Of a stretch of 64,000 bases of DNA, positions 1 through 64,000 are shown piece after piece. Within the stretch, counting starts at the first letter, position 1; every line of letters begins with the position of its first letter. A model generated the notes under the pieces. The model was not told the origin of the DNA. It was given only the letters and a program-made list of their open reading frames with translations, and ran no database searches. Source of the DNA: Marinilactibacillus piezotolerans (GTDB lineage: Bacteria > Bacillota > Bacilli > Lactobacillales > Carnobacteriaceae_A); the NCBI RefSeq assembly GCF_900169305.1, contig NZ_FWDP01000004.1, positions 620,001-684,000 on the forward strand, in the 5' to 3' direction. Made by a program: the position numbers and the translations under genes.

Positions 1-282
1 CAGTTTATCTCGACTAGCGATCTCTTCTATTCTCGCAGAAGCCTTTTCTTTAAAATCAGAAACCGTATAAGCTTCCGTCGGTTCAATTTCATCAATTAGA
101 TAATGCGGGATCTGACTTCTTTCTTTCTGAGTCGCTTTTGCTGTACCAATGTCCAGACCTTTATAGATCTGCATAGAATCTCCGCTGATAATTTCTCCAT
201 TAAGCTGCTGTGCCAAAGAGATACTTAAACTTGTCTTTCCAACTGCGGTAGGACCGACAATCACAATTACTTTTTCTTTCAC
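1..282 (-). CDS. miaA: tRNA dimethylallyltransferase MiaA (N-terminal part)
   Basis: Transfers a dimethylallyl group to A37 of tRNAs reading UNN codons; cytoplasmic. The 94 visible codons begin with a P-loop, GPTAVGKT at about residues 9-16, followed by the family hallmark [17 protein letters not shown], which binds tRNA and substrate. The start is GTG at 282, because TGGAGG lies 6 bases before it and no ATG is nearby. The gene runs off the left edge of the window, so about two thirds of the usual length of about 300 residues is not seen. Nothing in the visible part looks broken. Identification rests on the motifs and is firm. Confidence 0.93.
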
Positions 283-343
283 GTTCTGCCTCCAGTCACT
301 TTCTGTACCGTTTAGTATACCATATTGACTGATAGGCTCTAAA

Positions 344-372
344 CAAAAAAGCAGCACCTGTACGGTACTGCT
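344..372 (-). terminator. Intrinsic terminator after the GRAM-like gene
   Basis: On the minus strand an 8-bp stem (GCAGTACC/GGTGCTGC, one mismatch) is followed by a TTTTTT run. It starts just after the stop codon of the gene ending at 380, so it ends that transcript before miaA. Confidence 0.75.
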
Positions 373-379
373 CACTGTA

Positions 380-712
380 TTACGCGTTCATTTGAGTTTC
401 GATCTTGTCTAACAGTTCATTTCTGCCAGCGACTGCAAAGATAAATTCATCACCCTGGTTGTCGCTAATAAATAGTCGATTGGAAACCAGCTTGATCGAT
501 TTGCTTTTACGAAGCACATGGATATTCTCTAATTTGATGCGCAATGGTTCGTCAGAGAGGCTTCCTTTAAGTGATTTAAAATAAAGTGCCTGATCTGTAA
601 GGATGATCGTTCCACTGATAAAATCATAACGTTTGTGCTTGAGCTTTGCTTTCTTATCTATGATTTGTGTCTCATCAGGTGGAAAAATTGAAGCTTCATT
701 ACTGTTTTTCAA
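380..712 (-). CDS. Small GRAM/PH-like domain protein, function unknown
   Basis: A protein of about 110 residues with an all-beta pattern resembling a GRAM (PH-like) domain: the stretch [14 protein letters not shown] followed by [11 protein letters not shown] and [15 protein letters not shown] is the typical strand order of small bacterial GRAM proteins. There is no signal peptide or membrane segment. The open frame begins at a GTG at 721, but a Shine-Dalgarno sequence AGAAGGTG overlaps that GTG. The TTG at 712 lies 6 bases downstream of it and is the better start. The gene stands alone, with its own terminator. The cellular role is unknown; GRAM proteins are often membrane-associated, but nothing here shows that. 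Confidence 0.7.
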
Positions 713-801
713 TATACACACCTTCTTTATGAGTCAGTATTGAATTAATCATAGTTTAAAACTTCCCTAAGCTAATCACAACTAAAACACTTCTGGTTTT
801 G

Positions 802-3800
802 TTAATCATTTAATAAGGATAAGACTTCATCTTTTGAAAGACTGGAAATGGTTTGTTCATTACCTGTTTCTATAACCGTATCGATCAATTCCCGTTTTTT
901 GGCTTGCAATTCATTGATACGTTCCTCAATCGTTCCAGTAGCGATGAGGCGTATGATTTGAACGGCCTTTTTCTGTCCATAGCGATGAACTCGGTCAGCG
1001 GCCTGATCTTCGATCGCCGGATTCCACCAAGAATCATATAAGATAACTGTGTCTCCGCCAGTTAGGTTCAGGCCAGTACCGCCTGCTTTGAGTGAAATTA
1101 GGAAGAGATCCTTTTCGCCCATATTAAATCGAGTCGTTAAAGTCAGTCGATCTTCATTTTTTGTCTGTCCATCCAGATAATGATAATCAATTTCCTGTTG
1201 ATCCAGCCGCTCCCGTATGATGCTTAGCATGGAGGTGAACTGAGAAAATAATACGACCCGCTTGCCATTCAATCTTGCTTCTTCTAAATATTCAAGCAAA
1301 CGTTCAAGTTTTGCAGAATGTCCTTCATAGTCATTTATAACCAGTGAAGGATCGCAGCAGATCTGTCTCAGTCTCGTCATTCCTGCTAAGACTCTTATTC
1401 GGTTACGTTCGAATGAGTTCTCTCGAATCATTCCTTTTACTTCTTCTCTGATCAAGCTCAACTGAGATTGATAGATTCGTTTTTGGTCGGTCGTCAGATC
1501 GATGTATTCTGTAGTCTCTGTTTTCTCCGGCAGATCGCTTAACACATCGCGCTTCAGTCTTCTCAATACAAAAGGACGTATCTTCGCTGCAATTCTGGAT
1601 TGATCCAGCTGCTTATACCCTTTTCTGTTTTTAAACAGACCTGGCTGAATAATGGAGAATAATGACCACAGTTCTCCAAGATTATTTTCAATCGGTGTTC
1701 CAGATAGTGCAAATTTTGTATCTGCTTTAAGCTGATGAACAGCCTGCGTCGTTTTCGCTGCACTGTTTTTAACATTTTGCGACTCATCCAATACGATCGT
1801 CTTGAAGGATTGATTCTGGTACAGCAAGAAGTCTCTTTGAATCAACGGATAGCTGGTGATGAGGATAACAGAATCTTGATCTTCAGTCTGACTGATGATG
1901 GCTTCACGTTCTTCAATCGAACCAGAAACCAGCACTGTATCTAATTCCGGTGCAAATTTCTTAAATTCATGCTGCCAGTTATACAAGACGCTTGATGGAC
2001 AAATGATCATATACCGTCCACCAGATTCTTGAATTTTAGATAGCAAGAAGGTAATGGTCTGGAGCGTTTTTCCAAGACCCATATCATCCGCCAGCACCCC
2101 TCCGAAACCATAATGATCCAAGGATTTCAGCCAGTTGTATCCTGTTTTCTGATAAGGACGCAATTCAGCATTCAGATGATCCGGTAAGTCAAAGGTAATA
2201 TTCTGCGGTTCCAATAACTGCTCAGCCAATTTTTTGAATTGATTTCCTTTTTTAATGATCGAATCTTCTAGAACACTCAACCCTTGAAAAACAGGTACTG
2301 ACATATTTTTAGATATATCTTTAGATTCAATATCCATCTTCTGGACTGTTTCATTTAACTGTCTGAACTTTTCTTCTTTTAAGTTCAAGATTTTACCATT
2401 CGATAAGCGATAGTATTGTTTGTTGTTATTTAGTTTCTTGATAATTTCTTTCAGATCTTCTGCGTGTATATCTTCAGCATCGAAACTGACATCCAGCAGA
2501 TTAGAATTTCTGTTAAGTTCAATGGAAAGTGATGGAGCAGTTTTAGGCTCATAAACCAGTCGTCTGGCATTGACAGACATAAAGATCTCGAACTGTTCTG
2601 CCAGTACAGGCAGACTTTCATACAAGAACTCACTTAATTCATCTAGTGTTTCCAGTACCCAGCGTCCATCTTTGACTACTGCTGTACTTAAAGCTTCATG
2701 TGCCATACGCAGCAAGTAGTCTTCTTTGATCAGCTGACGAATCACTACTTTGTCGGCTTCTTCTTCAATCGGCTGATCTCTGAGCGGATAGATGGTAATA
2801 CTGCCATACTTGAACACTGGACTGACATGCAGCTGGTCATTCACTGTGTCGATGTAGCATTGAGCTACAAGTTCTTCTTGATAGACCGTCTGCTGAACAT
2901 CAGTATTCATTTCAATATCCAAAAAGGATGAAAGTTGAGAAAGGACAGTTGAAGCAAATTCCGTCAACTCTCTTGATCTCAATACTAATGGAGCGCGTTC
3001 TGTTTTATCAAATACTTCCATCAGACTGCTTAACAGCTTATATTGATCGGTCTTCAGAAAGAAGAATTCATGGTTCCATTCCACTAAGTTAGCTCCACGA
3101 TGAAAATTCAGTTCCAGCTCATCCGCATTTTCTTCAGCGATTGAGAAATGATACAGCTTATCTTTTTTCTCCAGCTTGAAAGACAGTGGAAAGCGGTCAA
3201 AAGAATCAGTAATCAGAACATTGTCCAAATCGCTCAGCTTCATCAAATGCTTCGGCGGTCTTCCGAAGCGGACAAATCCGCCATCAGTTTTTTCCAACGT
3301 TTTCAGAACCAGCTTCAAGCTTCTCGATGGAATTTCCAGTTCGTTTTTATTCTGATACGAACTCGCGTATCCCACTGGAGTCGCTGAACGGACTAATTGA
3401 TAGACATCATACAATACTTCAAGCATTTTACGATCCCATGGATTCAGTCCATGCTGATCTGGATCATACGTGAAGTTTTTTCCAAATTCATATGTTCTGC
3501 CTTCCAAAATCTCAGAAATAACATGAGGAATATTTTTGACCACGTACAACCGATCAATACCGGCTTTCATATAGAAGTCATATGCATAGGCGTATCCAGT
3601 CCCGCTAATGTTCAGCACAAATTCAAATTTGATTGCCTGATTCTTATAATCGTTAGATTGTCTCGAAATTTCCTGCTTGGAGACTTGTATCAATTGCCGA
3701 ATGGCTTCTTCACTTTTCTTATACGAAAACATTGGCTCTTTTAATGTAGATTCAGGTCTTAATTGACCGACTTTTTTTAAGTCATTGGATTGGATTTCAT

Positions 3801-4086
3801 TCGCTCTCAACATACTGGCAACCACATGTTTACAAGCTCCGGCATTTTTTTCAAAAGGAAGGCAAGAACAGTGATATTTTTTCGCAACACCATTTGGGTA
3901 GAATCTCAGATTGACTTGTTCTGTTTTTTGATCTTCTACACTAAATGATAATGTGTTCGCCGGCTCATCTACACTAGTCAAGTGTACAGTGCCTGCTTTA
4001 AACAACTGACTGCCTTCTGAGTAAACGTTGGAACTAGAGGCTAATGAATTAATGGTTGTTTCGGGAAAAAATTGCTTTTTAAACAT
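802..4086 (-). CDS. SWIM zinc-finger SNF2-family DNA helicase/translocase
   Basis: A DNA-dependent ATPase of the bacterial RapA/YwqA-like SNF2 group, probably acting on protein-DNA complexes or stalled transcription. An N-terminal SWIM zinc finger is visible at about residues 64-93 (CSC followed by CKH). A long linker matching the bacterial SNF2-associated region covers about 200-600. The helicase core follows: motif I DDMGLGKT near 670, motif II DESQ near 773, motif III SGTPIENN, and C-terminal motifs V-VI AGGTGLNLT and DRVHRYGQ near 1040. DESQ in place of DEAH is common in this family. The open frame allows an ATG at 4095, but AAAGG directly abuts it; the ATG at 4086 has proper spacing and is chosen. 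About 1094 residues, full length. Stands alone, so the partner is unknown. Confidence 0.92.
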   Translation of the reverse strand: MFKKQFFPETTINSLASSSNVYSEGSQLFKAGTVHLTSVDEPANTLSFSVEDQKTEQVNLRFYPNGVAKKYHCSCLPFEKNAGACKHVVASMLRANEIQSNDLKKVGQLRPESTLKEPMFSYKKSEEAIRQLIQVSKQEISRQSNDYKNQAIKFEFVLNISGTGYAYAYDFYMKAGIDRLYVVKNIPHVISEILEGRTYEFGKNFTYDPDQHGLNPWDRKMLEVLYDVYQLVRSATPVGYASSYQNKNELEIPSRSLKLVLKTLEKTDGGFVRFGRPPKHLMKLSDLDNVLITDSFDRFPLSFKLEKKDKLYHFSIAEENADELELNFHRGANLVEWNHEFFFLKTDQYKLLSSLMEVFDKTERAPLVLRSRELTEFASTVLSQLSSFLDIEMNTDVQQTVYQEELVAQCYIDTVNDQLHVSPVFKYGSITIYPLRDQPIEEEADKVVIRQLIKEDYLLRMAHEALSTAVVKDGRWVLETLDELSEFLYESLPVLAEQFEIFMSVNARRLVYEPKTAPSLSIELNRNSNLLDVSFDAEDIHAEDLKEIIKKLNNNKQYYRLSNGKILNLKEEKFRQLNETVQKMDIESKDISKNMSVPVFQGLSVLEDSIIKKGNQFKKLAEQLLEPQNITFDLPDHLNAELRPYQKTGYNWLKSLDHYGFGGVLADDMGLGKTLQTITFLLSKIQESGGRYMIICPSSVLYNWQHEFKKFAPELDTVLVSGSIEEREAIISQTEDQDSVILITSYPLIQRDFLLYQNQSFKTIVLDESQNVKNSAAKTTQAVHQLKADTKFALSGTPIENNLGELWSLFSIIQPGLFKNRKGYKQLDQSRIAAKIRPFVLRRLKRDVLSDLPEKTETTEYIDLTTDQKRIYQSQLSLIREEVKGMIRENSFERNRIRVLAGMTRLRQICCDPSLVINDYEGHSAKLERLLEYLEEARLNGKRVVLFSQFTSMLSIIRERLDQQEIDYHYLDGQTKNEDRLTLTTRFNMGEKDLFLISLKAGGTGLNLTGGDTVILYDSWWNPAIEDQAADRVHRYGQKKAVQIIRLIATGTIEERINELQAKKRELIDTVIETGNEQTISSLSKDEVLSLLND

Positions 4087-4232
4087 GCATGTCATCCTTT
4101 AAACAGTTTTAAACAGAAGAAAGGATTGCTCCTTAAAGTTCATCTATATATTATAACAAACATTGAAGAAACTTGTAACACATTCACAAAAGAGATACAC
4201 TAAATCTACGAATTTAGACTAGGAGAATAATC

Positions 4233-4877
4233 ATGCCAAAGAGAAAAATTGTATCCCCTAATTTACCCGACCAGTTAGCTGCAGGAGATCTGGAGGTTCT
4301 GTTAGATGTAGAAGATCCCATTATAGAAAATGTCCTGATTGAGAACTGCACAGTTTCGATTGATTCCATTCGAAACTTGGAATTCAGACAAGTTCGTTTC
4401 AAAAATGTAATATTTATGAACTTCATTGCCCCAAATGTCTATTTAAGAGATGTTGAATTTGATCATTGTCAATGTATCAATGCGGAACTGACCGAATCAG
4501 CACTAAAACAAGTTGAATTCCGTCAGTGCAGAATGAACGGTATCTCATTTGGTGAGAGCTTTTTAGAGGACGTACAATTCAATCATTCCATGCTGGATCT
4601 TTCCAGCTTTGCCTATGCAAAGCAAAAAAACGTCCGCTTTTCTGATTCCCAGCTAAAAGAGGCTGACTTTTACGAGAATACCTTTAAATCCATTCAGTTT
4701 GATCAATGCGATCTGTCAGGCACTCGATTTTCTAATACGTCTCTCAAAGGGATTGACTTAAGTACTTCAAAATTTGAACAAATCAGTGTTGATATTGACA
4801 GTATTAGAGGGGCCATCGTTAACCGCGAACAAGCTCTCGGATTTCTGCAGCTATTAGGATTAGTAGTCAAAGATTAA
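4233..4877 (+). CDS. Pentapeptide-repeat protein
   Basis: A soluble protein of 214 residues. Between about residues 45 and 185 it shows repeated A(D/N)LXX/F-type pentapeptides (for example VRFKN, VEFDH, VQFNH, VRFSD, ADFYE, TRFSN), which fold as a right-handed quadrilateral beta-helix. The C-terminal tail IRGAIVNREQALGFLQLLG is shared with Qnr/McbG-like family members that can mimic DNA and protect gyrase. That role is possible here but is not shown by the sequence. The start ATG follows AGGAGA at good spacing. It is divergent from the helicase gene and followed by a strong hairpin terminator. Function remains open. Confidence 0.88.
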   Translation: MPKRKIVSPNLPDQLAAGDLEVLLDVEDPIIENVLIENCTVSIDSIRNLEFRQVRFKNVIFMNFIAPNVYLRDVEFDHCQCINAELTESALKQVEFRQCRMNGISFGESFLEDVQFNHSMLDLSSFAYAKQKNVRFSDSQLKEADFYENTFKSIQFDQCDLSGTRFSNTSLKGIDLSTSKFEQISVDIDSIRGAIVNREQALGFLQLLGLVVKD

Positions 4878-4879
4878 AA

Positions 4880-4924
4880 AGTAGATGAACTGATCATAAG
4901 CTGATCAGTTCATCTACTCTTTAG
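4880..4924. terminator. Bidirectional terminator, 17-bp stem
   Basis: A perfect 17-bp inverted repeat (AGTAGATGAACTGATCA and its complement, 5-base loop) follows the pentapeptide gene. The T run is better on the minus strand (TTTTT), where it directly follows the stop codon of the open frame ending at 4921. Confidence 0.85.
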
Positions 4925-5133
4925 ATTAATTTATATAGTTTTACATCATGACTTTCATTTGTTAAATTGGTCGATTCTATTATTGAAATGTTATTCAAAA
5001 TTTCTTTGGCAACTTTGAGCATTATAGAGCTATTTTTATAGTAAGATAAATTACCTATCGATGTATCCGATATAAGATAAACAGACAAAACATGACCTAC
5101 AACTTTTTCTTGATTTAGACTATTTTTATGTTC
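4921..5133 (-). pseudogene. Probable 3' remnant of an unidentified gene
   Basis: A 70-codon open stretch on the minus strand has no start codon with a ribosome binding site and begins right after an in-frame stop, yet it reads like protein (segments such as GHVLSVYLISDTSIGNLSYY and IMLKVAKEILNNISIIEST). The codon after its end lies against a strong hairpin with a T run in this direction. Just upstream another frame carries HEFPDVFNVTLRT. Together this looks like the decayed end of a gene. I do not recognise the family. Confidence 0.35.
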
Positions 5134-5136
5134 TTA

Positions 5137-5498
5137 GTGTTACATTGAATACGTCTGGAAATTCATGTCACATTTTAATCCTGTTTCTTATTCAAATGGT
5201 TTTGATAAAGTCAGGATACTAAACGCAACTTTTAAAAACTAGCTGCTAAATATAAGGTACTGTTTATCTTAAGTCATTTCAAACTACTTAATAATTTAAT
5301 ATCTGACTTCTTGTTGACCATCCGTTCTTTTGGTTTTCTTTCCTTAGATTAATAAATTTTCAAATATATTATGTACTATTTTTACATCTATAGTAAAAAT
5401 TACTAAATAATGAAAAATTGCTGAAGGCTAACTGAATAAATTAAATTAATTCATTATGAGTTCTTTGAGGAATGAAAGCAGTATCAATATAATACCGT
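5137..5498. other. AT-rich gap without a recognisable gene
   Basis: All six frames are broken by frequent stops, and no RNA-like structure or repeat is evident. It may be further decayed sequence of the gene whose end lies at 4921-5133, but no match can be claimed. Confidence 0.5.
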
Positions 5499-5546
5499 AA
5501 AAAAATTCCCGGATTCAACAGTGTTGGTTCACTGTCGAATCCGGGA
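5499..5546 (-). terminator. Terminator of the xylA transcript
   Basis: An 11-bp stem TTCCCGGATTC/GAATCCGGGAA with a second inner stem (ACAGTG/CACTGT) is followed on the minus strand by seven Ts, 14 bases after the xylA stop codon. Confidence 0.9.
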
Positions 5547-5560
5547 ACAATTCTTTTATA

Positions 5561-6889
5561 TTATTTACTGTCAAGTGTTGTAACTAAATATTGATTTAAA
5601 GTAGCCCGTATTTCTTCTAAATGTCCTGATTGATTGACAGGCTGATCATTTTTCAAAGCATATTCCTGCAATTCTTTCAAACTGGTTGTTCCTTCGACGA
5701 TTTTCTGACCAATCCCAGATTCAAAAGATGCATAGCGTTTACTGACGACTTGATCGAGTGCTCCATCTTCAATAATACGGTGCGCTGTTTTCAGCCCAAT
5801 TGCAAAACTGTCCATACCAGCAATGTGAGCTTTGAACAGGTCCTCTGGTTCAAAGGACGTTCTGCGTACTTTTGCATCGAAGTTCAATCCGCCTTTTCCA
5901 AGGCCTCCGTTTTTCAGAATCTCTACCATGGCTAATGTTGTCGCATATAAATCAGAAGGAAACTCATCTGTATCCCACCCTAAATGCGGATGACCCTGGT
6001 TGGCATCTACAGAACCAAGCATGCCATTGATACGAGCATAGCGCAATTCATGTTCGAATGTATGACCAGCCAAGGTTGCATGGTTGGCTTCGATATTAAA
6101 TTTAAAATGTTTTTCCAAGCCATATTTTTGAAGGAATGCAAAGCCGTGTGCTGTATCATAATCGTATTGATGAGTAGTTGGTTCCATTGGTTTTGGTTCA
6201 ATAAGGAACTGCGCATCAAAGCCGATTTCTTTTGCATAATCTACAGCGAGATGGAAGAATCTTCCTAGATTGTCAAGCTCCAGTTTCAAGTCAGTATTCA
6301 ATAGGCTTTCATATCCTTCTCTACCGCCCCAGAACACATAGTTTTCAGCGCCTAATCTATTTCCGACTTCCAATCCTTTTTTCACTTTAGCTGCTGCGTA
6401 CGCATAAACCTCGGCATTGTTAGAAGTAGCTGCACCGTGAACAAATCTTGGATGGGTAAAGTTGTTAACGGTATTCCAAAGCAGCTTCACTTTACTGTCT
6501 TTTAAGTAATCTTCCATTAAATCTACAATAATGTCTTGATTATCAAACGTCTCTTTTAATGTAGCCCCTTCTGGAGCAATATCTGCATCATGGAAGCAGA
6601 AATAAGGAATGCCCAGCTTTTCAAAAAATTCAAAAGCAGCTTCAACTCTAGCTTTTGCTTTATCCATTGGATCTGAAAATTTATCCCATGGACGGATAGC
6701 AGTTCCGCTTCCAAAAGGATCTGATAAATCTTCTGTGAAAGTATGCCAGTAAGCCACACCAAATCTCAATTGCTCTTCCATCGTTAAGTCGCCTACTTTT
6801 TCGGCTGGGTTGTAAAATTTAAAGCTTAATGGATCTTTTGACTGGCTCCCTGCAAACTGAATTTTTTTAACTGAATCAAAGTAGCTCAT
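5561..6889 (-). CDS. xylA: Xylose isomerase
   Basis: Converts D-xylose to D-xylulose using two divalent metal ions; cytoplasmic TIM barrel, tetrameric in the family. All active-site blocks are present: the catalytic His in [13 protein letters not shown] (about residue 100), the WGGREGYE loop, [15 protein letters not shown] with metal-binding Glu, [17 protein letters not shown], and the metal-binding [19 protein letters not shown]. The length, 442 residues, is that of the class II enzyme. The ATG is preceded by AGGAGATG. It lies downstream of xylB but has its own promoter, cre site and XylR operator in the 135-base gap, so it can be expressed separately. Confidence 0.98.
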
Positions 6890-6912
6890 TACTTCATCTC
6901 CTATTTTTAGTT

Positions 6913-6937
6913 AGTTAGTATAACTTACAAACTAACT
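6913..6937. promoter_or_regulatory. XylR operator at xylA
   Basis: A 25-bp inverted repeat with arms AGTTAGT and ACTAACT, 11 bases apart, matches the XylR operator type of Gram-positive xyl loci. It overlaps the -10 box of the xylA promoter, a position that blocks initiation when no xylose is present. Confidence 0.82.
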
Positions 6938-6963
6938 ATATGTTATTTTGTAAACGGTGTCAA
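6935..6963 (-). promoter_or_regulatory. xylA promoter
   Basis: On the minus strand TTGACA and TATAGT are separated by 17 bases, close to the sigma-A consensus. Confidence 0.85.
6948..6963. promoter_or_regulatory. cre site over the xylA -35 region
   Basis: TTGTAAACGGTGTCAA matches the CcpA consensus WTGNNARCGNWWWCAW with one mismatch and covers the -35 box, so glucose repression of xylA is expected. Confidence 0.75.
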
Positions 6964-7024
6964 CGTTAAATGTTCTCTCTTTTTTCTGTCTAACAGTATC
7001 CATTTTGCCATATCTCTATTTTTC

Positions 7025-8518
7025 TTAGAATTTCGCTAATTTATGACTTATTGGTTTGATTGATGGATAAATTTCTCGGTAGATATTATAGAGTTCATTA
7101 TACCGCTCGACATTATCCAGGTTTGGGATGACGGCTTTTTTATATTGAACAAAACGATCTGCACAGTCACTGAAGTCAGTGAACCACCTTGCACCTACCG
7201 CAGCAATCATAGCAGCGCCCAATGCCGGTCCCTGTTCAGCTTTTAATGTAGTGACGGGTGCATTAAAAATGTCCGCTTGCATCTGCAGCCATTCAACGTT
7301 TTTGGAACCGCCTCCGACTGAGACAATTTCTTTAAAGGACTTCCCGGAGAATTCTTTCATCAGCTCGTATGAATCTCGAAGCGAAAAAGTAATGCCTTCA
7401 AGAACAGAACGGGTGAAATGATCTCTAGTATGATTGATATCCATTCCGATGAACGTTCCGCGAATCTCACTGTCTGTGTAAGGCGTCCGTTCACCTGTAA
7501 TATAAGGTGCAAAGAGCAAACCATTAGAACCGGGATCAATGTTGTCGATTTTCTCTAAAAGCGTCTCATAACTGGTTTCTGGAGCAAAGGTCTTCTTATA
7601 CCAGCTCAGGCTGTTCCCTGCTGCTAACGTGACGCCCATAGAATAAAACTGCCCCGGAATAACGTGGTTAAAATAATGAACGTGCCCTTGATAATCTTTG
7701 CTATCTGAAGGTTCAAATGCCAGAAACACTCCTGAAGTCCCGATACTTGCCATCGCTTGGTGAGGATGAATGATGCCTGCTCCCAATGCGGCACATGCGT
7801 TATCTGCTCCTCCTGAAAAGACTTCAACGTCTTTACTTAGATTCAACTTTTCTGCCAGCTCTTGAGAAAGCGTTCCGATTTTGTCTTGAGACTTTACGAG
7901 TTTTGGACAAATTTCTGGACTGATATCAAAGGCATCTAAAATCTCTGTGCTCCATTTTCGGTTTTCAACATCCAATAATGAGGTCCCTGCTGCATCTGAG
8001 TACTCCATTTGTTTGCTTCCGGTCAGTTTAAACCCTACGTAATCTTTAGGCAGTAAGAATCCTGCAACCTTTTCCCATATCCTTGGTTCATGTTCTTTTA
8101 CCCAAAGTAATTTCGGAAGTGTGAAGCCTTCCAAAGCTTTATTTTTTGTAATGTCAATCAACTGATCTCCCAGTTTTTCTTCAATCATTCTGCATTGTCT
8201 AGTTGTCCTGACATCGTTCCATAAAATGGCTTTTCTAAGGACAACATCATTTTCATCTAAAAGAACCAGCGAGTGCATCTGACCAGAAAAACTGATAGCC
8301 TCTATATTTTCCGCTGCATCTTCAGTCGAAGCTGCAATTTCTTTCAAAACTGATTTAGCTGCTTTAACCCAGTCATCAGGATCTTGTTCACTATACCCTT
8401 TTTGAGGAGTATATAGATCATACTCAGCAACCGCTGAACTTACGATATCACCATTCTCGTTTACCAAAATACCTTTTAATCCGCTTGTACCGATATCTAA
8501 TCCAACAACGTAACGCAT
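7025..8518 (-). CDS. xylB: Xylulokinase
   Basis: Phosphorylates D-xylulose to xylulose 5-phosphate, feeding the pentose phosphate/phosphoketolase route; cytoplasmic. FGGY-family features are clear: the N-terminal phosphate-binding GLDIGTSGLKG at about residues 6-16, the substrate region SFSGQMHSLV and LWND, DNACAALGAG in the second domain, and GGGSKN near residue 400. The length of 497 is normal. AAAGGAG precedes the ATG. It is transcribed away from xylR from its own promoter, with a XylR operator just downstream of the start point. xylB lying upstream of xylA is the reverse of the common order. Confidence 0.97.
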   Translation of the reverse strand: MRYVVGLDIGTSGLKGILVNENGDIVSSAVAEYDLYTPQKGYSEQDPDDWVKAAKSVLKEIAASTEDAAENIEAISFSGQMHSLVLLDENDVVLRKAILWNDVRTTRQCRMIEEKLGDQLIDITKNKALEGFTLPKLLWVKEHEPRIWEKVAGFLLPKDYVGFKLTGSKQMEYSDAAGTSLLDVENRKWSTEILDAFDISPEICPKLVKSQDKIGTLSQELAEKLNLSKDVEVFSGGADNACAALGAGIIHPHQAMASIGTSGVFLAFEPSDSKDYQGHVHYFNHVIPGQFYSMGVTLAAGNSLSWYKKTFAPETSYETLLEKIDNIDPGSNGLLFAPYITGERTPYTDSEIRGTFIGMDINHTRDHFTRSVLEGITFSLRDSYELMKEFSGKSFKEIVSVGGGSKNVEWLQMQADIFNAPVTTLKAEQGPALGAAMIAAVGARWFTDFSDCADRFVQYKKAVIPNLDNVERYNELYNIYREIYPSIKPISHKLAKF

Positions 8519-8637
8519 TGACTCACTCCTTTGATCTTTTTACTTTTCCAGTCTATTTATTCGATGATAAAGACTTCGAGTTATCAACAAAGCTTTTGAT
8601 TTTCTGATAAATTATGGTAAAGTAAAAATACTTTCTT

Positions 8638-8662
8638 AGTTTGTTTAAATTTTAAACGAACT
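8638..8662. promoter_or_regulatory. XylR operator at xylB
   Basis: A 25-bp palindrome, AGTTTGTTTAAA-T-TTTAAACGAACT, with one mismatch between the 12-base arms. It lies a few bases downstream of the predicted xylB start point, where a bound repressor would block transcription. It has the same 25-bp size as the xylA operator. Confidence 0.85.
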
Positions 8663-8671
8663 TGCAAGCTT

Positions 8672-8700
8672 ACTATATCGAATCCACAACTTATTGTCAA
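8672..8700 (-). promoter_or_regulatory. xylB promoter
   Basis: TTGACA, 17 bases, TATAGT on the minus strand: the same two hexamers and spacing as the xylA promoter. Confidence 0.85.
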
Positions 8701-8720
8701 CCGCTTTCATTGCTTTATCT

Positions 8721-8745
8721 TTAGCAAATGAGCAGCGGTTGCTAA
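8721..8745. repeat. Inverted repeat before xylR (possible operator)
   Basis: TTAGCAA and TTGCTAA are 11 bases apart, the same 7-11-7 layout as the xylA operator but with a different core. It lies just before TATACT (8748-8753), a possible -10 box for xylR, so it could serve autoregulation. Confidence 0.45.
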
Positions 8746-8772
8746 ACTATACTTAAAAAAGAAGGAATCATT

Positions 8773-9924
8773 ATGATCCAATCCATTAGAGAACAAAATT
8801 CACTGCTCGTGCTGTCAGAAATTATCAATCAGTATACAATTTCTCGTGCCAAAATCTCAGAGAATACAGGTCTCAATAAAGCGACTGTCTCAGAAATTGT
8901 AAAACAGTTGATCACTGATCACTACGTTATTGAAACGGGAGCCGGCACCAGTACTCCTTCAGGCGGCCGCAAACCGATCATGCTGACGCTCAATCATCAA
9001 GCAGGCGTCGCTGTTAGTTTCGATATTCGTTACAATCGACTGAGTTACCTAGTCACCTACTTGAATGGAGAAAAAATTGAACGACACTCAAGAGAGATAG
9101 AAGTCAACAAACATACTGTGATTCCATTGATTTCGGAAGTCTATAAAGCTTTGCATGAACGCTATAGCGACTTGCCGTTTAGTATCATTGGTGTCACTGC
9201 CTCAATCCACGGAATCGTTGATCAGAATCATATTTTACTGACCCCCTATTTTGATTTAGATGAAATAGAGCTCGCTGAAAAGTTACAAGAACACCTGCAA
9301 ATTCCTGTGTTTATCGAAAATGAAGCGAATTTAGCGGCTTTAGCTGAACTTTCGTTCAACCCTTATCGTTCACACCTTATTTCATTTAGTGCTCATACAG
9401 GTATCGGAGCTGGGATCATCCTTGATCAGCAACTCTATAAAGGATTTAAGGGCAGAGCTGGGGAAGTTGGCCATACCGTGTTGTATCCAGAAGGAAAACT
9501 TTGTGCCTGCGGCAATCATGGCTGCTTTGAACAATACTGTTCTGTCACTGCTTTTGTCAACCGAATGCACACTTTAAAAAAAGATCATACACTTTCACTG
9601 GACAGCATCGCAGCCCTTTACCGAAATGATGATTCTCAGACACAGCAGTTTTTAAATCAGTATTCTAAAGAAGTGGCTATCGGATTGACCAACTTGATCG
9701 GCTTATATGATCCTCAGATCGTCTACCTGAATTCTGAAATTTTCGAGCTGTTTCCAGACAGCCTAGAACAAATTGATCAGTATATCCAGCAGACAATTTA
9801 TAAAGATGTATCTGTACTTCCTTCACAGTTGGGAAGTGATGCCAGTCTTTATGGGGGCGCCGTCTTATGTTTGAAAAATTATTTTAAAGTAGAGACCTTT
9901 GCATTTCCCCAATCCACCGCTTAA
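8773..9924 (+). CDS. xylR: Xylose-responsive repressor XylR (ROK family)
   Basis: Represses the xyl genes and is released by xylose. An N-terminal winged helix-turn-helix (residues about 15-60, containing RAKISENTGLNKATVSEIVK) precedes a ROK sugar-binding domain with IGAGIILDQQLYKGFKGRAGE and the zinc signature CACGNHGCFEQY at about residue 245. The length of 383 is typical of XylR. AAGGA precedes the ATG. The gene diverges from xylB across a 254-base control region containing a good XylR operator, and a second one lies at xylA. The identification combines family and context and is strong. Confidence 0.94.
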   Translation: MIQSIREQNSLLVLSEIINQYTISRAKISENTGLNKATVSEIVKQLITDHYVIETGAGTSTPSGGRKPIMLTLNHQAGVAVSFDIRYNRLSYLVTYLNGEKIERHSREIEVNKHTVIPLISEVYKALHERYSDLPFSIIGVTASIHGIVDQNHILLTPYFDLDEIELAEKLQEHLQIPVFIENEANLAALAELSFNPYRSHLISFSAHTGIGAGIILDQQLYKGFKGRAGEVGHTVLYPEGKLCACGNHGCFEQYCSVTAFVNRMHTLKKDHTLSLDSIAALYRNDDSQTQQFLNQYSKEVAIGLTNLIGLYDPQIVYLNSEIFELFPDSLEQIDQYIQQTIYKDVSVLPSQLGSDASLYGGAVLCLKNYFKVETFAFPQSTA

Positions 9925-9941
9925 TAATTATTCATGAAGAT

Positions 9942-9996
9942 AAAACATCCCTGGATACACTTTTATCTATTAAGTGTATCCAGGGATGTTCTTTTC
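9942..9996. terminator. Bidirectional terminator after xylR
   Basis: A perfect 18-bp stem (ACATCCCTGGATACACTT with its complement) is followed by TCTTTT and preceded by AAAA. Confidence 0.9.
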
Positions 9997-10116
9997 CCCC
10001 TCTTCTATATCAAGCAATCCAAATTATGCTTTAATAGCTGCCATAACTCATTAAATGACTAGGTAAAACTTAATCTTTAAATAGTTGCTTATGTTATTCA
10101 GACTGAATACTTACGG

Positions 10117-10156
10117 TTTCAGTTTGATTATAGATATCACACCATTAAAACTGAAA
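10117..10156. repeat. Inverted repeat in the alpha-glucoside operon leader
   Basis: TTTCAGTTT and AAACTGAAA, a perfect 9-bp pair 22 bases apart, lie about 75 bases upstream of the -35 box of the operon. It may be a distal operator or form an RNA hairpin. The 160 bases between the xylR terminator and this repeat hold nothing recognisable. Confidence 0.4.
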
Positions 10157-10175
10157 TCGCTGTTTTTATGTCTTA

Positions 10176-10214
10176 TGTACACCGGAATGTGTACAAAAAG
10201 AATGAAAGTGTACA
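10176..10214. promoter_or_regulatory. Candidate regulator site: TGTACAC repeats
   Basis: TGTACAC and GTGTACA form a perfect inverted pair 6 bases apart (10176-10195). A third copy, GTGTACA, follows at 10208-10214, 19 bases downstream of the second. The cluster ends 14 bases before the -35 box, so an activator or repressor of the PTS operon is likely to bind here. The RpiR-family protein at 13253-13999 is the natural candidate. Confidence 0.5.
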
Positions 10215-10227
10215 GGTGCGCTTCTTC

Positions 10228-10257
10228 TTGTAAACGGTTCATTAAAACCCTTACAAT
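10228..10257 (+). promoter_or_regulatory. Promoter of the alpha-glucoside PTS operon
   Basis: TTGTAA, 18 bases, TACAAT. The -35 lies within TTGTAAACGGTTCATT, whose left half resembles a cre site while the right half is one base short. AAGGAGG precedes the first gene. Confidence 0.6.
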
Positions 10258-10288
10258 AAGCTTATCAAAAATATAAGGAGGCATCATC

Positions 10289-11890
10289 ATGTCAAAAGAT
10301 TTTTGGCAACGTCTGGGTAAATCTTTAATGACCCCTATTTCTCTGATTGCTGCAGCAGGGATTTTTCTAGGGATCAGTTCTGTTCTTCAAAACGCAGATA
10401 TTGTAGGAGAGGCTTTTGTCTCACTGACTGTTGTACAGCATTTTATCGGAATCGTCCGCGCATTAGCCGGAGGAATTTTCGGAAACTTGCCGATATTGTT
10501 TGCGGTAGCCATTGCCTATGGTCTAGCAAAAAAAGAGAAAACGACCGCTGCTTTTTCCGGTGTGATCGGATTTATTTTATTCCATATTACGATTCAGTAT
10601 TTATTGAGCGTTAACGATATCACCGCCGCAACTTATTCTGTTGAAGCACTTATGGAAAGCGGTATGTCAGAACTCGCAGCAACACAAACTGCTTCTCAGT
10701 ATGAGACCGTGTTAGGCATATTCACACTGCGCATGAACGTGTTTGGCGGTATTTTAGTCGGTCTGCTCGTTTCATTCTTGCATAATCGTTTCCACACCAT
10801 CGACTTACCGACTGCTATCAGCTTTTTCGGCGGAAAACGGTTTGTCCCTATTATTACTGCAGTAGTAACACCATTTCTTGCATTATTAATGTATTTTGTC
10901 TGGCCTTATTTTGGAGCTGCTATTGAATGGGTCGGAAACTTGATTGCACAAGCGGGTTTGATTGGAACTTTCTTGTTTGGGTTCCTCGAGAGACTGCTGG
11001 TTCCTACTGGATTGCATCATATTCTGAATCAGCTGGTTCGCTTTACACCGATTGGAGGAATAGCAGAGATCGATGGCGAACAAGTAGTAGGTGCGCTGAA
11101 TATTTTTAATACCTCTCTTGCACAAGATACACCAGATATGGGCGTCATGTCAGAAGCTACTCGATTCTTGGCACAAGGTAAAATTCCATTTATGGTATTC
11201 GGTCTTCCGGCGGCAGCCTTTGCTATGGTCAAAACGGCTTTGAAAGAGAAAAAACAAGAAGTTAAAGGATTAATGTCCGCTTCCGGTTTAGCCAGCTTTA
11301 CCACCGGAATTACTGAGCCGATTGAATTTTCATTTATTTTCGTTTCGCCTATCTTGTATTTATTCCATGCTTTTATGGCTGGAATGAGTTTTATGCTGAT
11401 GGACGCTTTCGGGGTTGTAATCGGAAATGTTCAAGGCGGCGTAATTGATCTATTTGTTTTCGGTATTTTACAAGGAACAGCAACGAATTGGTACTGGGCA
11501 GTGTTAGTCGGTTTATGCTATGCCCCAATCTACTACTTCGTATTCAAGACCGTTATAGAAAAAAGACATGTTCTGACACCAGGTCGAGAATTAGAAGATG
11601 ATGAAGTAACAAATGAAACAGCTTCTCCATCTGCTGATTCAGGAGATCTGGGAACCGCCATCGTTCAAGCTTTAGGCGGCAGCAATAATATTAGAAGCAT
11701 CGACAACTGTTTTACTCGTTTAAGATTAGTTTTAGGAGATACCTCTCTTGTTGATGAAGCAGCATTGAAAAAGACCGGTGCAGCTGGAACGGTTCAACTA
11801 GATGAGACCAATTACCAAGTAATTTATGGACCAAAAGTAGAAAATATTGCACCACAAGTGAAGGGAGCAGCAAATTATCATGATGAATAA
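10289..11890 (+). CDS. PTS alpha-glucoside (maltose-type) transporter subunit IIBC
   Basis: Takes up and phosphorylates an alpha-glucoside such as maltose at the membrane. The N-terminal two thirds is the IIC domain with about ten membrane segments and the glucose-family signature GITEPIEFSFIFVSP near residue 345. The C-terminal IIB domain (about 455-533) carries the phosphorylated cysteine in DNCFTRLRLVL. There is no IIA domain, so the phosphate must come from a IIA(Glc) encoded elsewhere, or from the IIA domains of the beta-glucoside permeases. It resembles GlvC/MalP. The next gene, a GH4 hydrolase, overlaps its end by 11 bases, which fits a transport-hydrolysis pair. Confidence 0.92.
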   Translation: MSKDFWQRLGKSLMTPISLIAAAGIFLGISSVLQNADIVGEAFVSLTVVQHFIGIVRALAGGIFGNLPILFAVAIAYGLAKKEKTTAAFSGVIGFILFHITIQYLLSVNDITAATYSVEALMESGMSELAATQTASQYETVLGIFTLRMNVFGGILVGLLVSFLHNRFHTIDLPTAISFFGGKRFVPIITAVVTPFLALLMYFVWPYFGAAIEWVGNLIAQAGLIGTFLFGFLERLLVPTGLHHILNQLVRFTPIGGIAEIDGEQVVGALNIFNTSLAQDTPDMGVMSEATRFLAQGKIPFMVFGLPAAAFAMVKTALKEKKQEVKGLMSASGLASFTTGITEPIEFSFIFVSPILYLFHAFMAGMSFMLMDAFGVVIGNVQGGVIDLFVFGILQGTATNWYWAVLVGLCYAPIYYFVFKTVIEKRHVLTPGRELEDDEVTNETASPSADSGDLGTAIVQALGGSNNIRSIDNCFTRLRLVLGDTSLVDEAALKKTGAAGTVQLDETNYQVIYGPKVENIAPQVKGAANYHDE

Positions 11891-13208
11891 AAAAAGTAAA
11901 ATCGTACTCGTAGGTGGCGGCTCAACATGGACGCCAGGAATTCTCAAAGCGATGACGACACATTTAAAACAATTCCCATTAGAAAAAGTTACCTTGTATG
12001 ATATTGACGAAGAACGTCAGAAAGTTATAGGAGAATTCGCAAAAATATTGTTTAAAGAAGAAGCACCTGAAGTAACAGTATCTTATACCACTGATGAAGA
12101 AGAAGCTTATTCAGATGTAGACTTTGTCTTTTGCCAAATGAGAACTGGCGGATTTGAGATGCGCGACAAAGATGAAAAAATACCGTTACAGCATGGTGTA
12201 ATTGGTCAGGAAACTTGCGGACCAGGCGGGTTTGCTTATGGATTGCGTTCGATTCGCGACATGGAGAAAATGGTTAAAAGCGTTCGAACCTATTCCCCTG
12301 ACGCTTGGATTTTAAATTATACAAATCCAGCAGCAATTGTAGCCCTTGCCTTGGATAAGATATTCCCTAAAGAAGATAAGATTCTAAATATCTGTGATCA
12401 GCCAGTCAACTTGCTGCGCTCTTTTGCCAGCTTGATCGATTTCGATGCTAGTAACTTTGAACCAGTTTATTTCGGATTGAATCACTACGGCTGGTTCACC
12501 CATCTTTATGACGAAACGGGACATGACCGCATGCCGGAAATCAAAGACATTATTTTGAACGGCGGGTTCAGACCAGTTGATGCAGAACAGCGAGATCAAT
12601 CCTGGTTAGACACTTATGCAATGGTTGAAGATATGCTGAAAGACTTCCCGGATTATCTGCCAAACACCTATTTACAGTACTACCTATACCCTGAGTATAA
12701 ATTATCTAAAATGGATCCTAACCATACTAGAACCGACGAAGTTCGCGAAGGACGCGAAAAGAAAGTCTTTGAAGAATGCCGAAGAATTGTAGAAAATGGG
12801 ACGGCAAAAGACTCTTCTGTCGTTCATAATGATGCCCACGGAGATATGATGGTTGAAGTCGCTGCATCTATTGCTCACAACTTGAGAAAAACCTACGTTG
12901 TTATGGTCAGAAACAATGGAATTGTTTCAAATCTGCCGGACGACAGTATGGTCGAAGTCGCTGCATCTCTAGGTGCTAACGGTCCTCACCCTTATGCAGT
13001 CGGTGAAATCGAAACCTTTTATAAAGGGTTGATCGAATCGCAGCATGCATATGAGAAATTAACAGTTGAAGCCTATATGGAAGGTTCTTATACTAAAGCC
13101 CTCCAAGCTTTGACCATGAATCGGACAGTCGTAGACGCGAAAAAAGCACGCAGACTGCTGGATGACTTGATTGAAGCCAATAAAGCTTACTGGCCAGAAT
13201 TAAAATAA
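11880..13208 (+). CDS. 6-phospho-alpha-glucosidase (GH4, maltose-6'-phosphate hydrolase)
   Basis: Splits the phosphorylated disaccharide made by the PTS into glucose and glucose 6-phosphate, using NAD and Mn2+ as GH4 enzymes do. Seen are the dinucleotide loop VLVGGGSTWTPGI at the N terminus, GQETCGPGGFAYGLRSI, NYTNPAAIV, the metal-binding cysteine in NICDQPVN, LNHYGWF, and DPNHTRTDEV. Alpha-specific relatives usually have CDMP where this protein has CDQP, a small variation. It closely follows GlvA/MalH in layout and in length (442 residues). It overlaps the IIBC gene by 11 bases; a second ATG three bases further in is an equally possible start. Confidence 0.93.
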   Translation: MMNKKSKIVLVGGGSTWTPGILKAMTTHLKQFPLEKVTLYDIDEERQKVIGEFAKILFKEEAPEVTVSYTTDEEEAYSDVDFVFCQMRTGGFEMRDKDEKIPLQHGVIGQETCGPGGFAYGLRSIRDMEKMVKSVRTYSPDAWILNYTNPAAIVALALDKIFPKEDKILNICDQPVNLLRSFASLIDFDASNFEPVYFGLNHYGWFTHLYDETGHDRMPEIKDIILNGGFRPVDAEQRDQSWLDTYAMVEDMLKDFPDYLPNTYLQYYLYPEYKLSKMDPNHTRTDEVREGREKKVFEECRRIVENGTAKDSSVVHNDAHGDMMVEVAASIAHNLRKTYVVMVRNNGIVSNLPDDSMVEVAASLGANGPHPYAVGEIETFYKGLIESQHAYEKLTVEAYMEGSYTKALQALTMNRTVVDAKKARRLLDDLIEANKAYWPELK

Positions 13209-13217
13209 ACGGTATGT

Positions 13218-13254
13218 TAAAAGGACTCTCCTGTTGTCAGGAGAGTCCTTTTTC
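13218..13254. terminator. Bidirectional terminator between convergent genes
   Basis: AAAGGACTCTCCTG pairs with CAGGAGAGTCCTTT across a short loop, with Ts on the plus side and As on the other. It ends both the GH4 gene and the convergent regulator gene, whose stop codon touches it. Confidence 0.92.
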
Positions 13255-13999
13255 AGGTTGCCGGATAATATTGACTGAGATATTCATTGAACAGTTTATT
13301 GACTAAGTAATGCAAGCCGAAACGATCTGCAGCATCTATCCCTTCTATCCTTATTTCAGAACTGTACGCATACAATTGAAAGTCAGTGATCTTAGATAGA
13401 TCATTGCTGGAAAAACCGGTCAGGCTCACGGTTTTAGCCCCAGCGATATTTGCCCGATTCGTTGCCGAAAAGACATTGGAATTCCCGGATCCGCTTAAGC
13501 TGATGGCGATTCCCAGATCTTTTTCCGTCATTTGTTTGGCATTATGCTTCATCAAATGCGGATCTATAAATGTCTGGCTTCTCTTTCCCAGAATTTTCAA
13601 ACGTTCACTGAACTCTTCCGCTGGAAAACGAGAAAGCCCCACTGCGAAAAATAAAATATTATCCGACTCATGGATTAAGTCTAGAACTGATTGCATCACT
13701 TCTTTATTCAACAACTGCTTTGTCTTGATGACTTTTGCATCCATATCTGTCATTTCAAGAATCGTTTCTTCTACTTCAAAGGTTTTCAGCAGTTCTTCTT
13801 TAAACTCTTGATACCCCTTGAATCCTAACTTCTGACATAATCGAACGACCGTATTAGGTACAGTATAGAACTGCTTTGCAATATCTCTAATCGTCCAATG
13901 CTGCAGGTGCTTTTTTTCATTGATCAAATAGGTAAGAATTTTTTCTTCGTTCTGGTTTAAATGTGTCCGGTTTTCTTTAAGGCGCTCGTAAAAGTACAT
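13253..13999 (-). CDS. RpiR-family transcriptional regulator
   Basis: A 248-residue regulator with an N-terminal HTH_6 domain (about 1-75; IRDIAKQFYTVPNTVVRLCQKLGFKGYQEF is read in two parts) and a C-terminal SIS sugar-phosphate isomerase domain (about 100-230; VGLSRFPAEEF, AISLSGSGNS). SIS domains sense phosphosugars. It is convergent with the IIBC-GH4 operon, and the GlvR/MalR regulator of the Bacillus glv operon belongs to the same family, so control of that operon, probably through the TGTACAC sites at 10176-10214, is likely. AGGAGG precedes the ATG. The effector and binding site are inferred. Confidence 0.85.
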   Translation of the reverse strand: MYFYERLKENRTHLNQNEEKILTYLINEKKHLQHWTIRDIAKQFYTVPNTVVRLCQKLGFKGYQEFKEELLKTFEVEETILEMTDMDAKVIKTKQLLNKEVMQSVLDLIHESDNILFFAVGLSRFPAEEFSERLKILGKRSQTFIDPHLMKHNAKQMTEKDLGIAISLSGSGNSNVFSATNRANIAGAKTVSLTGFSSNDLSKITDFQLYAYSSEIRIEGIDAADRFGLHYLVNKLFNEYLSQYYPAT

Positions 14000-14150
14000 T
14001 TCTGATCCTCCTGACTGTTCATTCTAACTTAGTATAACAAACTTTTAATCAGACTTGTTCTTGATTCTCATCAAAATGCTAAATATAGAAAGCAATCCTG
14101 TATCATGCTACACTAGAATCAAATAGTGAAATACGAGGAGGTAAATATAT

Positions 14151-14987
14151 ATGATTACGATAGGACTGACCGGGTGGAGTGACCATCCGACCATTACACA
14201 AAAAACATCCACAAAGCTGGAAGACTATTCTGCACATTTTCCAGTTGTTGAGTTAGATACAAGTTATTATGCGATTCCACCAAAGAAAAATATTCAGAGC
14301 TGGATAGCCAAAACACCAGAAGGATTTCAATTTATTCCTAAAGCTTATAAAGCTATGACACAGCATAAAGAGTGGATAGAAGAATTCTCAAGTGTAGAAA
14401 ACATGTTCCAAGTATTCTGCAATACTTTTGAAGCGATGATGACTGCCCAAAAAGTCAAAATGTTTCTTTTTCAGTTTCCGCCTTACTTTGACTGTACAAA
14501 ACAGAATGTTGAGTACTTAAGGGCAGTGAGGACGCTTATGAAAGACTGGCCAGTTGCGATTGAATTCAGAAATCAAAGCTGGTTTAGTGAGCAGAATAAG
14601 GAAAGGACCCTCCATTTTTTAGCTGAGCAGCAGTTTATTCATGTAGTCGTAGATCAACCTCAGACGCCGAATAACAGCGTCCCTGCTATTCCAACTGTCA
14701 CAAACCCAACGCTTTCTTTCTATCGTTTGCATGGAAGAAATTATGAGGGGTGGTTGGGAGAGAATATCAAAGACTGGCGTGCAGAACGCACCCTATACAA
14801 CTATTCAGAAAAAGAGTTAAAAGAGTTTGCAGCCACTGCTAAAACCTTAGAACAGTCTGCAGAAGAAGTTTGTGTGATCTTTAATAACAATTCAGGTGGA
14901 CATGCTGCCGGAAACGCTAAAACACTACAGGATCTACTAGACATAGATTTTCAGGGCCTTTCTCCGCAGCAGATGGATCTGTTCTAA
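14151..14987 (+). CDS. DUF72 family protein
   Basis: A 278-residue cytoplasmic TIM-barrel-like protein of the DUF72 (YecE/YunF) family. It begins ITIGLTGWSDHP and contains VVELDTSYYAIPPKKNIQSW, IEFRNQSWF and FYRLHGRN, the conserved family blocks, and ends with HAAGNAKTLQDLL. No function is established for the family. GAGGAGG precedes the ATG. It has its own terminator and is not linked to its neighbours. Confidence 0.9.
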   Translation: MITIGLTGWSDHPTITQKTSTKLEDYSAHFPVVELDTSYYAIPPKKNIQSWIAKTPEGFQFIPKAYKAMTQHKEWIEEFSSVENMFQVFCNTFEAMMTAQKVKMFLFQFPPYFDCTKQNVEYLRAVRTLMKDWPVAIEFRNQSWFSEQNKERTLHFLAEQQFIHVVVDQPQTPNNSVPAIPTVTNPTLSFYRLHGRNYEGWLGENIKDWRAERTLYNYSEKELKEFAATAKTLEQSAEEVCVIFNNNSGGHAAGNAKTLQDLLDIDFQGLSPQQMDLF

Positions 14988-15024
14988 TAAAAAGATGACT
15001 TGAATGGCTCAAGTCATCTTTTTA
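14988..15024. terminator. Bidirectional terminator
   Basis: AAAAAGATGACTTGA and TCAAGTCATCTTTTT pair perfectly across a 5-base loop and serve both convergent genes. Confidence 0.92.
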
Positions 15025-15027
15025 TTG

Positions 15028-15702
15028 CTATCTTTTTTTAGTGTTCCAGAATGCCTGCCAGATACTTCTTCTTCCAGATATCCAATCCAGGAAAGAATAA
15101 AATATTATTCCGAGAAACGAACCTGTAGAATCAATCAGCACATCACTGACCAAAGCCGTTCTTCCTGGTATAAACCTCTGATGAAATTCATCTGTAGAAG
15201 CATAGGCAGCACAAATGATCAAAGCCAGCAAGATGGCTTTAACCCCATTAACTCCTGAAGTAGAAAGGGCATTTTTCACTATAATCCCAAGTAAGAGATA
15301 AATAAAGAAATGAGCATTTTTTCTTAAAAAATTATGCAGGACATAATAGTTCATTTCTCTTAATTCACTGATGCTGAATCTAGGTCGTACAATACCGATC
15401 AAAAAGTAGACTGTTGCAGCACAAAACAGCAAGAATAGTATGAACAGCAAGACTTTTCCCCATAACGGAGCATCTCTTCTTCCCAACCATACTAAAAATA
15501 AGCTGAAGACCGCCACAAATCCGGCAATGCCGACTATCCGCCAGTGACTGACTACCTGTCCGGCAACCTCCATTGCACTAAAGCTTAATTCAGCAGATTC
15601 GTTCGCTGGCTGCGAAGAAAACCAGAAAATGATCGCCATCCAAATCAGAACGGCAAGCCAAGCAAAGAGGATCGGGTAAAAGGAAGTGGTTTGCTTTCTC
15701 AT
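15028..15702 (-). CDS. VanZ-like membrane protein
   Basis: A 224-residue membrane protein with about five hydrophobic segments (from 10-30, 65-85, 90-115, 140-165 and 195-215). It carries VanZ-family features: FWFSSQPANES after the first segment, HFFIYLLLGIIVKNAL, and DEFHQRFIPGRTALVSDVLID near the C terminus. VanZ gives low-level teicoplanin resistance in enterococci by an unknown route, but most chromosomal homologues have no known role. GAAAGGGGAG precedes the ATG. Single gene. Confidence 0.87.
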   Translation of the reverse strand: MRKQTTSFYPILFAWLAVLIWMAIIFWFSSQPANESAELSFSAMEVAGQVVSHWRIVGIAGFVAVFSLFLVWLGRRDAPLWGKVLLFILFLLFCAATVYFLIGIVRPRFSISELREMNYYVLHNFLRKNAHFFIYLLLGIIVKNALSTSGVNGVKAILLALIICAAYASTDEFHQRFIPGRTALVSDVLIDSTGSFLGIIFYSFLDWISGRRSIWQAFWNTKKR

Positions 15703-15773
15703 AGACGCTCCCCTTTCTCATAATTTTTAAAACTATCTTCCTATTTTACGCTTTATCGAGAGAAAAAGCGAGC

Positions 15774-16724
15774 TTAAGCATCAACTAAACTTTTTCCTTG
15801 ATCCAATATTTTCTGGCCATCGATCCAGACTGTCGGTTCTTTAACAACGCAATCGATATGGACTCCTGCTTCTGTCTGTCCCCCAAACGGCTTATTGCTT
15901 CCAAAAGCGATATGAATGGTTCCATAGACTTTTTCATCTTCTAAGACGACTCCTGTGATTCGTGCCGCTGGATTTGTCCCAATGCCGAATTCAGCAATCA
16001 ATCGACCGTCTGCTTCTCCAAGCAAAGCTAACAGAGCTTCTCCCTGTTTTCCTTCTGCCTCCATCAAGCGGCCTTCTTTTAATGTCAATTTGATAGGATC
16101 GCTGACTTTTCCCAGTTGTGCAATGGACCCGTCTACTATGATCGATCCGTTTGCGGAATTTTCTAAAGGTGCTATAAAGGCTTCTCCAGAAGGAATATTC
16201 CCACTTTGCCCTTTCTCCCGGAAAATGCCGGTACTCGGAATGCCTTTTCTGCCATTTATATTAAAGGTCAACGTTTCTCCATCTTTTTCAATTCTGACTT
16301 CTGATCCCTTTTCCAGCAGTGAAGTAAATTGAGCGGTTAAAGATACGACGACACTCGGCTCTGCTTCAATCGCTCCTTTCTCTAGCATCTCTAAGGTGAT
16401 GCCTGGCATCGTACCGATTCTTGTTCCAGTTGCAGCTGCTTCTTTTTTAGCTTTAGTGTGTGTCAGACTGGCAGAAGTTATGCAAAGTGCTACATCTGCT
16501 TCTTTTAAAGAGTTACCAATCAAAGCTGGTGGTTCTTCTCCGCTTTTATAATTTGCGGGAAACTGGATCAGTACAGTCTCATTCCCTTTTGCACTAGCTG
16601 CTTCATAAAAGTGCTGCGCAATAGTTTTCATATCATCATCCGTAACAATCAGTACTTTTTCTTCTGACTGCAAATCAAAATTGTTCTCTAAAACTTTTTG
16701 AGCATTAATGATGTATTGTGTCAA
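15774..16724 (-). CDS. M29-like aminopeptidase
   Basis: A 316-residue cytoplasmic metallopeptidase related to the thermophilic aminopeptidase family M29 (AmpS/AmpT), here in a short form. Likely metal ligands are the Glu of EFGIGTNP (about residue 246), the Glu/His pair around GTIHIAFG and the HID motif near residue 290, all in the order seen in the family. The N-terminal half (VLIVTDDDM, VALCITSASLTHTKA) matches the domain that caps the active site in these proteins. The start is TTG, with AAGGATGG six bases before it. Substrate range cannot be read from sequence. Single gene. Confidence 0.78.
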   Translation of the reverse strand: MTQYIINAQKVLENNFDLQSEEKVLIVTDDDMKTIAQHFYEAASAKGNETVLIQFPANYKSGEEPPALIGNSLKEADVALCITSASLTHTKAKKEAAATGTRIGTMPGITLEMLEKGAIEAEPSVVVSLTAQFTSLLEKGSEVRIEKDGETLTFNINGRKGIPSTGIFREKGQSGNIPSGEAFIAPLENSANGSIIVDGSIAQLGKVSDPIKLTLKEGRLMEAEGKQGEALLALLGEADGRLIAEFGIGTNPAARITGVVLEDEKVYGTIHIAFGSNKPFGGQTEAGVHIDCVVKEPTVWIDGQKILDQGKSLVDA

Positions 16725-16834
16725 TGCGATCCATCCTTTTTGTTTATTCTTTTTTCATTTTATCACATTATATTTGTTCTCGCTTTTTTGAAAGAGTAAA
16801 CTGGATTTATCATACTCAGAAAGGAAGATGAAAC

Positions 16835-17851
16835 GTGTCAGAAAAAATGACAGCTTACGGATTTTCTAAACCAGGAGATACAAGCAAAACACCTATATTC
16901 GAGGAAACACAATTGGAAAAGCCTCAGCCTTCAGCACATCAGCTGCTTGTCGAAATTAAAGCAGTCGGACTGAATCCTACCGATATCATGACTTGGAAAA
17001 CGAAAAAAGATGATGACACATTTACGGTTTTAGGGAGAGATGCTGCGGGCATCGTTCGAGAAGTTGGAGACGATGTGACCATGTTCAAACCAGGCGATGA
17101 AGTTTATTATCCAGGATCAAGTAATATACAAGGTGCTCAGGCAGATTTCCATGTAGTAGATGAACGAATGGTCGCTTTGAAGCCAGATAATTTAGACTTT
17201 GCAGAAGCTGCAGCACTGCCATTAACGGCTCTGACAGCTTATGAAACCTTTAACGATCGCATGCATTTACCTAAGCAGTCAGAACAGACTGCTGCTTTAC
17301 TGATCGTAGGTGCTGCTGGCGGTGTTGGTTCAATTGCTTCCCAAATTGCTTTACAAGACGGCATTCGAGTAATCGGAACAGCTTCAAGAGAAGAATCAAG
17401 AAATCATCTAAAGGATTTAGGCGTAACAGAGATCATTAATCACAAAGAAAATTTCAAGCCGCAATTAGAAGAAGTTGGCATAGAGTCTGTCGATTATGTT
17501 TTTCTTGCAGCAAACGCAGACCAGAATATCGAAGAAGTCAGCAAGATCATCAGTCCTCAAGGCCATGTTTGCTCTATCTTGCCATTGAGCAACCCACTTC
17601 CAAAATCTTTTTTCGGAAAAAGTGTTTCCTTCAGTTATGAACTGATGTATACACGATCTGTTTTTGAAACCACTGACTGGATCAAACAACATGAATATTT
17701 GACAGAACTAAAAGAAAAAGTCGAATCCGGCGCTATCAAGACGACCCTTAACCATCGTTTTGACAAAATGAATACAGAGACTCTTTCAAAAGCATACGAA
17801 CAGCTGATGACAGGACATACTAACGGAAAAATTGTCCTTGAACATCAATAA
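16835..17851 (+). CDS. Zinc-binding alcohol dehydrogenase family protein (MDR, quinone reductase-like)
   Basis: A 338-residue medium-chain reductase/dehydrogenase of the NADPH:quinone-oxidoreductase-like group. The N-terminal GroES-like domain (VGLNPTDIMTWK, GRDAAGIVREVGDDV, GDEVYYPG) is followed by a Rossmann fold with VGAAGGVGSIASQIA at about residues 150-164. The cysteines of the structural zinc site are absent, as in zeta-crystallin-type members. The start is GTG, preceded by AAAGGAAG. It is convergent with a kinase gene, and the two share a terminator. Likely reduces quinones or enones; substrate unknown. Confidence 0.88.
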   Translation: MSEKMTAYGFSKPGDTSKTPIFEETQLEKPQPSAHQLLVEIKAVGLNPTDIMTWKTKKDDDTFTVLGRDAAGIVREVGDDVTMFKPGDEVYYPGSSNIQGAQADFHVVDERMVALKPDNLDFAEAAALPLTALTAYETFNDRMHLPKQSEQTAALLIVGAAGGVGSIASQIALQDGIRVIGTASREESRNHLKDLGVTEIINHKENFKPQLEEVGIESVDYVFLAANADQNIEEVSKIISPQGHVCSILPLSNPLPKSFFGKSVSFSYELMYTRSVFETTDWIKQHEYLTELKEKVESGAIKTTLNHRFDKMNTETLSKAYEQLMTGHTNGKIVLEHQ

Positions 17852-17854
17852 CCT

Positions 17855-17902
17855 TAAAAAGGACGAGAACGTTTCTAATGATAAACGTTCTTGTCCTTTT
17901 TG
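17855..17902. terminator. Bidirectional terminator inside the kinase gene end
   Basis: AAAAAGGACGAGAACGTTT pairs with AAACGTTCTTGTCCTTTTT around an 8-base loop. The right arm lies within the last codons of the convergent kinase gene, whose stop codon is in the loop. Confidence 0.88.
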
Positions 17903-18813
17903 ATTTTATTTAGTGGTATCGATAACTTAAATTGAAGTCGCTTGTGATTTAAGTCAGCTTCCAGTTCATACCCAAGCGTATCTGCAATTTTTTTAGCGAT
18001 AGATAAACCCAATCCAGTTGAACCCGTTGCTCTGGTCTCATCCCCTCTGTACATTCTTTCAAATAGTCGATCGACTTCCAGAGTACTAGGACTATCCACC
18101 TCGTTTTCAATATAAATCATTAGGTGATGCTCCGACAACTCATTGTATATAGAAAAGCGGTTAGTTCCATGTGTAAAAGCATTTTTGATGAGATTGCCAA
18201 GCATTCGATTGAACTCTATCGGGCTGGTTTCGATCGATTGTTGTTCTTCCATCAGCTGTACGGTAATATGATCAAACGTTTCATCCAGTTCTGCATGATA
18301 AAGGGCAATCTGCTCTTGTATCAAAAGGATCGGATAGACGTTTTCGATTGTCAGCTGATACTCATTGGATTCCAGCAGGCTGAGACGATAGAATTCTTCC
18401 ACTAATTCGCTTAATGCTTTCGTTCGCTCTTCGACGATTCTTAGATATTTTTCTTCTTTCTTAGAATGACTGCCAGACTGTAAAATCTGTACATAGCCAA
18501 GCATAGAGGTCAGCGGAGTTCTGAAATCATGTGAGATCGAAGAAATCATCCGTTTATTCTGTAAAGTTACTTCTTCAAACTCAACCTGCAATTTACTTAA
18601 CTGTTCGATAATCTCGTTGATTTCATCGACTAACAAATCTTGAGCAGACGAAGACTTGGAATGCCGCAGTTTGGATAGAGCATCTCCAGAAATAATCCAG
18701 TTCAGTTGTTTTGTCAATCTTTTATAGGCTTTTCGGTCTTGATAAAATTTTACGACAAACAAAGTATTGATCAACAAACTGATAATAGCAATCCATAACC
18801 AGATCCACTGCAT
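17875..18813 (-). CDS. Membrane sensor histidine kinase
   Basis: Partner of the response regulator at 20708-21382. One N-terminal membrane segment (WLWIAIISLLINTLFVVKF) anchors a protein of about 312 residues without an extracellular sensor domain. The HisKA domain has the phosphorylated His in SSISHDFRTPLTSMLGY (about residue 115), and the ATPase domain has NLIKNAFTHG (N box) and GSTGLGLSIAKKI (G box). The open frame starts earlier at 18834, but AGAGGAGG lies inside it and points to the ATG at 18813. Kinases with such a short input region usually take their signal through an ABC transporter, here the adjacent ABC-2 pair. It is the last gene of that operon. Confidence 0.9.
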   Translation of the reverse strand: MQWIWLWIAIISLLINTLFVVKFYQDRKAYKRLTKQLNWIISGDALSKLRHSKSSSAQDLLVDEINEIIEQLSKLQVEFEEVTLQNKRMISSISHDFRTPLTSMLGYVQILQSGSHSKKEEKYLRIVEERTKALSELVEEFYRLSLLESNEYQLTIENVYPILLIQEQIALYHAELDETFDHITVQLMEEQQSIETSPIEFNRMLGNLIKNAFTHGTNRFSIYNELSEHHLMIYIENEVDSPSTLEVDRLFERMYRGDETRATGSTGLGLSIAKKIADTLGYELEADLNHKRLQFKLSIPLNKIKKDKNVYH

Positions 18814-18869
18814 ACCAAGTCCTCCTCTCTGCATTTATTGTTTAAAATAAACCTAAGCTTCTGGATTGA

Positions 18870-19664
18870 TTACTTGCCTTCTTTAATTTCCACTTTGTTT
18901 AAGACTAGAATACCCAATACACTTGCAACAACAATATAAATCAAAGTTACGCCCCAAGTTTCAAAAGGCATCGTAAATCCGCTATCTGGCACAAGGAGTT
19001 GAGTGAATAAAGTGTTGTTTGATTCACTCAAATGGTAAGAAAGTGTATATTCTCTAAGAAATTCTAGTTTATCTGTTGCTAAGCTGGCTAAATTCAAAAT
19101 GGTCAAAACCATATTTGAAATCAGCGCTACGAATGTAATAAGCGATATTGTCGTGTTTTGAGTGAAAAATGCAACTACACTAGCAACCATTGCATAACCA
19201 ATCAATCCCAGGAATACATTAAAGGTCATAACGGCAACTTTCTGGAATCCTTCATAGTAGATTTCTCCGCCTTCAAGCAATAACAGCACTCCATAAAATC
19301 CTAGATATACCACAATACCAGACAAGAAAGTGATCAGCATATAAGTAAACATGATCATCAGTTTACTAAGAACGAATTCTACTTTTGACAAACCACTGCT
19401 GAAGATATTCTGATAGCTATTGGAAGACACATCATTTAAAAATACAGTACTATACGCCTGAACACCAAAGACCAACGGAAATAATTGTGTCAGCAGTATG
19501 CCAGCTAATTCAACAAATCCATTTGTGAATCCTTCACCTTGTTCAAAAGCTGTATAAGTCCAAGTCACTAAGGCGATAAATGCAGCAAATAGAACCCCAT
19601 AAAAGATGTAATTAGATTTTTTGTGAAACAATCTGTAAAGATCTGCCTGTATATAATTAAGCAC
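18870..19664 (-). CDS. ABC-2 type transporter permease
   Basis: A membrane protein of about 264 residues with six hydrophobic segments and the ABC-2 permease pattern (FYGVLFAAFIALVTW near the N terminus, FSSGLSKVEFVLSKLM before the third segment). It forms an exporter with the ATPase encoded directly upstream. An earlier in-frame TTG at 19685 is less likely: AAAGGAGG sits just before the GTG at 19664, which overlaps the ATPase stop codon (GTGCTTAA). Genes of this layout handle peptide antibiotics in related bacteria; the substrate here is unknown. Confidence 0.87.
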   Translation of the reverse strand: MLNYIQADLYRLFHKKSNYIFYGVLFAAFIALVTWTYTAFEQGEGFTNGFVELAGILLTQLFPLVFGVQAYSTVFLNDVSSNSYQNIFSSGLSKVEFVLSKLMIMFTYMLITFLSGIVVYLGFYGVLLLLEGGEIYYEGFQKVAVMTFNVFLGLIGYAMVASVVAFFTQNTTISLITFVALISNMVLTILNLASLATDKLEFLREYTLSYHLSESNNTLFTQLLVPDSGFTMPFETWGVTLIYIVVASVLGILVLNKVEIKEGK

Positions 19665-20577
19665 GTTGAGTTCCTCCTTTAGCAATAAGATTCAAGTAGT
19701 AATCTTGAATCGAAATTTCTTGAGTGATCAATTTATACAGTTTCAAATCATTGGTCACCATCAGTTTGGCGATTTCATCCGACTGATCTGTCATTTTAGA
19801 AACGACAAGCTCTTTATCTCCATTGATGATATACTCTACTCCGTCAAATTGCTGTTCCAGCAGATAAGCTGCTTTTTTAGGATCATCCGTTTTCACTAAT
19901 ACTTTTTCTTCTGTTTTCTTGCGGACTGTCTCTCTATTCAATTCTTCAATCAGTTTTCCATCATGAATAAAACCAAATCGAGTAGCCATCAATTCTAATT
20001 CACCCAGAATGTGTGAAGAAATCAGAAAGGTAATTTTATTTTCTTTATTCAGTTTTTGAACAATTCTTCGAAAATCTGCGATTCCTTGCGGGTCTAATCC
20101 ATTAATTGGTTCATCTAAAACAATCACATCTGGATAGCCCATCAGTGCATTAGCAATACTGACTCTCTGTTTCATCCCTAATGAGAATGACTTAAATGGT
20201 TTTTTCACACTGTCCATTTCAACTAATTTGAGAACTCTATGCACTTCGTTTTTATCAGAAATTCCTTTTAATCTTCTGAAATACTCCAGATTCTCACTGG
20301 CAGAAAGGTATGGGAAGAAACTTGCCCCCATCATAAAGCCCATTCTTTGACGAGCATGGTCCAAACCACTAGATGAAGTTTCACCAAACAGTTTGATTTC
20401 TCCAGAAGTTTTAGGTGCAAGCCCCATCATCGTTTTAAATAATGTTGATTTACCCGCACCATTTTTTCCAATCAATCCATAAATTTCTCCTTGTCTTACA
20501 TGAATCGATACATCATCTAATGCCACAGACCGGTTATAACGCTTGGTCAAATTGACGGTTTCTATTAAATTCTCCAT
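19657..20577 (-). CDS. ABC transporter ATP-binding protein
   Basis: The 306-residue ATPase of the ABC-2 exporter. Walker A is GKNGAGKST at about residue 38, the signature is FSLGMKQRVSIANAL in the ABC-2 (CcmA-like) form, Walker B is VIVLDEPINGLDP, and the switch His is in SSHILGE. About 80 residues at the C terminus follow the nucleotide-binding domain, as in lantibiotic and bacitracin-type exporters. It follows the regulator gene by 130 bases and overlaps the permease gene by 8 bases. Confidence 0.93.
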   Translation of the reverse strand: MENLIETVNLTKRYNRSVALDDVSIHVRQGEIYGLIGKNGAGKSTLFKTMMGLAPKTSGEIKLFGETSSSGLDHARQRMGFMMGASFFPYLSASENLEYFRRLKGISDKNEVHRVLKLVEMDSVKKPFKSFSLGMKQRVSIANALMGYPDVIVLDEPINGLDPQGIADFRRIVQKLNKENKITFLISSHILGELELMATRFGFIHDGKLIEELNRETVRKKTEEKVLVKTDDPKKAAYLLEQQFDGVEYIINGDKELVVSKMTDQSDEIAKLMVTNDLKLYKLITQEISIQDYYLNLIAKGGTQRA

Positions 20578-20707
20578 TTTAACGCTCCTTTTTCCAACTT
20601 GTTCTCATCAATCGTAAGATCTCTTATCGACACTTATCATTCTATAGAGCACTCTTTTCAAAACTTTGTATTAAATCTTACAAAAGTTTTAATTCCTGAT
20701 CAGAATT

Positions 20708-21382
20708 TCAGAATTGTTTTAACTTGAATCCGACACCCCAGATCGTTTCTATCAGTTCTTCTTCATTATACTGGGACAATTTTGACCTCAATCTTGAAAT
20801 ATGTACTGATATCGTGTTATCATCCCCGAAATAAGGTTCATGCCAGACAGATTCAAATAAGTTGGCTTTCGTAAAAACCTTTTGCGGATGAAGCAGGAAA
20901 CTTTTGAGCATATCAAATTCCTTTTGCGTTAAAGTAACCTCTGAACCGTTGACTTTAACCACTCTGGCTGCTTCATCCAGCTCGATTGGTCCTCTCCTAT
21001 GTACTTCAGTCTTCTCAAAAAATTCTTTATGGTCTCTCAGCTGTGCTTTTACTCTCGCTTGAACTTCTATTGTGTTAAAAGGTTTAGAGACATAATCATT
21101 CGCTCCGATACTCAACACATTGGCCAAAACATCCACTTCTGCTTTTGCAGTCAAAACAATAATAGGGACTTCTGATGTACGTCGAAACGCTTCAATAAAA
21201 GCTTCTCCGCTGATTCCCGGAAGCATTAAGTCCAGCAATATAAGATCAAAAGATTCAGTCTCTGTTAATCGCTTAGCTTCAGATCCTGCATAAGCTTGAG
21301 TAACATCGTATTGCTCATTTAATAAATCATATAATAGTTCATTGATCGCATTATCATCTTCAACTATTAGGATTCTTTTCAT
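20708..21382 (-). CDS. OmpR-family response regulator
   Basis: First gene of the regulator/ATPase/permease/kinase set. The receiver domain (1-115) has the acidic pair in VEDD, the phosphorylated Asp in LILLDLMLPG (about residue 52), and a Lys in VSKPFN. The winged-helix domain (130-224) has LTQKEFDMLKSFLLHP and ISVHISRLRSKL. An open frame of 26 more codons extends upstream, but residue 27 (MKRILIVEDD) is the usual start of this fold and is taken. It likely controls the adjacent transporter genes. The kinase encoded at the far end of the operon is the expected partner. Confidence 0.92.
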   Translation of the reverse strand: MKRILIVEDDNAINELLYDLLNEQYDVTQAYAGSEAKRLTETESFDLILLDLMLPGISGEAFIEAFRRTSEVPIIVLTAKAEVDVLANVLSIGANDYVSKPFNTIEVQARVKAQLRDHKEFFEKTEVHRRGPIELDEAARVVKVNGSEVTLTQKEFDMLKSFLLHPQKVFTKANLFESVWHEPYFGDDNTISVHISRLRSKLSQYNEEELIETIWGVGFKLKQF

Positions 21383-21476
21383 TTCCACCGCTTCTTTCTT
21401 TATATGTAATCTCTGTCTAATCCAGTTTACAAGAAGGCTGATCAGAATACTAGGGACCAAAAGTCCTATTTTTAAC

Positions 21477-21518
21477 CAAAAAAAGACTGAAAAGAAGGAA
21501 TAGCTTCTCTCCAGTCTT
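21477..21518 (-). terminator. Terminator after the sugar ABC operon
   Basis: AAGACTG/CAGTCTT with an inner AGAAG/CTTCT stem, followed on the minus strand by seven Ts. It separates the sugar importer operon from the regulator gene downstream. Confidence 0.75.
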
Positions 21519-21529
21519 GATTGATTCAG

Positions 21530-22150
21530 TTATTTTTTTGATGTCATCTTTTTTAGTACTTTTTCTACTGCGAGGTAACTGACAAAAGCTGGAAAGCTTA
21601 TCAAGAAAAATACAGCAAACGCCGGCCAGAAAATATATACAACCATTGAAACAGCGAAAAAAAGAAAGGTTGATATACTGATCAATGGATATTTTACAAT
21701 CAGATAAAAAGAAAGCAGCCATTGTTCTTTAAGCGGTCGCTCTGTTTGCTGTGCGACTGCAAAGTAGTAGCTCGTCACGATCAAAAACAACACAAACAGT
21801 AAACCAATGGCAACCGAAACGATACTAAACCATTCTGGTATCGCCGAACGGTTCCAAAGGATTAAAAAGTCTATACCAAATATAACGCTTAAAACGATTA
21901 GCGGCCAATTTCTCTTATAACTATTCAGAAATTCAGCTTTGAAATAAGTTAGAAATTGTTTATAGGGATGCTTTTCCTGATGTTGGCGAATTCTATAGAG
22001 ACTATAATATAGCCCCTCTGTCGCCGGCAGAATCGTAATGATCGGAAGTGAGAATAACAGCCACATCAGATTCAGTATAGCCAAGCGAGCAAACCACTCA
22101 GTTGCTTTAACGATGACTGTATTCTGCTTAGGCATATGCTCATTAGACAT
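21530..22150 (-). CDS. DUF624 (YesL-like) membrane protein
   Basis: About 206 residues with five hydrophobic segments. It fits the DUF624/YesL family, whose genes lie in sugar ABC importer operons of Firmicutes: LNLMWLLFSLPIITILPAT at residues 29-47 is the family signature, followed by YRIRQHQEKHPYKQF. Its role is unknown; it may assist the importer. The start is taken as ATG at 22150; a GTG at 22159 overlaps the permease stop codon but is too close to AAAGGA. It is the last gene of the importer operon. Confidence 0.85.
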   Translation of the reverse strand: MSNEHMPKQNTVIVKATEWFARLAILNLMWLLFSLPIITILPATEGLYYSLYRIRQHQEKHPYKQFLTYFKAEFLNSYKRNWPLIVLSVIFGIDFLILWNRSAIPEWFSIVSVAIGLLFVLFLIVTSYYFAVAQQTERPLKEQWLLSFYLIVKYPLISISTFLFFAVSMVVYIFWPAFAVFFLISFPAFVSYLAVEKVLKKMTSKK

Positions 22151-22158
22151 GTTTCCCA

Positions 22159-23073
22159 CTATCCTTTCGTCCCTCCAGTCAAGTCCATTCCTTCAATGAA
22201 ATATTTCTGTGCAAAGAAGAAAAGTAAAATACTTGGAATCAAGACGAGTGTTGCTCCAGCCATTAGATAATTCCATTGAGTCGTTGACTGATTCGAAAAA
22301 GACTGAAGTCCAATCTGCAATGTGTACATGCTTTCATCTGTTATATAGAGCAATGGACCAAGGAAATCATTCCATGCACCATTAAAAGACATAATTCCTA
22401 CGGTAATCAATGCCGGTTTAGTTAAAGGAATCATTAAATGACTCCAGATATAAAGATGGTTTGCACCGTCTATCTTAGCAGCTTCGATCAATTCATTATT
22501 GATCGATAAGTAAAACTGACGTAATAAGAATATATTAAACGCACTACCGAAAAAGGATGGAACGATCAACGGCAGATAAGTTCCAACCCAATTGATTCTT
22601 GTAAATAAAATATATTGAGGAATCATCGTCACAAATCCCGGTACCATCATTGTAGCGAGAACCAGTGCAAAAAGCACTTTTTTACCCGGAAATTCAATTT
22701 TGGCAAATCCATAGGCAATAAAGGAATTTGACAAGACGTTTCCTAAGACGACAAATATGGTTATAATTAGTGTATTTCCCATATATTTAAAAAATGGAAA
22801 AGACTGAACCGTGTCTACATAATTCTGCCAGACAATCGTTTCAGGTATAAAAGTAGGTGGAAATCGAACGATTTCCTGCATTGGCTTCAGTGATGTACTG
22901 ACCATCCATACCAATGGAGATAACAGCAAAACACTGACTAAAATCAAGACAATATAGACAAGAATTTTACCATTTCTATCTTGTTTTTTCTTGCTTTTAA
23001 AATACTTTGTTTTTGAGGTCGAGGATGAGCTGTCGCTTTCCTGGACGTATTTCGTTTTAGATGATTCTATCAA
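22159..23073 (-). CDS. Sugar ABC transporter permease (MalG type)
   Basis: A 304-residue inner permease of a CUT1 sugar importer. A charged Ser-rich N-terminal tail of about 35 residues precedes six membrane segments. The EAA loop that docks the ATPase is EAAKIDGANHLYIWSHLMIP at about residue 213. SLKPMQEI after the first segment is typical for MalG-type subunits. The start is TTG with AGGAGAGGG before it. It pairs with the MalF-type permease upstream. No ATPase gene is in the operon, so a shared MsmK/UgpC-type ATPase from elsewhere is required. Confidence 0.93.
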   Translation of the reverse strand: MIESSKTKYVQESDSSSSTSKTKYFKSKKKQDRNGKILVYIVLILVSVLLLSPLVWMVSTSLKPMQEIVRFPPTFIPETIVWQNYVDTVQSFPFFKYMGNTLIITIFVVLGNVLSNSFIAYGFAKIEFPGKKVLFALVLATMMVPGFVTMIPQYILFTRINWVGTYLPLIVPSFFGSAFNIFLLRQFYLSINNELIEAAKIDGANHLYIWSHLMIPLTKPALITVGIMSFNGAWNDFLGPLLYITDESMYTLQIGLQSFSNQSTTQWNYLMAGATLVLIPSILLFFFAQKYFIEGMDLTGGTKG

Positions 23074-23121
23074 GGTTATTCCCTCTCCTTCTATCCGACA
23101 AAAAACGGTTTATAATCGGAA

Positions 23122-24063
23122 TCAGTAATGGACCCATTTAGGTGCCAGCTTAAGATTGATAAAGGTCAATACCAGTACAATGGCAAACAGTACCAGCGAC
23201 ATAGCCATGGCATACCCCATATCAAAAGCCACAAATGCTTTGTTCCACATATGCAGATTATAAAATAATAAGGAGTTTGCCGGTCCGCCAGTTCCATTCT
23301 CAGTCATGACATAAGCAGCTTGGAAAATCTGGAATGCACCAATCGTAGAAGTAATAACGTCATAAAAAATGATCGGTGTAATCATCGGCAAAGTGATATG
23401 CCAAAGCTTTTTAAATCTGTTCGCACCATCTACTTCAGCTGACTCATAAAGCTGTCTAGGGACATTCTGCAGCGTTGCCAAGTAAAGCAGCATCGCGCCG
23501 CCTACACTCCAAAGTCTCATCAGGATCAGTGCTGGTTTCGTCCAGTCCGGGTCAAATAGCCAAGCAGGACCATCAATACCTACGAAAGAAAGCACTAAAT
23601 TGATCAACCCACTCGTTGGCGACAGCAGCTGCATCCATAATACATATACCGCTACACCAGATAAGATTGCCGGCAAGTAGAAGATTGTCCGAAAAATCGT
23701 AATCCCTCTGATGTTTCGGTTCAATAGTACAGCCAAAAACACACCACCGGCAGTTGTCAGCGGTACATTCAAAATAACATAATAAATAGTATTATATAGT
23801 GACTTTAAAAATAGTTGATCTGTTGTAAACATTCTAATGAAATTGTCTAATCCAATAAAATCCATTTGAGAAGTGATATTATAGTTGGTAAAACTACCGA
23901 TTAAAGAAAACATCATAGGCAGAAACATAAAAGCTAAAAATCCTATAATAAATGGAGAAACGAAAAGCAAGCCCCATAAAGCCTCATTTCGTTTTCGTTT
24001 ATTCCAATTCATTTTTTTTCTTTTGTTTTTTCCATTGTTATTTGATGTTTGATTTGCATGCAT
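23122..24063 (-). CDS. Sugar ABC transporter permease (MalF type)
   Basis: A 313-residue permease, first of the heterodimer. The N terminus is basic and Asn-rich, then six membrane segments follow, with FVSPFIIGFLAFMFLPM in the first. The EAA loop is ESAEVDGANRFKKLWHITLP at about residue 215. CUT1 permeases of this type import oligosaccharides. It lies between the binding-protein gene and the MalG-type gene on the same strand. Confidence 0.93.
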   Translation of the reverse strand: MHANQTSNNNGKNKRKKMNWNKRKRNEALWGLLFVSPFIIGFLAFMFLPMMFSLIGSFTNYNITSQMDFIGLDNFIRMFTTDQLFLKSLYNTIYYVILNVPLTTAGGVFLAVLLNRNIRGITIFRTIFYLPAILSGVAVYVLWMQLLSPTSGLINLVLSFVGIDGPAWLFDPDWTKPALILMRLWSVGGAMLLYLATLQNVPRQLYESAEVDGANRFKKLWHITLPMITPIIFYDVITSTIGAFQIFQAAYVMTENGTGGPANSLLFYNLHMWNKAFVAFDMGYAMAMSLVLFAIVLVLTFINLKLAPKWVHY

Positions 24064-24179
24064 GTATTCTCACGCCACCTTAAAAAAAGAATAGTGAGAA
24101 GGAAAAGGGCTGCCCCGCTCTCCTTCTCACCTTTTCCACTGTTCTATTCATCCTGCTTAATAGATTAAACAGTCAAACT

Positions 24180-25511
24180 TTACTCAGCTAAGTTTTCAAC
24201 TGCTTCTTGAGCATCATTCAATGCTTCTTCAGCTGATTTTTCACCTAGGAACGCCGCGTCAATCTCTGCGTTGACTAGAGAAGAGAAATCTGGAGCATTT
24301 AAAGGTACTGGTGTTATGGTTGTAACGTCTAAATTGGCATCTGCTAATTCATAGATTCTGTGTCCCATTTCATCCAATTCTGGATGACTTTGCAGATTTT
24401 CATTTGCTTCTGTATTAGCCATAATATCAAAACTGTTCATTCCAAACTGCTCTTGTACTTCTGTAGAAGATAAATACTTCATGAAGTCATATGACTCTTC
24501 AGGATGTTCAGTATTTCCTGGAATCTCAAGAACAAATCCTCCACCCCAAGACCAGTGACCACTGCCTTCTTCTTTTTCAGGAAGCGGCGCAACACCGTAT
24601 TCAAAATCATCAGGTGCATTTTCAAGCAGATTTGTATAGTAATTAATGTTTTGGCCGCGCATTGCTACTAAACCAGAGATAAATGGGTCAGAAACACCTG
24701 AACCAAATTCTGCTTCGTACTGATTAATTGTGTCTCTTCCATAATAGTCTTGCCATTCAAGCATCCATTCCAGCGCTTCTACCTTTTCAGGAGTATTGAT
24801 TCGAATATCGCCTTCTTCATTAAACCAAGAGACACCATTATCAGCATTCAATGCCCATATGTCAGCTCCTAAATTCCAGCGAGGGTAGAAACCAATCTGT
24901 TCCCAATTATCGCCGCTGCCTTGATCTAATGCTCTTGCGGCTTCTTCCAGCTCAGCCCATGTGGAAGGCGGATCTTCTGGATCTAAGCCAGCTTCTTCAA
25001 ATGCAGTCTTATTGTAAAAGAGTACTTGAGTATCCGTATTGAACGGTAATGCATAAGCCTCGTCTTCATATAAAACAGTGTCCCATAATTGTGGATAAAA
25101 ATTTTCTGAAATATCATCTTCATCGAGATATTCTTGAATATTTGTCGCTTGATTCGCTTCTGCTCGCTGCTTTACACTGTTAATATCTTGTACAATCACG
25201 TCCGGTGCATTACCACCTGCAATCGCTGCAAGTGACTTCGTCCAGATATCTCCCCAAGGCTGATAAACATATTCGACCGTTACTTCTTCTTGTGATTCAT
25301 TATAGTCGCTGATGATATCTTCAATGGCATCTCTTCGAGAACCAGATCCCCAAAATGACCAGAACTCTAAAGTTGTTCTACCATCTTCTCCTTCAGTTGC
25401 TGCTCCACTTTCAGAAGCACTTTCTTCTCCACCGCAAGCAGACAAGAGTAAAGCTGCACTTCCAAGTGTCAAGCCGTATTTTAAGATATTTCTTTTAAAT
25501 AATGATTTCAA
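24180..25511 (-). CDS. Sugar-binding lipoprotein of the ABC importer
   Basis: A family 1 extracellular solute-binding protein of 443 residues. A signal peptide with lipobox LSAC (cysteine about residue 26) anchors it to the outer face of the membrane. Next comes an acidic Gly/Ser-rich linker and then LEFWSFWGSGSRRDAIEDI, the usual first strand of oligosaccharide-binding proteins; GGNAPDVIVQDIN and FYPRWNLGADIWA follow. Substrate not readable. The start is TTG at 25511, six bases after AAGGAGGG. It is the first gene of the importer operon, behind a long 5' untranslated region. Confidence 0.92.
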   Translation of the reverse strand: MKSLFKRNILKYGLTLGSAALLLSACGGEESASESGAATEGEDGRTTLEFWSFWGSGSRRDAIEDIISDYNESQEEVTVEYVYQPWGDIWTKSLAAIAGGNAPDVIVQDINSVKQRAEANQATNIQEYLDEDDISENFYPQLWDTVLYEDEAYALPFNTDTQVLFYNKTAFEEAGLDPEDPPSTWAELEEAARALDQGSGDNWEQIGFYPRWNLGADIWALNADNGVSWFNEEGDIRINTPEKVEALEWMLEWQDYYGRDTINQYEAEFGSGVSDPFISGLVAMRGQNINYYTNLLENAPDDFEYGVAPLPEKEEGSGHWSWGGGFVLEIPGNTEHPEESYDFMKYLSSTEVQEQFGMNSFDIMANTEANENLQSHPELDEMGHRIYELADANLDVTTITPVPLNAPDFSSLVNAEIDAAFLGEKSAEEALNDAQEAVENLAE

Positions 25512-25561
25512 TGGAAACCCTCCTTAAGTTTTGACTGAAGAAGATTATGTATCCGTCTAAC

Positions 25562-25609
25562 TGCTTCTTCTTCTGCTTTCTACAATAATGCAGAAAAGAA
25601 GAAGAAGCA
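25562..25609. repeat. Hairpin in the leader of the binding-protein gene
   Basis: TGCTTCTTCTTCT and AGAAGAAGAAGCA pair perfectly over 13 bases, with an alternative inner pairing TTCTGC/GCAGAA. It lies in the untranslated leader about 50 bases before the start codon, without a T run, so it looks like an RNA stability or translation element rather than a terminator. Confidence 0.5.
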
Positions 25610-25699
25610 AATAATAAGACTTTTCACTGCTAAAATTTTATAAGTTAAAATAGAATCAGTTTTGATTTACTCACATAAAATAGAAGTTAAAAAAACTTA

Positions 25700-25728
25700 A
25701 TTATAACAAAATAAACACACATACACAA
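25700..25728 (-). promoter_or_regulatory. Promoter of the sugar ABC importer operon
   Basis: TTGTGT, 17 bases, TATAAT on the minus strand, giving a leader of about 180 bases. No convincing cre site was seen next to it. Confidence 0.6.
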
Positions 25729-25803
25729 ACGCCTATCACAATAGAAGCACTTCTCTTCAAAGCTTATCTGATTTCTTTCCCTCAACTTTGCAAAAAATTT
25801 CCA

Positions 25804-25847
25804 TTAAAAAACTGCTAAGAGCAACCAAATCAGTGCACTCAGCAGTT
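25804..25847 (-). terminator. Terminator of the PadR/membrane-protein operon
   Basis: AACTGCT and AGCAGTT pair around a large loop and are followed on the minus strand by TTTTTT, nine bases after the stop codon. Confidence 0.75.
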
Positions 25848-25855
25848 CTTTCACT

Positions 25856-26830
25856 TTATTTTTCTTCAAGATTAAACATATCTTTGATGATCGTTTCAAA
25901 GAGACCAGCTATAGGAAATATAATCCATGTCCATGCCCAGCCTCCAAAAATATAATTCATTAAAAAATATGATATGACAACAATGGGCCAGTAAATATTA
26001 GATAACAGATGATCTACTTTTTTCGTTTTATAGTACCGCTCCCTAGCTGCAGTAACTTCTTCAAATGATTTTCCTTGTGATAAAAGGTTATTATACCCCG
26101 TCCACTTCATTCCTGTATAAATAAACAGTAAGACACCGATACTAGCAACAATAAACATCATTGCCGCGCCTAGCAATATAACATCATCATGGTATGTCAT
26201 CACCCCAAGTAAAACAGGTATCAAAGAAAACACACAAAAGGCTATTCCAGAGATAATGCTATAAATATGTGACTTTTTGTACAGTTCTTTTAGTTCTGTT
26301 ATTTTTTCCTGCGCTTCTGGAACGAGTATAAATGGACTGTGATATGCTTTGTACCTTGATAACTGCAGACCTTGAAGAATAAATTGAGAAACACCTAGTA
26401 CTCCCATAATCAACAGCCAGATCACTCCAATCATAATGTATGAAATTGAATACATATCAATAGCGACACTGCTAACGAGTCCAGCTACCCCAATTGAACA
26501 AGCGACGACTCCTAGACCAATCCCCAGTCCTGCTTTTCGCCGTGCTTCGAGATACTCATGAGCATCCTCTAATTCGACGACCATTATATCATCGTATTCT
26601 CTTTGATGATTCTCTTCCTGGCTTAAGCCCATTTCGTCCAGTACTTCTTCAATATTTCCAAATTCAACGATGACTGTACCGACCGCTTCATTTTCAGAAG
26701 CCCCTTCTTCAATCAGTGCCTGATAACGATCTTCCATATTGGCTAGAATATCGATCTTTAATTGTTCTGTTTCTTCAGTTTTTACCACATGTTTAAACAT
26801 CTTTTCTACATAGTCATGAATCGTATTCAT
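25856..26830 (-). CDS. Membrane protein with N-terminal HAAS-like domain
   Basis: About 324 residues. An N-terminal helical segment of 60-65 residues resembles the HAAS/permease-prefix domain often encoded next to PadR regulators (LKIDILANMEDRYQALIEEG, then a GNIEEVLDEMG end). About eight hydrophobic segments in pairs follow. The start is the ATG at 26830 because GGAGG lies 8 bases before it, inside the end of the PadR gene; the two genes overlap by 17 bases. Its function is unknown; family members with this layout are controlled by, and may sense together with, the linked PadR protein. Confidence 0.8.
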   Translation of the reverse strand: MNTIHDYVEKMFKHVVKTEETEQLKIDILANMEDRYQALIEEGASENEAVGTVIVEFGNIEEVLDEMGLSQEENHQREYDDIMVVELEDAHEYLEARRKAGLGIGLGVVACSIGVAGLVSSVAIDMYSISYIMIGVIWLLIMGVLGVSQFILQGLQLSRYKAYHSPFILVPEAQEKITELKELYKKSHIYSIISGIAFCVFSLIPVLLGVMTYHDDVILLGAAMMFIVASIGVLLFIYTGMKWTGYNNLLSQGKSFEEVTAARERYYKTKKVDHLLSNIYWPIVVISYFLMNYIFGGWAWTWIIFPIAGLFETIIKDMFNLEEK

Positions 26831-27158
26831 TTTGTCCACCTCCAAAAAATGTATCCACAACAGATTTCGTTAACAACCATTCTTTTTGTTTTTCCAGGAA
26901 ATACCCTTTTCCTTTAGCCGTAATTTTGTAATACGTTCGTTTTCTTCCCTGCGTTTCTTTTCCAGGATATGATGTAATAAATCCTTTCTTCTTCAACCGC
27001 GTAAAAGCAGAATAAAGTGTTGTTTCTTTCATAACATATTGTTCATTTGTTCGTTCTCTGATTTGTCTGGAGATCTCGTATCCATACGAATCTCCATCAA
27101 TCAAAATAGATAAGATAAATGAATCGTTATATCCTCTGCTGACATCACTGCTGATCAT
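26814..27158 (-). CDS. PadR-family transcriptional regulator
   Basis: A 114-residue winged-helix regulator: NDSFILSILIDGDSYGYEIS at the start of the HTH, then TTLYSAFTRLKKKGFI as recognition region, and RKRTYYKITAKGKGYF for the wing. The short C terminus is typical of PadR subfamily 2. The open frame begins at 27194, but the ATG at 27158 follows GAGGTGAGGTGG and starts the conserved part. Operon with the membrane protein that follows; it presumably represses that operon. Confidence 0.87.
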   Translation of the reverse strand: MISSDVSRGYNDSFILSILIDGDSYGYEISRQIRERTNEQYVMKETTLYSAFTRLKKKGFITSYPGKETQGRKRTYYKITAKGKGYFLEKQKEWLLTKSVVDTFFGGGQNEYDS

Positions 27159-27244
27159 CCACCTCACCTCTTTATGTATACGGAATGGAGCCATAAATTA
27201 CTTCATCTGTCGTTGTAATCAGTATACCAGAGTACTTTCAGCAT

Positions 27245-27263
27245 TACTACATCAGATGCAGTA
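27245..27263. promoter_or_regulatory. Candidate PadR operator
   Basis: A 19-base imperfect palindrome, TACTACATCAGATGCAGTA, lies about 90 bases upstream of padR and just upstream of a possible -10 box (TATACT on the minus strand). The location suits autoregulation; the assignment is tentative. Confidence 0.35.
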
Positions 27264-27269
27264 AAATAA

Positions 27270-27314
27270 TAAAAATCAGACCTGAGACCTAGTTAGCTCA
27301 AATCTGATTTTTTG
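27270..27314 (-). terminator. Terminator of the TetR-ABC operon
   Basis: AAATCAGA/TCTGATTT with an inner TGAG/CTCA pairing. On the minus strand it directly follows the permease stop codon and ends in TTTTT. Confidence 0.8.
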
Positions 27315-27316
27315 TT

Positions 27317-28918
27317 TTAATCGTTGATTAAATCCCTGCGGTTAAACCCTATAAAACCACTTGCTGTCAACACTGCACTCATCATCATTAATAAAATTAA
27401 GCTAAGCGTTCCCTCTTCTCCCCTTAAAATTTCCGGAACATGATAGAACGGTGAAATACCTTTGACCCATTCAGCAAGGTCAAAAAGGTTAGAAAAGTAA
27501 AGAATCATGAAACAGAATCCTAATAATCCCCAAACTCCTGAGATTATTTGCGGAAACCAGCCATAAAGGAATACTGCTGCTCCAATCAATACCCAAAGTG
27601 CTGGAATATAAGCCATGCCGCCTAAGACGACATCCTTAAATGCAAGTCCTTCTGGCTGACTGGTCATCGCTGCTCCGCCGAAAGCGGCAGTTTGCAGCAA
27701 TTGCATGAAGACACTGACAAGGAAACTAAATGCAGTGTAACTTAAAAGAACTCGAGTTCTTGAGCGGTTTCCGACCAGCAGATGACTTATTCTCCCTTTC
27801 TTTTCTTCACTATAGGCTTTCATCATTACCTGAAGTGCGGGAATAGCCGCCGCTATCGACAGTACACCCAACAATATAGAAATAAACTGATTGACGATGC
27901 TCTGTGAAGGGTCATTTGCAATGATTTGTTCAATTACCGCATTTCCGGCAATCAAGGTTTCAACGTCTCCAATGACAGATCCATATGCAATACCTAATAA
28001 CACAAACGCCATAATCCAGATAATCAACGGCATTCTGAGGAGTCGGAATATAATACCAGGCAAAGATTTCAAAAATGATGAAGCTGCCCTTTTCCCGTTT
28101 CCAGCAGGAAATAACCCTCCTCCCATGTCTCTTTTGCTCTGCAGATAAAAAGCGGTTAATCCCAATACCATCATAATGGGTATAATCACTAAAACAGGCC
28201 ACCATTGATTCGTCACAAAAGGTTCCGTTCGGTATAGAAGTCCTAAAGGTGACAGCAGACTGAATAGTTCCAATCCTGTATCACCGATAATACGCAATCC
28301 ATAGGCAATGCCTAAAATAGAAAATGCTGTAACAGATGCACTCCTGCTGTTCGCTGAAAATTGTGCGACAAGCAAAGCCGTTATACCAAAGAAAAGACCA
28401 TTTAAACCATAAATAATCCCTGTGAGTATCGCTCCTTCTAGAGAAATACTGCTATCTCCAAATATCAGCAGTATCAGTATAGTAAAGACAGCAATCAATA
28501 TATTGCTGATCAAAAGCATACTCAAAGCAGCCGTAGAATGAGCCATTTTTCCTGTAGGCAGGGACCGGAATAATTCCAGCATCCCTTCTTCTTCTTCCTG
28601 CCTAGTGTTTCTTACTACTAGCAAAATAGAGTGAATACCAATTAAAGACAAGGTCATCACCGTCATTGTATGAGAATACATAGCACCAATTGTATAATTG
28701 TCCAGTCCGATCGCTTTCCCAAACAAAGCTTGCATTGCTGGATTGGACATCGCTGCTGACATTGCCTGCCGGTCCGCTGCGCCACTGTAAATACTGACAA
28801 AAGCGATGATTCCGACTAATACAAAAGACAAACAACCTAAGACCCATAAGCTGAATTTCAACCATTCTTTTTTTAGTGAGAAAAAAAGCAGCGATCCTGT
28901 TTGCTTAAACGCGCGCAT
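27317..28918 (-). CDS. ABC exporter permease (tetronasin-resistance type)
   Basis: A large 533-residue ABC-2-like permease with about twelve hydrophobic segments, in two halves joined near residue 280. It fits the TnrB3/YhcP-like permeases found with TetR regulators, with RNTRQEEEEGMLELFRSLP after the second segment as the marker. It follows the ATPase gene with one base between them and works with it to export a drug or peptide. The substrate is unknown. Last gene of the tetR operon. Confidence 0.85.
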   Translation of the reverse strand: MRAFKQTGSLLFFSLKKEWLKFSLWVLGCLSFVLVGIIAFVSIYSGAADRQAMSAAMSNPAMQALFGKAIGLDNYTIGAMYSHTMTVMTLSLIGIHSILLVVRNTRQEEEEGMLELFRSLPTGKMAHSTAALSMLLISNILIAVFTILILLIFGDSSISLEGAILTGIIYGLNGLFFGITALLVAQFSANSRSASVTAFSILGIAYGLRIIGDTGLELFSLLSPLGLLYRTEPFVTNQWWPVLVIIPIMMVLGLTAFYLQSKRDMGGGLFPAGNGKRAASSFLKSLPGIIFRLLRMPLIIWIMAFVLLGIAYGSVIGDVETLIAGNAVIEQIIANDPSQSIVNQFISILLGVLSIAAAIPALQVMMKAYSEEKKGRISHLLVGNRSRTRVLLSYTAFSFLVSVFMQLLQTAAFGGAAMTSQPEGLAFKDVVLGGMAYIPALWVLIGAAVFLYGWFPQIISGVWGLLGFCFMILYFSNLFDLAEWVKGISPFYHVPEILRGEEGTLSLILLMMMSAVLTASGFIGFNRRDLIND

Positions 28919-28919
28919 G

Positions 28920-29816
28920 TTAGTCTACCTCCTCATCCGTCTCATAATGACGCATAAAGAAATCTTCTAATTTTGGCGGTGCACTTTCAAATTTTGTAAC
29001 GTTGCAATTTTGCAGTTCGGACAGCAAGTCAGCTAAATGGTTTGTATCTAGCAGAAAAACCGTCTCAGACTTATCTTTGGAGTAATCATGAATCCAGTTT
29101 TTTTCTTTTAAATGGTCTAATGAACGTTCAGCTTTCACTCTGATCTGTGTTCTTGTAAGATGTTTTAATGCTTCAAGTTTTCCTGTTTCAACAATTTTGC
29201 CATTTCGAATGATAGCTACTGTGTCACATAATGCTTCTACTTCTGAAAGAATATGACTGGATAACAATACACTTGCGCCTCTTGCTTTCACTTTTCGTAC
29301 TTGATCTTGAAAAACTCGTTCCTGCAGCGGATCAAGGCCTGAGGTCGGCTCATCAAAAATATAAAGGTCAGCGTCTGCAGCGAAAGCAGCAATCAATGCA
29401 ACTTTTTGTCTGTTTCCTTTAGAATATGCTCGGCATTTCTTCGTCGGATCAAATTCAAAAGCTTTCATGAGAGCTTCTTTTTTATCTTGGTCAACAGCAG
29501 CACCACGCATACTTAGAAATAAGTCAATCACTTCTCCACCAGTCAGATTCGGCCAAAGATTCACATCCCCCGGGACATAAGCAATTCTTTTATGGATCTC
29601 TACTGCATCCTTCCAGGCATCTTGACCAAAAAGTTCAGCCGTACCAGAAGTGGGTTTCAGCATCCCCAGTAAAATGCGAACGGTCGTAGATTTGCCGGCT
29701 CCATTAGGTCCGATAAACCCCAACACTTCTCCTTTTCCCAAAGAAAATGAAACGCGATCCAACGCTTGATGTCTGCCAAATGATTTTGAGAGACTTTCGA
29801 TTTTAATCATTTTCAT
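28920..29816 (-). CDS. ABC exporter ATP-binding protein
   Basis: About 298 residues. Walker A GPNGAGKST, signature YSKGNRQKVALIAAF, Walker B LYIFDEPTSGLDPL, and the switch in SSHILSEVE. The open frame begins with an ATG overlapping the tetR stop codon (TAATG), but AAGGAG lies 9 bases before the ATG at 29816, which is the better start. It pairs with the 533-residue permease encoded next. The set tetR-ATPase-permease is common for exporters that answer toxic compounds. Confidence 0.92.
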   Translation of the reverse strand: MKMIKIESLSKSFGRHQALDRVSFSLGKGEVLGFIGPNGAGKSTTVRILLGMLKPTSGTAELFGQDAWKDAVEIHKRIAYVPGDVNLWPNLTGGEVIDLFLSMRGAAVDQDKKEALMKAFEFDPTKKCRAYSKGNRQKVALIAAFAADADLYIFDEPTSGLDPLQERVFQDQVRKVKARGASVLLSSHILSEVEALCDTVAIIRNGKIVETGKLEALKHLTRTQIRVKAERSLDHLKEKNWIHDYSKDKSETVFLLDTNHLADLLSELQNCNVTKFESAPPKLEDFFMRHYETDEEVD

Positions 29817-29839
29817 GTTGCTTTTCTCCTTTTGATCCA

Positions 29840-30487
29840 TTATTCTGCCGATTGTTTATAATAAATTTTTCTCAGTTGATCTTTTAGCTGTTCATATTCT
29901 TCGTATATGGATTCAATGGTCTTTTGATCAAATTGTTTGTCTTGAAGCTTTTTGACTTTCGCTTCTGCTTCTAGGCGAAACCCGTCAACTGTCCATCTGA
30001 CTAGATCCAGCACAGAATCTCTTGAAAGATCCTCTCTGAATTTAGTTAAATCAATGTTCTTCTTTAGTATATCAGCCCATGCAGCTTCTACTTCAGCTCT
30101 TTTTTTCAGTTCTGCTTCAGACAAAGGATACTTATCCAGCCCCATTAAGATTTCAGAAAGAAAACGCATAGAATAAGGATATCGCTGGTATATGGACTGT
30201 TTTAATTCATTCACTTCATCTAATCGTTTAAAGAAATCAGTCTGATCATAATCAATCTTAGAAAAATATACATCATAAGTTTGCTCAAAAGCGGTTTCTA
30301 TTAATGCATGAAACAGTTTTTCTTTATTTCCAAAATAATAAAAAAGTGTACCTTTCCCAATCCCAGCTTGCCTGGAAATAGTGTTAGTAGATGCTTCTTC
30401 ATAGCCTCTTTCTGAGAATTCCTTATAAGCGGCATTCAAAATCGTTTCTTTTTTTTCACTCGATAATTTCAAAAATGCTTCATTCAT
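29840..30487 (-). CDS. TetR-family repressor
   Basis: A 215-residue regulator: the N-terminal helix-turn-helix spans about residues 10-55 (KKETILNAAYKEFSERGYEE, then ISRQAGIGKGTLFYYFGNKE), and the C-terminal ligand-binding part is helical and variable. It is the first gene of the exporter operon. Two near-perfect TTGACC-type operators lie at its own promoter (30519-30571), so it almost certainly represses the whole operon until a ligand binds. AAGAAG precedes the ATG. Confidence 0.92.
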   Translation of the reverse strand: MNEAFLKLSSEKKETILNAAYKEFSERGYEEASTNTISRQAGIGKGTLFYYFGNKEKLFHALIETAFEQTYDVYFSKIDYDQTDFFKRLDEVNELKQSIYQRYPYSMRFLSEILMGLDKYPLSEAELKKRAEVEAAWADILKKNIDLTKFREDLSRDSVLDLVRWTVDGFRLEAEAKVKKLQDKQFDQKTIESIYEEYEQLKDQLRKIYYKQSAE

Positions 30488-30518
30488 ACTTTCACTTCTT
30501 TCAATTTCCTAAACAAAA

Positions 30519-30535
30519 TCGACCAACCCGGTCAA
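30519..30535. promoter_or_regulatory. TetR operator 2
   Basis: TCGACCAACCCGGTCAA, an interrupted palindrome (GACC-N6-GGTC type), spans the predicted transcription start of tetR. Its 14-base core is an exact inverted copy of operator 1. Confidence 0.8.
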
Positions 30536-30542
30536 CAACTGA

Positions 30543-30571
30543 AGTTTAGCACTTCTGACCGGGTTGGTCAA
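30543..30571 (-). promoter_or_regulatory. tetR promoter
   Basis: TTGACC, 17 bases, TAAACT on the minus strand. The -35 box is part of operator 1. Confidence 0.75.
30556..30571. promoter_or_regulatory. TetR operator 1
   Basis: TGACCGGGTTGGTCAA, the inverted partner of operator 2, covers the -35 region. Two repressor dimers bound here and at 30519-30535 would bracket the promoter. Confidence 0.8.
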
Positions 30572-30586
30572 CAGCTTTTATCCTAT

Positions 30587-31660
30587 TTATCTACTGACTC
30601 TTTCCATCAAATTAATGCCCACGCCCATGAACAGAACACTCATTAAAAGTAATATGCTGATTGGTTGAATCGATTCCAGGAAGCTTCGGTTTTGTAAAAT
30701 CGTCTCCATCATTCCATAGACAGCATGTTTGATCGGCATCAGTTCAGCGGCAAACTCCAAGAAAGCATTATTAACAACTTGCAGCGGCCAGAACGCACCA
30801 CCTAGCATAGCCATAGCTGTTGCCACAATTGGTATAATGACTTGCAGCATCGATACGGTTCTTGATAAAGCTGTCAACAAGATGCCTATCGAAACAATAC
30901 ATAAAATATATGAGAACGTAATGGCCAGTAAGGCCGGTGTGTTTCCAGTGAATTCTATAGATAATAATTGACTTAGTATAATAAACAGCGTTAGTACCTG
31001 AAGGAAACCTATCGTCACATAAAAAACCAGATGACCCAGGTAAAGTTGTGTTTTTGATATTGGTGAGAAAATCAGTCGATTCCAAGTTCCAGACTTTTTT
31101 TCTTCAAATAAATTCAGCATCAGAAATAAAATGGAATAAATCGAAAAGTAAAAGGTCATACCTAAAATAACGGACATACTTGTAATATTACCACTTAGTT
31201 CGGTTAAAGAATTCGTTTGAATCTTTACTACTTCGTTCGCTTCAAGATCTGAACCAGGAAAGTCAGCACGAACTTCTGCCAGCGTATTCTTCTCTCGATA
31301 GAATTGCTGCAAATACTGATCAACTATCGCCATAGTCTGACTCTCTCTGCCAACAAGAAACCGATAATTTTCGGTATCCAGATTCACCCCATATCCATAT
31401 CTGTCCATACGAATATCTTCTTGAATGTCTTCACGAGTCATTTGCTCAAAATGAAAGTTCTCATCCTCATTCAATGTGTTTACCAACGTATCTAACTGAT
31501 CACTGGACAAGGTTTCACTGAATGCTCTAACGGTTGTTTTCTGATTTCCTTGAGAACCGGCTACTACGGTCACCATCATTATTGTTAACCCCATGAACAG
31601 CAGAACAAGGAATGGTTTTTTGATTAATCTTTTCCATTGCAATGCATAAACAGTCAACAT
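30587..31660 (-). CDS. ABC-2 permease, LnrN-like
   Basis: A 357-residue ABC-2 permease: one N-terminal membrane segment, an outer domain of about 130 residues, then five segments, with RLIFSPISKTQLYLGHLVFY as the conserved loop. Gene order and subunit types match lnrJKLMN (yfiJKLMN), which exports linearmycin-type polyenes in Bacillus subtilis; this is the second permease. It starts in the stop codon of the preceding gene (TGATG). Substrate by analogy only. The hairpin formed by the TetR operators lies right behind it. Confidence 0.85.
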   Translation of the reverse strand: MLTVYALQWKRLIKKPFLVLLFMGLTIMMVTVVAGSQGNQKTTVRAFSETLSSDQLDTLVNTLNEDENFHFEQMTREDIQEDIRMDRYGYGVNLDTENYRFLVGRESQTMAIVDQYLQQFYREKNTLAEVRADFPGSDLEANEVVKIQTNSLTELSGNITSMSVILGMTFYFSIYSILFLMLNLFEEKKSGTWNRLIFSPISKTQLYLGHLVFYVTIGFLQVLTLFIILSQLLSIEFTGNTPALLAITFSYILCIVSIGILLTALSRTVSMLQVIIPIVATAMAMLGGAFWPLQVVNNAFLEFAAELMPIKHAVYGMMETILQNRSFLESIQPISILLLMSVLFMGVGINLMERVSR

Positions 31661-32934
31661 CAGTTTAACCTCCTTTTTGGAAACAGCAAGACTGCACTAA
31701 TCAGCATTACTAACGACATACCAATCATTCTAACGAGCAGGGGAGCTATTTCTGCGAGATCAAATCCCATCATAATTTGAAGATATGAGCTTAATGCTGC
31801 ACCGTTTGGTGTCCAGTTTCCAACTTCTTTAATTAGTTCAGAAAATGTTTCTACCGGAGTAAAACTCCCACCTAAAAAGGCCAGTACAGCAATAAATGAA
31901 CTGAAAAATCCTACTGTTGCATCACTCGAACTTCTTAAAGACAGCGACGTCAACAGGCTGGTCACACTGCCCACTACTAACGAATACAGGAAAGTGATCA
32001 GTAGTGTATTCATCCAGAAATCTAATCCTTTACCACTAAAAGTTCCAAAAAAGACAGTAGATAACACAAACAAAATCAGTAATTGAAGATACGTAATGAG
32101 TGTTCCGGAGACCATCTTACTGAACAGATAAGCCATTGGAGACTGATTACTCAACATGATCCTGGCAAAAACATGCTGCTCTTTTTCTTTGTATGCTCTA
32201 AGAGCTACTGATCCTGCTACACTCAAAGCGTAAAACACGCCCATTCCAATAGTATAATATTGAAAAGAATTGATCGGCTCTTCTGTCGAGAATCTCTGGA
32301 TTTCTCCATAATCTTGGTTATCAGCTGCAGCAATTTGGGCTTCGCCTTCCGTTGCGATAGCTACCGAAGCCTGCAAATTATATTCCTCAATAAAACTGCT
32401 CAAAATAGTGTCTAAAACGACTGCTCGAATTTGAGAAGGATCTTGGACAGTCACTTCTAATTCAGCCGTAGTTTCTTCCTCTAAAAACAGACTTTTCCAA
32501 ACGGAGTAACTAAAAGATTCAGGAATTTCAATAAAGCCTCCAATCTCATCATCTGTTGCAGCGGCTTCCGCCTCATTTATAGATTCGTATGGCTGGATAT
32601 TGATCATTTCTCTGATCTCCTCTGACTCGAACATCCTATTCAACTGTTCTGCAGGATCCATCGCTGCTGCTGCTGACAGCAAACCTTGGACGGTTTCTTC
32701 TGGCATTCCAGCTTCTCTTAAATCTGATTCAAATCTGTCTAAACTATCTTGTAAGTTTTGATGATTGATCACCCCAAATTCAGCTGTTTCCAATTCGACC
32801 TCCGTGTTATTCATCAGCCCGCCTAAAGCGAATCCTAATATAGAGAGAAGTAGAAGAGGGGTAAGCAGCAGTTCAATCAGTTCATTTTTACTTTTAGAGA
32901 GCGTCAATAAATCCTTTTTAATTAAACTGAACAT
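31660..32934 (-). CDS. ABC-2 permease, LnrM-like
   Basis: A 424-residue permease. After an N-terminal segment (LLLTPLLLLSILGFALGGL), a long acidic outer domain runs from about residue 45 to 220, followed by five membrane segments; YKEKEQHVFARIMLSNQSPM is the conserved cytoplasmic loop. It pairs with the LnrN-like permease and lies directly behind the ATPase gene. The large outer domain may contact the substrate. Confidence 0.85.
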   Translation of the reverse strand: MFSLIKKDLLTLSKSKNELIELLLTPLLLLSILGFALGGLMNNTEVELETAEFGVINHQNLQDSLDRFESDLREAGMPEETVQGLLSAAAAMDPAEQLNRMFESEEIREMINIQPYESINEAEAAATDDEIGGFIEIPESFSYSVWKSLFLEEETTAELEVTVQDPSQIRAVVLDTILSSFIEEYNLQASVAIATEGEAQIAAADNQDYGEIQRFSTEEPINSFQYYTIGMGVFYALSVAGSVALRAYKEKEQHVFARIMLSNQSPMAYLFSKMVSGTLITYLQLLILFVLSTVFFGTFSGKGLDFWMNTLLITFLYSLVVGSVTSLLTSLSLRSSSDATVGFFSSFIAVLAFLGGSFTPVETFSELIKEVGNWTPNGAALSSYLQIMMGFDLAEIAPLLVRMIGMSLVMLISAVLLFPKRRLN

Positions 32935-32948
32935 TTTGGAACTCCTCT

Positions 32949-33881
32949 CTAATCTCTTAATGTTCGACCTGTTAAATGCAGAAAAACATCTTCCAGTGTA
33001 GGTTTTTTGATCTGTATTCCTAAAATCGACATGCTGCTCTCTTCTGCATATTCGAATAACTGTACTAGTAACTGTTCACTATTCGTTACGATCAAAGTAT
33101 AGCTGCCTTCCGCTGCGATCACTTGATTGACACTAGGATGTTCTAAGAGCTTTTCTTTAAAAGCTTCACTAGTTTGTTTCACCTTTACTTCAATCGTCTC
33201 TTCATTCGATAATATACTGCGCAGTTCTTCATTTGTTCCAGAAGCTACGACCTGACCATGATCCATGATATAAACCCGGTCACACAGTTTTTCTACTTCT
33301 TCCATATAGTGACTGGTATATAAGACCGTCAACTGTTTCTCTTTATTTAATTTGCGGATCATTTCTAAAATATAATTTCTGGATTGCGGATCTATACCGA
33401 CAGTCGGTTCATCCATAATCAGTAGTTCAGGATCATGTAAAAGAGCCACTGCTAAATTTACGCGCCGTTTCATACCGCCAGAGTAATCTTTTACCGGGTC
33501 TTTTTGCCGATCTTTTAATCCAACTAAACCGAGTGTTTCTTGAATTTTTTCTTTTAAGATTTGCCCTCTTAGTCCGTGAATCTTGCCAAAGAACTGCAGA
33601 TTCTCTAAGGCAGAAAGTTCTTCATATAATGCAATCTCCTGTGGAACAACCCCCATCTTAGAACGAATATCTCGAGCATCTTCGAAAACATCTTTCCCAT
33701 AGAATTGTACACGTCCATTCGTTGGATGCAGTAAAGTAGATATCATAGAAATGGTTGTCGATTTCCCCGCTCCATTTGGTCCTAAGAGACCTACTGACTC
33801 TCCTTTTTCAATATATAAGTTGATATGATCCACTGCAGCCTTTTTCTTGAAAACTTTTTCCAAATTTTGCACTTCTAACAT
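32949..33881 (-). CDS. ABC ATPase, LnrL-like
   Basis: A 310-residue ATPase with GPNGAGKSTTI (Walker A, about residue 37), YSGGMKRRVNLAVAL signature, LLIMDEPTVGIDPQ (Walker B) and TSHYMEE. The C-terminal extension ends in IQIKKPTLEDVFLHLTGRTL, typical for drug exporters. AAAGGAG precedes the ATG. It stands first in the transporter half of the lnr-like cluster, separated from the regulator gene by 105 bases that hold a palindrome and a hairpin. Confidence 0.93.
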   Translation of the reverse strand: MLEVQNLEKVFKKKAAVDHINLYIEKGESVGLLGPNGAGKSTTISMISTLLHPTNGRVQFYGKDVFEDARDIRSKMGVVPQEIALYEELSALENLQFFGKIHGLRGQILKEKIQETLGLVGLKDRQKDPVKDYSGGMKRRVNLAVALLHDPELLIMDEPTVGIDPQSRNYILEMIRKLNKEKQLTVLYTSHYMEEVEKLCDRVYIMDHGQVVASGTNEELRSILSNEETIEVKVKQTSEAFKEKLLEHPSVNQVIAAEGSYTLIVTNSEQLLVQLFEYAEESSMSILGIQIKKPTLEDVFLHLTGRTLRD

Positions 33882-33925
33882 TTCAGTTCAACTCCTTTGC
33901 TCTTTTTTAACTAGTTTCATTGTAT

Positions 33926-33955
33926 ATAAAAAGAGACAGCACGGTCACTGTCTCT
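33926..33955 (-). terminator. Hairpin with T run between regulator and ABC genes
   Basis: AGAGACAG and CTGTCTCT pair and are followed on the minus strand by TTTTT. This would end or attenuate the kinase-regulator transcript before the ABC genes. The same stretch could also hold a promoter for the ABC genes. Confidence 0.65.
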
Positions 33956-33970
33956 AGTCATGAATTCCTA

Positions 33971-33982
33971 TGACTTAAGTCA
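33971..33982. promoter_or_regulatory. Candidate LnrK-type operator
   Basis: TGACTTAAGTCA is a perfect 12-bp palindrome upstream of the ABC ATPase gene. A further pair, AGTCAT and ATGACT (33956-33976), overlaps it. LuxR-type regulators bind such sites; the link is inferred. Confidence 0.45.
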
Positions 33983-33986
33983 CTAT

Positions 33987-34622
33987 TTACTGAATATCAT
34001 GATTTAATGCATAGATTGCTAATTGAGTACGGTCTCGTAATTCCAATTTGTGTAAAATACCAGAAATTTGATTTTTAATTGTACCAACTGATAAAAATAG
34101 TGTCGCTGAAATCTCCTGATTACTCAGCCCTTTTCCAATCAGGGCAATGAGATCAAGTTCTCGGTCTGTCAATCGTTCATCTACTTTCTGAGTGAATTTC
34201 TGTTGTTCAAGTAAAGTCGGCATAATCTTAGCCGCTACATGATCTTCTAATGCTAGACCGCCGCCTAATGCACTTTTGACAGATTTGATCAATTCTTCCG
34301 CATCTCCGTCTTTTAATAAATAGCCGTTTGCACGATTCTTTAATGCTTCCAGTGCATATTCCTCATCATTAAACGTTGTCAACATAAGAATCGTGCTGTC
34401 AGGAAGCAGTTCTCTGATTTTTTTACCTGCTTCCAGCCCATTCATGACAGGCATTCTGATATCCAGCAGAACTAGATCATAGCGGTTTTTTTTACAGCAC
34501 TCAACGGCTTCTTGTCCGTTTACTGCCTCTCCGGTGACTCGAAAGTCTGCTTCTGTTTCCAGCATCATTTTCAGTCCTTGTCTGACTAATGCCTGATCTT
34601 CAGCTATCAATATATCAATCAT
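33987..34622 (-). CDS. NarL/LuxR-family response regulator, LnrK-like
   Basis: A 211-residue regulator: receiver domain with the phosphorylated Asp in LVLLDIRMPVMNG (about residue 54), and a C-terminal LuxR helix-turn-helix (LTDRELDLIALIGKGLSNQE, about 147-200). It overlaps the kinase gene by 8 bases and is preceded by GAGGTG. It should activate the three ABC genes downstream when the kinase senses a membrane-active compound. Confidence 0.93.
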   Translation of the reverse strand: MIDILIAEDQALVRQGLKMMLETEADFRVTGEAVNGQEAVECCKKNRYDLVLLDIRMPVMNGLEAGKKIRELLPDSTILMLTTFNDEEYALEALKNRANGYLLKDGDAEELIKSVKSALGGGLALEDHVAAKIMPTLLEQQKFTQKVDERLTDRELDLIALIGKGLSNQEISATLFLSVGTIKNQISGILHKLELRDRTQLAIYALNHDIQ

Positions 34623-35727
34623 TCTGCTTCACCTCTAATGGAAATTGTCCTATCAAACTCAACTGCTCTGTAGTTTGATTAAAACTCAGCCTTCCTCCGA
34701 TCTTGTTCAGCCTTTCCCGCATACTGGTAAGACCGAAGCCTTCTTTTATCTGAATTTTTTCTTGGATTGGATGGCTGACTTTAAATCGAAAGTCACGTTC
34801 AGCAATAATTTCAAATTCTATTTCTGCGGTTCGGCTGTTTCCATGTCTCATCATATTAGTCAAAGCTTCTTGGATAGACCTATATAATGCAACAGATTGC
34901 TGATTAGTAAAAAACAGGTTCAGTACTCCAGGCTGCAATTTGATTGACAACCGAAGGTGACTTTCAGATTCCAGTTTTCTAATAAGCAATATAACAGCTT
35001 GAAGTCCTGAATATTCTTCTGTTTTAAGTGACTGGACGGCCTTACGCGTATCCTGCAGACTACTTTGAGCTAATGTTTTTAATTCTGTAAATTGCTGTTT
35101 GCTTTTGTCATCTTGTGCTTTCAACCGTGCCACTTCCATCTGCATCAATAAGGCAGTCAGTCGATGCCCAACCGAATCATGGATTTCTCTTGCAATCTGA
35201 TTTCTTTCTTCTTGCCTGATCAGTGTTTCATTGCTGACATTCTGCCGCTTACTGCTTCTTAGTTCTTCTGATACTGATATGTACTGTTCTTTCCACTTTT
35301 TTATCTGAAATGATTTCTCTTCTATACGATCTAACGCAACCAGCGAAATGACTACGAAGAGAAACAGAAAGACTATCTCGAGCAGATCAGCTTCAAAGAC
35401 AGCAGAAAAAGAAGTTGCCGCAAAACTTAAACTGATCATTCCGTACAACTGTCCTCTTTTAAATAAATCTGTTGCTTGTGATGCCAAAAGGATCAGTACC
35501 AGCCAAGCAAAAAGGTTTAAAGTATCTGAATAGAAGCTGATAGTCGTCAGTGTTACTAAAAAAATAATCCCAATCTGCTGCATCCGTGTATTTATGATTG
35601 GAAGAATAAAGTATATTGTAAAGAAGACAGCAGCTGAGAAGATCATTACTGCTGAAAAACCAGCTGTCATAGCAGCAAACAACCAACTTAACGCAATAAA
35701 AATAAACGTAGTCCAGAACCCTAACAT
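34615..35727 (-). CDS. DesK-type sensor histidine kinase, LnrJ-like
   Basis: About 370 residues. Five or six membrane segments fill the first 135 residues without any outer domain. A coiled segment leads to the HisKA_3 domain with the phosphorylated His in REIHDSVGHRLTALLMQM (about residue 190), and the ATPase domain has EALTNMMRHG and GFGLTSMRERL. Kinases of this type sense membrane state or lipophilic drugs. Of two adjacent ATGs the second (35727) has the better spacing to AGGAGGG. First gene of the lnr-like cluster. Confidence 0.92.
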   Translation of the reverse strand: MLGFWTTFIFIALSWLFAAMTAGFSAVMIFSAAVFFTIYFILPIINTRMQQIGIIFLVTLTTISFYSDTLNLFAWLVLILLASQATDLFKRGQLYGMISLSFAATSFSAVFEADLLEIVFLFLFVVISLVALDRIEEKSFQIKKWKEQYISVSEELRSSKRQNVSNETLIRQEERNQIAREIHDSVGHRLTALLMQMEVARLKAQDDKSKQQFTELKTLAQSSLQDTRKAVQSLKTEEYSGLQAVILLIRKLESESHLRLSIKLQPGVLNLFFTNQQSVALYRSIQEALTNMMRHGNSRTAEIEFEIIAERDFRFKVSHPIQEKIQIKEGFGLTSMRERLNKIGGRLSFNQTTEQLSLIGQFPLEVKQND

Positions 35728-35848
35728 CATCTCCCTCCTTCCAAATCTACTTGATGATCTAATTGATGATCTAAGTATAGCTCAAGACAAATCAGAACAG
35801 CAAGCGCCCTTCAAATAATCATAGAATTAAAGGTTTATGATCTATAAT

Positions 35849-35864
35849 ATGTAACCGCTAAAAT
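35849..35864. promoter_or_regulatory. cre-like site upstream of licT
   Basis: TGTAACCGCTAAAA at 35850-35863 fits the short cre consensus TGWAANCGNTNWCA with one mismatch and ends 6 bases before the -35 box. Confidence 0.55.
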
Positions 35865-35869
35865 AACTG

Positions 35870-35898
35870 TTGACACTATTTTTAATCTATGTTTCAAT
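35870..35898 (+). promoter_or_regulatory. Promoter of the licT-bglP operon
   Basis: TTGACA, 17 bases, TTCAAT. The first RAT begins about 8 bases after the expected start point, matching the layout of the second beta-glucoside operon at 46762. Confidence 0.65.
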
Positions 35899-35912
35899 GT
35901 TAAAGAACGTGA

Positions 35913-35944
35913 AAATTGTTACTGTTAAATCAGGCTATATTTTA
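35913..35944 (+). promoter_or_regulatory. RAT-like antiterminator element in the licT leader
   Basis: Contains TTGTTACTG and CAGGCTA in the spacing of the ribonucleic antiterminator bound by LicT/BglG proteins. No hairpin with a T run follows, unlike the other RATs here. Confidence 0.65.
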
Positions 35945-35970
35945 TGTTCAAATCTGTTAGTCGACTAATA

Positions 35971-35988
35971 CGTCTAAAGGGATAGACG
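35971..35988 (+). promoter_or_regulatory. Hairpin enclosing the licT ribosome binding site
   Basis: CGTCTA and TAGACG pair perfectly, with the Shine-Dalgarno bases AAGGGA as the 6-base loop, four bases from the licT ATG. Confidence 0.6.
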
Positions 35989-35991
35989 CAA

Positions 35992-36828
35992 ATGAAAGTA
36001 AATAAAGTAATTAATAATAATATTGTTCAATCTATAAATGAATCAGATGCTGAAGTACTTGTTATGGGAAAAGGAATCGGTTTTAAAAAGAGTGTCGGCG
36101 ATCTTATTGATCAAGAAAAAGTTGAAAAGGTGTACACAATCACTTCCCACTTATCTACCAATAAGCTGGAACAATTATTAGCTAATATCAAATTAGAACA
36201 CTTGCAGGTAGCCAATGAAATCATCAGCTATGCAAAAGTTTCTTTAGGTAAAAAGCTGAGTGAAAATATTTTTTTGACCCTTACGGATCATATTGATTAT
36301 GCTATTGAACGTTTTAACACTGATCTCCCTATTAAGAATGCTCTACTATGGGAAATTAAAAGATTTTACAATCATGAATTTCTAATTGGTAAAGAAGCAC
36401 TGACCATTATACAGCGTAAACTCGGTATTCAATTACCAGAAGACGAAGCTGGATTTATAGCACTTCATATCGTTAATGCAGAACTTGACATGGCAAAGGT
36501 TAGTCAAGTTTCCGAAATGACGCAAATTATTCAAAGAATCATGAACATCATAAAATATCATTACAAGGTGGACATAGATGAATACTCTTTAAATTATGAA
36601 CGATTCATAACACATCTTAAATTTTTTGTACATCGGTTATATAGCGGTGTTGAATTAGAAGCAGATAAAGATACCGGCTTTCTTTTTATGCTGAAAGAAC
36701 GTTATGCAAAAGAATATGGATGTGCATTGAAGATCAGAGATTACATTATTAAAGAGTTTGGTCGTGACCTTAAAGAAGACGAAATGATTTATCTGACCAT
36801 CCACATTCGCAGAATTACAAGTAAATAA
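35992..36828 (+). CDS. licT: BglG/LicT-family transcription antiterminator
   Basis: Binds RAT RNA and allows read-through into beta-glucoside genes when the sugar is present. The RNA-binding CAT domain covers residues 1-55 (VMGKGIGFKKSVGDLID). PRD1 (about 70-170) and PRD2 (about 180-278) carry the regulatory histidines, in LTDHIDYAIERF, ALHIVNAE, THLKFFVHRL and YLTIHIRRI. Full length, 278 residues. RAT-like elements lie before it and directly after its stop codon, where the second overlaps a terminator ahead of the PTS gene. The closest arrangement is bglG-bglF of Escherichia coli. Confidence 0.94.
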   Translation: MKVNKVINNNIVQSINESDAEVLVMGKGIGFKKSVGDLIDQEKVEKVYTITSHLSTNKLEQLLANIKLEHLQVANEIISYAKVSLGKKLSENIFLTLTDHIDYAIERFNTDLPIKNALLWEIKRFYNHEFLIGKEALTIIQRKLGIQLPEDEAGFIALHIVNAELDMAKVSQVSEMTQIIQRIMNIIKYHYKVDIDEYSLNYERFITHLKFFVHRLYSGVELEADKDTGFLFMLKERYAKEYGCALKIRDYIIKEFGRDLKEDEMIYLTIHIRRITSK

Positions 36829-36852
36829 GGATTGTTACTATTCAATTAGGCT

Positions 36853-36858
<6 letters not shown>
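36829..36858 (+). promoter_or_regulatory. RAT element before bglP
   Basis: GGATTGTTACT followed by AGGCTATACCT, an almost canonical LicT target. It starts at the base after the licT stop codon and overlaps the left arm of the terminator at 36853. Confidence 0.88.
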
Positions 36859-38837
<1,979 letters not shown>

Positions 38838-38853
38838 ACGATCACTTCTCTTT

Positions 38854-38888
38854 AACTCCTTTTTCCATTTTTGGGAAGAGGAGTTTTT
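38854..38888 (+). terminator. Terminator after bglP
   Basis: AACTCCT/AGGAGTT with inner TTCC/GGAA pairing, then TTTTT. Confidence 0.85.
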
Positions 38889-39098
38889 GATTAAGCAGTA
38901 TTTTCTGTCTATAATCTAATTAATTTTAATCGAGAGTCCAACATTAATGATCTAAGAGAGAATTTTATTTAGATTATTACAACATATATACGTAGGAGCA
39001 TAATAATTGATTGTAATGCGAATTTTCGTTAAAATATATAATGTTATTTTTATCATGAATTTTTAGACTTTGTGGAAGGAGGTCTTTTTATCAAATTC

Positions 39099-39617
39099 AT
39101 GGACTCGATAAAGAGGTTATGGCAAAAGCAGACCTATCAATCTCAGCAGTTAATCAAGCAATTACCCAAGTTAAAAGACAAAAATAGTCTCCCTATGGAG
39201 ATTGAGTATAAGATCCATCTTAATGCTGAGAAAATAACTTCTGATCAAGAGGTTATAGATAGAATCGCTAACCAGATAATTGAAGAAGATGTTGCGAAAA
39301 GAAAATATGCTGGTAAATCAGACCAAGACCTCAAAACCTATCGTGACAAAATATATAAATATGAAAGTTTTTTAACGCAGGATGTAAAGTTGGTTCCAAA
39401 TGATGTCAATCATTTAGATGTATATGTTAACCAGATCCTTCTTGGCCAATTGCCAGATGAGTACACTGTTGATGTCCTTCACTTTCTACAGTCGACGATT
39501 GTGATGGCATTTGCCTATATCAAAGGCGGACCTTATAAAACGTATGATGCAGCAACGGATTCTGTTGTAAAGAAAAGCGAACCGTTTGACCTTAATCTAT
39601 ACATTCAATTCAGTTAA
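39099..39617 (+). CDS. Hypothetical protein
   Basis: A soluble protein of about 172 residues that I do not recognise. It has a basic N terminus (DSIKRLWQKQTYQSQQ), a helical, charged middle, and a hydrophobic patch LHFLQSTIVMAFAYIKGG before the C terminus; there is no signal peptide. The frame opens at a GTG (39072), but AAGGAGG lies inside that extension. The first ATG after it is at 39099, 16 bases away, which is longer than normal. An ATC codon in between has ideal spacing, so the true start is uncertain. Own terminator. Confidence 0.6.
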   Translation: MDSIKRLWQKQTYQSQQLIKQLPKLKDKNSLPMEIEYKIHLNAEKITSDQEVIDRIANQIIEEDVAKRKYAGKSDQDLKTYRDKIYKYESFLTQDVKLVPNDVNHLDVYVNQILLGQLPDEYTVDVLHFLQSTIVMAFAYIKGGPYKTYDAATDSVVKKSEPFDLNLYIQFS

Positions 39618-39626
39618 AAACGAATA

Positions 39627-39668
39627 AAGAAAGCTGAAACACTTCAATGTGCTTCAGCTTTCTTTTTT
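39627..39668. terminator. Bidirectional terminator
   Basis: AAGAAAGCTGAA and TTCAGCTTTCTT pair around a loop, with a T run on the plus side and an AT-rich tail on the other, between convergent genes. Confidence 0.88.
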
Positions 39669-39670
39669 GT

Positions 39671-40774
39671 CTATTTAATTCTATCTGGCATCATTGCTTG
39701 CATGAACATCCAGACACCGGTATTTAATTTTAGTTCATTTCTTTCTTCTGCAGTAACGGTTGTACGGATCGTATCTTCTCTCCCGCTCAACACTTTGCTG
39801 GTCCAGTGAGGATCAGCAAGCAGCACTCTTCCCATGGCTACCATCTCGCTATTATGAAGAGCTTCTTCTGCATCGGCTCCGTTACGAATATCGCCTACAC
39901 TAATCAGTGGAACTCTTCCGTTGATCTTTTCATGAACTCGTTCTAGAATTGTCTGCTCGTTTTCTTCATCTGTTTGAGCAGATTTTCTGAAGTCCCCTAG
40001 TGAGATATGAAGATAGTCCAACGGTTTTTCCGCTAATTGATCAACCAAGTAAAGCGTATCTTCCATACGAATACCAGGATTTTCGTACTCTTCAGGAGAG
40101 AATCGATAACCGATTATGAACGGTTCAGAAGTGTATTCATTGACCGTCTCAACAATCCCGTTAACCAATTGATCAATGAAAGAGTACCGTTTTTCGAGTG
40201 AGCCGCCCCACTGATCATCTCTGCGATTAGAATGCGGTGAAAAGAATTGTTGGATCAAATATGTGTTTGCACCATGAATCTCGATACCGTCAAACCCAGC
40301 TTTGACCGCTCTTACAGCAGCTGCTTTAAAATCCTCGATCACTTGCAGCACTTCTTCTTCACTTAATGCTCTAGGTTCTTCCGAGTCAGAACGCAAAGCT
40401 TTAACTGCACTGGCAGAAACTGGCTGCTCTCCTCTTAAAATCGAAGAATTCGTCATTCTTCCTCCATGAAAAATCTGCAGGATAGACTTTGTACCGGCTT
40501 TTTTTATAGATGAGGCAAGTTTTGATAATCCTTCAATATGCTTATCATCATAAACACCCAGCTCACCTTCCCAGCCTTTGCCAATTTCCTGTACATTGGT
40601 AGCTGCTGTGATAACAGCACCTACTTCACCGCTTCTTAAAGCATAATAGTCTAACTCATTATCGGTAATGGTTCCATCAAAAAAACTCATCATATTGGTC
40701 ATAGGTGCCATAACTGCTCGGTTTTTAAGCGTAATACCGCTATTTAACTTAATTGGTTCTCCCAAATTCTTCAT
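39671..40774 (-). CDS. NADH-dependent flavin oxidoreductase (Old Yellow Enzyme family)
   Basis: An FMN enzyme of about 367 residues that reduces activated double bonds. TIM-barrel blocks of the family are clear: LKNRAVMAPMTNMM at the start, QIFHGGRMTN (about residue 95), AGFDGIEIHGANTYLIQQFF with the substrate-binding His-Ala-Asn set, HSNRRDDQWGGSLEKR, and the FMN phosphate loop near VSVGDIRNG and VAMGRVLLADP. AGGAGG precedes the ATG at 40774; the frame itself opens 9 codons earlier. Single gene; the substrate cannot be read. Confidence 0.92.
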   Translation of the reverse strand: MKNLGEPIKLNSGITLKNRAVMAPMTNMMSFFDGTITDNELDYYALRSGEVGAVITAATNVQEIGKGWEGELGVYDDKHIEGLSKLASSIKKAGTKSILQIFHGGRMTNSSILRGEQPVSASAVKALRSDSEEPRALSEEEVLQVIEDFKAAAVRAVKAGFDGIEIHGANTYLIQQFFSPHSNRRDDQWGGSLEKRYSFIDQLVNGIVETVNEYTSEPFIIGYRFSPEEYENPGIRMEDTLYLVDQLAEKPLDYLHISLGDFRKSAQTDEENEQTILERVHEKINGRVPLISVGDIRNGADAEEALHNSEMVAMGRVLLADPHWTSKVLSGREDTIRTTVTAEERNELKLNTGVWMFMQAMMPDRIK

Positions 40775-40871
40775 TACTGTCATCCTCCTAAATAAAGTCA
40801 CTTACTAATTGTAACTTTACCTAATGGAAAAGACAACTCATATATTACTGATCAACTTTTAAAACAACAAA

Positions 40872-41336
40872 CTATTTTGAAACAGAAGAATCCTTTCCAT
40901 AAATCTTCTCGACTGTTTTGTCAGGATCAATAACAATATACAACTTTTGCTGGCTGCCGATCATAGAAGTCTGATAAGCATTATCATGACCATCACTATC
41001 TAACGCTTCATAAGGGAAGTAAATTCTATCTTTTTCTGCTGAATTTTTATAGATAATGTCCATTTTTTCAATATCTTTGAACTGAAGAACACGATCAAAC
41101 ATTCCGGTTTCTAGTCCGCCTAAGTTGATATCATTGGAATTTACATGATCTGCTTCGCTGTCGATTTCAATTTTGAAGGATCCACAAGGATGGATTTCTT
41201 GAAAATCGTCCTCCCCAATACGCCCAAAACTAGTGGTTACTTGTTTAATCCATAAATCTCCAATATATTTTCTGTCAATTGTCCATGTTTCTCCATTTCT
41301 AAAAATGAATTTCAATCCGCTCATCACTTTTTTCAT
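40872..41336 (-). CDS. Hypothetical protein
   Basis: An unrecognised soluble protein of 154 residues, rich in beta-strand-like stretches (GLKFIFRNGETWTIDRKYIG, then FKIEIDSEADHV, YIVIDPDKTVEKIYG) and acidic overall. No signal peptide or membrane segment. The ATG at 41336 lies 8 bases after AAGGAG; an ATG three codons earlier abuts it and is unlikely. Single gene with no clear partner. Confidence 0.7.
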   Translation of the reverse strand: MKKVMSGLKFIFRNGETWTIDRKYIGDLWIKQVTTSFGRIGEDDFQEIHPCGSFKIEIDSEADHVNSNDINLGGLETGMFDRVLQFKDIEKMDIIYKNSAEKDRIYFPYEALDSDGHDNAYQTSMIGSQQKLYIVIDPDKTVEKIYGKDSSVSK

Positions 41337-41439
41337 ACTGTCCACTCCTTTTTATTTGTGAATAGTATAACAAATAAATTGATAGATTCAAATAGTTTCA
41401 TACTATATTTTTTGTCTATTTTGTGTATAAATGAACATT

Positions 41440-41477
41440 AAAAAAGAGAGTTAAACCAGTTTATCTGATTTAACTCT
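41440..41477 (-). terminator. Terminator of the SDR gene
   Basis: AGAGTTAAA/TTTAACTCT, followed on the minus strand by CTTTTTT. Confidence 0.85.
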
Positions 41478-41492
41478 ACTATCATCCTTAAA

Positions 41493-42230
41493 TTATCTTC
41501 CGACAGTCCACCCGCCGTCTAGCGTTAGCGAAGCACCTTGCATATAGTTAGAATCCTCAGAAGCTAAAAAGACAGCAGCTGCAGCGATTTCTTCTGGAGT
41601 ACCGGCTCTTTCATCAGGAATATCTTTTAAACGATCTTCTTCAATACCTTCTGTCATTGGAGTTCGAATGAATCCAGGTGCCAGCAGATTCGATTTTATT
41701 CCTTTGTGACCAAAGTCATAAGACAGTTGTTTCGTAAAGCCGAAAATCGCATGCTTTGATGTTACATACGCTGAACCGCCAGGACCAGCCGCAAATGTCG
41801 CTTGAGACCCAACATTTATAATGGTTCCTTTACCTTTTTCTACAAAGATCGGCAGCACTTCTTTAGTCGCAAGATAAGGTCCTTTAACATTGACTTCCAT
41901 CAATTTATCATAGTCAGACTCTTCTGTATCCAATACTGTTTTGTAAGAATCATGGATACCAGCTCCATTATATAAGATATCTATGGTTTCATAGGCATCT
42001 TTTATGGACTTAACTGCATCTTGCAAGTCTTCTTTTTTTGTAGTGTCAACTTTTACATAAATGGCTTCTCCGTTATCTTGCTTTATCTCAGAAGCGATTC
42101 GGTTGCCTTTTTCTTCATTTCGTCCGGCTACTACTACTTTTGCGCCTTCTTTTGCAAATCTCTTTGCAGTAGCTTCACCAATCCCAGAAGTCCCGCCAAT
42201 AATCAAAGCTACTTTATTTTCTAATTTCAT
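41493..42230 (-). CDS. Short-chain dehydrogenase/reductase
   Basis: A classical SDR of 245 residues using NAD(P). The cofactor loop is GGTSGIGEATAKRF at about residue 12, NGAG at 88-91, the catalytic Ser is in NVGSQATFA, and the YVTSK motif holds Tyr and Lys near 155. The C terminus (ASEDSNYMQGASLTLDGGW) is typical for 3-oxoacyl-ACP-reductase-like/glucose-dehydrogenase-like members. AAGGAG precedes the ATG. Single gene; the substrate is unknown. Confidence 0.92.
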   Translation of the reverse strand: MKLENKVALIIGGTSGIGEATAKRFAKEGAKVVVAGRNEEKGNRIASEIKQDNGEAIYVKVDTTKKEDLQDAVKSIKDAYETIDILYNGAGIHDSYKTVLDTEESDYDKLMEVNVKGPYLATKEVLPIFVEKGKGTIINVGSQATFAAGPGGSAYVTSKHAIFGFTKQLSYDFGHKGIKSNLLAPGFIRTPMTEGIEEDRLKDIPDERAGTPEEIAAAAVFLASEDSNYMQGASLTLDGGWTVGR

Positions 42231-42404
42231 TTCGCATTGCTCCTTTAAGTTTTCTAGAATGATTTTTCCAACATCATCTTAACGCTCATCGTTCATTGAA
42301 ATCAAAAGATACAGTTTGAAGCAGTTGTTTTATTTATACATACAGGAATACATAAAAACGACTGCTTAAAAAACACGCTGACGATAAATGTCAGCGTGCT
42401 AAAA

Positions 42405-43253
42405 TTAACGATTCAATTCTGAGTATTTCAACAGTCGGTTGATATGGACTGCTATATAAGTCAGTTCATCTTTCGGTATCGACTGGTGATGCACTTCCTG
42501 CATATATTCCTTAATCTTAAAAGCAATATTCATTGCTTCAGGATACAAGGTTGAGATTTGTTCAAACAATTCATCGTCTTTCTCTTCCATAAGATGACCA
42601 GATAAAAAGCGATCCACAAAGAATTTAACGTGAGTAATAAAACGACTGTAATGAATAGAGTCAGTTTGCAGATTTGTATTCAAATGGTATCGAACGAGAT
42701 TGACGATACCGCCAATCATTTTGGCTTTTTTCATTCCATCTTTGTTGTCATTGGCTGAACCTTGAGCATTGATCAGGTGGAAAGCAATATTTGCTGCTTC
42801 TTCTTCAGGCAGTTCTATATCAAATTCTTTATTCACTAATACTCTAGCGTACTCACCAACTTGGAATTCTTCTGGATAGTAGTTTTTCACTTCCCAGTAT
42901 ACACGATTTGAAATGTTGATCCCTTTTCTGGCTCTTTCCACTGCAAAATGTAAATGATCCATTAAAGTAAAATAAATACTTTGCTGCAGCTCGGTATCTA
43001 GATGCTGTTTGGAATAAAGGATAATCTCTTGAACCATTGACAAGTAAATTTCCGGTATGTTACTCAGCAGCTCCAGTACTTGCTGCATTCGGAGGTCTTC
43101 TGCAGATAAGAATACTTGATCAATTTTCGACTGATCGATTTGTTCACCGGGTTTTGCTCCAAAGCCAATTCCCTTGCCGAACGCAACGATTTCTTTACCT
43201 TCTCTTTCGATTAGTACCACGCTCGTATTTAAGACTTTTTTGATCCGCGCCAC
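42405..43253 (-). CDS. BglG/LicT-family transcription antiterminator (second copy)
   Basis: The 282-residue RNA-binding antiterminator of the second beta-glucoside operon. CAT domain 1-57 (IVAFGKGIGFGAKPGEQID), PRD1 with LMDHLHFAVERA and AFHLINAQ, PRD2 with THVKFFVDRFL and YIAVHINRLL. The start is GTG with AGGAGGGG before it. It is the last gene of the operon, so it raises its own level once read-through at the RAT (46717-46746) begins. It probably also reads the other RATs in the window, whose sequences are similar. Confidence 0.93.
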   Translation of the reverse strand: MARIKKVLNTSVVLIEREGKEIVAFGKGIGFGAKPGEQIDQSKIDQVFLSAEDLRMQQVLELLSNIPEIYLSMVQEIILYSKQHLDTELQQSIYFTLMDHLHFAVERARKGINISNRVYWEVKNYYPEEFQVGEYARVLVNKEFDIELPEEEAANIAFHLINAQGSANDNKDGMKKAKMIGGIVNLVRYHLNTNLQTDSIHYSRFITHVKFFVDRFLSGHLMEEKDDELFEQISTLYPEAMNIAFKIKEYMQEVHHQSIPKDELTYIAVHINRLLKYSELNR

Positions 43254-43297
43254 AGAACCCCTCCTTTTAGACCATTTGAAAAAAAATACTTATTATT

Positions 43298-46605
<3,308 letters not shown>

Positions 46606-46630
46606 TCATTTCATCTCCTTATGATCATAT

Positions 46631-46657
46631 TTTGTTTGCTTGGCCAAAACAAACAAA
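46631..46657. repeat. Inverted repeat between terminator and start of the second IIBCA gene
   Basis: TTTGTTTG and CAAACAAA, 8-bp perfect arms 11 bases apart, with TTGGCCAA in the centre. It lies between the T run of the leader terminator and the ribosome binding site. Confidence 0.4.
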
Positions 46658-46724
46658 AAAGACAGGACACCACACTCAAAAAGATTACAGTTTTCCCGTA
46701 AAATTTAAGAAGTGTAAGGTCCTG
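46651..46724 (-). terminator. RAT-controlled terminator of the second beta-glucoside operon
   Basis: CAGGAC/GTCCTG and ACACT/AGTGT form the stem on the minus strand, followed by a TTTTTT run. The first arm is shared with the RAT. Confidence 0.85.
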
Positions 46725-46746
46725 CCTGCATTACCAGTCACATGCC
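46717..46746 (-). promoter_or_regulatory. RAT element of the second beta-glucoside operon
   Basis: On the minus strand GGCATGTGACTGG is followed by GCAGGCAGGACCT, the LicT/BglG target pattern. It starts about 9 bases after the predicted start point. Confidence 0.8.
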
Positions 46747-46761
46747 TGTTTATTTGATATC

Positions 46762-46790
46762 ACTATATCATCAGTTTTTGGAAACGTCAA
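46762..46790 (-). promoter_or_regulatory. Promoter of the second beta-glucoside operon
   Basis: TTGACG, 17 bases, TATAGT on the minus strand. Confidence 0.85.
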
Positions 46791-46793
46791 CAA
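46778..46793. promoter_or_regulatory. cre site over the -35 box
   Basis: TTGGAAACGTCAACAA matches WTGNNARCGNWWWCAW with one mismatch and covers the -35 box. Confidence 0.8.
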
Positions 46794-46863
46794 TAAATTT
46801 AAATTTATTCTGTTGTGTTCATCAGTATATCTGCTTTTCCGTTTTTTTCAGTCCATTTCTTAT

Positions 46864-47955
46864 TTATGACTTGCTTAGTGTATCAACTGCTAGTATAGCT
46901 TGAGCCACTTGTTCTGCTGTAATTTCCGGATCTAAGTTTTCCATTGTTTCGCCTTCAGCTGTTGCCAATTTTCCAACCTCTTTCAAGTCTTCTAAGGATG
47001 CATTTTCCAAATGAAGATCTTTTAAGGTTGTCGGCATATCGATGGCCTGGTAAAACTCAATATATTTCATGATTTCTGCTTCCGTTTTTCTTTCTAATAC
47101 TAACTGTACGAGCGTTCCGTAGGCGACTTTTTCTCCGTGAGTCAAATTGTGGATATCTCCATGCAAAGCTGTAAAGCCATTATGAATAGCATGCGCACCT
47201 GCGAGCCCGCCATTTTCGAATCCTAAACCAGAAAGCAGCGTATTTGCTTCAACGATTGCTTCGACTTGAGGAGTTACTAAACCTTCATTTGCAGCTTTAT
47301 ATGCAGCTAAACCATATTCGAATAATACGTTCTCTGCCATTTCAGCAATTGCTCTAGCTGCAAATGTCGGTTTTCCGCCAGCCATAGCATTTCCATTTCT
47401 TTTCAACGTTGCATTGACTTCTACTAAAGTTGCCATTGCATCACAGATGCCTGACGCAAATAATCGAATAGGCGCATTCACGACCACTTGTGTATCCACT
47501 AAAACCAGTTCTGGATTTTTATCATAAAATTTGTATCCTTCAAATACACCGTCTTCTGAATAAATCACAGAAAGCGCACTTGTCGGTGCATCCGTAGAAG
47601 CAGTCGTCGGTACAATCACGACAGGAACGGCTAGTTGATCAGAAACCGCTTTGGCAGTATCCAGTGTTTTACCGCCGCCTACGCCGATCACATAATCAGC
47701 ACTCTGTTCTTTCCCTACATTCGTTAAGCGATTGATTTCTTTTGTAGAAGCTTCTCCATTAAAGGCCTCGAAGTAAAAATCGGTCTCGGATTGATCAAAA
47801 CTGCTTTTCAAAGCTTCTTGTGTAATTTCCCATACGACATCGTCAGCGATCAACAACGGTTTTTGCCCTAACGCTTCGACTTCCTTTGCCAAGTCTTGCA
47901 TGACTCCGGCTCCTTGGATATAACGACTGGGTGAACGAAAAACAACTTTTGTCAT
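46864..47955 (-). CDS. gldA: Glycerol dehydrogenase-like iron/zinc-containing dehydrogenase
   Basis: Oxidises glycerol to dihydroxyacetone with NAD; cytoplasmic. About 363 residues. It starts FRSPSRYIQGAGVM as GldA proteins do; the NAD loop is GVGGGKTLDTAK (about residue 95), followed by VPTTASTDAPTSALSVIY. Metal ligands are the Asp of GICDAMATLVE and the His residues of HAIHNGFTAL and HNLTHGEKVAYG. The open frame begins 20 codons upstream, but AAGGGG before the ATG at 47955 and the protein alignment favour the shorter start. No dihydroxyacetone kinase is adjacent. A related diol could also be the substrate. Confidence 0.9.
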   Translation of the reverse strand: MTKVVFRSPSRYIQGAGVMQDLAKEVEALGQKPLLIADDVVWEITQEALKSSFDQSETDFYFEAFNGEASTKEINRLTNVGKEQSADYVIGVGGGKTLDTAKAVSDQLAVPVVIVPTTASTDAPTSALSVIYSEDGVFEGYKFYDKNPELVLVDTQVVVNAPIRLFASGICDAMATLVEVNATLKRNGNAMAGGKPTFAARAIAEMAENVLFEYGLAAYKAANEGLVTPQVEAIVEANTLLSGLGFENGGLAGAHAIHNGFTALHGDIHNLTHGEKVAYGTLVQLVLERKTEAEIMKYIEFYQAIDMPTTLKDLHLENASLEDLKEVGKLATAEGETMENLDPEITAEQVAQAILAVDTLSKS

Positions 47956-48342
47956 GATTGTACCCCTTTCAATTTTTATTTCTAACTTTAGGTTATCAGA
48001 AATTATACTGAACACTATGATTTATATGTGAAAGAGTTAACTATATAAATTTGTAAAACTATACTTTTAAAAACTATAACATATCGGTTTTTATTTGAGA
48101 AAAGATATACCTCTTATTCAAACCTTTTCTATTTAAAATGAACATTTCACACAATTTCCGACCTATTACCTCACCCCTTTTCACTTGTCTTCCATACTGC
48201 TTATTTTTTTGTATGAACTGGGTTTAATATAAATATAGTATACACTTCTTATTATTTAATTGTTCTGTATAACGATTGTTTTACTTAAGGGATTAGATTA
48301 TCATATTGATATAATTACATACTATTTAAAGGAGAACTGATT
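47956..48342. other. Divergent intergenic region
   Basis: An AT-rich region between gldA and the DUF4153 gene. A possible sigma-A promoter for the rightward gene is TTGTTT, 17 bases, TATCAT near 48280-48310. A TATAAT-like box on the minus strand near 48010 may serve gldA. No gene or clear operator is seen. Confidence 0.4.
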
Positions 48343-50160
48343 ATGAATCTATTTCAACGTAACGCTTTGAGAATGGCAGGTTTGACAGAGGCCATCATCA
48401 GATATCCGTTATCTGCTTTATTGTTTATTGTATCGGTTGTGAATATTATTTATTACATACATGACAGCTTTTTTTCTACCAATACTGACTGGTCGTTTGA
48501 ACAAAGCTATTATTTATCTTTTATCTTTATTATTGGAGGACTTGCCGGTGCTGCGGGTCAAGTATTTTATGAACGTTTCTTTTATGACAGACCTGTTTTT
48601 CGCTGGACGATTTTTGGCGGGATCGCTGTCTTAACTCTTTTGTATTATTGGATATTTTTAAGACCGCTTGATCAATTGACGGCGACTGCTGCTGTTCAAC
48701 TGAATGTATTGACTGCTATCTTTTTGACACTTTTTGTCTGGATTCCCTCTATTAAAACAACGTTTTCTTTCAGCACAACATTTACGACTGCGTTTAAAGG
48801 CTTCTTTACGAGCTTACTGTTCTCAATCGTCTTGACCATTGGGTTAATGTCTATATTAGGCACCATTAGTTTGCTGCTGTTTCCAATTGATCCAGAGTTC
48901 TTTTTTGATACGGTTGTGATTATATACAACTTGTTTTTCCCATTATATTTTCTAGCTTATGTTCCCAAATTTGATAACAAAAGCATGTCTGAAAAAGATC
49001 AATCTGCTCTAACGATCCCGAAATTGCTGGAGATCTTGGTAGCTTATATAGTCATTCCTTTGATTGCTGTGTACACCATTATCTTGATTCTTTATATTTT
49101 ACCGAATATTGCCGGCAGCTTTTGGACGGATAACCTGCTCGAACCTTTATTGGTAAGCTATTCCATAACTGGACTGCTGACATTATTTTTGTCCGAGAAC
49201 ATTCAAAATAGAAGTACAGATTTATTTAAGAAGGTTTTTCCAAAAGTTTTGCTCGTTATTGCTTCGTTTCAAACGATTGCCTCAATCCTTAAAATCGGTG
49301 AATCAGGAATTACGCATGGCCGGTATTATGTCATTCTCTATGGCGTTTTTTCCATTGCCGCTAGTATAATCTATAGTTTTTTCAATAAAAAAGAACTGTT
49401 TGTTCCTGCTATTTTTGTTGTATTTTCTGTTATCTCCATTACACCTCCAATAGACGCCGTGACAGTCGGAATAAACGCCCAAGAGGATTTCGTGGAAAGT
49501 GTCCTTAGAGAAAATGATATGCTCGTAAACGATGAAATTGTTAAAAGCGAAACGATTTCTGAGGAAGATCGCGAGAAAATTGTTAATGGTGTTCGTTATT
49601 TATATTTTAACGATGGATTAGATCAAACGAAATGGCTTCCTGACAATTTTTCTTTTTATGATGATTTTGAGCGTGTTTTTGGATTTAACGATTATAACTA
49701 TGCGTTTACTGGAGATGAAGATTCATTTTATGGATCCTCTGAAGAGTCAACCTATGCTGAAGTGCGTATTTCTTCTGAAGCGTCTTATTCTATTCCAGCG
49801 GAAGCTGCAGATTATTATGCAGCATTGAATATTTCTTATGGAATTCACACAGATGAACCAACTGAAACATCTGTTTCGATGGACGATCATCAACTTAGAG
49901 TTTTAACGGATGAAAACACCTTTACCGTCAGTCTGCTAGACAATCAGGAAGAGGTTTTACTAGATCATGATCTGAATTTCTTACGTGAAGGTAGATTTGA
50001 AAACAGTTATGAAGTTCAGATGCTTGAGCCCGAAGATTTAACTTTTTCAGAAGAAAATGACGCCGCAGAGATGATCGTAATAGTAGAAAATATTATAGTA
50101 CACGATGATAACAGCCTTACAGCTGACTTTAAGGTGCTCGTTTCATTAAAAAATGAATAA
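48343..50160 (+). CDS. DUF4153 membrane protein
   Basis: A 605-residue membrane protein with about eleven hydrophobic segments over the first 370 residues, then a soluble C-terminal part of about 230 residues, acidic and rich in Tyr/Ser/Glu (YAEVRISSEASYSIPAEAAD). The membrane part fits the DUF4153 family (FFPLYFLAYVPKF, YVILYGVFSIAAS). The family has no assigned function. AAAGGAGA precedes the ATG. Single gene with its own terminator. Confidence 0.82.
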   Translation: MNLFQRNALRMAGLTEAIIRYPLSALLFIVSVVNIIYYIHDSFFSTNTDWSFEQSYYLSFIFIIGGLAGAAGQVFYERFFYDRPVFRWTIFGGIAVLTLLYYWIFLRPLDQLTATAAVQLNVLTAIFLTLFVWIPSIKTTFSFSTTFTTAFKGFFTSLLFSIVLTIGLMSILGTISLLLFPIDPEFFFDTVVIIYNLFFPLYFLAYVPKFDNKSMSEKDQSALTIPKLLEILVAYIVIPLIAVYTIILILYILPNIAGSFWTDNLLEPLLVSYSITGLLTLFLSENIQNRSTDLFKKVFPKVLLVIASFQTIASILKIGESGITHGRYYVILYGVFSIAASIIYSFFNKKELFVPAIFVVFSVISITPPIDAVTVGINAQEDFVESVLRENDMLVNDEIVKSETISEEDREKIVNGVRYLYFNDGLDQTKWLPDNFSFYDDFERVFGFNDYNYAFTGDEDSFYGSSEESTYAEVRISSEASYSIPAEAADYYAALNISYGIHTDEPTETSVSMDDHQLRVLTDENTFTVSLLDNQEEVLLDHDLNFLREGRFENSYEVQMLEPEDLTFSEENDAAEMIVIVENIIVHDDNSLTADFKVLVSLKNE

Positions 50161-50196
50161 AAGAACGAATAAGACTTTTACATCGTTATAAAGACT

Positions 50197-50246
50197 AAAA
50201 TGCACAGAGATTGAATGGGAAACCCCCGCCAATCCTGTGCATTTTT
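50197..50246. terminator. Bidirectional terminator
   Basis: AAAATGCACAG/CTGTGCATTTTT with inner GATTG/CAATC. On the minus strand it directly follows the open frame ending at 50248. Confidence 0.87.
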
Positions 50247-50247
50247 A

Positions 50248-50400
50248 TCATCTGTATTTCATTTTAAGAATATAAATAAACATCAAAGTTACAACAACCA
50301 ACAATATGACTACAGCGATATATAAGTAATTCGTATGTGCAGAATCAACAGCTGCAGCATTCTCACTTAATACAAAAGGTTCTTCATACACACTTTCTCT
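50248..50400 (-). pseudogene. Probable gene remnant encoding a C-terminal membrane anchor
   Basis: Fifty open codons on the minus strand, ending in one membrane segment (YLYIAVVILLVVVTLMFIYI) and a basic tail KMKYR, directly before a terminator. There is no ATG with a ribosome binding site. The same frame continues upstream across an in-frame stop as FFTKLVYSVNAE, so this may be the decayed 3' end of a membrane protein gene. A short intact protein from a GTG start cannot be excluded. Confidence 0.35.
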
Positions 50401-50564
50401 TTACTCGGCATTAACTGAGTAAACAAGTTTGGTAAAAAAAATAGAGGAACTACAAATATGGAGCTTTTGTTACTCAAGCATTAATGTTGTACTTTCGAAA
50501 AACATCTAATATGATGATTGCATAGTTAAGATAGTAAATATAATTTTTGAGGAGCGATTTTTTT

Positions 50565-51455
50565 ATGAGTAATGAACAAAATGTCAATCCGTTAAATGAG
50601 TACTACAACGATGAGTATCCAAAACAACCGCAGTCCCCTCCCGGACTTCAGAAAGAAATGGATCCTGTACCGGATTGCGGTGAAGAATCCTATAAAGGAA
50701 CTGGGAAATTAGAAGGTAAACGTATTTTAGTGACCGGTGGAGATTCTGGAATCGGACGTGCTGCTGCTATTGCTTATGCACGTGAAGGCGCCGATGTAGC
50801 AATCGTATATCTCCCTGAAGAGCAACCTGATGCGGATGATGTAAAATCACTGATCGAAGCAGAAGGTAAAAAAGCTGTATTGATTCCTGGTGATTTGAAA
50901 AGCGAAGAATTTTCTAAAGAAATCGTCAAAAAGGTTGTAGATGAATTGGGTGGCTTAGATGTTCTCGCACTAGTTGCTGGTAAACAACAATCTACTAGCA
51001 ACATTGAAGATATTACAACAGAACAATTGACAAGTACATTTGAAACAAACGTCTATTCTATGTTCTGGACGATACAAGCTGCAATTCCTCACTTGTCTGA
51101 AGGAGCTTCTATCATTACGACTACTTCAATTCAAGGATTCAGCCCATCTCAAAACTTGCTGGATTATGCGTCAACTAAATTTGCCATTAGAGGATTTACC
51201 ATCGCGCTGGCTAAGCAGTTAGCTCCTAAAGGTATCCGTGTAAACGGGATTGCACCAGGACCAATCTGGACAGCACTGCAAATCTCAGGCGGCCAACCTC
51301 AAGAGAAAATTCCTGAATTCGGTAAAGAAACACCATTGAACCGTGCTGGTCAACCGGCTGAATTAGCAGATATGTATGTATATCTAGCTTCTGCAAAATC
51401 AAACTACGTAACCGGTGAAATTATCGGAATTACGGGTGGATTACCGATCGCATAA
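50565..51455 (+). CDS. SDR-family oxidoreductase (general-stress YhdF/YdaD type)
   Basis: About 296 residues, an SDR with the extended N terminus ([20 protein letters not shown], then [14 protein letters not shown]) typical of the YhdF/YdaD stress group. The cofactor loop is [11 protein letters not shown], the catalytic Ser is in TTTSIQGF, and the active motif is YASTK. The C terminus is [16 protein letters not shown]. The frame opens at a TTG (50547), but GAGGAGCG points to the ATG at 50565. Members often respond to salt or ethanol stress; that is family knowledge, not seen here. Confidence 0.9.
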
Positions 51456-51471
51456 ATAAATGGATGCTCAA

Positions 51472-51524
51472 CAAAAAGTATGCATGGGACAAGCTATTCA
51501 GCTTGCCTTTGCATACTTTTTTAA
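51472..51524 (+). terminator. Terminator after the SDR gene
   Basis: AAAAAGTATGCA/TGCATACTTTTTT with inner AAGCT/AGCTT, followed by a T run. Confidence 0.9.
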
Positions 51525-51626
51525 TTTTTTCATTTCCAATCTGATAAGTTGTCTGAAAAGACACATCTCTCCTTTTGTTGTAAACTAATAGATGTAGTGA
51601 AATAAATCTAAATGGAGGATTTTTAA

Positions 51627-52439
51627 ATGACTAAAGGTAATTTTGTTTTTCATAATAATGTAGAAATCCCAAATCTTGGTTTCGGTACTTGGCAGATCCC
51701 TAATGAAGAAGCTTATGATGCCGTAACAATGGCACTGAAAAATGGTTATACTCATATCGATACTGCACTGGCCTACAAAAATGAAGAAAATGTTGGAAAA
51801 GCCATAAAAGACTTCGATATTTCTAGAGAAGATGTATTCATTACTAGTAAACTGCCTGCTCAAACAAAAGGCTATGACGAAACAATGGACGCTTTCAATG
51901 AGACGATCTCAAATCTTGGTGTAGATTACTTGGATCTGTACCTTATTCACGCACCTTGGCCATGGGATGAAAAAGGAAAAGATTATACAGAAGGAAATAT
52001 CCAGTCTTGGAAAGCAATGGAAAAACTGTATAACGATGGTAAAATTCGTGCCATCGGAGTTTCAAACTTTGAGATTTCAGATATCCAAGCCTTGTTAGAC
52101 AATTGCGACATTGTTCCAATGGCAAATCAGATTCCATTCTATGTGGGACGCGATCAAGAGGAACTACTAACTTTCTGCAAGCAGCATGAAATTGTTGTAG
52201 AAGCCTATTCACCGCTTGCTACAGGTCAATTGTTAGACAATCAGGATGTTAAAGACATGGCAGATAAGTATAGTGTAACACCTGCACAGCTGCTCATTCG
52301 TTATTGTTTAGAAAGAGATACGTTACCTCTTCCTAAATCAACACATGAAGAACGTATTAAGCAGAATAAACAAGTAGATTTTGAGATTTCTCAAGATGAC
52401 CTTAAACAACTAATGGATATGGAAGACGTAAGAAAATAA
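51627..52439 (+). CDS. Aldo/keto reductase
   Basis: An NADPH-dependent reductase of 270 residues. The catalytic tetrad is visible: Asp in GYTHIDTALAY, Tyr four residues on, Lys in ITSKLPA and His in LYLIHAPWPW. The cofactor-binding C-terminal region is LPLPKSTHEERIKQN. It fits the AKR5 group (2,5-diketo-gluconate reductase/methylglyoxal reductase-like). TGGAGG precedes the ATG. Single gene. Confidence 0.92.
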   Translation: MTKGNFVFHNNVEIPNLGFGTWQIPNEEAYDAVTMALKNGYTHIDTALAYKNEENVGKAIKDFDISREDVFITSKLPAQTKGYDETMDAFNETISNLGVDYLDLYLIHAPWPWDEKGKDYTEGNIQSWKAMEKLYNDGKIRAIGVSNFEISDIQALLDNCDIVPMANQIPFYVGRDQEELLTFCKQHEIVVEAYSPLATGQLLDNQDVKDMADKYSVTPAQLLIRYCLERDTLPLPKSTHEERIKQNKQVDFEISQDDLKQLMDMEDVRK

Positions 52440-52511
52440 AAGGCTGCCCTATCTAATCGGATTGCCTTTTAAATCAAAACTGCTGTCTATCTAATCATAG
52501 GCAGCTTTTTT
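52437..52511 (+). terminator. Two tandem hairpins after the aldo/keto reductase gene
   Basis: AAAGGC/GCCTTT (52437-52469) and GCTGTCTAT/ATAGGCAGC with a T run (52482-52511). Both contain CTATCTAATC, so one may be a diverged copy of the other. Confidence 0.75.
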
Positions 52512-52542
52512 GATATATTTTATTTAAGTAAAGGAGGAACCT

Positions 52543-53664
52543 ATGATGGCATCTACCATTCAAAAAAGTCAAAATAAAATAGATAGCGTTATCATTGTGA
52601 TCCCTTCTTTGAATCCTGATCAGAAATTGATTGAACTGATGCAGCGTATTCGGTCATCAATCAGCGAATCAGTACCAGTGGTCATTGTAAATGATGGCAG
52701 CGACCCAGAAACACACTTGTTTTTTAAGAAGGCAGCTTCAGACGATCACTGTCAAGTCTTAACTCACGAAGAAAATGGCGGAAAAGGAAAAGCATTGAAA
52801 ACGGCATTTGATTACATTCTTAATCAATATCCCGATAGTACCGGCGTCATTACAGTGGATGGTGATGGACAGCATACAACAGAAGATGTTAAGCGTTGTA
52901 TTGAGTATTTCTTGAGCAATCCGGAGACGGTCATCTTAGGCAGCCGTCATTTCAGTAAATCTGCCACTCCGCTTAGAAGTCGATTTGGTAATCTATTTAC
53001 ACGTAAGCTCATTAGTAATCTTAACGGATTGAAGTTAACAGATACACAGACAGGATTAAGAGTTCTCCCCTATTCCACACTAAAAGATCTCTTGAATATC
53101 GAAGGAGAGCGTTATGAATATGAAATGAATATGCTGTTTTATTTTAGAGACCATAATATTGACATAGAAGAGATTCCTATTGAAACGATTTATATAGAAG
53201 AAAATAAATCATCTCATTTTAATCCTCTGATAGATTCTCTTAAAATTTATTCTGTCTTCATCAAATATAGTCTGTCTGCGTTGGTTTCATTTTTGATTGA
53301 TATTGCTTTGTTTACTCTGCTTGTATCTCTTTTGAGATCTGTTTTGCCAGTCAGTTATATTATCGTCTCAACGGTAGTAGCCAGAGTAAGTTCAGCGAGC
53401 TTTAACTACCTATCAAACCGGTATCTGGTTTTTAAAGCTAAAAAAAGAAATACTTCTGTCTATAAATACAGTTTATTATTTGGGATAGAAATGTTCTTGT
53501 CAGGAGCGATCGTTCAGGGACTGATCTTATATACGGCTTTAGAAACAGAATGGATGGTAAAAATCTTTGTAGACATCATCATATTCTGTCTCGGTTTCTT
53601 TGTTCAGAAAAACTGGGTTTTTAAAAAAGAACATCAGAAGGATTCAAAACAAGTTAAAGATTAG
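52543..53664 (+). CDS. GT2 glycosyltransferase fused to a GtrA-like membrane domain
   Basis: A 373-residue bifunctional protein. Residues 15-235 form a DPM1/GtrB-like family 2 transferase: IVIPSLNPD, VIVNDGSDPET, EENGGKGKALKTAFD, DGDGQHTTEDV with the metal-binding Asp residues, DTQTGLRVLP. Residues about 240-365 are a GtrA domain of four membrane segments with FNYLSNRYLVFKAK and NWVFKKEH. Such fusions make and flip polyprenyl-phosphate sugars for decorating cell-wall polymers. GGAGG precedes the ATG. No other wall gene lies nearby. Confidence 0.92.
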   Translation: MMASTIQKSQNKIDSVIIVIPSLNPDQKLIELMQRIRSSISESVPVVIVNDGSDPETHLFFKKAASDDHCQVLTHEENGGKGKALKTAFDYILNQYPDSTGVITVDGDGQHTTEDVKRCIEYFLSNPETVILGSRHFSKSATPLRSRFGNLFTRKLISNLNGLKLTDTQTGLRVLPYSTLKDLLNIEGERYEYEMNMLFYFRDHNIDIEEIPIETIYIEENKSSHFNPLIDSLKIYSVFIKYSLSALVSFLIDIALFTLLVSLLRSVLPVSYIIVSTVVARVSSASFNYLSNRYLVFKAKKRNTSVYKYSLLFGIEMFLSGAIVQGLILYTALETEWMVKIFVDIIIFCLGFFVQKNWVFKKEHQKDSKQVKD

Positions 53665-53679
53665 ATATAACGAGGTAAT

Positions 53680-53716
53680 CAAAAACGGCTTGAGTATCAG
53701 CTCAAGCCGTTTTTGA
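53680..53716. terminator. Bidirectional terminator
   Basis: AAAAACGGCTTGAG and CTCAAGCCGTTTTT pair perfectly across a 6-base loop, between convergent genes. Confidence 0.93.
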
Positions 53717-53717
53717 T

Positions 53718-57078
<3,361 letters not shown>

Positions 57079-57159
57079 TTATAATAAAAATCACAAGATG
57101 AATTCTTACTTAAAATGAGTGTTTTTTAAACGCTGAATTTAATCATAAGTAATATTAAA

Positions 57160-57198
57160 GAAAAATTCAATTAGATTTATCTGAAATATGAATCTAAT
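57160..57198 (-). promoter_or_regulatory. Possible attenuator in the leader of the third PTS operon
   Basis: ATTAGATT/AATCTAAT (8 bp) followed on the minus strand by GAATTTTTC. It lies about 110 bases before the IIBCA start. It is AT-rich and therefore weak. Confidence 0.35.
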
Positions 57199-57287
57199 AT
57201 AACACTTGTTACTATGTTGAAAGATTTATTCGTAATATAGATAAAATTGAACAAGTAACTAGGCTGGTAATAAACTTTCCAAATAAT

Positions 57288-57328
57288 AAAGCCGTCAATT
57301 CTACTATAATAGTAAGGTTGACGGACTT
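57288..57328 (-). terminator. Terminator of the aldo/keto reductase gene
   Basis: CCGTCAA/TTGACGG with inner TACTA/TAGTA, then an AT-rich tail with few Ts on the minus strand. Confidence 0.7.
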
Positions 57329-57345
57329 TGATTTAAAATTCTAAA

Positions 57346-58194
57346 TTAACTATATTCTTCATACTCATTAGGATGCTGGCCTTCTACACGTCCCGGTTCT
57401 CCTTGATCCAAAGCATCAATTGCTTTGATGTCTTCTTCGTCTAATGAGAAATCAAAAATGTTGAGGTTCGCTCTCTGATGTTCTGAGGACGATGACTTCA
57501 CTATTGGCATAACACCATTTTGAATGTTCCAGCGAAGAATCGTTTGAGTAGGCGACTTGCCGTATTTTTGACCAATATCAATAATCGTTTGGTGCTCAAT
57601 AACGTCATTGATTTCACGGCCAAACGGGCTCCAGGCTTCCGATAATATGCCCAGCTTTTTATTCGTTTCAACTAATTCATTGTTATTGAAATACGGATGA
57701 CGTTCGATTTGATTGGTAGCTGGTGTTACTCCAGTCTTATCGATGATTTTATTCAAATGCTCTTCTAAGAAATTGGAAACACCGATCGTTTTGATCAACC
57801 CGAATTTTTGTGCATCTACAAGCGCCTGCCAAGCTTGATCATATTTGTCTTGTTTCGGTAATGGCCAGTGGATCAGATATTTATCAAAGTAATCTAGTCC
57901 TAATCTGTAGAGCGATTCTTGTATCATCGTAATGGCTTTATCATAGTCATGTGCTGCACCAGGCAGTTTTGAGCTGACCATGATTTCTTCTCTTGGGACG
58001 TTAGAACGGCGAATGGCTTCACCTACCATACCTTCATTCATATAATTTGTAGAGGTGTCGATCAATCTATAACCATTTTCAAGAGCTGACAATACACTAT
58101 TGACTCCTTTTGCTCCTTGCACATTGACCGTGCCTAATCCTACTGCGGGAATTGTTGATCCATCATTTAAACGGAATTTCTCTAGTTGTTCCAT
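57346..58194 (-). CDS. Aldo/keto reductase
   Basis: A 282-residue NADPH-dependent reductase. Tetrad: Asp in GYRLIDTSTNY with Tyr at its end, Lys in MVSSKLPGA and His in KYLIHWPLP. The C-terminal cofactor region is MPIVKSSSSEHQRANL and the tail GRVEGQHPNEYEEY is typical of the DkgA-like group in lactic bacteria. AAAGGATGG lies before the ATG. The next gene on this strand, 105 bases upstream, encodes a glucose-dehydrogenase-like SDR; the two may share a transcript. Confidence 0.92.
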   Translation of the reverse strand: MEQLEKFRLNDGSTIPAVGLGTVNVQGAKGVNSVLSALENGYRLIDTSTNYMNEGMVGEAIRRSNVPREEIMVSSKLPGAAHDYDKAITMIQESLYRLGLDYFDKYLIHWPLPKQDKYDQAWQALVDAQKFGLIKTIGVSNFLEEHLNKIIDKTGVTPATNQIERHPYFNNNELVETNKKLGILSEAWSPFGREINDVIEHQTIIDIGQKYGKSPTQTILRWNIQNGVMPIVKSSSSEHQRANLNIFDFSLDEEDIKAIDALDQGEPGRVEGQHPNEYEEYS

Positions 58195-58298
58195 TCAATA
58201 ACTCCATCCTTTCAATTCTATCTTCATTCTAGTATAACGAAAATGGATAACTTAATCAGTTCATAGACTTCAGTGAACTTTTTCAACCTATATAACGA

Positions 58299-59153
<855 letters not shown>

Positions 59154-59300
59154 CTACTCTAATATTCTCAAAATATATATCTTATCAGCTTTCTTCTTTC
59201 AAATATCCTTAAAATAATCATCATTATTTAAATAACTCTTCTTTTGTAAGTAAGGTATACTTACCCTATACACATTAAAAACATGACCGGAGGAAACGAT

Positions 59301-60005
59301 ATGAAATTTTCTGATTTATCTGGTGTAATGAAAAAAACATCGCTTACGATTGATACTATTGAAAATCCTTTTGAACACTATTACATAATAAGAATGAACA
59401 TTCCAGATGGTATGAAATGGGTAGCTGGAGAGCACGGATTGTTTTTCCTGCCGAACAGAAGAGTCAAACAGTTGCAGAAGTTTCGTCCGTTTTCTGTAGC
59501 TTCCATTCCAGAAGAAGGTAAAGTGATAATCGGTATTAAAACCAAAGAACCCCTCAGCAGCTTCAAAAAAGAACTGATCACCATGCAAAAAGGCGAAGAA
59601 GTCACTGTCAGAGGTCCATTTGGTTGGTTTAAAATTCAGGATTCTAAGTCGCCTATCGTTTTGTTTGCCAGCGGTGTCGGCATCACTCCCATAAGAGCCT
59701 TATTTAATCAAATAGCAACTGATTCCAGTCGACCGGTTCACTTAGTCTATGTTTCAAATGATTACCATCTGTTTAAATCAGAGTTAGAAAAGATCGCGGC
59801 TGAAAACGCACAAATGACTATTCAATGCTTGAAGAATCGCACCGAAGCTTCTTCCGCTTTAGCAGCTCTTTCCAAACAGTACGGGAATCAAGCCTATTAT
59901 TACATTTCAGGCAGCGGAAAAGTTATTTCCTCCGTTAAAAAGACTCTGAAAAGTAAACAAATTTCTGGTAAACGCATCATTACTGATCCCTTTTTTGGCT
60001 ATTAA
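59301..60005 (+). CDS. Ferredoxin-reductase-like FAD/NAD(P) oxidoreductase
   Basis: About 234 residues. A flavin-binding beta-barrel (FRPFSVASIPEEG is the RxFS-type FAD motif, about residue 60) is followed by a nucleotide-binding domain with FASGVGITPIRALF (about 125) and a C-terminal YYISGSGKVI. No iron-sulfur or other electron-carrier domain is attached, so it needs a separate partner. GGAGG lies before the ATG at 59301; the frame opens six codons earlier. Single gene divergent from the SDR gene. Confidence 0.87.
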   Translation: MKFSDLSGVMKKTSLTIDTIENPFEHYYIIRMNIPDGMKWVAGEHGLFFLPNRRVKQLQKFRPFSVASIPEEGKVIIGIKTKEPLSSFKKELITMQKGEEVTVRGPFGWFKIQDSKSPIVLFASGVGITPIRALFNQIATDSSRPVHLVYVSNDYHLFKSELEKIAAENAQMTIQCLKNRTEASSALAALSKQYGNQAYYYISGSGKVISSVKKTLKSKQISGKRIITDPFFGY

Positions 60006-60105
60006 AGAGAGAGGTGAAAAAAACGAACTAAAAAGTAAAGCTTAATCCATTATGATGATCCTTTGACTGAATAGACTTACCTTTCTTCAACATTTCAAGT
60101 TCCTA

Positions 60106-60240
60106 TTAAATTTTCTGATATAAATCGTTTGTTTGTAACTCGTTTGGAGAAATGCCCCTTGTATATTTCGTTACATACCTAAAATGCGGCGAGTTCACCG
60201 AGCATAATTGAATGAATTATTTAATATCCCGCTTTAGTAA
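60106..60240 (-). pseudogene. Remnant of an AraC-family regulator (C-terminal HTH)
   Basis: On the minus strand LLKRDIK, a stop, then FIQLCSVNSPHFRYV and TKYTRGISPNELQ, ending at a stop at 60106. This is the second helix-turn-helix of AraC/XylS proteins, whose usual form is AxxCGFxSxxYFxRxFKKxxGxSPxxYR. The in-frame stop, the lack of the first helix-turn-helix and the absence of any upstream sensor domain show that the gene is dead. The gap from 60241 to 60330 shows no further part. Confidence 0.6.
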
Positions 60241-60330
60241 TCAGTTGCAGGAATAATAAAGTTTTCGACTGGTTACTATAGTATGATTGCAGCTAGTTCC
60301 ACCATTAAGAATGAATTGAAGAGATAAATT

Positions 60331-60388
60331 AAAAAACCGAGTAGAATTGTACGGTTGTACAATTCTACTCGGTTAGTTTTTAGATTAG
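60331..60388 (-). terminator. Terminator of the P-type ATPase gene
   Basis: A perfect 18-bp stem, AACCGAGTAGAATTGTAC with complement, loop GGTT. TTTTTT follows on the minus strand and TTTTT, a few bases on, on the plus strand. Confidence 0.93.
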
Positions 60389-60426
60389 CCATATTACTAC
60401 TTTTTCCCGACCTTTTTGTTTTAAGT

Positions 60427-63102
60427 TTATTTTGCTATCTTCATACGGATCAGTTTATCAATTTCTGCAATCACTAAAACAATGGCACCTACTCCTGTTG
60501 CAATTGCCCATTCTGTGAAATTAATAGATTCTGTATAGAAAAACCTTTGGAAGAACGGAACATACGTCAGCATTAACTGCAAGACAATCATAACTCCTAT
60601 TATCATGAAAGCTTTCTTATTGGTAAAGAATTCTTTTGAAAATGCTAATGCATGTGTTCGAATATTAAACAAATAGAAGATTTTACTGATAACAATGATA
60701 TTGACGACCATCGTACTGGCAGTTGCTTGATTGGCACCTGCAGCGATCAGCCATTCATATGCTATTAAACTGAATCCAGCCATTAATATTGAAACGTACG
60801 CCATTTGGAAGGCGTCATGTTTTCCAATAAGCGAGTCTGTTGTATCTCTAGGTTTTCTATCCATTAGACCGGGCTCAGCAGGTTCGAAGATAAAGGCAAA
60901 TTGAATCGTAATTGCCGATACCATATTGATCCAAAGCATCTGTGTTGCTTGCAGAGGGAGATCTCTTTGTGCAAGCAAGGTGAACGCAATGATCAGTCCT
61001 TCAGCAAACGAAGTTGGTAAAAGATAGAGGATACTTTTCTTGATATTATCAAATATCCTGCGTCCTTCTTCAATAGCCACAGACATCGTAGAAAAATCAT
61101 CATCTGTTAATACCATATCTGCAGAGTCTTTTGATACATCGGTCCCTTTAAGACCCATTGCCACTCCTATATCAGCCTTTTTCAACGCCGGTGCGTCATT
61201 TACTCCATCACCTGTCATAGCAGTTGTTTTACCACTTTTCTGGAACGCTTCTATAATCTGCAATTTATTTTGAGGTGTTGTTCTAGCGAATACTTGATAC
61301 TCATTGACATGTTCTTGTAATTCTTTATCCGATAATTCGTCTAGTTCTACACCGGTAATCGTTTTGATCTCTTCAGCCAATCCCAATGCTTCCGCAATGG
61401 CTTTAGCTGTAGTAGGATGATCACCAGTGATCATTTTCACTTCAACGCCTGCTTTTCGCATGACTTTAATTGATTCAATTACTTCTTCTCTTGGCGGATC
61501 AATAATTCCGACGACTCCTAAAAACTGAAGACCTTTCCTCAGATCTTCATGTTCAAGATCCTCTTTGTTAATATCTGCGTTTATTGCACCAACTGCGATT
61601 ACCCTCTTACCTTGAGAAGAAAGAGCAACTACCTTGTCTCTCCAGAACGTTCTATCAAAGTCGCTGTTTGTTTCTTCTGCCAGATCGAACAGCTTGTCAG
61701 GAGAACCTTTAATAAATATCTGTTTTTCATTGTTGTCTTTATTTTCTGAAAGTGTTGCTATATAGCGATACTCTGAATCAAAAGGAATTTTACTGATTTC
61801 TTGGTATGGAGACTCAGCATCTTGGAAAGCTTTTCTATACAAAGTTAAAAATGCGCCATCCGTTGGTTCTCCATTAATCGACCAATGTCCCTCTTCTTTA
61901 ACAAGCTCTGTTTCGTTTGCTTCAAATCCGGCAATGATTAGCTTTTCTAAATCGGCATCTTCATTCACGTTAACTGACTGATCATTCTTCTTTAATTCTC
62001 CATCAGGAGCGTAGCCGATACCGGTTATTTTATATTCTCCATGTGAGGTAATAACATCTTGAGCGGTCATCTCATTTTTTGTCAGAGTCCCTGTTTTATC
62101 TGTCGCTATGATATCTACAGATCCTAATGTTTCAACTGAAGGCAGCGTCTTAACAATTGTATGTTTGTTTTTTGCCATATCACTAACACCCATCGCTAAT
62201 ACAACAGATGTAGTAGCCGGAAGACCCTCAGGTACAGACCCAACTATCATCGTTACCACAGCTAATGATAAAGCTGATAGTGAATATACACCGCTTAACA
62301 GACCGTAAATGAATAAGACAACTGCTACGCCCATAATGACATAAGAAATCGTTTTTCCTAAATGATCGATCACTTTTACTAATGGAGTCTTTTTATCTTC
62401 TTGATCGCTGACAGCTGTACTGATTTTACCGATTTCAGTTTCTTCTGCAGTAGCGACTACTACTCCTGTTCCCGTTCCATTTGTGACTGAAGTAGAGGCA
62501 AATCCCATATTGATTTGATCTCCTAAACCGACTTTTTCTTCAATTGAGTCGGAAGTCTTTTCAATAGAATCTGCTTCCCCTGTCAAAGATGACTCTTGTA
62601 TCTTTAATCGATCTGAATCAACGATTCTTACATCGGCCGGGATATTGTCTCCCGCTTCTAGATAGACAAGATCGCCTTTTACCACATTAATAGCCTCTAT
62701 GTCTTTTCGCTGATCATCTCGAATGACAGTAGCATGAGCAGAGAGCATATCTTTTATTTTCTCTAATGCATCAGAAGCATTAACTTCCTGATAATAACCA
62801 ATCAATGTATTAGCAACAATTACCAGTCCAATGACAACAGCATCTGAATAGTGACCTAAGATGACAGTTAATATTGCCGCAACAATCAGTATATAAATCA
62901 CTACATTATTAATCTGCCTGATTAGAATGGTCCACTTTGATGTCTTTTCTTGTTCTAGTTGATTCAATCCATCCTTTTGGAGTCTTTTATCCGCTTCTTC
63001 ACCAGATAAACCTTCCGTTAAATCAACATTGAATTGCTCAGAGAGCTCTTCGCTGCTCCTCTGGTAATATGGAGATTCTTTTGTTCCTTCTTTATTTTTC
63101 AT
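60427..63102 (-). CDS. P-type cation-transporting ATPase
   Basis: A membrane ion pump of 891 residues in the P2 (Ca2+/Na+ pump-like) group. An N-terminal cation-ATPase domain (1-80) precedes two membrane segments; the actuator has SSLTGEADSIEK. Segment 4 holds VGSVPEGLPATTS, then comes the phosphorylation site DKTGTLTKNE (about 336), MITGDHPTTA, TGDGVNDAPALKKADIG, and six C-terminal segments. In segment 6 the usual NxxTD of Ca2+ pumps reads NMVSAITIQ, so the ion cannot be named with confidence. The ATG follows AGGAA. Single gene with a leader of about 250 bases. Confidence 0.9.
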   Translation of the reverse strand: MKNKEGTKESPYYQRSSEELSEQFNVDLTEGLSGEEADKRLQKDGLNQLEQEKTSKWTILIRQINNVVIYILIVAAILTVILGHYSDAVVIGLVIVANTLIGYYQEVNASDALEKIKDMLSAHATVIRDDQRKDIEAINVVKGDLVYLEAGDNIPADVRIVDSDRLKIQESSLTGEADSIEKTSDSIEEKVGLGDQINMGFASTSVTNGTGTGVVVATAEETEIGKISTAVSDQEDKKTPLVKVIDHLGKTISYVIMGVAVVLFIYGLLSGVYSLSALSLAVVTMIVGSVPEGLPATTSVVLAMGVSDMAKNKHTIVKTLPSVETLGSVDIIATDKTGTLTKNEMTAQDVITSHGEYKITGIGYAPDGELKKNDQSVNVNEDADLEKLIIAGFEANETELVKEEGHWSINGEPTDGAFLTLYRKAFQDAESPYQEISKIPFDSEYRYIATLSENKDNNEKQIFIKGSPDKLFDLAEETNSDFDRTFWRDKVVALSSQGKRVIAVGAINADINKEDLEHEDLRKGLQFLGVVGIIDPPREEVIESIKVMRKAGVEVKMITGDHPTTAKAIAEALGLAEEIKTITGVELDELSDKELQEHVNEYQVFARTTPQNKLQIIEAFQKSGKTTAMTGDGVNDAPALKKADIGVAMGLKGTDVSKDSADMVLTDDDFSTMSVAIEEGRRIFDNIKKSILYLLPTSFAEGLIIAFTLLAQRDLPLQATQMLWINMVSAITIQFAFIFEPAEPGLMDRKPRDTTDSLIGKHDAFQMAYVSILMAGFSLIAYEWLIAAGANQATASTMVVNIIVISKIFYLFNIRTHALAFSKEFFTNKKAFMIIGVMIVLQLMLTYVPFFQRFFYTESINFTEWAIATGVGAIVLVIAEIDKLIRMKIAK

Positions 63103-63359
63103 AAGTGTTCCTACTTTCTATTCTTATAGGATAAATAATAGTCTTAATATCTATCATAAGGAAATAAAGGAACCATTTCAAAATATAAACTCTGCTGCTT
63201 TTAAATAGAAGTTTTTAACTGGGTAAACATTTTTTGATTTCGATGATTTTAAATCAAAGCCTACTATCAATGAAAGAAGATCTGTCCAGCACTTTTTTAA
63301 TTTATCTTTTACATATTACACTTACCACTATTGATAAGACTAATACGTCTAAAATCATT

Positions 63360-64000
63360 TTACTGCATTACGTTTACGAACTTTTCGGTAATTAATTGAG
63401 GTCTCGTAATAGCACTTCCGACGACTACTGCATGAACACCCAATTCAAGGCATCGTTTTGCTTTTTCAGGTGTGTCGATATGCCCTTCTGCAATAACAGG
63501 AGTAGAGACAGCAGCTAAAATCTGCTTCATCTGCTCAAAGTCCTGATCAGCGATGTTCATCCCTTTCGATTTTTCTGTATAGCCCATTAGCGTAGTGGAA
63601 AGAAGATCAAATCCTAGTTTTTCAGCATTGATCACTTCATCAATTGTTGAAGCATCTGCCATCAAAAGTACATCTGGATACTTGTCACGAACGTTTTTTA
63701 TAAATGACGCAAGCGTCTGTCCTTCTGGTCTTGTTTGGTCGGTCGCATCCAACGCGATAATGTCGCACCCGACTTCCATTAATTCATCGACTTCTTTCAT
63801 CGTTGCTGTGATATAGACCTTTGAACCTGCATAATCTCTTTTGACGATTCCTATGATCGGTAAAGCAGTCTGTTGTTTGATTTCTGCAATATCTTCCTTT
63901 GTGTTGGCACGAATCCCAATGGCCCCGCCCTGTTCAGCAGCGATCGCCATACGTCCCATAATAAATGAACTGTGCAGCGGCTCATCTGGAAGAGCTTGGC
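63360..64000 (-). CDS. nanE: N-acetylmannosamine-6-phosphate 2-epimerase (5' end outside window)
   Basis: Converts N-acetylmannosamine 6-phosphate to N-acetylglucosamine 6-phosphate in sialic acid use. The frame is open to the window edge: upstream of the first internal Met it reads QALPDEPLHSSFI, the conserved N-terminal block, so the gene is not truncated but cut by the window. Further blocks are GAIGIRANT, PIIGIVKRDY, the active-site DIIALDATDQTRP, LLMADASTIDE, DLLSTTLMGYT, VIAEGHIDTPEKA and HAVVVGSAITRP. A TIM barrel of about 230 residues. Other nan genes are expected beyond the right edge. Confidence 0.95.
   Translation of the reverse strand, partial: QALPDEPLHSSFIMGRMAIAAEQGGAIGIRANTKEDIAEIKQQTALPIIGIVKRDYAGSKVYITATMKEVDELMEVGCDIIALDATDQTRPEGQTLASFIKNVRDKYPDVLLMADASTIDEVINAEKLGFDLLSTTLMGYTEKSKGMNIADQDFEQMKQILAAVSTPVIAEGHIDTPEKAKRCLELGVHAVVVGSAITRPQLITEKFVNVMQ

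Follow-up and report, generated by a model that had tools for sequence, protein, structure and literature searches.

A RAT hairpin apparently uncoupled from transcription termination in the licT leaders of Marinilactibacillus and its relatives

Proteins of the BglG/LicT family are textbook antiterminators, and the closest known counterparts of the locus examined here are the attenuators of Bacillus subtilis LicT-bglP and Escherichia coli bgl. The locus lies in a 64,000-nucleotide stretch (the window) of the 2.29 Mb genome of Marinilactibacillus piezotolerans, and it shares with these systems a LicT orthologue, the RAT core, its position in the 5′ leader and a PTS partner. It differs from the BglG, SacY and LicT attenuators in that no terminator overlaps the RAT of the licT leader, the lower stem of the RAT is extended and stable by itself, and a hairpin containing the Shine-Dalgarno sequence (SD) stands before the start codon. 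Terminator-less RATs are themselves not new: as cited in PMC12502629, Harwani (2012) and Gordon (2015, 'not only antitermination') put forward such sites in E. coli and B. subtilis. These resemble the window in carrying a RAT without a terminator, but are putative and belong to diverse genes, whereas the window type is a single leader kept through a LicT clade together with SD structure. A post-transcriptional layer that works through RNase III has been described for the 5′ UTR of Enterococcus faecalis NagY (PMC9981650, PMC12502629), but the NagY leader retains a conserved RAT-overlapping terminator and has no described counterpart of the two stem-loops, SL-A and SL-B, that follow the RAT in the window.

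The Rfam family RF03530 (bglG-cis-reg), a C. difficile bglG/licT leader motif (PMC11477304), resembles the licT leader of the window in being structured and in preceding bglG or licT, but that leader gives no match at the gathering cut-off, and the only match in this genome lies elsewhere and is poor (24 bits at E 0.04; gathering score 80). Neither the window nor the licT leaders of the 16 loci scanned contained a known Rfam element. Translational riboswitches also sequester the SD in a leader hairpin, but here the ligand would be a protein, and the window shows no exclusive alternative pairing. Related papers deal with sacXY (Tortosa and Le Coq, 1995) and with the translation of C. glutamicum bglG (Tanaka, 2011). 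In the literature searched, whose scope excluded most subscription papers, we found no description of translational or terminator-free control of licT.

The initial annotation proposed a promoter and a RAT ahead of licT with no terminator, and both the sequence and the terminator scans bear this out. All of the features concerned are on the forward strand. The promoter is of the sigma-70 type (35870-35898), with a −35 hexamer TTGACA (35870-35875) and a −10 hexamer TTCAAT (35893-35898) separated by 17 nt, and the predicted transcript start is at about 35905. The licT gene (35992-36828, ATG at 35992) encodes a 278-residue BglG-family antiterminator with a CAT RNA-binding domain and two PRDs (PF03123, PF00874) that scores 375 bits against the LicT equivalog profile NF046042 (cut-off 300) and is kin to the LicT-CAT of PDB 1l1c. 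It contains N10, G26 and F31, which we take to be the RNA-binding residues of the CAT domain, and K5, N8-N10, G26 and F31 are invariant across the group of leaders to which the window belongs. Identified by NCBIfam and Pfam profiles, licT forms one operon with bglP (36939-38837), a beta-glucoside PTS IIABC gene (TIGR01995, 719 bits), and the gap between them holds a classical RAT overlapping an intrinsic terminator (36829-36911), which serves as an internal control. A second LicT-like protein with CAT_RBD and PRDs is encoded at 42405-43253 on the reverse strand; it is 34% identical to the first, and its score of 293 bits falls short of the LicT cut-off (300). Inspection by eye also reveals cre-like sequences just 5′ of the −35 (TGTAACCGCTAAAA, TGAAAGCGTTAATT and TGAAAACGCTAATA, at 35849-35866 of the window and in loci L033 and L045), which suggests possible CcpA control.

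A scan of genome contigs yielded 69 LicT-encoding loci, and 70 licT leaders entered the comparison. An attenuator-type terminator was taken to be a segment that pairs with the 3′ strand of the RAT and precedes a T-run. No terminator-like site was found by the terminator scans between the licT RAT and the ATG in the window, and no intrinsic terminator overlaps the 3′ strand of that RAT. Across a LicT clade of two subclades the attenuator-type terminator is missing: there is none in the 22 leaders of the window subclade (Marinilactibacillus, Alkalibacterium, Amphibacillus, Halolactibacillus, Isobaculum, Enterococcus and Lactococcus, with the nearest licT relatives in Marinilactibacillus and Alkalibacterium) and none in the 21 of a sister subclade, as against 24 of the 27 leaders outside the clade. 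The terminator of the licT-bglP intercistronic RAT is kept in 21 of 21 window-type and 21 of 21 sister-type loci (that of Lactococcus piscium stands outside the count, leaving 42 testable of the 43 clade loci), and LicT is therefore still expected to act as an antiterminator before bglP. At least 42 of the loci examined thus carry the RNA site twice, side by side in one operon, with a terminator in one case and without in the other, a natural experiment on what the RAT-protein complex does beyond antitermination and one that makes the question of the terminator-less RATs directly testable.

In a tree of 67 LicT proteins the terminator-free carriers form one group of 42 (support 100/100), within which the window subclade has support of 100/95 and the sister subclade 98/83. 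Since this one group holds all of the terminator-free carriers, a single loss of the terminator followed by long retention of the RAT is the simplest reading. L. piscium (L067) was omitted from the tree because of its frameshifted licT, which runs out of frame after five codons, near position 3990 of that locus, at an A-run one base short relative to the other species; this is either a sequencing error or a broken gene, and intact copies occur elsewhere.

The 22 leaders of the window subclade share a layout of promoter, RAT with extended lower stem, variable spacer, SL-A, SL-B and start codon. In the window the RAT core (ATTGTTAC...GGCTATA, 35915-35939) lies within an imperfect hairpin, ATTGTTAC...AGGCTATA, resembling the bglP RAT of the same genome. 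Below the core, GAACGTGAAA (35905-35914) pairs with TTTTATGTTC (35940-35949) at 10 of 10 positions; the annotation had recognised the element correctly but bounded it at 35913-35944, and folding and conservation extend it by 10 bp below the core, to 35905-35949. The extension brings the predicted stability to −11.2 kcal/mol as against −2.0 for the core alone, and in the 12 leaders examined the ranges are −6 to −16 and −1.4 to −7 kcal/mol, respectively. Across the subclade 84% of lower-stem cells are paired and seven pairs show double changes, a level of pairing that none of 2000 shuffles attained, though the shuffles ignore relatedness; RNAalifold agrees.

These patterns bear on the suggestion, made at the outset, that the RAT could be a relic. 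A decaying attenuator would account for a terminator that is missing here and present in the outgroups, but the RAT core is kept in all 43 leaders of the clade, and the covarying stem extension has been gained, not lost. Moreover, RAT identity is 68-100% and SL-A identity 77-100% between species whose licT four-fold sites are only 18-41% identical (L067 uncounted). We regard decay as most improbable, and the conservation argues that a licT leader with its RAT uncoupled from termination is a selected arrangement, neither chance nor relic. A second possibility is that transcription is still controlled, by a non-canonical or Rho-dependent premature stop against which the RAT acts as antiterminator. 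Antitermination is the norm of the BglG family and the terminator scans detect classical intrinsic terminators only, but an attenuator-type hairpin with a T-run follows the RAT in none of the 43 leaders, and within the window subclade the RAT has no competing pairing; a hidden stop of this kind is, in our estimation, very unlikely.

The annotation had also drawn attention to a CGTCTA/TAGACG hairpin enclosing the SD just before the ATG, and named its conservation in relatives beforehand as a test. The hairpin is present as SL-B (CGTCTA-AAGGGA-TAGACG, 35971-35988), with the SD AAGGGA (35977-35982) filling the loop, and it recurs throughout the 22 leaders. Its pairing is kept while the arms vary, with a closing pair of C-G, A-U or G-U and a fifth pair of A-U, G-C or G-U. 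The covariation, which the annotation had asked to be checked, is modest: the paired fraction was reached by 4 of 2000 shuffles but the double-change count by 680 of 2000, again with relatedness ignored, so that support for SL-B pairing is modest and weaker than that for the RAT lower stem. Taken singly such structures are not rare, as a 6-bp hairpin around the SD was found at 7 of 46 SD-bearing genes of the window under a lax rule allowing G-U, and in 37 of 5000 dinucleotide shuffles of the licT leader; the leader as a whole folds with z = −2.0. The argument against chance comes from the 22 leaders, in which the structure is conserved and compensatory changes occur in the lower stem of the RAT and, less strongly, in SL-B.

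The presence of the SD within a conserved hairpin raises the possibility of translational autoregulation in the window, in which LicT on the RAT would make the SD more or less accessible to ribosomes, by itself or via a partner, without refolding. The action on translation that the annotation had considered finds no support in its simple form, a switch by RNA refolding: the computed openness of the window SD is 0.99 with the RNA free, with the RAT forced and with the RAT blocked, and is thus independent of the RAT. Pairing of the RAT 3′ strand with the SD was also rejected for this subclade, because cognate duplexes (mean −6.1 kcal/mol) are no better than non-cognate ones (−6.7 kcal/mol) in the 20 of 22 leaders scored, the window and L033 being the two unscored. 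A direct effect on ribosome access is favoured by the position of the SD and by the exclusion of RAT and SD predicted in the sister subclade, which suggests that control of SD access may be a shared theme. Against it, the RAT and SL-B fold independently, some 42 nt separate the end of the RAT hairpin from the ATG in the window, and the RAT-to-SL-A spacer varies in length, which argues against a fixed contact. We consider this the main rival to the reading developed below, and unlikely.

In the sister subclade the relationship between the RAT and the SD is different. Its core members (Niallia, Metabacillus, E. casseliflavus and their kin) carry a RAT 3′ end, CCUAUUUUUU, that is predicted to pair with the SD region, AAAAGAAUAGG, the one exception being L065, and the RAT and the SD-sequestering structure are therefore predicted to be mutually exclusive. 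Over all 21 leaders cognate RAT-SD duplexes average −8.9 kcal/mol as against −6.9 for non-cognate ones, and in the 11 core leaders mean SD openness is about 0.07 with the RNA free and 0.30 with the RAT forced, although L055 and L056 hardly shift and L065 moves slightly in the opposite direction. The pairing is invariant in the core, without covariation. By eye, the licT leader of L068 has GAGCU in the RAT and AGCUU close to the SD, and those of L071 and L072 have GGGCU and AGCCU, which looks like a compensatory change tying the RAT to the SD region. With RAT and sequestering structure exclusive of each other, RAT formation would free the SD, and the sister subclade, most clearly the Niallia and E. 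casseliflavus group, is predicted to use a translational anti-sequestration ON switch with LicT as its ligand, a protein analogue of the riboswitches noted above.

At the licT leader, then, LicT probably controls its own mRNA once transcription is under way and not by antitermination. For the window subclade a clue is provided by the position of the RAT, as the core lies 15-17 nt from the −10 in 22 of 22 leaders, whereas the distance from RAT to start ranges from 76 to 92 nt. If the transcript begins some 7 nt beyond the −10, as mapped for S. mutans bglP (PMC1489936), its first base is predicted to be the foot of the extended RAT. The RAT would then sit at the very 5′ end, kept folded by its own lower stem, where active LicT, signalled by sugar, would bind it and act on the finished leader. 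A stable protein-bound hairpin flush with the 5′ end is a known protection for Gram-positive mRNAs. Together with the precedents of GlpP, which is reported to stabilise glpD mRNA (PMC7430163), and of NagY and RNase III (PMC12502629), this leads us to favour, at a probability of roughly 45%, the explanation that LicT on the 5′-terminal RAT caps the 5′ end and delays the decay of a licT(-bglP) mRNA that is translated poorly. SL-B, by holding the SD, would keep basal LicT synthesis low, and LicT as a sugar-dependent 5′ cap would give positive autoregulation without attenuation. The absence of any RAT-SL-B link in the RNA of the window subclade counts against this cap, and the cap leaves the sequence conservation of SL-A without explanation. 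The broader proposal is that a terminator-free RAT gives the LicT clade post-transcriptional control over LicT synthesis, one subclade using translational anti-sequestration and the other a 5′-terminal RAT together with the SD hairpin and the conserved SL-A. We advance it tentatively; if true, BglG-family proteins would be both antiterminators and regulators of translation or stability on one mRNA.

SL-A (TGTTAG-TCGA-CTAATA, 35955-35970) is conserved in sequence, with few or no differences between Enterococcus and Bacillaceae, and gives no sign of covariation (1421 of 2000 shuffles). The hairpin is weak, at −1 to −2.6 kcal/mol in the leaders in which it forms, and its tetraloop (35961-35964 in the window) occurs as CTAG, TCGA or TTAA, each of them self-complementary though the loop bases are free to vary, possibly reflecting a dimer contact or a hidden pairing. 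These properties could point to another protein or a small RNA acting on SL-A and SL-B, or to the SL-A palindrome as a DNA operator, with the RAT separate. Strong matches to a covariance model of the two hairpins (R1, built from 17 leaders and blind to the Marinilactibacillus and Alkalibacterium forms) were confined to 15 of 395 Lactobacillales genomes and one of 398 Bacilli genomes, already among the 15. Those read by eye lie between RAT and licT, and four weaker ones look like chance; apart from the latter the module was found solely before licT in these genomes. A RAT plus SL-A pattern search recovers the window, L033 and Alkalibacterium forms as well. In two genomes the palindrome repeats no more than at control level, and the neighbouring genes examined differ between species with no shared DNA-binding regulator seen; the operator of a regional or global regulator was rejected on these grounds, as was CsrA-type repression at the SD hairpin, csrA being absent from 11 of 11 genomes tested. 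An outside factor at SL-A seems to us clearly unlikely.

Two further candidates were set aside. Pairing of SL-A with the GGCUA of the RAT (UAGYY:GGCUA) is possible by eye in most leaders but shows no covariation, and a 13-codon leader peptide (35944-35985) is not conserved in L033, where it stops after six codons. Rfam elements do occur near other loci (L080 1550-1624, L097 11-88 and L045 1108-1212), namely RAGATH-18, skipping-rope and a TPP riboswitch.
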